A DNA stretch of 40,558 bases from Nanobdellota archaeon (GTDB lineage: Archaea > Nanobdellota > Nanobdellia > Parvarchaeales > Parvarchaeaceae), in contig JAJYZA010000006.1 of assembly GCA_021800365.1 (NCBI GenBank), positions 1 to 40,558 of the forward strand, written 5' to 3'. This document shows positions 1-40,558 of this stretch, one piece after another; position 1 is the first letter of the stretch, and the number at the start of each line of letters is the position of its first letter. The translations under genes and the position numbers were made by a program. A model generated the notes under the pieces. The model did not search any database, was not told the DNA's origin, and saw only the letters and a program-made list of their open reading frames with translations.

Positions 1-145
1 CCGTATCAGTTCCGATCCAGCCGATTCGCAGATTTTCGGTTTTGATCCCGAGCTCGGATTCGAAACTTTTTATCTGTTTTTTTAGAGCATCTATCTGAAC
101 GAGAAGATCTTTTCGCTCAGCATCGATTTTTTCAGTATTCTCCAT
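1..145 (-). CDS. Unidentified protein, N-terminal 48 residues only (runs off the left edge)
   Basis: An open frame starts at the ATG at 145 and runs off the left edge. The visible residues are polar and heptad-like (about residues 1-33, rich in Lys, Glu, Asp, Leu and Ile), so an N-terminal coiled coil is likely. They are followed by a short hydrophobic stretch containing IGWIGTD. A purine-rich AGGAAA about nine bases upstream could be a ribosome-binding site. The gene lies 85 bases downstream of the fibrillarin gene on the same strand and could be co-transcribed with it. I do not recognise the family from this fragment. It does not resemble the N-terminal domain of Nop5. Confidence 0.55.
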   Translation of the reverse strand, partial: MENTEKIDAERKDLLVQIDALKKQIKSFESELGIKTENLRIGWIGTDT

Positions 146-230
146 ACCGGTTTCCTATAACATTCATTATTTTTTCTCCTATTTATTACTTTTATTGACT
201 TAACTTGTTGAAAACATTAAGTTATAGCAC

Positions 231-902
231 TCATTTCTTACGCACGAGTATCAAGGCGTGGTCGCGCTGGTAGGGTCGCAGATCTATCGAAGTGACTATC
301 TCAAGCCTTGTCCTTAGTGTTTTTAACGTTTCTTCTATAACCGACCTGCTAGATTTTGATACATCGATACTTCTTGCCTTAATGGCTATCGCACCACTGG
401 CACCTTTTTTTAGAAAAGCGTCTGCGTTCTTTAAAAATATCTCTGCTTGATTCCTTTGCGCGACGTCCTCATACAAAAAATCGCATTTTGGAACCATCGT
501 TTTGTAATTATCAATCTTATTAGCGTCCTCTATGATCGGAAAGATGTTACGTCTTTTCTCGGCCAACAGCACCAATCTGCTCCCCATCTCTTCAGATATC
601 TCGACTGCATATACCGCCCCTTTCTCGCTTACTATGTCGGAGACATGGGATACAGTAGTACCGGAAGACGCGCCGAGATACAACACATTATAACCGGGTT
701 TTATACCGATGTCTCTTAATCCGTTATAAAAGGCTGCGGCTATCTTGCTCCTGCTCGGTATCCATTCCCGATACTGCCTTCCGGCGATATTAAAAAGCCT
801 TTCTCCATATACCGTCTGGTCTTTTACCAAGTTTAGTGATGCTAGTTTCTTCGTTCCGTTATACAACCAATAAACGTTGTCTATTGCTCTTTTGATTTCC
901 AT
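231..902 (-). CDS. flpA: Fibrillarin-like rRNA/tRNA 2'-O-methyltransferase
   Basis: This is the SAM-dependent catalytic subunit of the archaeal C/D-box sRNP, which methylates ribose 2'-OH groups of rRNA and tRNA chosen by guide RNAs. The 223-residue length is normal for archaeal fibrillarin. The SAM-binding motif VLYLGASSGTTVSHVSD is at residues 73-89. The expected catalytic Lys-Asp-Lys-His set can be placed at K53 (in RSKIAAAF), D146, K175 and H215 (in RDHALI). The N-terminal beta domain includes NVYWLYNG. The partner protein Nop5 is encoded about 2.7 kb away on the same strand, with sugar genes between them, whereas the two are often adjacent in archaea. No TATA box at the leaderless distance is obvious upstream of 902. 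Confidence 0.95.
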   Translation of the reverse strand: MEIKRAIDNVYWLYNGTKKLASLNLVKDQTVYGERLFNIAGRQYREWIPSRSKIAAAFYNGLRDIGIKPGYNVLYLGASSGTTVSHVSDIVSEKGAVYAVEISEEMGSRLVLLAEKRRNIFPIIEDANKIDNYKTMVPKCDFLYEDVAQRNQAEIFLKNADAFLKKGASGAIAIKARSIDVSKSSRSVIEETLKTLRTRLEIVTSIDLRPYQRDHALILVRKK

Positions 903-994
903 TTTCGATACAGTTATACTAACATTTTTGTCAGCTTGTTTCTAACCAATTGACACTCGCTTATTTAAATTCTTTTTCAAAGTTAACTTTTGAT

Positions 995-1972
995 TTAATG
1001 CGTATCATCATATACGATCCTTGTGCCACCATCTTCAAAAGCTACGTCCATCGCTTTTAACATAGACAGGGATTCCTTGAGTTTTTCCTGCCGCTCTTTT
1101 TCGCAGAAAAATGTAAGGAATCCAGCGCCTCCCGCGCCGCCGACCTTCCCGCCCAAAGCACCTGCCTTGATACCCAGTGAGTAATAACTGTCTATTGCAG
1201 AAGTAGATATCTTACTGCTTAAAGATCGCTTGAGTTTCCATGCCTTATCCAATAAGCCCCCAAAAGAATTTATATCCCCTTTTTTCAGGAGATTCATGCC
1301 GATTTCCGCTTGGTCACGCATTTCCTCTAAAGTTTTTATATTTTTAAGCAGGTTCTTCTTCTGATCTCCTATTATCTCGTCTCCGTCTCTTCGTCCCGCA
1401 ATATAGAATGTGATCAAGCTGTCTTTCAGGTCTTTTATGGTCGTGTCTGACATTGATACGGTCTCAATGCTTACCTTTTCATCGGGATAGAATTTTATAT
1501 ATCTAAAACCTCCGACTGCCGTTATGTATGGGTCCTGTTTTCCGGCTTGTCTTTTTAGTGTGTCTATCTCTATTTTGCAGGCTTCGTCAGCCAGCACTTC
1601 CGGGACCTCTTTATGGCCGACGTAACTACCCAAAGCATTTAAAGTACCCACAGTCAGAGAGCTTGAAGAACCTAGTCCGATCCCATAATTAGGCATATCG
1701 GATATCGCCGATATCTCTATCCCATTGGATATTCCCTTGGCTCTTAAACATTCCCGCATTATCGGGTGCTTTATCCCGTCCAGTGAATCCACGACTTCCG
1801 TCTCTATATGGCTCACCTTTATTTTATCGTCGAATTTCTTGTTTATTGCTACATAAATATACTTTCTAATGGCTGTAGAAAGCACTGCACCATAGGATTT
1901 CGAATAAAACTCTTTTAGATCAGTTAAACCCCCAAAAAAGCTGATTCTTACCGGTGTTCTAGAGATTATCAT
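995..1972 (-). CDS. GHMP-family sugar kinase, HddA-like, with altered motifs
   Basis: A 325-residue GHMP kinase of the type annotated as D-glycero-D-manno-heptose 7-phosphate kinase or related sugar kinase. It would phosphorylate a sugar's anomeric hydroxyl before nucleotide activation. The ATP loop GLGSSSSL is at residues 99-106 and a Gly-rich C-terminal motif follows near residue 275. It is a clear paralogue of the kinase at 14385-15359, co-linear over its whole length, but departs from the consensus where that copy does not: GGLTD instead of GGGTD (residues 14-18), GKQDPY instead of GKQDQY, and GKVGGAGGAG instead of GKLSGAGGSG. Activity may therefore be altered. The true sugar substrate cannot be read from sequence. 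A TATA-like box centred 25 bases upstream supports a leaderless start at 1972. Confidence 0.85.
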   Translation of the reverse strand: MIISRTPVRISFFGGLTDLKEFYSKSYGAVLSTAIRKYIYVAINKKFDDKIKVSHIETEVVDSLDGIKHPIMRECLRAKGISNGIEISAISDMPNYGIGLGSSSSLTVGTLNALGSYVGHKEVPEVLADEACKIEIDTLKRQAGKQDPYITAVGGFRYIKFYPDEKVSIETVSMSDTTIKDLKDSLITFYIAGRRDGDEIIGDQKKNLLKNIKTLEEMRDQAEIGMNLLKKGDINSFGGLLDKAWKLKRSLSSKISTSAIDSYYSLGIKAGALGGKVGGAGGAGFLTFFCEKERQEKLKESLSMLKAMDVAFEDGGTRIVYDDTH

Positions 1973-1993
1973 TACTTATGTTGATGATATCCC

Positions 1994-2009
1994 TTTAAAT
2001 GTTTTAATT
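1994..2009. promoter_or_regulatory. Back-to-back TATA boxes of a divergent promoter
   Basis: Two TATA-like boxes lie side by side between the divergent genes starting at 1972 (minus) and 2031 (plus). ATTTAAAG, read on the minus strand, is centred about 25 bases from the first start. TTTTAATT at 2002-2009 is centred about 26 bases from the second. Both distances fit leaderless transcripts. The boxes are so close that TBP/TFB bound at one should block the other (inference). Confidence 0.55.
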
Positions 2010-2030
2010 TGCGCAAAAACTAGAAACTAG

Positions 2031-2804
2031 ATGGAAATATTGGTGACTGGACATAAGGGTTTTATAGGTACCGAAGTTTATGCAAAGCTGAAAGCAGATG
2101 GTTATAATGTGACTGGTATGGACATAGGCGATCGATTACCTGATACTAAGTTTGATTATATAATCCACCTCGGTGCAAGGACTTTAATACGCAAGTCAAA
2201 AGAACTCCCATACGAATACTTTGAAGACAATGTCGGCTTAACTATGCGCATGCTTGAAGTTGCAAGAAAACGCGGCTCTGCTATTGTATACGCGACCTCT
2301 GGTTCCGTTAGCGAAGCTACAAACCCGTATTCTTTAGGTAAAAAACAGTCTGCGGAATGGATAGAACTTTATCAAAAACTGTACAATATCCGGCGTTATA
2401 CTCTTAAATTTTACAATGTGTACGGCCCTACATGCAGAAAGGGGGCAGTTTACCTGTTCTGCAACGCAGTTCTTAAGAGCCTACCTGTTACAGTCTACGG
2501 TGACGGCTCGCACATAAGAGACTTCATACACGTCAAGGACATAGTAAAAGTCATAGAACGCATAGTCGATGGAAAAGTAGCGGAAGGCGTGCACGAAATC
2601 GGCACTGGCAAAGGTACCTCCGTAATGGAACTCATAAAAAATATCGAGAAAAAAACCGGCAAGAAACTTCAGATTACTCATGCTGATTACGTACTATCGG
2701 AAGCCGATGCATTGTTTGCGAAATCACCATTGTTGGATACCACTATAGACCTGGACAGTGGAATAGATGAAGTGCTTGCCGCGCTTAAAAAAAGGCAAGA
2801 TTAA
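2031..2804 (+). CDS. NAD-dependent epimerase/dehydratase (extended SDR), short form
   Basis: An extended short-chain dehydrogenase acting on nucleotide sugars. The N-terminal Rossmann loop reads GHKGFIG (residues 7-13), the active-site pair is the YSLGK version of YxxxK near residue 110, and YGDGSHIRDFIHVKD is the usual substrate-domain motif. At 257 residues it is about 50 shorter than typical GalE/RmlB proteins, mostly in the middle of the Rossmann half, so the exact reaction (epimerase, dehydratase or reductase) is open. It starts leaderlessly from a promoter shared with the GHMP kinase on the other strand. Its stop codon and that of the convergent nucleotidyltransferase share the palindrome TTAA at 2801-2804. 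Confidence 0.85.
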   Translation: MEILVTGHKGFIGTEVYAKLKADGYNVTGMDIGDRLPDTKFDYIIHLGARTLIRKSKELPYEYFEDNVGLTMRMLEVARKRGSAIVYATSGSVSEATNPYSLGKKQSAEWIELYQKLYNIRRYTLKFYNVYGPTCRKGAVYLFCNAVLKSLPVTVYGDGSHIRDFIHVKDIVKVIERIVDGKVAEGVHEIGTGKGTSVMELIKNIEKKTGKKLQITHADYVLSEADALFAKSPLLDTTIDLDSGIDEVLAALKKRQD

Positions 2805-3559
2805 GTGGCTGAAAGGACTTTCTTTGAGTAGTCTAGCGTTCTTTTTAAAACCGTTGCATATTCCTCGGCTATGCCGACGCTAACCCACAATGCTCTGTCT
2901 ACCTTAACTCCGTTAGTCAAGACGCCCTCCGTTATGCTCTTGTTTATGGCAGGAGTCAATTCTATGTTCTTCCCAGTTTCTTCAAGGTTTTCCATAACTT
3001 TTGGATTAAGTGCATAAAGCGCGCATAGGGCTAGATTTGATGGTGGTACCTCTGGTTTTTCCACAACGGCACTCACTCGCAAAGTGTCGTTCTCTTTACT
3101 GCAGCTCGCTACACCGTACCTCTTTGGGTTATCGACTTCCATGAGTACCAGGTGGTTCTCTAATGGCGCATCGGCAGCCTTTCTGACAAACTCGGTAATA
3201 AATTCTTGATCTAGAAGGATACCATCTCCGGCGTTCAATATAAATGATTCATCTTTAAGGGCGTTTTTAGCCTGTCTGACGGCATCGCCAAATCCGTTTT
3301 TGGTCTCCTGGTAAACAAAGTCTATGCCTTTGAATTCCGCTTTTAAATAATCCCTTGTAGCATGGTCCTTTGGATCTAATACCACTACAAATTCCTTTAT
3401 GCCAGCCCGCATAAATTGAGTTATTATGCAATCCACCATTGGTCTTAATACGAGCTTACCGCCCCTGTAGTCGTAGATCGGCAGCATTTCTTTTCTTGAC
3501 CTGCCATCCAAACCCGACCTCGTCCCGAGTCCAGCCGCCGTTATAAGACATTTTAGCAT
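2801..3559 (-). CDS. Sugar-1-phosphate nucleotidyltransferase, GalU-like
   Basis: A GT-A-fold nucleotidyltransferase resembling UTP-glucose-1-phosphate uridylyltransferase. It would make an NDP-sugar (probably UDP-glucose) from NTP and sugar-1-phosphate. It has the opening AAGLGTR, the KEMLPI motif, ETKNGFGDAV, a metal-binding NAGDGILL, and VVEKPEVPP. At about 252 residues it is somewhat shorter than bacterial GalU (near 290). The frame can be read from a TTG at 3568, but I place the start at the ATG at 3559. That makes the first strand begin directly (MLKCLITAAG) and puts a TATA-like box (3583-3589) 27 bases upstream, the same spacing seen at other genes here. It is convergent with the epimerase, and the two stop codons overlap in TTAA. 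Confidence 0.85.
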   Translation of the reverse strand: MLKCLITAAGLGTRSGLDGRSRKEMLPIYDYRGGKLVLRPMVDCIITQFMRAGIKEFVVVLDPKDHATRDYLKAEFKGIDFVYQETKNGFGDAVRQAKNALKDESFILNAGDGILLDQEFITEFVRKAADAPLENHLVLMEVDNPKRYGVASCSKENDTLRVSAVVEKPEVPPSNLALCALYALNPKVMENLEETGKNIELTPAINKSITEGVLTNGVKVDRALWVSVGIAEEYATVLKRTLDYSKKVLSAT

Positions 3560-3590
3560 AAAATCCAAGTGTGGCCCATCCGTTAAATAC

Positions 3591-4364
3591 TTAGTTTGCA
3601 GTGCGATTTGACCTGTCCCGCGATTTTTGTTTTGTATCGCTTATTTTATTTATTTTCTCTTTCATTTCGTTGTTTAACTCGTCTCCTTTGTCCTTTCCCA
3701 AAAACGTATCTGTTTTAACGGCCAAAAGGATATAAGACGCGACTACTTTAGCAATCTTGCCTCTCGTGCTCTGGTCCGCTTTTTCAACAAACGGGTGCTT
3801 GAAAATCACGCCGTATTTCGGGGTACGCACTTTTCCGCCAGTGAACAAAGAAGTTTCCGATCCAAGCACCTGTATTTTTGAAGCCGGCATCATGATCATT
3901 TTCCTTGTCCCCCTGCTTAGCATTATAAGCCTAGCGGCTACGCTTTCGCCGGCGACTGCATAAAGATTCGGGTATTTTTGCCTGATTACCTCTGCCAGGC
4001 GTTCTTTAATGAGTTTTCTCACGGAAGACAGATTCTTGAGCTCATTTATCTGCAATGACAATAGGGACTTGTCCTCTTCAGCTAAATCATACCCCATGCT
4101 ATCATCCGTTATTTTTAGCTTTTCGCTTACATCTTTTCTCTCTAGGCGGTCTGACAATGCCGCTACGAAAGATTCTCTTTCTTTTAGAAGTGCTGCCGCT
4201 TCGGGAAAATACAGGAAATAAACGTCAAAAACCCCCTCAAACAGGATGTTCTCGGCTTTTTCCACGTCATCCGCAGCTTTTACCAGTTTCGCTATCAAAT
4301 CATCTACCGATAGACGTTCCTTTATCGATTTTCTGGCCTTTTGTATGTGCTGTGAATTATCCAT
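3591..4364 (-). CDS. nop5: Nop5/Nop56-type C/D sRNP core protein lacking the N-terminal domain
   Basis: Scaffold protein of the C/D-box methylation complex that bridges the guide RNA/L7Ae and fibrillarin. The coiled-coil region covers about residues 8-128. The NOP domain runs from about 130 to 225, with YPNLYAVAG, LGSETSLF and TPKYGVIFKHPFV. The tail is Lys/Arg-rich (residues 225-257), as is usual. Family members are normally about 370-400 residues because an N-terminal fibrillarin-binding domain of about 110 residues comes first. Here the protein begins at the coiled coil. The start at 4364 is supported by a TATA-like GTATAATAA (4386-4394) 26 bases upstream, so the short form is probably what is made. 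No upstream frame in this window could supply the missing domain. Confidence 0.88.
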   Translation of the reverse strand: MDNSQHIQKARKSIKERLSVDDLIAKLVKAADDVEKAENILFEGVFDVYFLYFPEAAALLKERESFVAALSDRLERKDVSEKLKITDDSMGYDLAEEDKSLLSLQINELKNLSSVRKLIKERLAEVIRQKYPNLYAVAGESVAARLIMLSRGTRKMIMMPASKIQVLGSETSLFTGGKVRTPKYGVIFKHPFVEKADQSTRGKIAKVVASYILLAVKTDTFLGKDKGDELNNEMKEKINKISDTKQKSRDRSNRTAN

Positions 4365-4383
4365 ATACTACTCAGATCCTATC

Positions 4384-4458
4384 AAGTATAATAATACTAA
4401 TCTTCTTATTAAAATATGGTCTCAGGAAAAATATCCTAATCACTAGAGGAATTTATGC
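4384..4458 (+). pseudogene. Decayed copy of the promoter and first codons of the epimerase gene at 5448
   Basis: This stretch aligns with 5416-5490, the promoter and start of the GalE-like gene. TTCTTATTAA, one differing base, then ATATGGT is shared (4403-4420 against 5435-5452). After a one-base deletion AAAAATATCCT is shared (about 4427-4437). Read after the deletion, the DNA encodes KNILITRG, against KNILVTGG in the intact gene. A second gap of about five bases removes the Gly-rich loop. The ATG equivalent is at 4416 and its own frame stops after seven codons. The piece is a remnant of tandem duplication or of gene replacement at the left edge of the glycan cassette. Its ATTTATG end now sits where the TATA box of the next gene should be. 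Confidence 0.65.
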
Positions 4459-4479
4459 TTTGACATCATAAAATAATAA

Positions 4480-5412
4480 ATGGAAAATATATCTAGATTT
4501 GATAAAATAAGGATAAAATTCAGGCGAACTCCTGTAATTAAAAGCATAAGCCGATTTAGTTCTTATAAAGGCCTTATAAAAAATTGGTGGGAGTACTATC
4601 TAGTCAAAGTAGGACTAAGAGCAAAGGCAGACATCATATTTAGAAAAGATAACAAACTGTTTACGTTATCACGGCAGAATCAAGGCGAATTCTATAAAGA
4701 GTTCGCGTATAGACGATTAGAATATTACGGTGCAAAAATAAAAAAAGACAAAAATTCTTTTCTAATATCTTTTAAAGGTTTTTTATTTAAAGTTAGAGAG
4801 CTTGATATTGCAAGTATCATTGTAGAAAACTTCATAGAGGAACCATATAAGTGGTTAAAATCGCGGGGAGAGACTGTGGTAGACGTTGGTGCAAATATAG
4901 GTGATACCGCTATATATTTTGGAGGATTAGAAAATGCTAGTAAAGTTATTGCAGTGGAGCCAGTTACCTATGCATATAATAGTGCAAAGGAGAATATAAG
5001 ACTCAATAAACTCGACAAAAAAATAATCTTGTTAAACGGAGCTGTTGATAAGAAAAAAGGACACATTTATATAGCTAACAGAGAAAAAAGCACTGGGATA
5101 TTGAATAAAAAAAGGCAAGGGAAACGGGTAAGGGTATTCACCTTAGACGAACTTATAAAGAAATATAAAATAAACGATGCGCTCCTAAAATTAGACTGTG
5201 AAGGCTACGAATATCCTATAATACTATCGGCAAAGACCGCTACTTTGAGAAAATTTAAACGCATTGTGTTAGAATGCCACTGGGGTTATTTAAATATAGA
5301 AAAAAGGTTAAAGTCTGCGGGATTTAAAGTTAAACATACTTCACCAGCTTATAATGAATACGCCGATATACCAGATATGGTAATTAATTTAGTTTTTGCT
5401 AAACGAATCTAA
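4480..5412 (+). CDS. FkbM-family SAM-dependent methyltransferase
   Basis: A 310-residue protein with a class I methyltransferase core of the FkbM type. Motif I is VVDVGANIGDTAIYF (about residues 131-145), followed by VIAVEPV, a central LDELIKKYK, then LLKLDCEGYEYPII and IVLECHWGY. FkbM proteins O-methylate sugars or polyketides. In this glycan cassette a sugar O-methyltransferase is the best reading (inference). The first 100 or so residues are basic and not part of the core. The start codon is 26 bases from a weak TATA-like ATTTATG (4451-4457), which lies inside the epimerase remnant. Very AT-rich coding with heavy use of AAA, ATA and TTA, like the rest of the cassette and unlike the genes on either side. 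Confidence 0.85.
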   Translation: MENISRFDKIRIKFRRTPVIKSISRFSSYKGLIKNWWEYYLVKVGLRAKADIIFRKDNKLFTLSRQNQGEFYKEFAYRRLEYYGAKIKKDKNSFLISFKGFLFKVRELDIASIIVENFIEEPYKWLKSRGETVVDVGANIGDTAIYFGGLENASKVIAVEPVTYAYNSAKENIRLNKLDKKIILLNGAVDKKKGHIYIANREKSTGILNKKRQGKRVRVFTLDELIKKYKINDALLKLDCEGYEYPIILSAKTATLRKFKRIVLECHWGYLNIEKRLKSAGFKVKHTSPAYNEYADIPDMVINLVFAKRI

Positions 5413-5418
5413 GTTAGG

Positions 5419-5426
5419 TATATAAT
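5419..5426 (+). promoter_or_regulatory. TATA box of the GalE-like gene
   Basis: TATATAAT is centred about 25.5 bases before the ATG at 5448, with no room for a leader or Shine-Dalgarno site. This is one of the clearest leaderless promoters in the cassette. Confidence 0.6.
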
Positions 5427-5447
5427 AATATAAGTTCTTATTAAGAT

Positions 5448-6389
5448 ATGGTTTTTAGCAAAAATATCCTGGTTACTGGCGGAGCGGGATTTATCGGATC
5501 AAATACTGTTGAAAAATTAATAAAAGACAATGAAGTGACGGTTATAGATAACCTATCCAATGTGCCTGATGATCGTTTTATACGGAATTTTCAAAAAATG
5601 AAAAACTTTCACTTTTTAAAAAGAGATTTAAATGAATTATCTACGTTTCAAGATCTACCAAGATTCGATATTATAATTCACCTCGCCGCGCATTCGGATG
5701 TACGGGGTGGTTTCGAACACCCAGAAGTTGATTTTAAGCAGAATGTCGAAGCCACAAGGAATCTACTGGAATTTATGCGAAAAAAGGAGATAAAAGAGCT
5801 CATCTTTTCTTCCACTTCTGCGGTGTATGGAGAAGCCTCTGTAATGCCTACTCCTGAAAATTATGGGCCTTGTAAGCCAATATCGACTTATGGAGCAACT
5901 AAATTGGCCGATGAAGCATTAATCTCTGCTTATTCTAGTTATTACGACTTTAAGGCTTCGATATTTCGATTTGCCAACGTAGTTGGAAAGAATTCTACAC
6001 ACGGAGCCATATTTGATTTTATCAGAAGACTTAAAGAAAACCCGAAAAACCTTAATATACTTGGGGATGGCACACAAGCAAAATCTTACATATATGTAAG
6101 TGACTGTATAGATGCAATGCTTTTCGTGCATTCTAAGTCAAAAGCGACAGACATTTTTAACTTAGGAAATAAAGGAACAACTTCTATTATAACCATAGCG
6201 AATAGTGTTATAAAGGGACTTAATCTAAGCAATGTAAAAATAACACTGAGCGGAGGGTATGAAGGCCGTGGTTGGCGCGGGGATGTCAAAAAAACAGAAT
6301 TAAGTACGGAAAAGGTTGCTGCGTTTGGTTGGAAAAACCAATTTGGCAGTGATGCCGCTATAGAAGAGGCCATTAAACAACTATCTTAG
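5448..6389 (+). CDS. NAD-dependent nucleotide-sugar epimerase, GalE-like
   Basis: Extended SDR of 313 residues, normal for UDP-glucose/UDP-GlcNAc 4-epimerases. It has the Rossmann loop TGGAGFIGS (residues 10-18), VIDNLSN after strand 2, HLAAHSDVR, the catalytic serines/threonine in SSTSAVYGE, YGATKLADE as the YxxxK motif (near residue 149), and ILGDGTQAKSYIYVSD in the substrate half. It would supply an epimerised NDP-sugar to the glycosyltransferases downstream. The exact sugar cannot be decided. It sits 35 bases after the FkbM gene and has its own leaderless promoter. A broken copy of its start lies at 4384-4458. Confidence 0.9.
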   Translation: MVFSKNILVTGGAGFIGSNTVEKLIKDNEVTVIDNLSNVPDDRFIRNFQKMKNFHFLKRDLNELSTFQDLPRFDIIIHLAAHSDVRGGFEHPEVDFKQNVEATRNLLEFMRKKEIKELIFSSTSAVYGEASVMPTPENYGPCKPISTYGATKLADEALISAYSSYYDFKASIFRFANVVGKNSTHGAIFDFIRRLKENPKNLNILGDGTQAKSYIYVSDCIDAMLFVHSKSKATDIFNLGNKGTTSIITIANSVIKGLNLSNVKITLSGGYEGRGWRGDVKKTELSTEKVAAFGWKNQFGSDAAIEEAIKQLS

Positions 6390-6406
6390 CACAATTACTT
6401 GCATTA

Positions 6407-6414
6407 TTTATAAA
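6407..6414 (+). promoter_or_regulatory. TATA box of the GT2 gene
   Basis: TTTATAAA is centred 25.5 bases before the ATG at 6436. This spacing favours that ATG over the in-frame TTG at 6421 as the start. Confidence 0.6.
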
Positions 6415-6435
6415 TTCGGGTTGTCTTGTTTTCGT

Positions 6436-7560
6436 ATGCGCTCTAAATTAAAAAGGAGGGATATTAGATTACAAAAACTAACCGACAAGACGCTTAATAG
6501 ATTACTTAAAAGAGAAGCTTACTCAAAAGGGGAGTCCCTTTTTAGTATAAATAAAAAACCTCACGTTGATATTACATGCATAATTGTAACATTTAATGGT
6601 GAACGCTTTTTGTCGATAGCTTTAGATTCTTTGCTTAAACAAGACTTTAAGAAACCTATGGAAATCTTCTTATCGTATGATCGAGGGACTAAAGACAGAA
6701 CTCTCCAACTTATAAAAAAATTCCTTCTTTACAATAAGTCTAAACTGAATAGGATACAAATTACTCTTTTCTTTCACGATAATACTACGTTATTTAGAGA
6801 TAGAGAACATTCTATTCGACATGCAAAAGGAAAACGTATTTGTTTTTTAGATTACGACAACATATTTTTCCACGATAAGCTCCGCGTACAAAATGAAGCT
6901 ATGGATCGACTGCACTCACATTTCTCCTTTTCTTCACAAAATGTGATAAATGAGAAAGGGACAGTAATAAAAAATAGCTATCTCGACGTGCCACCAAATT
7001 ACAAAGACCCAGAAAGAATTTTAGTATCTAACTTTATCGACGCAAATGAAATTATGTTTGATCGCGTGTTCTATAATAAAGTTTTAAAGCCAAGTTTTGA
7101 TGTGCTTTCTGATGCAGCATATGACGATATAATAGAAGATTATTTTATAAATTGTGTAGCGGCAATCACAAACAATTTAACGTATCTCCCTAAGATTTTA
7201 GGGAGCTATAGATTAAGCAAGTATTCATTGACTCCTCGCGGTAAAAATGCAGACCCGCGTGCATTTACAAAAACGGCAAAGTTATTTAATAGGATGCAAC
7301 TAACGTTATTTGCTTTATCATTGGTAAATTATAAATTACGTTTTTATAATAAAAAATTAAGATTTAATTTTATTAGTTCGTTTTCTCCAAATTCAGATAG
7401 TGCACATTTTCATTTTTCGGGAGATTTTAATATAAATAATTCTAAAAAGCTTCCACTAAGATTTACATTATTTGGCGTGATTTCCATATATATTGGGCTT
7501 AAGATTCTATTTAAACACACCATAGCTAAAGTAATTTACATTTTTGATAAAAATCGATAA
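6436..7560 (+). CDS. Glycosyltransferase family 2 protein
   Basis: GT-A glycosyltransferase. ITCIIVTFNGERFLSIALDSLLKQ (in two pieces: ITCIIVTFNGERF, then LDSLLKQ) is the usual family 2 opening, after a basic N-terminal extension of about 45 residues. The metal-site region reads CFLDYDNIFF in place of the more common LDADD. C-terminal residues near 345-370 contain a hydrophobic run (FTLFGVISIYIGLKILF) that could anchor it to the membrane. I start it at the ATG at 6436 rather than the TTG at 6421 because of the TATA spacing. Donor and acceptor are unknown. The surrounding genes suggest a surface or N-linked glycan. Confidence 0.82.
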   Translation: MRSKLKRRDIRLQKLTDKTLNRLLKREAYSKGESLFSINKKPHVDITCIIVTFNGERFLSIALDSLLKQDFKKPMEIFLSYDRGTKDRTLQLIKKFLLYNKSKLNRIQITLFFHDNTTLFRDREHSIRHAKGKRICFLDYDNIFFHDKLRVQNEAMDRLHSHFSFSSQNVINEKGTVIKNSYLDVPPNYKDPERILVSNFIDANEIMFDRVFYNKVLKPSFDVLSDAAYDDIIEDYFINCVAAITNNLTYLPKILGSYRLSKYSLTPRGKNADPRAFTKTAKLFNRMQLTLFALSLVNYKLRFYNKKLRFNFISSFSPNSDSAHFHFSGDFNINNSKKLPLRFTLFGVISIYIGLKILFKHTIAKVIYIFDKNR

Positions 7561-7621
7561 TTTTATTAAATTAAAGCATTTAGCACAATAAGTTTAAATT
7601 CATTGAAATCAACATAAAATT

Positions 7622-8287
7622 ATGAGATTTAAATTAAGGATATTGTTATCGAGAATTTATCATTTATTTGATCGGCACCCTGGCCATAAATATGGTGATG
7701 GGATTTATATCTATTTTTATAATAAAATTAGATGTAAAGTGAGTGCAGGCAAAGGTTCTTATGCAGATTTAATTTCAGTTATGGCCAATAAAAACCAGAC
7801 ACTAAGAATCGGGAAATACGTTTCGATCGGTCGCCGCTTAAATATAATAATGTGCGGGGGTCACAATCTTCGTGTAATCTCTACATATCCTTTTAAAGAT
7901 AAAATAAGTTATACTCCTTTTTTTAAGAAGGAATTAAGAGAACCTGCATATGAGCTTGGCGATGTAACTATCGGAAACGATGTATGGATAGGTGATGATG
8001 TAACTATAATGGGGGGAGGCGAGATAGGAGATGGGGCAGTAATTGGTACAAAATCACTTGTAACCTCTAACCAAAAACTTAAGGAATACGGGGTGTATGC
8101 AGGTATCCCTGCTAAATTTTTATATTATAGATTCTCGCCGGGTATTATAAAGGAATTAAAAAAATTAAAATGGTGGGATATGAAAGAAGAGATAATAAAA
8201 AATAAAAACTATCTTCTCTATAACCCTAACATCAAGAGTGCATTATCTGAATTAAAAAAATTGAAAAAGAGGAATGACGGGGCATAA
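7622..8287 (+). CDS. Left-handed beta-helix O-acyltransferase (CatB/XAT-like)
   Basis: Hexapeptide-repeat acyltransferase of 221 residues. The parallel beta-helix repeats include IGKYVSIGRRLNIIM, VTIGNDVWIGDDVTI and IGDGAVIGTKSLVT. GGHNL supplies the conserved catalytic histidine of the XAT group, and YAGIPAK is the signature end of the helix. Members use acetyl-CoA to O- or N-acetylate sugars or small molecules. Here decoration of a glycan is most likely (inference). A TATA-like TTTAAAT (7593-7599) is 26 bases before the ATG, again leaderless. Confidence 0.87.
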   Translation: MRFKLRILLSRIYHLFDRHPGHKYGDGIYIYFYNKIRCKVSAGKGSYADLISVMANKNQTLRIGKYVSIGRRLNIIMCGGHNLRVISTYPFKDKISYTPFFKKELREPAYELGDVTIGNDVWIGDDVTIMGGGEIGDGAVIGTKSLVTSNQKLKEYGVYAGIPAKFLYYRFSPGIIKELKKLKWWDMKEEIIKNKNYLLYNPNIKSALSELKKLKKRNDGA

Positions 8288-8391
8288 TTTTTACCGCAAA
8301 CCACTATCTAATGATTTATATGTTATTATGAGATGTTTTGCACTATGCACAATAATAAATATCTTTAAGAATATTCAAATAAATAATTAAT

Positions 8392-9480
8392 ATGGGGATT
8401 ACAGGTTATACAAAAAAAGCACTTAAAGAACTCGGGAGAGAAACACTAATTATACATGGCGGGGCGGTAAGTTCTGGAGATAAGAAAGTTACTGATTGTT
8501 TGTATATACCAAATAAGAATAATTTTGATTTTTCGTTAAAAACTAAACTTAAAAGAAAAGAATTGAGATTTATTTCAAAAAGTTTTAAATCTATACAAAA
8601 ACTTAGTAAATTACCTAAACATTATAAATATTATATTGTAGAGGCAGGCCATACCTCAATATTATTATCAAAAGCTATCGGTTTAATTAAAGGAAAGATA
8701 CTAATCTGGGTTAACACAGGTCTGCCATTTGACCTTAAGTTTAATAAACTTAATTTTATACTCAAACACCTCTTACACCATTCAGACGCATTTATCTCTA
8801 TTGGAAAAATGAATTATGAGATACTATCCAAATTTTTTCCGTATAAACCGAATTTTTTAATTTATCCGAGACTCGTACAAAAACCAAAATTCAGGAAAGT
8901 TCCAAAATTAAACAGCCACAACATACTGTTTTTCGCAGCACTCGGAGATAAAACGGGAGCCTATCTCCCGCGTAGAGCTTCTTATAAGGGCGCCGATATC
9001 ATAATTCGCGCTTTTAACTTGCTTAAAAGGCAAATTCCCGATTTAAAGTTATATGTTGTTGGGGCTTATAACAATGCAGTGATAGATTCTCTCGGTAAAA
9101 ATAAAGATATCTTGTTTCTTGGATATGTAAAAGATATAAGAGACGCAATAGAAAAATGTAGTGTTGCTGTTAATATTGGCCGAGGAGATGCTTTCCCCGC
9201 AACTAGTATAGAGACTATGTATTTCGGCTTACCAACTATTGTATCAGAGTACACTGGTACTAAGGAGATTGTTGAAAAAGTAAATAAACAATTCGTTTCG
9301 CCGCTAAATCCCGTAAAACTCGCGGGTATTCTTACTAATTATTTCTCATTAAACTGGCATAAAAAGTTGGCTTTATCTAAGGCATCTATTCATGCAGTAA
9401 AAGACTTTTATAACCAACACAAAATAAAACCCATTCAAGTCGATTATTTAAGGTTTATAAAAAACATTGACTCTAAATAG
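8392..9480 (+). CDS. GT4-family glycosyltransferase with a shortened N-terminus
   Basis: GT-B glycosyltransferase. The C-terminal donor-binding half is clear: ILFFAALGDK, SYKGADIIIRAF, LYVVGAY, ILFLGYVKD, then DAFPATSIETMYFGLPTIV (the E-x7-E region). The N-terminus begins at GITGYTKKALKELG, which is normally the helix after the first beta-strand, so about 15-20 residues including strand 1 appear to be absent. A stop codon at 8380-8382 in the same frame rules out an ATG further upstream. A weak TATA-like CTTTAAGA lies at the leaderless distance. Either the enzyme tolerates the loss or the gene has been damaged. Confidence 0.8.
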   Translation: MGITGYTKKALKELGRETLIIHGGAVSSGDKKVTDCLYIPNKNNFDFSLKTKLKRKELRFISKSFKSIQKLSKLPKHYKYYIVEAGHTSILLSKAIGLIKGKILIWVNTGLPFDLKFNKLNFILKHLLHHSDAFISIGKMNYEILSKFFPYKPNFLIYPRLVQKPKFRKVPKLNSHNILFFAALGDKTGAYLPRRASYKGADIIIRAFNLLKRQIPDLKLYVVGAYNNAVIDSLGKNKDILFLGYVKDIRDAIEKCSVAVNIGRGDAFPATSIETMYFGLPTIVSEYTGTKEIVEKVNKQFVSPLNPVKLAGILTNYFSLNWHKKLALSKASIHAVKDFYNQHKIKPIQVDYLRFIKNIDSK

Positions 9481-9492
9481 AGTTAAAATAGA

Positions 9493-9498
9493 TATATA
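9493..9498 (+). promoter_or_regulatory. TATA box of the second GT4 gene
   Basis: TATATA is centred about 27 bases before the ATG at 9523, in the 42-base gap after the preceding gene's stop codon. Confidence 0.5.
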
Positions 9499-9522
9499 AC
9501 AGAAGCTATGTAGGTATTATAT

Positions 9523-10707
9523 ATGAACAAAAAACTACAAGTGGCCTTAACAGATATCCAACTAAGAGAAACGAATGCTGGCGGACAACGAGTAGTAAAA
9601 ACTTTGGCGATGGATTTACATAAGTATTATAAAATTATCCACATAGGCTACCCAATCTCTGTAAGTAAAGTGTCTGAGGTTTATCCGTATAAGAATAAAA
9701 CAAAGAAGTTGAAACGCAGTAGTCTACTTAAATCTGCGCTTATTAAAAGACTCATAAAATATTTATTTCACAGAATAAATATATTAAGTAACGGATTTTT
9801 TATTAGAAATAACGTATATGCTGATATTGTTATATCAAATAGTAATCATGATGACTTAATATTATTAAATAATTCTAAATTTCACCTAGATTATAAAGCG
9901 GGGATTTTTATTAATCACGATCCGTATTTTAAGTTTGGTAAACTCTACCCAGACCGTTTAATAAAAGATAAGCCATTTAAAATAATTGCATTAAACTCTA
10001 TAGACTATAAGAACCTTATTCAAAAATATGGTAAAGCTAATGTATCACTTATACACAATGGGATAGAAATTAAAAATAAAAATTTTGATATTAAAAAAAG
10101 ACTACGTGCTTTAAAACATAAACAAAGGTTAATAGTAAGTATCGGTAGATTAAATGAAACGCAAAAAAAACTATCGATTGCAATAAAAGCGCTTCGGAAA
10201 CTTATAAAACTAGACAAAAATATATTGTTCGTAATTGCTGGGACGGGCGATGCTGCTAATTTATATACAAAATTAATATCAAAATATAACTTAAAAAATA
10301 ATGTAAAGCTACTCGGTTTTATAACTCAAAAAGAAAAAGAGAAATTGCTTACTTCTGCCGATTTAGTTTTACAGCCATCAGCGAAAGAAGCGTTCAGCAT
10401 AGCTACATTAGAGGCTTTAGCCTACGGAAATATTGTTTTAACAACCGAAAATAATGGCTCGGCTGATATAATAAAAGACAAAAAAAATGGGTTCTTAACA
10501 GATTTGTCTGAAGAGGCCATAGGAAAAAATATAATGCAAATATTGAATCTATCGAAAAATAAAAAATACTCTATACAAAAAAATGCATTTTATAGTGCAC
10601 GGAAATTTTCTACAGAAAAAATGCTTAGTGCTTATCATAAAGTAATAACTGAACTAAAAAATCGTATAAAATTAAGCGCGCCAACAAAAAATATGCCAAC
10701 ACTTTAA
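9523..10707 (+). CDS. GT4-family glycosyltransferase
   Basis: GT-B fold glycosyltransferase of 394 residues with a complete domain plan. The N-terminal acceptor half has TDIQLRETNAGGQRVVKTLA, where the Gly-Gly loop precedes the first helix. The donor half has VSLIHNGIE, LIVSIGRLNETQKKLS, LFVIAGTGDA, VKLLGFIT, and SAKEAFSIATLEALAYGNIV with the E-x7-E pair. It follows another GT4 gene and precedes a third, so the three probably add successive sugars to one glycan (inference). Extremely AT-rich coding. Confidence 0.9.
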   Translation: MNKKLQVALTDIQLRETNAGGQRVVKTLAMDLHKYYKIIHIGYPISVSKVSEVYPYKNKTKKLKRSSLLKSALIKRLIKYLFHRINILSNGFFIRNNVYADIVISNSNHDDLILLNNSKFHLDYKAGIFINHDPYFKFGKLYPDRLIKDKPFKIIALNSIDYKNLIQKYGKANVSLIHNGIEIKNKNFDIKKRLRALKHKQRLIVSIGRLNETQKKLSIAIKALRKLIKLDKNILFVIAGTGDAANLYTKLISKYNLKNNVKLLGFITQKEKEKLLTSADLVLQPSAKEAFSIATLEALAYGNIVLTTENNGSADIIKDKKNGFLTDLSEEAIGKNIMQILNLSKNKKYSIQKNAFYSARKFSTEKMLSAYHKVITELKNRIKLSAPTKNMPTL

Positions 10708-10725
10708 GCTAATAAGGACTAATTT

Positions 10726-11907
10726 ATGAAAGTTTTCATCAACATTGGATTACACCCACGATACAAAGAAACAATAAATTATCCACCACGGGGAATTAAA
10801 TATGACATTAAAGGAATCTCGGCTGCATCATTATACTATTCTGATAGGTCTAGAAGCGCGATTAAAGGTACACCAAATAGTTTATCTTACTATCCAAAAA
10901 GTCTGCATAGATTTAGAATCGATAAAAGTTATCTAATAAAAACTGTAGGCAATAATGTGATAAAAATAACCGGTCTACCGAGACTTAGTTATTATTATAC
11001 TAGCGCTGATTTAATATTTTCAACACGCGGTATAATCCCACTTAATATTAAACCTTGGGTTGTAGAAATTGAACACCCATACGCTTTTGTAGGCTTAAAT
11101 TACAAAAATTGGGGGTGGCGCCAAAAATTTTGGATAAAGCATTTACTCGAGCAAAATAGGTGCAAAAAAGTGATAACAATAACCAGTGGCGCACGAGAGG
11201 CTCTTGAGAATGGAATTCATTCTCAAATAATAAAGAATAAAATTGAAACCGTATTTGTAACCGTGCACTATGAAAAAATAAAAAAGGTTAAGCATACCGG
11301 GATAACTTTATTAACCGCTACAAACTGGGTATATGACCGTGGATTTAATATAATAAAAGAGATTTATCCTAGATTAAAGAAAAAATATCCTGATATTAAT
11401 TGGACAATAAAAACTATTTTTAATTTATTGCCAGAAGACCAAAAATTTGTTGAAAAATATGACATAAAAATTCTTAGGGGCGTCTATTCACAAGAACAAA
11501 TGAATGCACTTTATGCCGAGTCTGATATCTTTTTATATCCGACGTTTGTGGATCCAAATCCCAACGTTAGTTTAGAAGCAATGCGTGCGGGCTTGCCAAT
11601 AGTTGGCACAGATATGTTTGGTCTTAAAGATAAGATAATACCGCATTATAATGGCCTGACAATACATGACCCGGGGGTATTCTGGGATAAAAACAACTTT
11701 AGGACTGGTGAGGTTAATCTCATAAAATATAGAAATAAACGGATGTCTGAAGAGCTCTATAAAAATTTAGATTATTTAATATCCCACAAAAAAGAACGTC
11801 TTAATATGGGCAGAAATTCTGAAATAATGATAAAGACTGGGCCATTCTCGATGGAGAGACGAAACAGAAAACTAAAACGGATATTTGAAGAAGCCGTAAA
11901 ACGCTAG
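10726..11907 (+). CDS. GT4-like glycosyltransferase
   Basis: A 393-residue GT-B type protein. Recognisable in the donor half are ITSGAREALENGI, LLTATNWVYDRGFNIIKEIY, ILRGVYSQEQMNALYAESDI, and VDPNPNVSLEAMRAGLPIVG followed by GLKDKIIPHYNGL. The acceptor half is unusual, without the Gly-Gly loop, and starts with MKVFINIGLHPRY. It begins 18 bases after the preceding stop. AAGGA about eight bases upstream of the ATG may be a ribosome-binding site, so this one may be translated from the upstream transcript. Last gene of the AT-rich cassette. Confidence 0.82.
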   Translation: MKVFINIGLHPRYKETINYPPRGIKYDIKGISAASLYYSDRSRSAIKGTPNSLSYYPKSLHRFRIDKSYLIKTVGNNVIKITGLPRLSYYYTSADLIFSTRGIIPLNIKPWVVEIEHPYAFVGLNYKNWGWRQKFWIKHLLEQNRCKKVITITSGAREALENGIHSQIIKNKIETVFVTVHYEKIKKVKHTGITLLTATNWVYDRGFNIIKEIYPRLKKKYPDINWTIKTIFNLLPEDQKFVEKYDIKILRGVYSQEQMNALYAESDIFLYPTFVDPNPNVSLEAMRAGLPIVGTDMFGLKDKIIPHYNGLTIHDPGVFWDKNNFRTGEVNLIKYRNKRMSEELYKNLDYLISHKKERLNMGRNSEIMIKTGPFSMERRNRKLKRIFEEAVKR

Positions 11908-11948
11908 ATTTTTTCTGGTAAGAGGAACGTTTCTATGATAGCAAGGGA

Positions 11949-12152
11949 CTAACTCTTGGTATAATTAGCGCAGTACGTTATGTTTCCTGGTGTACACGTG
12001 TTTGGACTTACGCCAGTACTATAGTAATAAACGGTTTTGTTACTTATCACAGTGCTGGCTGCACACCAAATAGGTGAGTACGTCGTATTACTAATGCCTT
12101 GGTACTGTTTACAAATCGTAGTATACGTTGAACTGATAGAAGGCGTCTTATT
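11949..12152 (-). pseudogene. Possible C-terminal fragment of a secreted surface protein
   Basis: After the hisS stop codon the same minus-strand frame stays open for 67 codons to a TAG at 11949-11951. The encoded residues look like an archaeal surface protein, not like random sequence: rich in Thr, Ser, Tyr and Asn, with four cysteines (positions 14, 30, 53, 61 after the hisS stop) and five N-x-S/T sequons (NKT, NTT, NKT, NIT, NYT). Pieces include TYSPIWCAAS and CTPGNITYCANYTKS. There is no ATG in the frame. The only candidate start is a GTG at codon 35, without supporting signals. I read it as the tail of a gene whose front was lost, lying between the glycan cassette and hisS. The remainder of the 245-base gap holds nothing I recognise. 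Confidence 0.45.
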
Positions 12153-13361
12153 TTATAGTTCCGTTTCCTTTACCTTACTGTCCTTCTTTTCCTTTAAGTC
12201 CCGTATAGTAACTTCGCCTTTCTGCAGGTCTTTGTTTCCTACGATGACGGCATAGCGTATTCCTTTTGCGCTGCAGTAGGAAAGTCCCTTGGACAGCGAA
12301 CTGCCATCCAAAAGTATGTCGGTATTATTGCCTTTTTTACGCAATTTAGAAGCAACCTCTATTGCCTTGTCGATGTTGTCTATATTAAGCACGCAGTATC
12401 TCTCCGTAAAATCTTCTGTAGGGGCCTCCTTTAAGATGTCCATAATTCTTTCGAAGCCTATTGCCATACCTACCACAGGTAGCGATACGCCGAATTTTTG
12501 GCTTAGCTTATCGTATCTGCCACCACCGGCAATCGTGCCGCTATACTGTGGTGTTTTTACTATAAACTCAAAGATATTCCCATCATAGTAGGCTAAACCC
12601 CTTACCAAGGAATTATCTATCTGGAAGTTAGATATGCCGTATTTTTTTAGATAATTTATTAGTTCATTTAATTCTTTGTCCCCTTCGCTCTTTACTTTGT
12701 ATTTTCCTTCCAGGAACTCTATGATCTTTATGGCTTTATCTTTACCGACTAAAGATGACAATGAATCTAGAACGGCTTCTTTCCCGATTTTATCTATCTT
12801 GTCTAATTCCCGCAGCGCTTGTGCCTCTTTTAGTGGACCTATTCCTATGCTATCAAGCGTATCCCTCAGTACTTTTCTATTATTAAGACTTATCTTGTAT
12901 CCCGTGATCCCGACATTTTTTAGCGCTGCATCCACACAAGCTATGACTTCCGCATCATAGGCTATGCTGCTCGATCCATAAACATCGACATCCGCCTGCA
13001 TAAATTCTCTATATCTCCCTTTAGAAGTATCTTCATAACGCCAAACGTTACCTATGCCATAAGCTTTAAGCGGTTTCGATATAGATTTATTTTCAGTTAT
13101 CACTCTTAGCCTAGAGACCGTCTGCTCTGGCCTTAGAGCGAGTTTCTCGCCTTTTTTATCCTCAAAGGAGTACAATTGGTTTTCTATTTCCGGCCCTGAT
13201 TTATCTGTAAACAAAGAAAGATATTCCAATATAGGGGTTTCTAACGGTTCAAATCCAAACGCCTCGTAAGTTTCGCGTATTTTTTGCAGCGTAAGCTGCC
13301 TTAATACCGCTTCTCTCCCTATAAAATCCCTTACTCCTTTTACTCTCCCGCCCGTCATCAT
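12153..13361 (-). CDS. hisS: Histidyl-tRNA synthetase
   Basis: Class II aminoacyl-tRNA synthetase that charges tRNA-His. Motif 2 RYREFMQADVDVYG is near residue 117, the histidine-specific segment reads LVRGLAYYDG (usually LVRGLDYYTG), motif 3 contains GGGRYDKL and VGMAIGFERIMDIL, and a C-terminal anticodon-binding domain follows (about residues 320-402). The 402-residue length is slightly below the usual 410-430. The frame opens with two adjacent ATGs (13361 and 13358). An unusually strong Shine-Dalgarno GGAGGT (13371-13376 on the plus strand, ACCTCC) sits nine bases before the first, so this gene is translated from a leadered, operon-internal position, unlike most genes here. It lies six bases after the gene at 13368-13802. 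Confidence 0.95.
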   Translation of the reverse strand: MMTGGRVKGVRDFIGREAVLRQLTLQKIRETYEAFGFEPLETPILEYLSLFTDKSGPEIENQLYSFEDKKGEKLALRPEQTVSRLRVITENKSISKPLKAYGIGNVWRYEDTSKGRYREFMQADVDVYGSSSIAYDAEVIACVDAALKNVGITGYKISLNNRKVLRDTLDSIGIGPLKEAQALRELDKIDKIGKEAVLDSLSSLVGKDKAIKIIEFLEGKYKVKSEGDKELNELINYLKKYGISNFQIDNSLVRGLAYYDGNIFEFIVKTPQYSGTIAGGGRYDKLSQKFGVSLPVVGMAIGFERIMDILKEAPTEDFTERYCVLNIDNIDKAIEVASKLRKKGNNTDILLDGSSLSKGLSYCSAKGIRYAVIVGNKDLQKGEVTIRDLKEKKDSKVKETEL

Positions 13362-13367
13362 ATTAGT

Positions 13368-13802
13368 TTAACCTCCACGTAATTTATTCGTTTCTTTTCT
13401 ACTTGCGTTGACTGCACCTGCCATCAAGCTAAGCCCTAAGGCTTTTTGTAAGTATGTCTTGTTACTATAATTTACGTAATTTACCCGATATTTTGAGTTA
13501 CCTGGTGTCTGAGAATAATAGAAAGTAACGTCCAGTAAAATTTCGTAGCAAGCGCGTTTTCCGTCTTTGATCCTAATCACCTCTATATCATAACTATAGG
13601 CGCTTGGACCGTCCTCCTTTGTCTCTCGGAATAAAATCTCTTCGACATAAACTTCTTTCTGCAATAAGCTGTCTATTCCATCTGTAGCTACCGTTCTAAA
13701 ACACCTCTGTAGACCACCGACAAAACGTTCTATTTCGCCGAGAACGTCTTCTGCACAGAGCAAGCTTTCCTCCAATCTACTAAGTCTAATGTCATTCTGC
13801 AT
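13368..13802 (-). CDS. Unknown 144-residue protein upstream of hisS
   Basis: No family recognised. The N-terminal 40 residues look helical (DIRLSRLEESLLCAEDVL). The middle (about residues 45-110) alternates polar and hydrophobic residues as in a beta-rich fold, and a Lys/Arg/Gly-rich tail ends the protein. It has Cys at 16, 34 and 84 but no metal-binding pattern. It overlaps the winged-helix gene by 11 bases and is followed six bases later by hisS, so the three probably form one transcription unit. Coupling by overlap suggests that it works with the winged-helix protein (inference). Confidence 0.65.
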   Translation of the reverse strand: MQNDIRLSRLEESLLCAEDVLGEIERFVGGLQRCFRTVATDGIDSLLQKEVYVEEILFRETKEDGPSAYSYDIEVIRIKDGKRACYEILLDVTFYYSQTPGNSKYRVNYVNYSNKTYLQKALGLSLMAGAVNASRKETNKLRGG

Positions 13803-14013
13803 AAAGCACCTCTAATATCATTTTTCCAAGCTTGCTTAATTCTAACGGTCTGCCCCTGTTATTTTTTGAACCGGATATTATCAATCCCAGTGTCTTGAGA
13901 TAATTGAATCTTGCCCACGCAGCAGACCTAGAATTAGCATATTTTCCACAGATTTTATTTATGAAGGAAGTGGCGTTTAAACTGCCGGAAGATGCCCATA
14001 CCTCAAATAACAT
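13792..14013 (-). CDS. Winged-helix DNA-binding domain protein (start uncertain)
   Basis: The 73 residues from the ATG at 14013 contain helix-turn-helix and wing-like features: SAAWARFNYLKTLGLIISG, then a wing KNNRGRPLELSKLGKMILEVL, as in small archaeal winged-helix regulators. The same frame is open upstream to a TAA near 14180 and reads plausibly as protein for at least 30 more codons (RKSELIIAIKELSNCSFSKA), but it contains no ATG, GTG or TTG there. Either the start is a rare codon, or an upstream frameshift separated the N-terminus, or the ATG at 14013 is correct. No TATA box is seen at the leaderless distance from 14013. Confidence 0.6.
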   Translation of the reverse strand: MLFEVWASSGSLNATSFINKICGKYANSRSAAWARFNYLKTLGLIISGSKNNRGRPLELSKLGKMILEVLYAE

Positions 14014-14234
14014 CGCTTTTTGGGCCTTAGAAAAGGAACAATTTGATAGTTCTTTTATTGCTATTATAAGTTCAGACTTGCGTATGCCGGAAAAGCTGCG
14101 TGGGGCATCGCTGCCGATAAATCTGCTCTGGAAGCAAAGCAGGGCTGAGTGCAGCTGACTTGCCTGCTTGCATTTTTATGCCATTCAAATCGATATAATT
14201 TCCTGATAACATACCCTATTATTGAGCCAACACG

Positions 14235-14243
14235 TTATATAAA
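14235..14243 (+). promoter_or_regulatory. Orphan TATA-like box
   Basis: TTATATAAA would start a transcript near 14265. Only a 15-codon frame from 14282 follows, without a ribosome-binding site. The box might drive a small RNA or a leader ahead of the GHMP kinase. A C-box-like ATGATAG occurs at 14282, but no matching D box is seen, so I do not call a C/D RNA. Confidence 0.3.
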
Positions 14244-14338
14244 TCTTTTGTACGGGAAAAACAGGTAGATAATCGATTAGGATGATAGAAAGTCGAGCTA
14301 ATAGGAGCGGCGTTTCGGTGAATAAATAAAGGTATATC

Positions 14339-14363
14339 AAAACCGATAAAAATGGTTTTAAAT
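14339..14363 (+). promoter_or_regulatory. TATA box of the second GHMP kinase with overlapping palindrome
   Basis: TTTTAAAT (14356-14363) is centred about 25 bases before the ATG at 14385. The inverted repeat AAAACC (14339-14344) and GGTTTT (14354-14359), separated by nine bases, overlaps the upstream edge of the box. A repressor bound there would block TBP (inference). Confidence 0.45.
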
Positions 14364-14384
14364 GCACGCGGTTAACTATATAAA

Positions 14385-15359
14385 ATGATAATCTCAAGAA
14401 CGCCCGTAAGGATTAGCTTCTTCGGGGGCGGCACAGATTTTAGGGATTTTTATACTAGATCCTTCGGCGCGGTATTGTCTACGGCTATCAAAAAATATAT
14501 CTATGTGGCTGTAAACACAAAATTCGATGATAACATACGAGTGAGCTATTCAGAGACTGAAAATGTTGACTCACTAGATAAAATAAAACATGACTTAGTA
14601 CGGGAGTGCATGCGCGATTGTAAGATTGACAAGAAAGTAGAAATCGTGACGATAGCCGACATACCTGGCCATGGAAGCGGGTTGGGCTCTTCTAGTTCAC
14701 TTACTGTTGGGTTGTTGAATGCTTTAGATGCTTATACAAATAACCAACGATCGGCAGCTATGCTTGCAAAAGAAGCGTGTCGTATCGAAATCGAAGTTCT
14801 TAAAAACCCTATAGGAAAACAAGACCAGTACATTGCAGCTTTCGGTGGTTTTCGGTACATAAAATTTTTTCCTGATGAAAAGGTGAGCGTAGAACCGATT
14901 GTGCTCTCTGACAACACTTTTGAAGAACTGAAAAACAATTTAATATCGTTTTATATCCCAGGTTTAAGAGCAAGTACAGAGATATTAAGCGATCAAAAGA
15001 AGAACATTTCTGAAAGGATACAGGTACTAGAAAAGATGCGTGACCAAGCGGAGGAGGGCAGAGATTTACTGAAAGATGGGGATATAAGCGCATTTGGAAG
15101 TCTTCTGGACCAGGCTTGGAAGCTGAAAAGTTCCTTAAGCAGCAAGATATCTACATCTACAATAAATGAATATTACGCTACTGGTCTCAAAGCTGGTGCC
15201 ATGGGCGGAAAACTAAGTGGTGCTGGTGGCTCAGGTTTCCTTACTTTTTATTGTGAAAAAGAATGGCAGAAAAAGTTAAGAGATGCTCTTTCTGGCCTTA
15301 AAGAGATGGATATAGATTTTGAACCGGAAGGGACGAAAATTTTATACAGTGATCACTAA
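14385..15359 (+). CDS. GHMP-family sugar kinase, HddA-like
   Basis: A 324-residue GHMP kinase with intact family motifs: GGGTD at residues 14-18, PGHGSGLGSSSS at 94-105, GKQDQYIAAFGG, and GKLSGAGGSGFLTF in the C-terminal part. Proteins of this type phosphorylate sugars such as D-glycero-D-manno-heptose 7-phosphate at the anomeric carbon. No heptose isomerase, phosphatase or heptose nucleotidyltransferase is seen beside it, so the substrate is open. It is the paralogue of the gene at 995-1972, in opposite orientation. The pair flanks the 12.4-kb segment with the glycan cassette and hisS. A leaderless start is supported by the TATA box 25 bases upstream. Confidence 0.87.
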   Translation: MIISRTPVRISFFGGGTDFRDFYTRSFGAVLSTAIKKYIYVAVNTKFDDNIRVSYSETENVDSLDKIKHDLVRECMRDCKIDKKVEIVTIADIPGHGSGLGSSSSLTVGLLNALDAYTNNQRSAAMLAKEACRIEIEVLKNPIGKQDQYIAAFGGFRYIKFFPDEKVSVEPIVLSDNTFEELKNNLISFYIPGLRASTEILSDQKKNISERIQVLEKMRDQAEEGRDLLKDGDISAFGSLLDQAWKLKSSLSSKISTSTINEYYATGLKAGAMGGKLSGAGGSGFLTFYCEKEWQKKLRDALSGLKEMDIDFEPEGTKILYSDH

Positions 15360-15435
15360 ACCGCCATGCTTCTGCTACCTCTCTAAAAAAATCGGGCCGG
15401 TAAAGCTTATTAAATCAGTGGCGTTGTAAATTGGT

Positions 15436-16449
15436 ATGCGCGAGATTCTTATACGATCTAGGGCACCTTTAAGAATAAGCTTTGCCGGCGGCGGGACTGA
15501 TATAAAAGAATATTACGAATCCCGCGGGGGGGCCGTAATATCTGCGACTATAGCTAAATACGACTATGTGACGCTACGCCCTCGTGAAGATGATTTATTT
15601 AGGATCCGCGAAGAAAGCTTTGGGATAGATTATTCCGGCAGCATCCACACTAGGCCGGAAAATCACGAAAAATCCAGATTTTTCAATGCTATAATGGATC
15701 ATTTCTCACCGGAGACGGGCTTTGACATAATAACACACAGCGATGTAGTGTACGGTTCTGGTTTGGGTTCTTCGTCAACCATGGTGGTGGCACTTGTAGG
15801 CGCTTTCAATGCTTGGTTAAACTTGAACCTAAGTAACTATGAGATAGCCGAAACCGCCTATAAGATAGAACGCCAGGATCTTGCTATTGAAGGCGGGAAG
15901 CAAGACCAATATGCAGCAACGTTCGGTGGGTTTAATTTCATGGAATTCTCAAAATCACAGGTAGTAGTGAACCAGATGCGCCTGAAGAAAAGCACTATAT
16001 ACGACCTGCAATTCCGCGCTCTGTTAGTCAATACCGGCTCTACACGAATATCTAGTCAAATAATAAAAAGACAAAAGATGCGCCTTTCCAGCGAGAAGGT
16101 TCTAAAGCATTACAGAGAATTGAAGCGATTGGCCGTAGAAATAAAAAATAAGCTGTATAAAGATGAACTAGACGACTTGGGACCGATTCTTACAGAAGAA
16201 TGGGAGCACAAAAAGATGTTATCGCCCGGGATCTCAAACAAAAATATAGAAAATATATTTACTATAGCGAAAAGAAACGGGTCTGTTGGAGGCAAACTTT
16301 TAGGTGCTGGTGGCGGTGGATATGCACTTCTATTGACGAATGAGGAAAACAGGCATAAACTAATTTCTGCGCTTTCAAAACATAAATATGAAGTAACTAA
16401 CGTTGAATTTGTACCTAGCGGGTTGGAATCGTGGATAAGGCGCGTCTAA
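15436..16449 (+). CDS. GHMP-family sugar kinase, HddA-like, third copy
   Basis: A 337-residue GHMP kinase, more distant from the other two than they are from each other. The motifs are GGGTDIKEYY (residues 18-27), YGSGLGSSSTM (about 110-120), EGGKQDQYAATFGG and GKLLGAGGGGYALL. It probably uses a different or longer substrate. It begins 76 bases after the preceding kinase and has its own TATA-like TTATTAAAT (15408-15416) about 25 bases before the ATG. Convergent with the SpoVR operon. Confidence 0.87.
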   Translation: MREILIRSRAPLRISFAGGGTDIKEYYESRGGAVISATIAKYDYVTLRPREDDLFRIREESFGIDYSGSIHTRPENHEKSRFFNAIMDHFSPETGFDIITHSDVVYGSGLGSSSTMVVALVGAFNAWLNLNLSNYEIAETAYKIERQDLAIEGGKQDQYAATFGGFNFMEFSKSQVVVNQMRLKKSTIYDLQFRALLVNTGSTRISSQIIKRQKMRLSSEKVLKHYRELKRLAVEIKNKLYKDELDDLGPILTEEWEHKKMLSPGISNKNIENIFTIAKRNGSVGGKLLGAGGGGYALLLTNEENRHKLISALSKHKYEVTNVEFVPSGLESWIRRV

Positions 16450-16524
16450 GTTGAGAAAAACAACTCAGCGGTAAGAAAGACAAACTTCAATGTAAATAAA
16501 GGGCTAATTCTAAAAATTCTTGAG

Positions 16525-16532
16525 TTTTAAAT
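16525..16532 (+). promoter_or_regulatory. Orphan TATA-like box in the gap after the third kinase
   Basis: TTTTAAAT would place a transcript start near 16555. Only an eight-codon frame (ATG at 16560) follows before the 3' end of the convergent spoVR gene. It may be chance in AT-rich DNA or drive a short RNA antisense to the end of spoVR. Confidence 0.2.
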
Positions 16533-16622
16533 ATGTGTCCCGCGCCAGCGAAAGCTTCTATGAAAACATTTCTTTTGACAATCTAACATTAAAGAAGGGT
16601 AAATTCATTAGAAAAATCAACT

Positions 16623-18230
16623 TTATTCCGATTCGGATTTCTCTTCTAAATCAAATCTCGGTCCGCTGCCATCCTCTATCTTTTCTACTTTTTTTCCACC
16701 GACTTCGACATAGAGTATTAGCGGCTGCCCTTTTTTGTCCATTGTTTCCAAAGAAACCGGCAAATTCAATAACTTAGATAGTCTTAATAGAGAGCGCCTA
16801 GTCATCTTGTTATTAAGACTAAACACTGCCGTAACTTCTTCTGACAATTTACTCTCTTTCTTAAGCATGTTGCTATAGCGGTTTATAAAACTTAGGTCCT
16901 GTCTGAGCGGTAGATTATCTCCGAGAAATTCGCCCTTTGGAATATAAATCATTGGCATATAGTTCTCCGTCCTTAAAAGCAATTCAAACCTCATCAAGTC
17001 CGGATCCAACTCCTCTTGCATCGTCTTTTTCATCCGATCTAAGATCCACTTTCCCCATGGACTATCTTCGACTTGCGATTTTATCAAGAACATCCTTTTT
17101 TCTATTATCTCCTCCGAAAGAGTCTTTAAGAAATCTTTATTTGCATATGAAAATATGAATTCCCAGTCTGTGTTATGCTTAACTATGTGCAGTATTTCTT
17201 CCAGGCCTTTTCCCTCATTTTTACTGTAATTACGTTTTTCCTCATCAGTTAGAAGCTCGTAGACGGGGCCATGCTTCCCTTCATTCCATCTTTTTTCTAT
17301 GTTCTGAAAAAGCCTAAAGCCCAAGAAATAAGGCATTTGTGGCTCAGATAATACATCTGCCACGGATAAGAATTTGTGTTTCATCTCCCAGCCAAGCCCC
17401 AAATCTTCTTTCGTGACCTCTTCTATATATTTATTTTCAACAAAGCTTGCAAATCCCTCATGTATTATTTTAAGTCGTGTTACCGAGATACTTAGCTGAT
17501 TTATATCATACACCATGTCGAGTATTTCTTTTTCCCAGCCATTCCAAGTCATATTGTCAAGTACGAACTTATAGACATCAAAGACGTCCTGCTTAGGAAA
17601 ATCTTTTTCTTTGCCGTAATAATCTAATTTCGGTTCTTTGTGTAAATCCTTATATATATCTACTAGACTGCTGAGTGTCTGTGTTAAGTTATAAAACTCT
17701 TCTGTTTCGTTTATGCCGATAACTTCTTCTATTTTCCTATACCTGCTGCGATATGACTCATGTTTATTGTTGTTTATTTCAAGCGTCTTGCTTAATTTAT
17801 TGTTATCTATCACATGAAGGTGACCATAAACATGCGCGATCACGCTTAATATCTCATCGCGTGTGTCGTTCTGGTTTATAAATACTTCAGTATATTCCTG
17901 ATTTTCTACCATAGCATAGAATTTGTTTCCGACTTGTTCAAAGAGCGAGTATTGCCTATATTGCATCATATTTTCATTTATTACCTTATTCTGGCCCGTA
18001 TCCCAAGTCGGAAGTGGGTTCTGCCACAGCGCTGATTTTTCGGCAAACTCTTCATTATCAAGAAATTTGAATTGCACGTTGCCGAATGACAAGCCAAGTT
18101 TTTCCACCATAAACTTAGCTATTTTATTGGCTTCCCGAGTGTATTTTTCATCTATTATGGAGCCCCTCATCGCTACTATTTTGACTTCACGTCCATTTAT
18201 CAGCAGTTTTTCAAGTGATTCGGTTTTCAT
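16623..18230 (-). CDS. spoVR: SpoVR/YcgB-family protein
   Basis: A 535-residue member of the SpoVR family, named for a Bacillus spore-cortex protein and found as YcgB in E. coli. Its biochemical function is not known. The family's metal-site-like residues are present: HVYGHLH (H133, H137, H139; usually HVYGHxxF) and IIHEGFASF (H257, E258; usually NEGWAS). LGLGWEMKHKF, PYFLGFRLF and RRSLLRL also match family patterns. A typical length is about 500-520. The last 25 residues are acidic. It starts one base after the YeaH-like gene and is the last gene of the prkA-prkA-yeaH-spoVR operon. YeaG, YeaH and YcgB homologues are likewise linked in many bacteria and some archaea. Confidence 0.9.
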   Translation of the reverse strand: MKTESLEKLLINGREVKIVAMRGSIIDEKYTREANKIAKFMVEKLGLSFGNVQFKFLDNEEFAEKSALWQNPLPTWDTGQNKVINENMMQYRQYSLFEQVGNKFYAMVENQEYTEVFINQNDTRDEILSVIAHVYGHLHVIDNNKLSKTLEINNNKHESYRSRYRKIEEVIGINETEEFYNLTQTLSSLVDIYKDLHKEPKLDYYGKEKDFPKQDVFDVYKFVLDNMTWNGWEKEILDMVYDINQLSISVTRLKIIHEGFASFVENKYIEEVTKEDLGLGWEMKHKFLSVADVLSEPQMPYFLGFRLFQNIEKRWNEGKHGPVYELLTDEEKRNYSKNEGKGLEEILHIVKHNTDWEFIFSYANKDFLKTLSEEIIEKRMFLIKSQVEDSPWGKWILDRMKKTMQEELDPDLMRFELLLRTENYMPMIYIPKGEFLGDNLPLRQDLSFINRYSNMLKKESKLSEEVTAVFSLNNKMTRRSLLRLSKLLNLPVSLETMDKKGQPLILYVEVGGKKVEKIEDGSGPRFDLEEKSESE

Positions 18231-18231
18231 A

Positions 18232-19377
18232 TTAATCCAGTAACTGATCCAGCACCTTCTTAACGTTTTGGTATGAAGCGTCGTTTCCGGATTTAACCGC
18301 TTTTATCTTTTCTTTGTCCAATGATACAAGTAAGTCATAAAATGGTTCATTGTCAGACATGTAAATCCCATTATAAAACTGGCCGCCGTTTTTCCCAGCA
18401 GTTAAGCCAACCTGCAGATAAAATAATTTTGTAAGCTTTGGAATTAGCTGTTGCAATGTGTCTTTTATCGGACTTATACTTTCTCCGTTATTGTCACCAT
18501 CCGTTATGTGCAGCACAAAAACATCTTCTTCCTCATATTTTATTCTATCCTTAAACGCCCCTTGAGAATCATATGGCTTGCCTTCCATCATCGCCAGTAT
18601 GGTCTGATATACTGGATTAAAAGCAGTGCTCCCCTCGGAAATTAACTTAAAGAAATCCTTTCTACTCTTTGTGCCTATCTCCCACGCCACATCTGTATGT
18701 GCTACAAACCGCACCTTTACGTTATTTTCGTACTTATTTCTGAGCCAAAATTCGATTAATCCGGCAATGGTCGCTGAAAATTCGGTGTATGGTGCCATGG
18801 ACCCGCTTACGTCCCTAACTATTATAAACGTAGCTGATTGATTCGGTATTGATTTCTCATGTATAAAATCATAACGCAAATCCTCATCCCTTACATTTAC
18901 TTTGAAACCATGCTGCTTTTTGAACTCTCCGGTCGCCATCTGTCTATCCAACATGGCCTCTATAGTCTTTTCCTGATTCTCGTTTATTCCATTTTCAGCT
19001 ATAAGCACCTGAAGCAGTTTTTTATTTTTCTTTCCTGGTTTGGTAAATTTTAACCCCCAGTTCTCCATAATTTGTTTTAGTCTTCTCGCATCTATACCTA
19101 CTTTGACTTTACTCTTCCCGCCCGGACCGCCCCCATTATTCGGTTCACCTTCTTCGCCTTCTCCTTCTCCATCATCGTCTCCATCTCCGTCGCCATCGCC
19201 ACCGGGGCCGCCCAGACCGCTATATGAGATACGCGGATTGATTTTGACCGGTATACTTTTTATAACTGTCTGACCGTTCATTATATCAACTATATTTTCA
19301 GAGGTGAGTATCAGGTCATCTTCTTTATCTATCCTACGCCTATACTTGTCTTCAGCATCCCCAATTTCATTACTCAT
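18232..19377 (-). CDS. YeaH-like (UPF0229) protein with VWA domain
   Basis: 381 residues. The N-terminal part (about 1-55) carries RRRIDKEDD. An acidic Gly/Asp/Glu linker follows (residues 55-88), then the UPF0229-type segment and a von Willebrand A domain. Its MIDAS metal site starts DVSGSM (D189, S191, S193), continues with STAFNP as the threonine loop (T near residue 259), and has HITDGDNNG as the third loop. In bacteria YeaH accompanies the PrkA-type kinase YeaG. VWA proteins beside AAA+ proteins commonly act as a pair in remodelling complexes, by analogy with MoxR-VWA systems. The ATG overlaps the stop of the preceding prkA-like gene in ATGA (19374-19377), so translation is probably coupled. 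Confidence 0.88.
   Translation of the reverse strand: MSNEIGDAEDKYRRRIDKEDDLILTSENIVDIMNGQTVIKSIPVKINPRISYSGLGGPGGDGDGDGDDDGEGEGEEGEPNNGGGPGGKSKVKVGIDARRLKQIMENWGLKFTKPGKKNKKLLQVLIAENGINENQEKTIEAMLDRQMATGEFKKQHGFKVNVRDEDLRYDFIHEKSIPNQSATFIIVRDVSGSMAPYTEFSATIAGLIEFWLRNKYENNVKVRFVAHTDVAWEIGTKSRKDFFKLISEGSTAFNPVYQTILAMMEGKPYDSQGAFKDRIKYEEEDVFVLHITDGDNNGESISPIKDTLQQLIPKLTKLFYLQVGLTAGKNGGQFYNGIYMSDNEPFYDLLVSLDKEKIKAVKSGNDASYQNVKKVLDQLLD
19112..19216 (-). repeat. Low-complexity Gly/Asp/Glu linker in the YeaH-like gene
   Basis: Simple-sequence coding region for alternating Gly, Asp and Glu residues, with Gly-Pro-Gly ends. It is probably a flexible hinge between the N-terminal segment and the VWA part. 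The repeated GAT/GGC-like codons make it prone to length change. Confidence 0.6.
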
Positions 19378-21215
19378 ATAAACAAACTGCCCTCTTTGTA
19401 AATCTTCAGCGCCTCGTCAACCGCCTCATCAAAATAATTAAGCTTGATTTTTAGGAAACTCGTTACATAGCGATACATCTCCGTAGTTTTATCCATGTCT
19501 TTATGCTCTTCGCCGAGAAATTCCTCATATTTACTTTCTTTTTTCACAAGGTCTTTATCTTCTCTTGCGATTATAAATCGAAATAGGTCGTCAAACTTAA
19601 CTGAATAATTCGCGATCCCTAGTGGCATTTTCATGTATCTAAAATCCTTTAATCCACTCTTTAGCAGATCTATGTCAAGATGCATACTTGCTTCTAAAAG
19701 ATGTCCCTTTTCATCTTTGAAGTCATTCTCATCCTTGTTGTTCAGCAGGTGGTTCATAAGCGATTCGACTGTACTAGTGTAATCTAAGAATTTCTCTCTA
19801 AAATAAAAAGATAAGATAGCATAATCCACATCGGCGGTCACTGCATCGACAACTTCTTTTTCTATGTAGCTCTTTATAATCTCTACAGTGTCTCCGCTAT
19901 CTATTTTATTTTCTAGATTTAAAACGTAATCTCTTACATTTGAAAAGGAAAGGTAGTTTTTTACACCGCTGAAATTGTGATTAAAATCTACTAATGTGCT
20001 TATAGATCGCGACGAAACCCCTTCAGTCCAGCCACTTTTATATTTTCCATCTTCGTCAAATATTATTTTTTTAGTCGCCAGTTCGTAATATGCAAACTTG
20101 TTATGGCCCTCCTTGGATAGATATGCATTATAACTAGGCACAAGCTTCTCTAGGAATTTCGACATCGACTGAGTCACGTTTTTCTCGAGTTCATCCAGTT
20201 TTGACGAATCGTAATAGTTCAAAAGTTCCAGAACCTCGTCTAAATCTTCGGGAAATTCGTTTATAATCTGGCTATCTATTCTAGAGAGGACATTAAACTT
20301 TGATATGTATTCTAATGCATTTGGAATTTTTTTTACGAATGGTAACCCAAAATTCTCTGCTAGGCGTTTTTCTTCTGAATATGACAGATTTCGTCGCATC
20401 TCAACTCTTATTATTCTTTCCAACAGTGGTCTGGATTCGGCTTCTGCATCGTCTGACATTGTCCTCATGAAACCTTCGTTACTATGAATTATTATTAAGC
20501 CGTCTATTGGGATATGGTTTCCTACGGTATCCGTTATATTGTTGTCATAAAGATTGCTAAGCAATTGAAATGCCTTTGGATTAATGTGTTCTACTTTTGT
20601 TTTATCCGCACTTATGGTGAGGATAGATCTATTCGCATTTTTTAAGATATTTATAAAAAATGGCGTTAATACGTTTTCCCCAAGTTCAACGACAGAAGAT
20701 TGAGGTAACAACGGTTCTAATTCTATCTTATCCGCAGTGACTAGTGTTTTCTCTAGCCTACTTTCACACTGACTGCAAATTTCTGGTCTTTTTAAGTTAC
20801 TTGCCATAGTTTCTCCAGTCTTTATTACTTCTGCCAAGCGATCTGAAAGTACTGATCTATATAGATTATATGGATTCTCATTGTATGGACATCTTGACCC
20901 ATCTATTTTAAGGGTAAGCGGCGGATTCTGTCTACAATGTCTCTTATAGGTCCTTATAACACTGTTTATAAGTTCAGTTTTCCCGCTTCCGCTTGGGCCT
21001 ATAAGGAGAAGTATCGGCACGTATCCCTGTTTTGATACATACACAGCCTGTTCAAAGGCTGCCATCAAGTTCTCTTTTACCTCTTTTACGCCAAGAAGAT
21101 CTGGAAGAATCTTTCCATTGCTTTTCTGAGAGTAAACTTTTATACTTCTCTCTATTGTCTCGGCGGTAGTCTCCTCTTTCTTTTGGGCGAGTTTTTCAAG
21201 CCCGGATTCAGTCAT
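19374..21215 (-). CDS. PrkA-type AAA+ protein (second copy)
   Basis: 613 residues, close in length to bacterial YeaG/PrkA (about 630-640). The Walker A motif GPSGSGKT is at residues 73-80. The family signature GSRCPYNENPYNLY (about 106-119) is intact, a CSQC pair lies at 147-150, and GLIIIHSNEGF is the sensor-like segment. RPLLERIIRVEMRRNLSY resembles the arginine-finger region. Bacterial PrkA was reported as a serine protein kinase with a C-terminal kinase-like domain, and that activity is debated. A kinase function here is only by homology. It lies eight bases after the first copy and overlaps the YeaH-like gene by four, in the middle of the operon. Confidence 0.88.
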   Translation of the reverse strand: MTESGLEKLAQKKEETTAETIERSIKVYSQKSNGKILPDLLGVKEVKENLMAAFEQAVYVSKQGYVPILLLIGPSGSGKTELINSVIRTYKRHCRQNPPLTLKIDGSRCPYNENPYNLYRSVLSDRLAEVIKTGETMASNLKRPEICSQCESRLEKTLVTADKIELEPLLPQSSVVELGENVLTPFFINILKNANRSILTISADKTKVEHINPKAFQLLSNLYDNNITDTVGNHIPIDGLIIIHSNEGFMRTMSDDAEAESRPLLERIIRVEMRRNLSYSEEKRLAENFGLPFVKKIPNALEYISKFNVLSRIDSQIINEFPEDLDEVLELLNYYDSSKLDELEKNVTQSMSKFLEKLVPSYNAYLSKEGHNKFAYYELATKKIIFDEDGKYKSGWTEGVSSRSISTLVDFNHNFSGVKNYLSFSNVRDYVLNLENKIDSGDTVEIIKSYIEKEVVDAVTADVDYAILSFYFREKFLDYTSTVESLMNHLLNNKDENDFKDEKGHLLEASMHLDIDLLKSGLKDFRYMKMPLGIANYSVKFDDLFRFIIAREDKDLVKKESKYEEFLGEEHKDMDKTTEMYRYVTSFLKIKLNYFDEAVDEALKIYKEGSLFI

Positions 21216-21223
21216 AAGGAGCC

Positions 21224-23434
21224 TTAACTTTTATTCGTAAACAGGTTATAGGCCACTCTTGCGCATTGATCGCAATAGCCGATTCCCTTTAACTTTTTGA
21301 TTATCCTATCCTGATCCAGCTCCGTTGACATGCTAGCGACCGTCGTGCTGATTTTTTCCACCACTGCCTTTACTATCTCGGGGTGTCTTTGGATTATAGT
21401 CGGTGTAAGATCTTTAACAAGTTCATCAACGCTTTTCTTGTTGTCAAACATCGCCCTATCATTTATTATGCCATATATGCTCTCGCGCATTAGATCACTT
21501 CTTATATTGGCTCTTTTCTCTAGGTCGATCACAAAGGAGTAATCCAATGCCTGCGTCACACCGAACATTGGAACTCTAGCGCTTTTGTCCTCTTTTTTGC
21601 TGGCACCCAGCTTCTCCATGTAATATACGTTTATGACATACTTATTGACTAGGCCATATACCTTTTCCTCACCGTATTCTACAAGTGAAACATCCGTTTT
21701 CATGAATTGCTTTATTTCGCCGTAAGCATCGCTTATTATAGTCGCACCATCTCCATGTTCCCTAGGCTGGAGTCTTGTTTTTGTCTCGGAGGATAGGTCC
21801 TCTAAGGTGTTCAAGAAGTCTTCCAGATATTTCGTTCCGCCATCCAATACCGTTGCAAGGCACACTTTATTGTCGAGTTCCTCTTTCGGCAAACGAGCAG
21901 ATTTAACGGCCATCTCTCTGCTGAATAGAGCGTACTTGCGCAATTTATCCGGAGATTTTATTAGGTCGTCATACGGTATGCCTAGTTTTACCCCCTCTTC
22001 CAATTCAAGCAATGGCTTTTGCGTGGCTTCTCTTATTATATCCTCAAGAGAAACTTTTATCTCGGGTATAAGCATTCCATCATAAAGATCTGCTTTTTGC
22101 TTAAGTGTTATATTTTCGAACTTAGATAGGCTCGCTTCTACCCACACCCTTGCCAGCATCCTTAGGAAATGAGGTGGATAATGCACGTCTAGTTCCTTTG
22201 CTGCATCGGTATATATGTTTTCAAGAGCAGCTTCTGCGTCTGACATCTTTGTCATTGACCTAAAGACGATTATATTAAGCCTACGCAAAAGATACGGCTT
22301 CATCGTATCTGTCATAGTCTTATAATCATCCATATTGGTTGTTCCTACAATCACTGCATCAAATGACTCTTTAAAAGACGGTGAAACTTTTGTCCTCATA
22401 TCCTGGGTAAAATCAAGAAGCGTCTTTGAAACCGACGCAGACCCTTTCAATACCTCACTAAGGTGTATTATGTTCCCACGCGGTGACGGTGCAGATTGGT
22501 CCCCCAAAACGCCAAAATTATAAGCTAAGACGTTTGAATTGTCGCCCGAAAGCTCATTTAATGCCTTGTACCACATCTTTCCTCCAAAGATCCCTTTAAA
22601 GTCGACGTGCTGATCTTCAGCCATTACAACAGGTTCAGATACCACCAATACATCTGTATCCGTAGCTTTTTCTACCGACACTAAGTTCTCCAAAATACGC
22701 TGTATTCTTTCAGTATCTGGCTCTCCATCTTCGCGAAAGACATATTTCTTTAATGAATTTACTATCGTGCCTACTACCTCATCTTTTGTGGAACTTCCAA
22801 CGGTTCTCTTGTTTATTGTCGGACCCTGCCAGTATTCATTTGTACTTTCCTGCAAATTGTCTATAATGTCTTCTATGCCAGTCTTCTTACCCGGACCAAG
22901 CAGAGCCCTTTGTAGCAGATAAATCTCGTCCTGTATATTTTCAGCTAAGGTTATCTTCCTATTGCCGGTAGTACCAAGACGATTTTGTACGTCAGCAATA
23001 AAATCGCCTCTAATGTCACCAAGATCATCAAGTGCATGATTGCTACTAAGACCGTCTAAATCCAACTTAAGGAGATACTGCGTTCCTTCGTCCGTCTCAG
23101 AATAAACGCGCATGGTTTCAACAAGAGTATTCACAAAGTCACTTTTACCGGCTCCCGGTGGTGCGATTATAGTAATAATTTTGTTCCTTATATTGGGATT
23201 TCTAGCGCCGCGTTTTAACAGAGACACAAACTCGTCCGCAAAACCGCTTGAATCAAATCGCGTATTTATATTTCTTTCATCATCCTTCTGTTTTATTAAG
23301 AACTGCCACCGTCCGTCCTTCCTTCCATACCTATTTATTGCAGCTAGACCTCGCTGAAACGCATTGTAGAACACGTACGGCTTATCCTTACCGTATTCAA
23401 GAAACTCCGCTAAAGATAGCTTAGACTTTACCAT
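21224..23434 (-). CDS. PrkA-like AAA+ protein (first copy, divergent)
   Basis: 736 residues. The Walker A motif APPGAGKS is at 91-98. Later segments with family character are DVLVVSEPVVMAEDQHVDF, VIVGTTNMDDY, KPYLLRRLNIIVF and HYPPHFLRMLARVW. The C-terminus adds GYCDQCARVAYNLF with a CxxC pair (721, 724), possibly half of a metal site. It is longer and more divergent than the second copy and lacks the CPYNENPYNLY signature. Two dissimilar PrkA proteins encoded side by side suggest a hetero-oligomeric ring (inference); some haloarchaea also carry paired prkA genes. The start at 23434 has a strong Shine-Dalgarno site, which marks it as the first, leadered gene of the operon. Confidence 0.85.
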   Translation of the reverse strand: MVKSKLSLAEFLEYGKDKPYVFYNAFQRGLAAINRYGRKDGRWQFLIKQKDDERNINTRFDSSGFADEFVSLLKRGARNPNIRNKIITIIAPPGAGKSDFVNTLVETMRVYSETDEGTQYLLKLDLDGLSSNHALDDLGDIRGDFIADVQNRLGTTGNRKITLAENIQDEIYLLQRALLGPGKKTGIEDIIDNLQESTNEYWQGPTINKRTVGSSTKDEVVGTIVNSLKKYVFREDGEPDTERIQRILENLVSVEKATDTDVLVVSEPVVMAEDQHVDFKGIFGGKMWYKALNELSGDNSNVLAYNFGVLGDQSAPSPRGNIIHLSEVLKGSASVSKTLLDFTQDMRTKVSPSFKESFDAVIVGTTNMDDYKTMTDTMKPYLLRRLNIIVFRSMTKMSDAEAALENIYTDAAKELDVHYPPHFLRMLARVWVEASLSKFENITLKQKADLYDGMLIPEIKVSLEDIIREATQKPLLELEEGVKLGIPYDDLIKSPDKLRKYALFSREMAVKSARLPKEELDNKVCLATVLDGGTKYLEDFLNTLEDLSSETKTRLQPREHGDGATIISDAYGEIKQFMKTDVSLVEYGEEKVYGLVNKYVINVYYMEKLGASKKEDKSARVPMFGVTQALDYSFVIDLEKRANIRSDLMRESIYGIINDRAMFDNKKSVDELVKDLTPTIIQRHPEIVKAVVEKISTTVASMSTELDQDRIIKKLKGIGYCDQCARVAYNLFTNKS

Positions 23435-23438
23435 ATTT

Positions 23439-23448
23439 CCCCTCCCCT
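23439..23448 (-). promoter_or_regulatory. Strong Shine-Dalgarno site of the prkA operon
   Basis: AGGGGAGGGG on the minus strand ends four bases before the ATG at 23434. A leader with such a site is unusual in this window, where most first genes are leaderless. It implies translational control or high initiation for the operon. A/T-rich TATA candidates lie further upstream around 23470-23495. Confidence 0.6.
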
Positions 23449-23590
23449 ATTGACTTAATTGATTTTTTAAGTAATTACTATAATAAATACCTTTTTTTAC
23501 ATTATTTACGAAGATTTTAGCTTAAAAATTGGAATTATTCCAATTAATCGACTTTTAAAGCTTTTCTGTGCGCAGACTTGCTTTGTTGGT

Positions 23591-24034
23591 CTAAAGATTT
23601 ATCCGCATTTCAACCTCTCCGGTTGGTGCGAGACCGCACTTTTCATAAAATGGGATGTTTGCCTTTGAACAGTCTAGAATTACTTTATAACAATTTCTTT
23701 TTCGTGCTTCATCTAATAAGTATGTTATCAGGGCCTTTCCGACGCCTTTTCCACGATATGCGCTGTCGGTAACTACATTTTCTATGTGCCCATACGGCCT
23801 TGCACCGTGAGAGAGGTTTAACTGCAGTAGTAAAGTCGCCGTGCCGACGACTTTATTCTCCGATTCATATACCACTAGGAGATTAGTTTTATCTTCTAAG
23901 ATCGCAGTTAGGCTCCGCTCAAACGTATCCTTCGTTATCTGCTCATCTTCCTTTGTTTTTTTGCTCAATTGATAGGTTAATCCCAGTAAATCACCTAAAT
24001 CTTCAATTCTAGCCGGCCGTATAATCCAAGACAT
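23591..24034 (-). CDS. gna1: Glucosamine 6-phosphate N-acetyltransferase, Gna1-like (GNAT)
   Basis: A 147-residue GNAT enzyme matching eukaryotic Gna1. GHIENVV is at 82-88, the acetyl-CoA loop RGKGVGK at 94-100, NCYKVILDCS at 114-123, FYEKCGL at 129-135, and the ending VEMRINL resembles the yeast enzyme's VEMQIRK (from memory). Gna1 makes GlcNAc-6-phosphate from GlcN-6-phosphate and acetyl-CoA. It is the last gene of a three-gene unit behind a nucleotidyltransferase (seven bases away) and a phosphohexomutase. Together these would convert GlcN-6-P to UDP-GlcNAc in the eukaryotic order, with acetylation before the mutase. The small size and the ILDCSKANIPFYEKCG region argue against a general GNAT acetyltransferase. 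Confidence 0.85.
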   Translation of the reverse strand: MSWIIRPARIEDLGDLLGLTYQLSKKTKEDEQITKDTFERSLTAILEDKTNLLVVYESENKVVGTATLLLQLNLSHGARPYGHIENVVTDSAYRGKGVGKALITYLLDEARKRNCYKVILDCSKANIPFYEKCGLAPTGEVEMRINL

Positions 24035-24041
24035 ATATTAT

Positions 24042-24761
24042 TTAGTGAAGTGAGCGTGTATTTAAAGTTTTTATATATGATTCCGCTTCCTTTAACTGTT
24101 CTGGTGTATTTATGCCGAACCAAAAACTTATTTTTTTAACTTTAAACTTAAATCCTTTTTCACGCAATAATTTAACTGCGTAAGTAAGAAATTTCTCACC
24201 GCTTTTTTCATCGATTGGTATCTCTTTGTAGACATCAAAGAATTCTCTCGGCATTACATATATCCCAGTGTTAGCTAAGCCCTTCCCGTTTCTTTGTTTT
24301 TCTACGATGTCCGTCACTTCCCCTAAATTGTTTGATATTAGAACACCGTAGCCGCTTACATCCGCGATTTCGAATCCAAAAACTGCCGGCTGGTTATCAT
24401 CCAAGAGTTCCCGCACGTTCAAATTTGAGATATCATCGCCCATCATGACAAGGAAAAATGGTGATTTTATCATGCCTTTCGCAGCAAACAGAGCCGCCGC
24501 TGTCCCTCTTTCCTCACCCTGTATGATGAATTTCACCTTGTAATTGTCCAATTCTCTTTTAAATTTTTTAAGGTCTCTACGGTCTACAATTACAAAAACT
24601 TCAAAACCGGCATCAATAAGCTCTTCTATTTTTCTGCTTATTATCGGCTTTCCGTTTATTTTTAGTAAAGGCTTTGGTGTAGATAGTATGATTTGATCAC
24701 TTGTGCCATTTTTCATCCGTTTTCCTGCGCCTGCGGCAAGTATCACTGCTTCTTTAACCAT
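24042..24761 (-). CDS. Sugar-1-phosphate nucleotidyltransferase, probable UDP-GlcNAc pyrophosphorylase
   Basis: A 239-residue GT-A nucleotidyltransferase: LAAGAGKRM at the start, PKPLLKINGKPII, a GEERGTAAAL base-binding segment, MMGDDI as the metal-binding aspartate motif, VDIVEKQ-like TDIVEKQRNG, and NTGIYVMP. It has no C-terminal beta-helix, so unlike GlmU it can do only the uridylyl (or thymidylyl) transfer. Acetylation would be left to the separate Gna1 next door. Its ATG overlaps the end of the mutase gene by eight bases. From context the product is most likely UDP-GlcNAc. dTDP-glucose synthesis is the alternative. Confidence 0.85.
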   Translation of the reverse strand: MVKEAVILAAGAGKRMKNGTSDQIILSTPKPLLKINGKPIISRKIEELIDAGFEVFVIVDRRDLKKFKRELDNYKVKFIIQGEERGTAAALFAAKGMIKSPFFLVMMGDDISNLNVRELLDDNQPAVFGFEIADVSGYGVLISNNLGEVTDIVEKQRNGKGLANTGIYVMPREFFDVYKEIPIDEKSGEKFLTYAVKLLREKGFKFKVKKISFWFGINTPEQLKEAESYIKTLNTRSLH

Positions 24762-26139
24762 TGTTATTTATCTCCTCCAAAACTAACTTTTCTCCCAACT
24801 CCTGAAAGGCATCGCATACCCCCTTGCTTTTACCATCTGAATTGATTCTTATTATTGGTGATGTATTTGAAGCCCTTATAAGCACCCTCCCCTGCTCATC
24901 AGATAAAAGAACGCCGTCTAGAGTGGTTAGCTTATAATCCAACCGCCTTGCTTTTTTTGCTATTTTCGATATAACTGCAAATTTTAACGTATCGCCACAT
25001 GCTATCTCTTTCATGCCACTAGTAAAATATTTGGGTATCTTCCCCACTAATTCTGATAGTTTCTTGCCGGAAGACGCGAGGATTTCTAATAATTTTAAGC
25101 TGCCAAAAATTGCATCATCAGCACAGTTTACTTCGGGAAAAGCAAGATGTCCAGAATACTGGCCTCCAAATAAAGCTTTCTGCTTCAACACTTCTTTTGC
25201 ACAGTAGCTGTGTCCTACTCTAACGATGACTGGCTCACCACCCAATTTACGTATGTAATCCCCAACGGCGGAGGAACAAGTTATGTCGTAGACGATCTTA
25301 CCACCAAGATTATCATGCAGCGCGGACTGTGCCAGTAGAGGAATTGTGACGTCCCCAGATGCGAATATTTCACCGCGCTCATCTACAAATGCAACTCTAT
25401 CGCCATCGCTATCATACCCGATACCAATATCGGCTTCTTCTGATAGCACTCGCGCCTTCAACCCCTGCAATGAAGACTCGGATGGCTCGGATGCGCGGTT
25501 CGGAAACCTGCCATCTATAGTCTCGTTTATCCAAGATGCATTGACATCAAATCTTTGCATTAGCTTTGGGACTACCGCTGAAGTAACGCTGTTACCGAAA
25601 TCAAAAACCACTTTTACTGGGCGTTTGATATGTATCTTCTTGGAGACATAATCTATGTAGTCATCGACTACACCGTTGGTCATATGGCTACTACCCTCGA
25701 TGTGCTTAAAATTCCCTCTAGCAAAGGCCTCTCTTATCTCCTCTAGACCGGTCCCTTCAGATAGGGTTATCCCATCATTTCCACTGAATTTAAACCCGTT
25801 CCATTCTGGCGGAAGATGAGATGCAGTAATCATCGTGCCACTAGTCAATCCGCGATACCATGTACCAAAATAAAGGAGTGGGGTAGGGATCTCGCCGAAG
25901 TCTACAACATTACTTCCACCGAAAAGCAGCCCGTTAACGAGAGCGTCGTGGAGCGAATTACTGCTTAGGCGAATGTCTCTTGCAACTCCTATTTGTTTAC
26001 CCGACCCATATACAGAAGCTAACGCCTTACCGATGCGTTCGGCATCACTCTCATCGATAGACTCTCCATATATACCCCGTACGTCGTAAGCTCGAAATAT
26101 ACTTTTTGAGTGGTCTTTGCCTCCTAGTTTCATCTCCAT
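24754..26139 (-). CDS. Phosphoglucosamine/phospho-N-acetylglucosamine mutase (alpha-D-phosphohexomutase family)
   Basis: 461 residues from the ATG at 26139, with the four-domain phosphohexomutase plan. IFRAYDVRGIYGE is at the start, phosphoserine loop TASHLPPEWNG (Ser near 107), magnesium loop DSDGDR (near 243-248), sugar loop GGQYSGH, and phosphate loop RASNTSP at the end. The sugar loop usually reads GE-x-SGH; here the Glu is Gln, which may affect substrate choice. The downstream Gna1 gene suggests that it works on GlcNAc-6-phosphate (inference). In-frame starts are TTG 26151, ATG 26139 and ATG 26133. A TATA-like box at 26169-26177 would start transcription near 26147, which favours 26139. 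Confidence 0.87.
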   Translation of the reverse strand: MEMKLGGKDHSKSIFRAYDVRGIYGESIDESDAERIGKALASVYGSGKQIGVARDIRLSSNSLHDALVNGLLFGGSNVVDFGEIPTPLLYFGTWYRGLTSGTMITASHLPPEWNGFKFSGNDGITLSEGTGLEEIREAFARGNFKHIEGSSHMTNGVVDDYIDYVSKKIHIKRPVKVVFDFGNSVTSAVVPKLMQRFDVNASWINETIDGRFPNRASEPSESSLQGLKARVLSEEADIGIGYDSDGDRVAFVDERGEIFASGDVTIPLLAQSALHDNLGGKIVYDITCSSAVGDYIRKLGGEPVIVRVGHSYCAKEVLKQKALFGGQYSGHLAFPEVNCADDAIFGSLKLLEILASSGKKLSELVGKIPKYFTSGMKEIACGDTLKFAVISKIAKKARRLDYKLTTLDGVLLSDEQGRVLIRASNTSPIIRINSDGKSKGVCDAFQELGEKLVLEEINNNG

Positions 26140-26187
26140 AGCTATAATCAAATTTAATAGAACCGTTCTTATATAAAAATAGCAAGA

Positions 26188-26961
26188 TCATGCTTGTGAT
26201 TGGTTTACTTTTTCGAATTTTAAGTGCCACCCGCTTCCGCCCACAGTACTTTCATATTTTAGCTTAAATTTCCATTCTTCTCCGCTGGCCAGAAGTGTTA
26301 AGTCGTTATTCTTGCCTATCAGGAACAGCCATCTTTTCGACGCTTTCGCCTCGTCTATTACTCGCTTCACGAAAGCCACGTATTTTACCTGTTCTGGTTC
26401 TGTTGGGTATTTAAGGGAGGTGTTTAATAAGTATATGCCTCCGATTTCGTAAGGCCTTTTACAAAAAATTTCTCCACACTTAAACTGCTTTTCAAGGCCT
26501 GCTTTATCCGAAGGGTTTAAAGAAAGATTACGGTACATTAAGTTTTTCTGCACACCGCATTTGCATAAGTAGTAGGAGTGTATAAAACTCAAATCAGTAG
26601 TTAAAGATGCGTATACGCTTAACCATACTGCACCATGCTGATAGTAACGCGTAAAGTCTTTATCGTCTTTATTCGTGCTGATGATAAAGTCTACACGATG
26701 TGCCTCCTCGTGCTTTATCGTGTCTACTAACTCCGCAAGTGACGTATTGGCTAGGTACCTCTTGTCTATTTCTATATTGCCATAGGGGCGCCACGTATTG
26801 CAATTAAAGTAAGCTGTACCTCCTTGTAGGTGTTTCCTAATCGAATAATCTTTCGGATTTAGACTTATATGCGGTAAGAAGGGCTTTGCGGAATCCGTAG
26901 AAGACAACTCTTTTTTTACCTGGACTAGTAAGGAGTCTAATTTCCTTCCTAACTTATCCAT
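26188..26961 (-). CDS. SprT-like zinc metalloprotease domain with zinc ribbon
   Basis: 257 residues. The metal-binding helix IKHEEAHRVDF holds an HExxH motif (H84, E85, H88), followed by HGAVW at 109-113, which resembles the third-ligand region HGxxW of SprT. A zinc-ribbon-like set CKC (133, 135) and CGEIFC (162, 167) comes next. SprT/Spartan relatives degrade DNA-protein crosslinks, but most microbial members are uncharacterised. The C-terminal 80 residues (RWLFLIGKNNDL onward) look like a separate small beta domain. It is upstream of, and separated by a short gap from, the UDP-GlcNAc operon on the same strand. Confidence 0.7.
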   Translation of the reverse strand: MDKLGRKLDSLLVQVKKELSSTDSAKPFLPHISLNPKDYSIRKHLQGGTAYFNCNTWRPYGNIEIDKRYLANTSLAELVDTIKHEEAHRVDFIISTNKDDKDFTRYYQHGAVWLSVYASLTTDLSFIHSYYLCKCGVQKNLMYRNLSLNPSDKAGLEKQFKCGEIFCKRPYEIGGIYLLNTSLKYPTEPEQVKYVAFVKRVIDEAKASKRWLFLIGKNNDLTLLASGEEWKFKLKYESTVGGSGWHLKFEKVNQSQA

Positions 26962-27057
26962 ATTAATAATTGATTAGAAAAGTTATTTATAGTTTTATTT
27001 TAACTGATGATTCTGAATATATCTTACTTAAGAGCACATCTCGCTATTATTAAAATT

Positions 27058-27130
27058 CGCCCCGAGCGGGATTCGAGCCCGCGTCAATGCCGTGACAGGG
27101 CACTATCCTAGACCACTAGACTATCGGGGC
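27058..27130 (-). tRNA. tRNA-Asp (anticodon GTC)
   Basis: The minus strand folds as a complete 73-base tRNA. The seven-pair acceptor stem is GCCCCGA with TCGGGGC, the T arm is GCGGG-CTCGAAT-CCCGC, the anticodon loop is CTGTCAC with GTC, and the discriminator is G. No intron is seen. The 3' CCA is not encoded, so it must be added afterwards. Confidence 0.95.
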
Positions 27131-27214
27131 GCATTTAACAACATTATATTTATCAGATAGGTTATATTAATCTTTTTTATAAGCTAACTTATAACTCCGA
27201 TGTATGGTTGCTAG

Positions 27215-28621
27215 CTATTTTATATTTAAAACGAGTGAATTAGATTTTTTAGTATAATTCTTGTTATTAAACGCAAATGAGCACATTGCTGGTTTCAGAT
27301 ATATGTTGCCGACAATCCCGAGTTTGCTCTTTATTTCATACATAAGCAATATCTCATCGTTGGGCTGCAGTTCCACTTCCTTCCATATAATGTTAAGCCC
27401 AGTAGCTACCTTTGATATTCTCGCCTCTTTTGGACCGACTGCATGCACCTTAAGCGCATTCGGCGGAACAAAATCAGTTATTGTAAGAGACTTAAGTGGT
27501 TTCTTTGATACATTTCTGACCTTTAAGGCCAGTTTTACATCTACGAAGCCTTCTACAACCTTATGTTCTACGACTTCCTTGGTTATAATGACTTTACGAT
27601 TAAAATACAAGAAAACTAAGACTGCAGCCACTATTATTATAACTATTAAATAAATAGGCAGGTAAGATACCGTGTAGGACAACTCTAAAGTTTGCCCTGG
27701 TGCCAACGCAGCCAGACTAGTACTTAGAACCAGACCGGAAATCTGCGGCGAACCGAGTGAAGAATATTTTGAAGAAAGAAAAACCGAATTGAACTTACTT
27801 ATTGAAAGAGTTAGGTTCCCTTGCGAGATATTTTTATTGCCAGTATTGGTTATCGTAGTGGTCACTGTACCTCCAAAGATGCCAATATCCGAGGAAGAAC
27901 TGCTCGTATAAGCGGTGTACGGCAAAATCTCTACTAATTTAGATGCAGAACCAGAAGATTGACCACCATAATTAGTCGTAAAACTAAGGTTATAAGTGCC
28001 GGGCAAAAGGGTTTCATTTAATGGAATTGAAAAAGTAAATTCGTCAGTACCTAGATTTGTCAACACTGCAGTGCCAGAAAAAGCCGCGATCTCCGCACCG
28101 TTAGAGGCATTCAATGTATATGCGATTGGTATAACGGCATCCTGACCAAGTGCATTTATTATCGTAACGTTAAAGACCAGTGGGCTTGTTGGTTTAAGAG
28201 AGGCTGGTGCATTTAGTTTGCTTATTAGGTTCTGCACTGGCACTACTGCTGCGTATATAATCAAATTTTTCTGTACGCCATTAAGCGTATAGGATACGTT
28301 CATTATAAGATGCGAGTTTAGATAGGGCGGCTGTGTGGGGTTAAAAGAAAAAAGAACATATTGAGATTGACCGGGGGCCAATGTAAATGAAGTAGGTTTT
28401 ACGCCTATACCGGAGAAAAATGCTGAGTATTCTATTCTCATTTGTGCTACGTCTATAGTCACATTTGCAGTTTGAGTTGCATTATTGTAAAAACTTATAT
28501 TAAAAATCGAATTTGCATTACTCGGAATCGTTAGGCTTATTGATGCCGGCTGTAGCGCATTGACCGTACCTATTGATAATGCTATTAAAGATAGGACTAT
28601 TACTATGCCGATGGCTTTCAT
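27215..28621 (-). CDS. Secreted beta-domain protein with single membrane anchor
   Basis: 468 residues. Residues 1-22 form a signal peptide (IGIVIVLSLIALSIG, then VNALQ). An ectodomain of about 300 residues follows, rich in Ser, Thr, Asn and N-x-S/T sequons, with Ig-like or CARDB/NEW3-type strands (for example FSFNPTQP, LLPGTYNLSF, TTTITNTGNKNIS). A membrane segment (LIVIIIVAAVLVFLYF, about 323-338) comes next, then a basic NRKVIITKE. The last 120 residues form another beta-rich, DUF11-like domain (VKLALKVRNVSKKPLKSL) that by topology would be cytoplasmic. It may be a cell-surface or envelope scaffold, but no specific function can be read. Single gene, with tRNA-Asp downstream. Confidence 0.75.
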   Translation of the reverse strand: MKAIGIVIVLSLIALSIGTVNALQPASISLTIPSNANSIFNISFYNNATQTANVTIDVAQMRIEYSAFFSGIGVKPTSFTLAPGQSQYVLFSFNPTQPPYLNSHLIMNVSYTLNGVQKNLIIYAAVVPVQNLISKLNAPASLKPTSPLVFNVTIINALGQDAVIPIAYTLNASNGAEIAAFSGTAVLTNLGTDEFTFSIPLNETLLPGTYNLSFTTNYGGQSSGSASKLVEILPYTAYTSSSSSDIGIFGGTVTTTITNTGNKNISQGNLTLSISKFNSVFLSSKYSSLGSPQISGLVLSTSLAALAPGQTLELSYTVSYLPIYLIVIIIVAAVLVFLYFNRKVIITKEVVEHKVVEGFVDVKLALKVRNVSKKPLKSLTITDFVPPNALKVHAVGPKEARISKVATGLNIIWKEVELQPNDEILLMYEIKSKLGIVGNIYLKPAMCSFAFNNKNYTKKSNSLVLNIK

Positions 28622-28684
28622 AAATTACTAATAAAACAGTGATATTTAAGCATTACCTGCCATTTAGACCTTTAAGCTAGTCTT

Positions 28685-29404
28685 TTACCGGATAACTTCA
28701 TATTCTGTATTCGGTTTATGGGCAAGGTAAAATCTAAACAGGTTAGTTACAGTATAAAACGTGTATCTTAATATTCCCCACCGTTCTGTCCTCCTAGCGC
28801 TTGTATATACTATCGCATTGTCTACATATCTTATTTTACCATATTTGATTATTCTCTGCGAAAGATCCCAATCTTCGCAGGTTAAGTAATTATTGTTGAA
28901 GCCTTTGACTTTTTCAAAGGCATGTTTAAGCACAGCCAAGTTAGATCCTATAAGAAATGGCTTTTGTATCTTTATAGAAAATTTTACCAAATTTACCGAA
29001 ACGAATTTATAGCCGCCGAATATAGATTTCTTTACTTTTTCTAGAGGATAAATCGGACCCGTAGCAGCCACTATCTCACTATCACTAAATGCTTTTTTAT
29101 AGTTCTCAAGCAGCGTTCTTAATGGCTTCGTATCGGCATCGAGGAACACGATTATTCTGCCTTTTGAGACCTTGGCTCCCAAATTTCTTGCAAAACTCAA
29201 GCCACGCTTGTGCTGGATTAAAACACGAGCATATTTCCGTGCAATCCGTCTTGTATCATCATTGCTGTTTCCATCAACCACTATTGTTTCAAAGTTCTTA
29301 TAAGTCTGTTTTTTAAGTCCATCAAAAACGTTGTGTATGTATTTAGCTTCGTTTAGAGCAGGTATAACAACACTTATCTCAGGCGTTTTGCCCTTTATCG
29401 TCAT
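28685..29404 (-). CDS. Glycosyltransferase family 2 protein
   Basis: GT-A enzyme with canonical motifs: ISVVIPALNEAKYI near the start, TIVVDGNSNDDT, FARNLGAKVSKGRIIVFLDADT (in two pieces: FARNLGAKVSKG, then RIIVFLDADT), and the acceptor-side ED of LTCEDWDLSQRI. About 239 residues, a single catalytic domain, with a few hydrophobic C-terminal residues. A longer frame reaches 29458, but the ATG at 29404 is preferred. It begins just before strand 1 and lies 26 bases from a perfect TATA-like box. Codon use is less AT-extreme than in the cassette at 4.4-11.9 kb. Confidence 0.87.
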   Translation of the reverse strand: MTIKGKTPEISVVIPALNEAKYIHNVFDGLKKQTYKNFETIVVDGNSNDDTRRIARKYARVLIQHKRGLSFARNLGAKVSKGRIIVFLDADTKPLRTLLENYKKAFSDSEIVAATGPIYPLEKVKKSIFGGYKFVSVNLVKFSIKIQKPFLIGSNLAVLKHAFEKVKGFNNNYLTCEDWDLSQRIIKYGKIRYVDNAIVYTSARRTERWGILRYTFYTVTNLFRFYLAHKPNTEYEVIR

Positions 29405-29426
29405 ATTGATTATAACTAATAGAGGT

Positions 29427-29434
29427 TTATAAAG
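29427..29434 (-). promoter_or_regulatory. TATA box deciding the start of the GT2 gene
   Basis: CTTTATAA, as read on the minus strand, is centred 26-27 bases before the ATG at 29404 and so would be inside the gene if the start were at 29458. Confidence 0.6.
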
Positions 29435-29484
29435 TATAACGATTTTTTGTATTTCCAAATATGTGATGCTTTTTGTTTAAAACA

Positions 29485-30501
29485 TCAATTTTCCATGGAA
29501 ATAAACGGTTCTATCCGCTTACCTAGCAACTTGTCTAATTCTTTTAGCTTTTCTGGGCTCACATCGCTCGGTACAATCATTATTAGATTAAGCACGATAT
29601 CCCCGCGCTTTCCGTTCTTACCAAATAACCCACTACCTTTTATAATGATAGGCCCTTTCTCGCCTTTATTTAAAGTAATTTTTAAATTTCCCTCGGGAGT
29701 CTTGATTTCGATAGTTTTATCATTAATTATATCTCTGATGTCAACATGCAGATTTGAGATTAAATCGGTTCCGTGTATTTTAAATGTGTTATTGCCGACT
29801 ATATGAAAAACTACATACAGATCGCCGTTCCCTCTTTTTCCCTGCCCGCCGTGACCCTTTATTATTGTGTAATATCCTTCGTATACATTTTTTCTTATTG
29901 TTATCTGAATAGTATCGTTATCGTAGATGGTACCTTTCCCATTGCAACTATCACACCTTTTATCGACAATATAACCCGATCCTCCACAATTATCACAGTC
30001 AGAAACTGTTATGAACATTGAACCGAATTGCCTAGAGGACCTCCTTATCTTGCCGCTGCCACGGCATTTTGAACAGGTATGTCGCTCTTTTGCTCCGGTT
30101 CCGCCGCAATTCTTGCAGGTGACTGCACGTCTGAGAGCAATAGTCTTATAGCCTTCTCTAAAAACATCGTCTACAGTGATATTAAGATCGTATCTTAAAT
30201 CCTCCCCCTTCGAATCGAAATCCGAACCAAAACCAAAATTCCTGAAGATGTCTCCGAATCCAAAATCGAATATATCTTCGAAACCGCCAAATCCCTCATT
30301 GGTACCATTATCAGTTGAGGTGCTTTTATTTGTAATTATTCTGTAAGCCTCGTTTAATTCTTTAAACTTTTCCTCAGCACGTTTGTCTCCGGGGTTTAGA
30401 TCCGGATGATACTTCTTAGCCAACGATTTAAAAGCATGTTTTATCTCTTCAGCCGTGGCGTTTCTACTTATCCCTAAGATTTCGTAGGGGTCCTTATCCA
30501 T
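29485..30501 (-). CDS. dnaJ: Chaperone protein DnaJ (type I Hsp40)
   Basis: Co-chaperone that stimulates DnaK ATPase and delivers substrates. The J domain has KKYHPDLNPG with its HPD at about residues 31-36. A Gly/Phe region lies around 70-100. Four CxxCxGxG zinc motifs follow (CKNCGGTG, CSKCRGSG, CDNCGGSG, CDSCNGKG), and then two C-terminal substrate-binding beta domains. At 338 residues it is a little shorter than bacterial DnaJ (about 375). It lies 30 bases downstream of dnaK and is last in the grpE-dnaK-dnaJ unit. A purine-rich AGGAAGG lies well upstream of the ATG. Confidence 0.96.
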   Translation of the reverse strand: MDKDPYEILGISRNATAEEIKHAFKSLAKKYHPDLNPGDKRAEEKFKELNEAYRIITNKSTSTDNGTNEGFGGFEDIFDFGFGDIFRNFGFGSDFDSKGEDLRYDLNITVDDVFREGYKTIALRRAVTCKNCGGTGAKERHTCSKCRGSGKIRRSSRQFGSMFITVSDCDNCGGSGYIVDKRCDSCNGKGTIYDNDTIQITIRKNVYEGYYTIIKGHGGQGKRGNGDLYVVFHIVGNNTFKIHGTDLISNLHVDIRDIINDKTIEIKTPEGNLKITLNKGEKGPIIIKGSGLFGKNGKRGDIVLNLIMIVPSDVSPEKLKELDKLLGKRIEPFISMEN

Positions 30502-30531
30502 ATCTTGAGAGTACCTTCCTGTTCAAATTTC

Positions 30532-32340
30532 TTACCCGGGAGTTTCTTGATTTTTATCGTTATTGTCTTCTTTGTTTTGGTCGTTCTTCGGTGATTTATA
30601 CAACTCTGTCCCTATTTTGTTTATTAGCTCTGTAAGCTTGTCCTTGTCGTTTTTTACGGCATCAATATCCTCCTTTGCTGTATCCTCTTTTGCCTTCTTA
30701 ATCAGTTCTTCTCCAGTCTTTCTATCTTCTTCTCCAATCTTGTCCTTAAAATCGTTTAGCGTTTTTTCAAGCGAATATGCAAGAGCAGAAGTCTCATTCT
30801 TTAGCTCAATTTCCTCTTTATGTTTTGCATCCTCCGTTTCATTCTCTTTTGCAGTTTTTATCATTTTTTCTATCTGCTCTTTTGATAGTTTATTCGGCGC
30901 GGTTATAGTTATCTTCTGGCTCTTATTAGTGGCGGTGTCCTTTGCTGAGACATTTAGTATGCCATTCGCGTCTATATCAAAAGTAACCTCTATCTGCGGT
31001 ATACCGCGCGGAGCTGGGGGAACCCCTTCCAAGTTAAATGAGCCTAGGCTTATATTGTCCTTTGCCATTGGGCGCTCACCCTGCAAAACATTTATAGTAA
31101 CTACGGTCTGATAATCGTCTGCCGTAGAAAACGTCTTACTTGTCTTTATTGGAATTGTTGTATTTCTTTCTATTACGGGTGTAGCTACTCCACCGAGAGT
31201 TTCTATACTGAGGGTTAACGGAGTAACATCTAATAGGACTATATCCTTTATCTCACCGGCTAGAACCGCCCCTTGGATGGCCGCACCTATAGCTACTGCT
31301 TCCATTGGATCTACGCCGCGCTCGATTTTATTCCCGAATATATCTGACAGAAACTTCTGTACAATCGGCATTCTTGTAGGTCCCCCTATAAGTATTAGTT
31401 TGTTTATGACGTCCTTTGAAATTTTCGCATCCCTCAAAACATTATCTATCGGCTGCCTTGAGCGCTCTACGATTGGAGTTACTAAATTCTCTAGAACGGC
31501 ACGCGAAATCTTCATCTCTAAGGTTTTCGGTCCACTACTTGTTATAGTTATATATGGTAAGTTAATGTCAGTTTCTAACATTGAAGAAAGTTCTATCTTG
31601 GCTTTTTCGGCCGCATCGCGGATTCTTTGATAAGCCACTTTATCGTCTTTTAGGTCTATACCTTCTTTTGATTTAAAGTCTTTTATTATATAATCGATAA
31701 GTGCATTGTCCATGTCAACGCCACCTAGTTCTACATCTCCCGATGTTGCAAGAACTTCAAACGTTCCTCCGCTTATCTCCATTAAAGTAACATCTAGCGT
31801 TCCGCCACCTAGGTCATATACAAGTATTTTTAGTTCATTTGACTTATCCAAGCCGTATGCCATCGCAGCTGCAGTAGGCTCATTTATTATTCTTACAACC
31901 TCCAATCCAGCTATTTTCCCGGCGTCTTTAGTAGCCTGTCTCTGGTTATCATTGAAATACGCGGGTACCGTTATTACCGCCTTGTTTATACTTGTACCCA
32001 AAAAGGACTCTGCATCTCTTTTTATCTTCTGTAATATGAATGCGGATATTTGTTGTGGAGTGTATATTTTATCGTTTATCTTATAAGTGAAATCCGTCCC
32101 CATCTTCCTCTTTGCAGCAAAGATAGTGTTCGCTGGATTTGACACGGCCTGCCTTCTTGCAGGCTCCCCGACTAAAACTTCTCCCTTATTTGTGAAGGCT
32201 ACAACAGACGGGAACATCTTTCCTGCTATTGTTGCTCCTTCTGCGCTGGGTATCGTCGTAGGCTTACCTGCTATAATGACTGCCGCTTGTGAGTTAGCGG
32301 TCCCTAAATCTATTCCTATAATTTTTTCTTTTTCTGTCAT
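30532..32340 (-). CDS. dnaK: Chaperone protein DnaK (Hsp70)
   Basis: ATP-dependent Hsp70 of 602 residues. It has the phosphate-1 motif [72 protein letters not shown], the linker region [16 protein letters not shown], the substrate-binding domain with [12 protein letters not shown], and a Lys/Glu-rich, disordered tail. The ATG overlaps the grpE stop as ATGA (32337-32340), so the two are translationally coupled. The gene set is of bacterial origin in archaea generally and is absent from many hyperthermophiles. A moderate growth temperature is therefore likely (inference). Confidence 0.97.
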
Positions 32341-32795
32341 ATCGCTACCTTTACCTTTGGATATCTTATTATTTTACCATTTAATACATATCCTGGCTGT
32401 ATCTCTTCGATTATTTTACCGCTTTTGTCCTGCATTTTTTCCGTCGACACGGCTTCGGCTATCTCTGGCGAATAGTCCTTTCCGACCACATCTAATCTTT
32501 TGAGGCCATTAGCGCGTAGAACGGATACCAGCGAATTCAGTAGCAACTTTACTTTATCGTCTCCGGTTTTAAGTGCACCGTCAAAATCATCAAGTACCTT
32601 TAACATATCCGTAATCAATTTCTCATTTGCATATTTTATATATTCTGACAATTCCTTATCACGGGCTTTTCTATAATTATCCATCTCCGCCAATAGATAA
32701 ATATATTTAGATTTATAATCTGTTTCCTGTTGCTGTCCAGCATCTTCTTTGCTCTCAGTAGCCGCATCAGCCTTTTCCTGTTCATTTTCAGGCAT
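32337..32795 (-). CDS. grpE: Nucleotide exchange factor GrpE
   Basis: 152 residues. An acidic, Gln-rich N-terminus of about 25 residues is followed by the long dimerisation helix ([19 protein letters not shown]) and a C-terminal beta wing with [11 protein letters not shown] and [14 protein letters not shown]. Short for the family (bacterial about 190), as often seen in archaea. First gene of the chaperone unit. A TATA-like ATTTAATATTTT at 32815-32826 lies 25 bases upstream of the ATG, suggesting a leaderless transcript. Confidence 0.94.
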
Positions 32796-32858
32796 AATAA
32801 CACATCGAATTTTGATTTAATATTTTTATTATGTTTTGTTTGTTTATAGCTAATTTAA

Positions 32859-33302
32859 TCATTTTTTCTTTTTTTCGTGTTTTTGTGTCTCTTCGCTTGA
32901 TTGATTAGAAGCAGAAACTTTTGGCATGGGGAGAATAGAAGGTAATTGCAATATCTTAGCTATAGACATCGCTTCTAGGATACTTATGTTCAAGCTTGAC
33001 TGCAGAACTTCTTCCGTTACGGATTCATCTAGTTTCTTTGAGTCTTCCCACGTCTTGTAAATTTTCTCGATATTGTCACCGGTATAGACTATTAGTCCTT
33101 CGACCGTTATTTTACCTATTTCGTCTGCAGAATTTCCGGTGAAAGCCGCATCAAATTTGAAAGAGAATTTAAGTATCTTAAACTTATCTTCTTTTTCTAT
33201 ATTAGTTATCGTTATGTTGTTTGCAATCCCTATCTGGGTTTCTGGAGCTATTACTTTCTCTCTTTTGGCATTTATTTCACTTATAAGATAATTTATTATC
33301 AT
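32859..33302 (-). CDS. Conserved small protein upstream of grpE, possibly SecB-like
   Basis: 147 residues. The N-terminal half is beta-rich (ITITNIEKEDKFKILKFSF, then GKITVEGLIVYTG). A helical part follows (DESVTEEVLQSSLNISILEA), then an ILQLPSILPMPKV segment and a charged Ser/Lys tail. This layout, with two strands, a helix and a Pro-rich LPxPxPK end, resembles a conserved archaeal family that I loosely associate with the SecB-like protein MJ0357. I cannot confirm that by search. It is encoded just upstream of grpE on the same strand with a 63-base gap, and grpE has its own promoter. A chaperone-related role would fit the location (inference). Confidence 0.6.
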   Translation of the reverse strand: MIINYLISEINAKREKVIAPETQIGIANNITITNIEKEDKFKILKFSFKFDAAFTGNSADEIGKITVEGLIVYTGDNIEKIYKTWEDSKKLDESVTEEVLQSSLNISILEAMSIAKILQLPSILPMPKVSASNQSSEETQKHEKKKK

Positions 33303-33408
33303 ATAATCCCTCGATTTATTACATTCTTAGCAGATTAGACTATTTAAGCGTTTCTGCCGTTTTTAGTAAAAAGTCAAGTGTTAAATTGTAAGGTTCTATT
33401 TCGTATAT

Positions 33409-35298
33409 ATGGCAGAGAAAGTTCATGTACTAGCTAAGGATGGCATGTTTCTATTCAGGTTTAATAATGGGGAATTCGGCTCTAAATGGTGCGGCATATG
33501 GAAAAAGAATAAGAAATATTTTGATTATTTTGCGTTTAGATTAAATGGTGAGTTCCTTTCTCAGACAAATTTTGATCGATTCGAATTCTATAATACCCTT
33601 TTTTCCAGATTATTTTTTAAAACTGCAGCAGGTTCTGTACTAGAAGAGGTGGTATGTGCCGAAGATGTTATACTTGTTACGGTAACGCCCGGGTTCGATG
33701 CCGATATCGAAATGGAAGTAGGTGTAAATATACGAGACAGGACCGAAAACTACAAAAAAGGGAAATGGTACTCTCTAGATTCTTCACGGGAGACAGTAAA
33801 AATCTATAATACGGCTGGGGACTCAGCCCATATCAGCTTCGATACGGGAGAGTTCATAAAGAAAGAATATTATGGTATCCATTCTCCAGGGATGTATGCG
33901 CTCGAGAAAGGATTCAGTAAATACTTTGACGATGGAGACGTGCAAAACAAATACGTACCTGGATATATAAAAGCTAAAGTAAGCCGTTCTAATGCACTTA
34001 CTGTTGCATTCTCTACAAAATTTATTAATAAAGAGATTCTCTCCAAAAACATAAAAAATAGGCTTCTAGGCCCGAAGGAGTATGGTGAGAGAGTTAATGC
34101 TGTCTCTTCCAAGTTTAAGAACTTAGATGTAATCAATGGCGGATTTATAAAAGATGTGATAGATGCACTTTATTCTTATTCCAATTTCATCGATAAGGAG
34201 ATATACGCGGGTTACCCATATTTTAATGAGGTCTGGTTAAGGGATGCATTATTGGTTCTTCCATCATTTTTATCGATAGGCGAGACAGAATTTGTAAAAT
34301 CGTTATTGTACAGGCTAATAAAGGAAAAAACAATTGAAGGAATGCCAAACGTATTCGGGGGGCGACTTTATCCACTCGATGTGCCGGCGTTATTTATAAT
34401 CGTAGCATTTGAGTACTTTAGATGGACCAATGACACCGATACTCTAAAAACCATGCTACCGGCGATTCTAGAATTACTTGAATTGGGCAAGAAAAGTCTA
34501 GACAATGGTCTAATACACGACCAAGGAAAACTTACGTGGATGGACAGCATGAACAGAGAGTATTCGCTAGAGTTACAGGCGATGTGGGCTAACGCATTTA
34601 AATGCGGATCTGAAATCATCTCCGCAACTGGCGGCAATAGCGATTTTTATGCACGTTCAGAGAGTATAATTAAAAATTTAAAAAAGTACAAAAGAGCGGA
34701 TTATTTTTCTGATCAGCTTTACAAGGACATAAATTCAGCAAATCAATTATTCCTGCCTTTCTATGGTGTGAGTGATGATAGTGACACAGAAGATATATTA
34801 GAAAATGCTGAAAATCGGTTATTAACGGACTGCGGTGTAGAAAGTCTATCAAGAGAAGACAAGAACTATGATGCCAATGGTTACCATAATGGTGCAGTAT
34901 GGCCAATTTTAACTGAGATATTGGCTGCTGCGGCTTATGGCAATGGTAAAATAAAATTGGGAAACCGTTGCATGAAGATATTGGAATTAATAAATTTAGG
35001 TTCGCAATGCTCCTCTAGAATAAACGAAATATACCAACCGGACGGTACACCGATGGGCTGCCCTTCACAGGCTTGGTCAATTGGGCTTTTGCCATTTATA
35101 ATAGACAGATACGTTCTTGGTATATATCCAGATGCCAGTAAAAATGAGATAAAAATAAAAAAACTTAATAATAATCTAACTATAAGCAGATCTATTCGGA
35201 TAAATAAACAAGATATAACTATAGATATCTCAAACGGTAGAATAAAAACAAACAAGAAGATAGTTGAAAACGGAGATTATTTCGTAATAAGCTGGTAA
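33409..35298 (+). CDS. Amylo-alpha-1,6-glucosidase domain protein (glycogen-debranching type, GH133)
   Basis: 629 residues. The first 200 form a beta-sandwich N-terminal region. The catalytic alpha-barrel matches GDE C-terminal patterns: AGYPYFNEVWLRDAL, which corresponds to the family's GYPWFGxWGRDT; LTWMDSMN, followed by LELQAMWANA; DANGYHNGAVWP; and MGCPSQAWSIGLLP near the end. Such enzymes remove alpha-1,6 branches of glycogen-like polymers; a role in trimming other glucans is the alternative. No glycogen synthase or branching enzyme is in the window. A TATA-like TTAAAT at 33381-33386 supports leaderless initiation at 33409. Divergent from the chaperone region. Confidence 0.85.
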   Translation: MAEKVHVLAKDGMFLFRFNNGEFGSKWCGIWKKNKKYFDYFAFRLNGEFLSQTNFDRFEFYNTLFSRLFFKTAAGSVLEEVVCAEDVILVTVTPGFDADIEMEVGVNIRDRTENYKKGKWYSLDSSRETVKIYNTAGDSAHISFDTGEFIKKEYYGIHSPGMYALEKGFSKYFDDGDVQNKYVPGYIKAKVSRSNALTVAFSTKFINKEILSKNIKNRLLGPKEYGERVNAVSSKFKNLDVINGGFIKDVIDALYSYSNFIDKEIYAGYPYFNEVWLRDALLVLPSFLSIGETEFVKSLLYRLIKEKTIEGMPNVFGGRLYPLDVPALFIIVAFEYFRWTNDTDTLKTMLPAILELLELGKKSLDNGLIHDQGKLTWMDSMNREYSLELQAMWANAFKCGSEIISATGGNSDFYARSESIIKNLKKYKRADYFSDQLYKDINSANQLFLPFYGVSDDSDTEDILENAENRLLTDCGVESLSREDKNYDANGYHNGAVWPILTEILAAAAYGNGKIKLGNRCMKILELINLGSQCSSRINEIYQPDGTPMGCPSQAWSIGLLPFIIDRYVLGIYPDASKNEIKIKKLNNNLTISRSIRINKQDITIDISNGRIKTNKKIVENGDYFVISW

Positions 35299-35303
35299 AA
35301 TAA

Positions 35304-35849
35304 TTAACTTACCCGTAAAATTAACCTATCTATATCTTTTCTTAGTATCTCAACGGTCGTGTTATTAATTAAGAAGTAATCACTCGATGCAATTACATCC
35401 CCACAACCAAACTTTAATTCCTTTCCTTCCCGCCATTCGAATTCTTCAAAAGTCGAAACGTCACTAGAATTATTCCTGCTACGTATCCTATCAAATCGAA
35501 GAGCCTTATCTGCTATCAATGCAACGCTGGCTACTTTAAATGCTTCTTTTTTTAATTCTTTTATTTCAGACATGTTTCGAATTCCATCTAATATAACTAT
35601 TTCTTCAGTCTTAAGCAAATCATTCAATTCTTTCTTTACTAAATTTAAAACGTAATTCTGGTCGATCTTTCTTATTTTTAGCACATAATTTCTCAGGGAA
35701 CGATTGTTTATTTCAATCTTTTTCTCTTGCATCTCTTTCCTTACCGCGTCACCCATTATAAGCACTTTAAAGCCCTTCTCCTTAAAAATATTTGAAACCG
35801 TGGTCTTTCCACTACCAGGCATACCCGTTAGCGCTATTACGATTTTCAT
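35304..35849 (-). CDS. UPF0200/dephospho-CoA kinase-like P-loop NTPase
   Basis: About 181 residues. The P-loop GMPGSGKTT is near the start, VLIMGDAVRKEM follows, and then a Lys/Arg-rich helical lid and ILDGIRNMSEI as the second strand. RFDRIRSRN resembles the lid of adenylate or dephospho-CoA kinases. Archaeal UPF0200 proteins of this type have unknown substrates; a nucleotide or CoA-related kinase activity is a guess. I start at ATG 35849, which overlaps the signal peptidase stop as ATGA, rather than the TTG at 35855. The gene ends six bases from the convergent glucosidase stop. Confidence 0.8.
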   Translation of the reverse strand: MKIVIALTGMPGSGKTTVSNIFKEKGFKVLIMGDAVRKEMQEKKIEINNRSLRNYVLKIRKIDQNYVLNLVKKELNDLLKTEEIVILDGIRNMSEIKELKKEAFKVASVALIADKALRFDRIRSRNNSSDVSTFEEFEWREGKELKFGCGDVIASSDYFLINNTTVEILRKDIDRLILRVS

Positions 35850-36421
35850 ATCCAAGATGCTAATAAATATTCTAAATATTTTGGATACCCTAAGAACGGT
35901 ACCACCGCGTTTACTTTACCGATAACCGCACTGTACGGTATATTATATTCGAATGGAAGCGAAGTTGGATTTGCGTCACCCTTCGTAGTATAATAATACG
36001 TGCCATTAACTACACTAATGTTAATTACCCTATGTATAACTTCCTCTGATACGCCCTGATAAGTTGCTTTAAAAATTATGACGTCGCCGACATTTATCTG
36101 CTGAGGAGTAGCTTTGTATGCTATAGCAAGATCGCCGATATTTATCCCATTCTGAAAGGGCCAGGAGTCAGTAACAGAAGAATTAAATCCGTGCTGTAAA
36201 AGCCATTGATTGTAAGTAAATTGTATTGTCGGTTGCGTGTGTTCCATACTGCCTGAGACAACCGCACTTATATATGAAATAGGACTAAATGCATATACGG
36301 ACGGAAGAGCTACATAAACAAATAATAGGTATACAACTACAATGTAAAATAGTATTGAATAGTATTTTTCACCTGAAAGCAACTCTTTTATGAATTTATT
36401 TATCTTCCTTTTTTTCGGCAT
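35846..36421 (-). CDS. Signal peptidase I (archaeal/ER type)
   Basis: 191 residues. A basic N-terminus is followed by one membrane helix (YSILFYIVVVYLLFVYVALP, about residues 21-40). The catalytic serine is S58 in SGSMEHT, the histidine H130 in VIHRVI, and the aspartate D149 in TKGDANP. His in place of the bacterial Lys is typical of archaeal and endoplasmic reticulum enzymes. It removes signal peptides from Sec substrates at the outer side of the membrane. The insert between the Ser and His boxes is longer than in many archaea. It is in a compact run with rpoL (20 bases upstream) and the NTPase gene (ATGA overlap). Confidence 0.92.
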   Translation of the reverse strand: MPKKRKINKFIKELLSGEKYYSILFYIVVVYLLFVYVALPSVYAFSPISYISAVVSGSMEHTQPTIQFTYNQWLLQHGFNSSVTDSWPFQNGINIGDLAIAYKATPQQINVGDVIIFKATYQGVSEEVIHRVINISVVNGTYYYTTKGDANPTSLPFEYNIPYSAVIGKVNAVVPFLGYPKYLEYLLASWI

Positions 36422-36441
36422 ATCGACGACTTCTTGAAGGA

Positions 36442-36714
36442 TTAGAATAACCCTAATATCTGCTTCTTGGCCGCTTTCAAATCTTCTTCTGTCTTGTCTA
36501 AAATCTTCTTGAAAACTTTCTCTGCATCCTTTCCATCCGTTTTAATGACAAAAACGGAAGATTTACTAAGTGGATGTTCAATTACAAAGCCGGCAAAAGA
36601 TACTTCTGGGATTTGATCTGCTTCTTCTTTAAGCAAGTTTAGCACAGATTGTGAACCACCGACGACTCTAATTTTTAACGATGAATCAGCCTTTTCTAAA
36701 ACTGTAATTTCCAT
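36442..36714 (-). CDS. rpoL: DNA-directed RNA polymerase subunit L (Rpo11)
   Basis: 90 residues. MEITVLEKADSSLKIRV is followed by a helix (LLKEEADQ) and the signature FAGFVIEHPLSKSSVFVIKT, as in archaeal subunit L and eukaryotic Rpb11. It pairs with subunit D in the assembly platform. The C-terminal helix is Lys-rich. The TATA-like CTATTAAAA (36738-36746, minus strand) lies about 28 bases upstream of the ATG. It is probably leaderless and heads a unit with the signal peptidase and NTPase genes. Confidence 0.92.
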   Translation of the reverse strand: MEITVLEKADSSLKIRVVGGSQSVLNLLKEEADQIPEVSFAGFVIEHPLSKSSVFVIKTDGKDAEKVFKKILDKTEEDLKAAKKQILGLF

Positions 36715-36831
36715 CTACCATATATCTACTTTTGCCTTTTTAATAGTTTTCTTTTGCTGGCGGATGCCGCTATTTAAAATCAATAAACTAATAGATAATG
36801 AATTAAATTTACTATGTTAGAAAAGTAAATG

Positions 36832-36839
36832 TTTATATA
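36832..36839 (+). promoter_or_regulatory. TATA box of the small kinase-like gene
   Basis: TTTATATA is centred about 27 bases before the ATG at 36863. It is divergent from the rpoL promoter at 36738-36746. Confidence 0.55.
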
Positions 36840-36862
36840 CTAGTTCTTGTCATTAAAATAAA

Positions 36863-37483
36863 ATGACGGAAACGTTAAATGAACTAATCGAAAAAGTTAG
36901 GGGCTGGAAAAAATCTGGACCAATTAAAGGGACAGATTACTTCCTTAAAATGAAGGAATACGGTCGATTTGGGAAGTGGATAAAAGATAAACATGGAACT
37001 ATATTTGATGAATATCGGCTAGAGAAGATAATGCATGGACTAATACCGGAAAATTCTCTGGAACCGCTGCACTTAGTTGAAGATAACCAAGGAGTACCGG
37101 TTGGCTACATTATTAAAAAGGTAGACGGGAGAGGACTAAATTATAGTTTAATCATCCCAGATAAAGCAAAGGAAGAACTTAAAAGGAGTTTAGCGATACT
37201 AAACCAGCATGGTTATGTACATGGCGACATAAGAGATAAGAATATACTTTTAGATAAGAATGGTCATATAACATTAATAGATCCGATGTACAGGGGACCC
37301 AATCGCCACGGAATAGAAAACGATCGGATATGGGGAAATTTTTGGCTTAATGTAATTCCAAGTTATTCTGAATTGAAAACCGGCGGTCTTAAAACCGGTT
37401 TTAAAGCGATTTTTACTAGACTGCTATACACTGCTGGTTTTATGGAAGCATATGCCAAATTAAAAACGGAGCAGTACAAATAA
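36863..37483 (+). CDS. Small protein-kinase-like protein lacking a recognisable ATP loop
   Basis: 206 residues. The C-lobe holds a kinase catalytic loop HGDIRDKNILL (H120, D122, N127) and a metal-binding equivalent LIDP (D140). The pattern is closer to RIO/Bud32 or lipopolysaccharide-kinase types than to typical Ser/Thr kinases. The N-lobe is very short (about 80 residues) with no Gly-rich loop or VAxK lysine, although K29 in YFLKMKEY could stand in. It may be a minimal kinase, a degenerate one, or a sugar or antibiotic-type phosphotransferase. Single gene, with a clear leaderless promoter. Confidence 0.7.
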   Translation: MTETLNELIEKVRGWKKSGPIKGTDYFLKMKEYGRFGKWIKDKHGTIFDEYRLEKIMHGLIPENSLEPLHLVEDNQGVPVGYIIKKVDGRGLNYSLIIPDKAKEELKRSLAILNQHGYVHGDIRDKNILLDKNGHITLIDPMYRGPNRHGIENDRIWGNFWLNVIPSYSELKTGGLKTGFKAIFTRLLYTAGFMEAYAKLKTEQYK

Positions 37484-37523
37484 GCCCATTTTGAATCGAT
37501 GACATCGTAGTAATTATACTTTT

Positions 37524-39782
37524 TTATTCGCACTTCGTATAACCACAATTCTTACAAATATAACACCCATTTTCAAATATTAAGGTGTTTTGATGGCAAG
37601 ATGGACAAACGGCTGGCTTTTCCGGTCCATTTTCACTTACGGCAGCGTGCAAAGTTATATCCGGGGAGTTTACTGTCTTGTTCTTTATTACAAGTTCCAT
37701 GCTCTTCGCAATTGCGTCGGGCACTGATAATAACTGTATCCCATTAAACCAGATTGAACTACCCCCCCTTATCCCGCGAAGAGTTTTTACGACTCTCTCT
37801 GCGTTACCCCCCGATTGAAGATAAACGCTTATTAAACGACCGAGTGCTTCGGTATAACTCTTCTCCATTTCGCCAGATTTACCCATGCTTATGAATACTT
37901 CTGTTATCTGTCCTTTATCGTCCTTATTTACTGTAACATACAAGTTTCCTTGGGAGGTCGGCAATTTTACCGTCGTTCCGTTGAGCATATACGGTCTTTC
38001 TTGAATGTCTGTAGCTGTTTCTGCGGTGCCTTCATCTGTTGCTGATAAGATATCTTTTTTAGAGCCTTCTCTATATACGGTTATAGATTTGCAGCCAAGT
38101 TGCCATGCATACGTATATATTTTATTTACCGTTTCTTTATCAGCCGTCTTCGGAAGGTTTACGGTTGAAGAAATCGAAGAATCTATATGTTTTTGTATAG
38201 TCGCCTGTAACTTTACTCTAAAGAATGGGTCGATTTTGTGAGCTACAACAAATTGTGGGGGTAAATTTTTCTTGTCTATTATCTTAAATCTGTGCATATA
38301 ATCATCTACGAACGGGTCTAATAGCTCGAATGTCTCTGCAGAAAGCGACTCTGATCGTCTAATATAACTTAAGGCGTAAATTGGCTCTACCCCCCCACTG
38401 ACTCCAACCAATGTCGAGATAGTACCGGTTGGCGCAATGGTTAATATGCAGCTATTTCTCAAACCCTGTTTCTCTATTTTTTTCCTAAGTCCTTCGGAAA
38501 GCCGCTTAATAAAATCTCTTTGCAGGTGTTTTTCACTATTAAAGGCCTTAAAAGTTCCCTTTACTGCAGCAAGATTTGAACTTTCATCATACGCAAGCTC
38601 CTTTATTTTCTTAAACAGTTCATCGGAAAATCTTATCGCTTCTTCAGAATCGTATTTTATATTTAGTTCTATAAACATATTGGCTAACCCCATAACGCCC
38701 AATCCTATTCTTCTTGCATACATTGTTGCTTCAGCTTGCTCTTTTAGAGCATGTCTGGAATAGCCGCAATCTAAAACATTATCCAAAAACCTTACGGCAT
38801 AACGTATAACCTTTTCAAGGATTTCCCAGTCAACTTTGGCCTCTTTTGTGAACGGATTCAGAACGAATTTACTTAAATTTATGGCGCCTAGGTCGCACGC
38901 ACCATATGCTTCCAATGGCTGCTCTGCGCACGGATTTACCCCCTTAATTTCCATTTTAGCATCGTACTCTGTTGGGGATTCTTTCTTTACCCGGTCCCAA
39001 AAGATTATCCCAGGATCGCCCGTGTTAAGGGCGGTGTTAAGTATCTTATCCCACAATTCTTTCGCTTTTATTTTCTTTTTCTTCTCAACCAGGTCATTCT
39101 TAAAATGAAGCTCATAATCGCTATTGTTTTGCAGGGCTTGCATAAAGTCATCGTATACCTTAACACTTATGTTCGCGTACCTTACACTTACTTTATCGCT
39201 CTTTACCGATACGAAATCCTCGATATCTGGGTGGTGAACGTCCATTGTGATCATTAAAGCCCCACGCCTACCTCTTTGACCTATCGTTCCGGTGGTCACA
39301 GAATAAATTTCCATAAAGGATACTGCACCGGTTGTGACTCTAGCAGAATTATTGACAATTGTACCCTTGGGACGCAATATAGAGATGTCTATTCCTACAC
39401 CGCCACCACGCGCATACGTCTGCGCCATTTCTTTCGCCGTATCAAATATCCCATTTATTGAATCGCTCTTTATCGGCAGATAATAACAGTTTAAAAGAGA
39501 CACCTGTCTCTGTGATCCCGCACCAAAAAGTATTCTGCCTCCAGGAACAAATTTGAAATCTTCTAATAGCCAATAAAATTTATCCTCAAATTCTTTTCGC
39601 TTTTTATCGTCACTTTCTACACTGGCTATTGCCCTCGACACCCTCTTCCACATTTCTGGCGGTGTTTTCTCTACAGTATTTCCCTCTAAATCCTCAAGTG
39701 CAAATGTCTCACGAAAAATTCTCGCCTGTAGTTCGTTGTTTTTAAAAAAATCTAAAGTTTCTTTCGGTAATTTTACTGGCAT
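37524..39782 (-). CDS. nrdJ: Ribonucleoside-diphosphate reductase, adenosylcobalamin-dependent (class II)
   Basis: 752 residues. It has FKFVPGGRILFGAG, SLLNCYYLP (active-site Cys), GGGVGIDISILRPKG, TGTIGQRGRRGALM, NPCAEQPLEAYGACDLGAINL (read as NPCAEQPL, then GACDLGAINL) with the catalytic Asn-Cys-Glu, and PTGTISTLVGVSGGVEP. The C-terminus has CPSCH and CYICKNCGY, a zinc-ribbon tail common in class II enzymes. It makes deoxyribonucleotides without oxygen-dependent radical generation. No N-terminal ATP cone is visible, since the catalytic part begins almost at residue 1. An AGGAGG site sits only three bases before the ATG, which is unusually close. Confidence 0.93.
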   Translation of the reverse strand: MPVKLPKETLDFFKNNELQARIFRETFALEDLEGNTVEKTPPEMWKRVSRAIASVESDDKKRKEFEDKFYWLLEDFKFVPGGRILFGAGSQRQVSLLNCYYLPIKSDSINGIFDTAKEMAQTYARGGGVGIDISILRPKGTIVNNSARVTTGAVSFMEIYSVTTGTIGQRGRRGALMITMDVHHPDIEDFVSVKSDKVSVRYANISVKVYDDFMQALQNNSDYELHFKNDLVEKKKKIKAKELWDKILNTALNTGDPGIIFWDRVKKESPTEYDAKMEIKGVNPCAEQPLEAYGACDLGAINLSKFVLNPFTKEAKVDWEILEKVIRYAVRFLDNVLDCGYSRHALKEQAEATMYARRIGLGVMGLANMFIELNIKYDSEEAIRFSDELFKKIKELAYDESSNLAAVKGTFKAFNSEKHLQRDFIKRLSEGLRKKIEKQGLRNSCILTIAPTGTISTLVGVSGGVEPIYALSYIRRSESLSAETFELLDPFVDDYMHRFKIIDKKNLPPQFVVAHKIDPFFRVKLQATIQKHIDSSISSTVNLPKTADKETVNKIYTYAWQLGCKSITVYREGSKKDILSATDEGTAETATDIQERPYMLNGTTVKLPTSQGNLYVTVNKDDKGQITEVFISMGKSGEMEKSYTEALGRLISVYLQSGGNAERVVKTLRGIRGGSSIWFNGIQLLSVPDAIAKSMELVIKNKTVNSPDITLHAAVSENGPEKPAVCPSCHQNTLIFENGCYICKNCGYTKCE

Positions 39783-39784
39783 AA

Positions 39785-39791
39785 TCCTCCT
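39785..39791 (-). promoter_or_regulatory. Shine-Dalgarno site close to the nrdJ start
   Basis: AGGAGG on the minus strand ends three bases before the ATG at 39782. A TATA-like ATTTAAAA further upstream, near 39815-39822, would give a short leader. This is one of few leadered first genes in the window. Confidence 0.5.
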
Positions 39792-40052
39792 GATATTGAG
39801 AAAGAATACCTTATTGCTTTTAAATCTAATTGAACAAAAAAGCTATATCTGTAATTAATAAAATTTACTGCGGAAATGCCCAACTACAGCTTATAGTTGT
39901 TAGAAATAATAAAATTATAAGACATTTAGATTCAAAGATATGGCATAGCCGATAGCAGATAAAATAAGTATACGTCAGTTTCGTAAATAATAAAAGCGCA
40001 GTTTTAATCTACTTTAAAATTAAAAGCTTTATATAACGCTCCCATTCTTACT

Positions 40053-40558
40053 ATGATATATAAAAAACTGCAGGAAACTATGAAACTTGAAGAGGTACTC
40101 GATACGCAGCAGCTCGTAGACATAGATGCCGTTGGACTAGAAGCTAAAGCTGCGGTTGTGGACGTCGTTGGAAGATATGAAAGAGAGACTGCTAGCAATG
40201 TTGCTTGGGGGTTGGGAGAGATTACTAGAAATACGAAAGATAAAGAGACTGTTATGGAGTCTGCAAGAGTCATTGGAAGATATGAAGGAGAGGCTGCTCG
40301 TGGTGTTGCTAATGGGTTGGCAGATGTTGCTTACAATACGAAAGATAAAGAGACTGTTATGGAGTCTGCAAGAGTCATTGGAAGATATGAAGGAGAGGCT
40401 GCTCGTGGTGTTGCTAATGGGTTGGGAAAAATTGCTAGAGATACAAAAGACAAAGAGACTGTGATCAAAGTAGCTAAGATAATGTCGCTGGATGAAGTTG
40501 TAAGAACCGTGGGGAGATATGAAGGAGAGACTGCTCGCGGTGTTGCCCAGGAATTGGG
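40053..40558 (+). CDS. Protein made of near-identical 35-residue repeats (runs off the right edge)
   Basis: Open frame from the ATG at 40053 to the window edge, 168 codons without a stop. After about 35 residues come units of 35 residues with the core VxGRYExExARxVAxGL and a KDKETV spacer. The first is more diverged, the next two are almost the same, and the fourth begins after an insert (KIMSLDEVVRTV). The alternating helix-forming pattern suggests HEAT/ARM-like helical repeats, perhaps for protein binding, but I cannot name the family. A TATA-like TTTATATAA (40028-40036) lies 21 bases upstream, slightly nearer than elsewhere, so the ATG at 40080 is an alternative start. Base use is less AT-rich within the repeats. 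Confidence 0.75.
   Translation, partial: MIYKKLQETMKLEEVLDTQQLVDIDAVGLEAKAAVVDVVGRYERETASNVAWGLGEITRNTKDKETVMESARVIGRYEGEAARGVANGLADVAYNTKDKETVMESARVIGRYEGEAARGVANGLGKIARDTKDKETVIKVAKIMSLDEVVRTVGRYEGETARGVAQEL
40230..40425 (+). repeat. Tandem direct repeat, 105-base period
   Basis: Bases 40230-40320 and 40335-40425 are identical (91 of 91 by eye) and lie 105 bases apart, exactly 35 codons. More diverged units flank them on both sides. The repeat keeps the reading frame. Confidence 0.85.

Follow-up and report, generated by a model that had tools for sequence, protein, structure and literature searches.

The window, a 40,558-nucleotide stretch of contig JAJYZA010000006.1 (assembly GCA_021800365.1) from a Nanobdellota archaeon, carries four consecutive minus-strand genes for two PrkA-type AAA+ proteins, a VWA protein of the YeaH/DUF444 family and a SpoVR-family protein, and all gene and protein features described below lie on that strand. 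Read in the direction of transcription they are PrkA1 (21224-23434, 736 aa), PrkA2 (19374-21215, 613 aa), YeaH (18232-19377, 381 aa) and SpoVR (16623-18230, 535 aa). Their spacings of 8, -4 (an ATGA overlap) and 1 and their total of 2,265 residues reproduce exactly the figures of the initial annotation, and profile searches placed every protein above its Pfam cut-off, in agreement with the families proposed there; the family identity of the module proteins is virtually certain. The host genome (Parvarchaeota, DPANN) measures 898,414 bases and is 98% complete, and the earlier description of it as compact is therefore correct. Upstream of PrkA1, a Shine-Dalgarno-like element, ggggaggggaaat (23435-23447, minus strand), and an A+T-rich, TATA-like stretch that is a putative promoter were recognized by sequence in the intergenic interval 23435-23590. 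Given their spacing, the four genes are presumably co-transcribed.

Of 15 genomes sampled from the genus, 12 have the module. Gene order is identical in the other module-bearing genomes, two of which have the PrkA1 end on a separate contig, and a genome from a different family (L036) has the four genes in this order too. Because this order recurs across the genus and in L036, the set cannot be a chance assembly. Likewise, contamination of the metagenome-assembled genome is ruled out, as the same module recurs throughout the genus with diverged sequence. SpoVR is missing from 3 of the 15 genomes, and the module is therefore strongly conserved yet dispensable. The expectation that all parts are conserved together holds in one direction: SpoVR implies the rest, but DUF444 does not, as 12 of 279 genomes from the phylum have it without SpoVR. 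A role in anti-phage defence was considered and set aside, the PADLOC matches being only weak and of P-loop size.

The two PrkAs were treated as alike in the initial annotation, and it is here that our reading departs from it. PrkA1 is full length. Its Pfam match is weak (AAA_PrkA, PF08298; 30.8 bits, cut-off 25), but residues 3-734 align with residues 32-678 of a bacterial-type PrkA (hhalign, 100%, E 5e-42), indicating end-to-end homology, and it also matches PDB chain 9xip (E 1.5e-9). It has a Walker A motif (PPGAGKS, 23141-23161) whose Lys97 is kept in all aligned PrkAs covering the site, a Walker B region (RGNIIHLSEVLK, 22445-22480) that retains Glu327, sensor 1 and the Arg finger; it retains the C-terminal GYCDQC (21263-21280) and lacks the family's central Cys cluster. 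The Walker B register is backed by a DE pair in the PrkA1 of another genus member, L229, which matches AAA_5 at this region (27.5 bits). PrkA2, by comparison, is a shortened paralogue (AAA_PrkA 57.9 bits, cut-off 25; residues 37-605 aligned with bacterial-type PrkA by hhalign, 99.5%, E 2e-22) that has neither the N-terminal segment nor the C-terminal CxxC and has lost the Walker B Glu. Alignment, including hhalign, places Ala203 in the Glu register of its Walker B strand (RSILTISADK, 20601-20630), followed by an invariant Asp204. The Walker A motif (GPSGSGKT, 20976-20999) with Lys79, the sensor-1 Asn and the Arg finger are retained, as is a central CSQC (20766-20777) whose Cys147 and Cys150 are invariant across the PrkA2 clade and with which Cys109 (20889-20891) belongs. 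AlphaFold models PrkA2 poorly (pLDDT 48), and the Walker B register of PrkA2 consequently rests on the alignment and the L229 DE pair. From these features PrkA1 is predicted to be an ATP-hydrolysing subunit and PrkA2 an ATP-binding partner with impaired hydrolysis.

These losses, together with faster evolution, are what one would expect if PrkA2 were a functionless duplicate in decay, retained only through its position in the operon. Such a fate is scarcely credible, however, for a gene whose frame is intact in every genus genome with the complete gene and whose product keeps Walker A, sensor 1, the Arg finger and the central Cys. Both PrkA genes are under strong purifying selection: dN/dS is 0.03-0.10 across the four genes wherever dS allowed an estimate, and the 0.07-0.10 of PrkA2, about twice the PrkA1 value, argues against decay. 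The asymmetry recurs within the phylum. Of the two copies in each of the 18 complete two-PrkA modules examined there, only one has the Walker B Glu, and its partner has Ala/Ile or Asp instead; 12 of these modules belong to the alignment in which the pattern was first noticed, and the five fetched afterwards (L224 and L226-L229) fit the prediction, as does the G250 pair once completed. The Glu is also present in every single-copy PrkA scored (12 bacterial-type, 5 DPANN, as 3 + 2, and 54 viral). PrkA1 and PrkA2 form separate clades, with family f24 represented in both; with long branches in the tree, an AU test (p 0.41) neither establishes nor excludes a single ancient duplication behind all archaeal pairs, in which PrkA2 would share its origin with the second copies that lie downstream in other families, and the 18 pairs therefore amount to far fewer than 18 independent events. 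A division into catalytic and non-catalytic subunits is nonetheless likely. Some residual hydrolysis by PrkA2-type proteins is possible, because Asp204 is invariant just past the lost Glu and the second copies of f4, f11, f50 and f95 have an Asp in the Glu register itself. Having the Glu in one subunit only would provide a natural separation of ATP binding from hydrolysis.

How the two subunits relate physically is less settled. PrkA1 and PrkA2 may be separate homo-oligomers with different clients, PrkA2 serving as an ATP-sensing adaptor or scaffold rather than a ring partner, and the high divergence of the two sequences, their distinct clades, the roughly twofold faster evolution of PrkA2 and the variable gene order (in f4, f11, f50 and f95 the second PrkA lies after SpoVR) are compatible with this. 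We consider it unlikely, in that interdependent subunits account better for the asymmetric Glu and for the way in which Cys losses complement each other in two lineages, and the PrkA genes of the window's genus are adjacent and tightly spaced. The central and C-terminal Cys clusters are split between the copies in that genus (f1) and again in f4, f50 and f95; in the f24 and f11 pairs, both clusters are present in both copies, and the single bacterial PrkA usually carries both elements alone. The balance tips slightly toward PrkA1 and PrkA2 sharing one mixed ring. A broader reading, in which archaeal PrkA is an obligate two-subunit ring, one subunit hydrolysing and one locked with ATP, that has divided two zinc-like Cys elements between its subunits in more than one lineage, is attractive but falls a little short of even odds. 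If this reading is true, PrkA would act as a remodelling ring and not as a kinase, which would bear on a dispute of decades in which PrkA/YeaG has been taken for a kinase, for a protease and for a remodelling ATPase. The pair predicts a mixed ring in which the Glu is required only in PrkA1 and the Cys elements are required in trans.

Downstream, YeaH matches DUF444 (PF04285, UPF0229) at 61.5 bits against a cut-off of 27, as do 17 of 17 aligned homologues, and has a complete DxSxS-T-D MIDAS: Asp189, Ser191 and Ser193 of DVSGS (18799-18813), Thr251 (18625-18627) and Asp293 (18499-18501) are invariant in 17 sequences. SpoVR (PF04293, 85 bits, cut-off 27) yields a confident AlphaFold2 model (pLDDT 86, pTM 0.87) and contains the family's HxxxH and EG(W/F)A motifs, with H133, H137, E258 and G259 invariant. 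His133 and His137 of HVYGH (17820-17834), Glu258 (17457-17459) and Glu98 (17937-17939) form a candidate metal site, and these residues are invariant both in 17 DPANN sequences and in 40 archaeal and bacterial ones. Foldseek gave no significant fold match for the SpoVR model; its best hit, 1oz9 (E 0.36), which we take to be the YbeY-type zincin-like protein AQ_1354, serves as a lead only, and 7y7o, presumably another YbeY, ranks 17th in the same listing. Neither the SpoVR nor the YeaH sequence found anything significant in the PDB.

The pairing of an AAA+ ATPase and a VWA protein that has a MIDAS recalls the MoxR pairs NorQ/NorD, RavA/ViaA and CbbQ/CbbO, and in MoxR-type pairs as in the Mg-chelatase ChlI/ChlD the partners act on a metal-site or cofactor protein. 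ChlD has its VWA domain fused to a non-motor AAA+ domain, whereas the VWA and AAA+ parts of the window module are separate proteins. The AAA+ subunits of ChlI/ChlD differ in role, one being the motor and its partner allosteric (PMC10653834, PMC3789969). NorQD drives metal insertion (PMC13036017), and NorQ/NorD (PMC13036017, PMC9976466) is the best-supported analogy for the remodelling pair acting with SpoVR that the initial annotation had suggested. PrkA and DUF444 are nevertheless separate families by sequence, and the window PrkAs gave no MoxR-family (AAA_3/AAA_5) match above cut-off; PrkA may work like MoxR proteins without being classed among them by sequence.

Taken together, the best explanation, to which we give about an even chance (roughly 0.5), is a two-PrkA, archaeal form of the operon with specialised paralogues in a mixed AAA+ ring. 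PrkA1 would hydrolyse ATP and PrkA2 mainly bind it, both assembling into one hetero-oligomeric ring on which the VWA domain of YeaH would dock, its MIDAS holding a client for which SpoVR, or else a partner of SpoVR, is the likeliest candidate. The ATP cycle of the ring would then remodel the client, plausibly loading or unloading metal at the HxxxH...E site of SpoVR as NorQ/NorD does for nitric oxide reductase, with the action timed to growth arrest or stress. The whole of this scheme, with SpoVR as client and its inferred ring, docking, metal and timing, is offered tentatively; a stress or dormancy role is suggested by bacterial mutants (PMC4664914, PMC13001217). The family name invites a different view, that of a Ser/Thr kinase module phosphorylating SpoVR, YeaH or other targets, and in vitro kinase activity has been reported for E. 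coli YeaG, of which kinase-domain mutants fail complementation (PMC4664914). The kinase activity of purified B. anthracis PrkA is negligible, a result ascribed to a C-terminal domain lacking a P-loop (PMC13001217), and the kinase-type C-terminal family PF06798 gives no Pfam match in either window PrkA, although the region aligns by profile in both. Elsewhere PF06798 reaches 275 bits in a bacterial-type PrkA; of the L036 pair, PrkA1 scores 66 and PrkA2 18, the latter below the cut-off. A kinase module is consequently improbable. An ATP-dependent protease is more improbable still: B. subtilis PrkA has been reported to act as a protease (cited in PMC13001217), but the activity of the B. anthracis protein was lost upon further purification, to a negligible level (PMC13001217), no protease domain was found in the window proteins, and the SpoVR motif is HxxxH, not HExxH.

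The PrkA-PrkA-DUF444-SpoVR combination is not new. Two adjacent PrkAs, always with DUF444 and SpoVR, were described as a haloarchaeal signature, with such clusters absent from other archaea (Anderson et al. 2011, PMC3102087). By that description the window shares the same four families and the adjacent PrkA genes, but in DPANN archaea, which widens the range of the two-PrkA set from haloarchaea to archaea of small genome. The likeness first drawn to yeaG-yeaH-ycgB is right as to families, the three of E. coli and of Bacillus prkA-yhbH-spoVR, but not as to arrangement: the bacterial set normally has one PrkA, which keeps the Walker B Glu and, as a rule, the two Cys clusters as well, and the form seen here is the haloarchaeal one. 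In bacteria, the three families are functionally linked, with a role in starvation or sporulation (PMC2375023, PMC4664914). Some Woesearchaeota (L058, L103) likewise carry the set in its bacterial form. What is new here is that the two PrkAs of the module, to judge by their motifs, are not equivalent. On the broader reading given above, a tailed virus also carries the second-subunit type of PrkA. A single scan of genome contigs returned matches from DPANN and bacteria, and in separate searches none of the listed PrkA or SpoVR matches lay on a haloarchaeal plasmid.

A 2011 study described two adjacent PrkA genes together with DUF444 and SpoVR genes as a set that marks all haloarchaea and is absent from other archaea (PMC3102087), and the bacterial linkage of the PrkA, YeaH and SpoVR families is likewise already known (PMC2375023, PMC4664914). 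The window's set is therefore a further member of this combination, outside the haloarchaea; two papers on the genomics of Parvarchaeota mention neither SpoVR nor PrkA. What is new, judged from the sequences, is that the two PrkA copies are not equivalent.

The module occupies 23434-16623 on the minus strand as four open reading frames of 736 (PrkA1), 613 (PrkA2), 381 (YeaH) and 535 (SpoVR) residues, spaced by 8, -4 and 1 bases, exactly the layout claimed in the initial annotation, and the window is one contig of an assembly of 898,414 bases that is 98% complete. The proposed family identities also hold, all four proteins exceeding their Pfam cut-offs: AAA_PrkA at 30.8 bits in PrkA1 and 57.9 bits in PrkA2 (cut-off 25), DUF444 at 61.5 bits in YeaH and the SpoVR family at 85 bits (cut-off 27 for each). 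Because the PrkA1 match is weak, a separate profile test was made, in which PrkA1, as a profile of nine sequences, aligned over its whole length (residues 3-734, E 5e-42) with a profile of bacterial-type PrkA; the corresponding PrkA2 alignment covers residues 37-605 (E 2e-22), the missing part being the N-terminal segment of the family. PF06798, the C-terminal 'kinase' model of Pfam, falls below threshold in both window PrkAs; given that it scores 66 bits in PrkA1 of the related locus L036, which shares the window's gene order, this region is present, though diverged.

Family positions were scored on an alignment of 43 PrkAs. PrkA1 retains Walker A Lys97, Walker B Glu327, the sensor-1 Asn, the Arg finger and a C-terminal GYCxxC but no longer has the central Cys cluster. 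PrkA2 retains Walker A Lys79, the sensor-1 Asn, the Arg finger and the central Cys109/CxxC and lacks the C-terminal CxxC; from its Walker B strand (RSILTISADK) the Glu is gone, with Ala203 in a register that rests on sequence, the PrkA2 structure model being too poor for Walker B geometry. The Walker B Glu is asymmetric in 18 of 18 complete pairs of the phylum (11 from genomes of the window's genus, two each from families f11 and f4, and one each from f24, f50 and f95), related genomes among them not being independent events. Copy 2 of the f24 pair lacks the Glu, but each copy of this pair retains both Cys clusters. The second copies of f11 and f4/f50 carry Asp in place of the Glu, and those of f4/f50 share out the Cys clusters with their first copies, as in the window's genus. 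All five complete pairs added as a check after the pattern was seen (L224, L226-L229), and the completed pair of genome G250, have one copy with the Glu and one without. PrkA1 of L229 has a canonical D-E at Walker B, which supports the register, and an AAA_5 match spans the same region. Every single-copy PrkA scored keeps the Glu (12 bacterial-type, 54 viral and 5 DPANN sequences, two being repeats: L223 and L058 represent one contig, L225 and L103 another). The Asp adjoining the lost Glu is invariant in PrkA2 and may still allow slow ATP hydrolysis.

In the PrkA tree, PrkA1 and PrkA2 form separate supported clades, each with f24 members. The AU test (p 0.41) does not reject a clade that joins PrkA2 to the copies lying downstream in other families, and the second copies may thus have had one origin or several. 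Where dS could be estimated, dN/dS is 0.03-0.10 in all four genes, indicating strong purifying selection; that of PrkA2 is about twice that of PrkA1, and its low value argues against decay.

Of 371 genomes sampled from the DPANN phylum Nanobdellota, 24 have SpoVR; within the window's genus it is present in 12 of 15. The expectation that the genes would be co-conserved stands from the side of SpoVR, which in a 279-genome sample is accompanied by DUF444 and AAA_PrkA matches in 17/17 genomes, and the two genus genomes without SpoVR in this sample also lack both; it fails from the side of DUF444, which occurs without SpoVR in 12 of the 279 (L129-L133 and seven more), with neither SpoVR nor PrkA nearby in the five loci examined (L129-L133). 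The order PrkA1-PrkA2-YeaH-SpoVR is constant within the genus, although in two genomes the PrkA1 end sits on a separate contig, and recurs in one f24 genome. Families f4, f11, f50 and f95 have PrkA-YeaH-SpoVR-PrkA, f22 has a single short PrkA, and two Woesearchaeota records carry the bacterial single-PrkA form. The bacterial-type PrkAs of these loci (L058, L103) cluster with bacteria in the PrkA tree, which suggests that these modules were acquired from bacteria, independently of the two-PrkA form. The genes flanking the window module are of other kinds (sugar-nucleotide, GHMP-kinase, glycosyltransferase and GNAT acetyltransferase genes) and differ in most genus members, and the four genes are therefore the unit.

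The YeaH MIDAS residues D189, S191, S193, T251 and D293 are invariant in 17/17 sequences, as are SpoVR His133, His137, Glu258 and Glu98 in 17 DPANN and 40 archaeal and bacterial sequences; a metal site in SpoVR may reasonably be supposed. AlphaFold2 gave a good SpoVR model (pLDDT 86), for which no significant fold match was found in the PDB; the top-ranking match, a weak one, is a YbeY-type protein.

Bacillus anthracis PrkA is reported to have negligible kinase and protease activity and to oligomerise when driven by ATP (PMC13001217). In Escherichia coli, the AAA+ residues of YeaG are required in vivo, and yeaG and yeaH are functionally linked (PMC4664914). AAA+/VWA pairs of the NorQ/NorD type insert metal via force through the VWA partner, the Walker B Glu and the MIDAS each being essential (PMC13036017, PMC9976466). 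Further, ChlD of Mg-chelatase offers a precedent for a motor subunit working with an allosteric AAA+ partner (PMC3789969). The best-supported reading is that PrkA1 and PrkA2 would assemble as one mixed ring in which PrkA1 would chiefly hydrolyse ATP, with YeaH coupling the ring to SpoVR; we infer the ring itself, its client, the metal and also what would trigger the system physiologically.

Many IMG/VR contigs (L143-L222, some exceeding 200 kb) bear PrkA-YeaH-SpoVR, for example L185 5707-10293, L173 5681-10179 and L166 5357-10455; the L185 and L173 modules adjoin helicase, ribonucleotide reductase or PhoH genes. SpoVR is also encoded by Thermus phages. In the gene list of jumbo phage RsoM2USA, PrkA is two ORFs away from SpoVR (PMC8504454). 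Contig L217 (110-9858) has terminase and portal genes as well as SpoVR, after which comes an archaeal-type second PrkA, the upstream part of the module being lost at the contig end; this PrkA has Asp for the Walker B Glu and 44% identity to the f95 DPANN copy, and the L216 PrkA is identical to it.

Around the window module, sugar-nucleotide genes lie at 995-1972, 14385-15359, 15436-16449 and 24042-26151, the region encoding three GHMP kinases, an epimerase, a nucleotidyltransferase, a phosphomannomutase-type protein and glycosyltransferases. Intact ORFs at 27215-28621 (468 aa) and 13368-13802 (144 aa) have no Pfam match. DnaK and DnaJ genes lie at 29485-32340, on the strand of the predicted operon and about 6 kb upstream.
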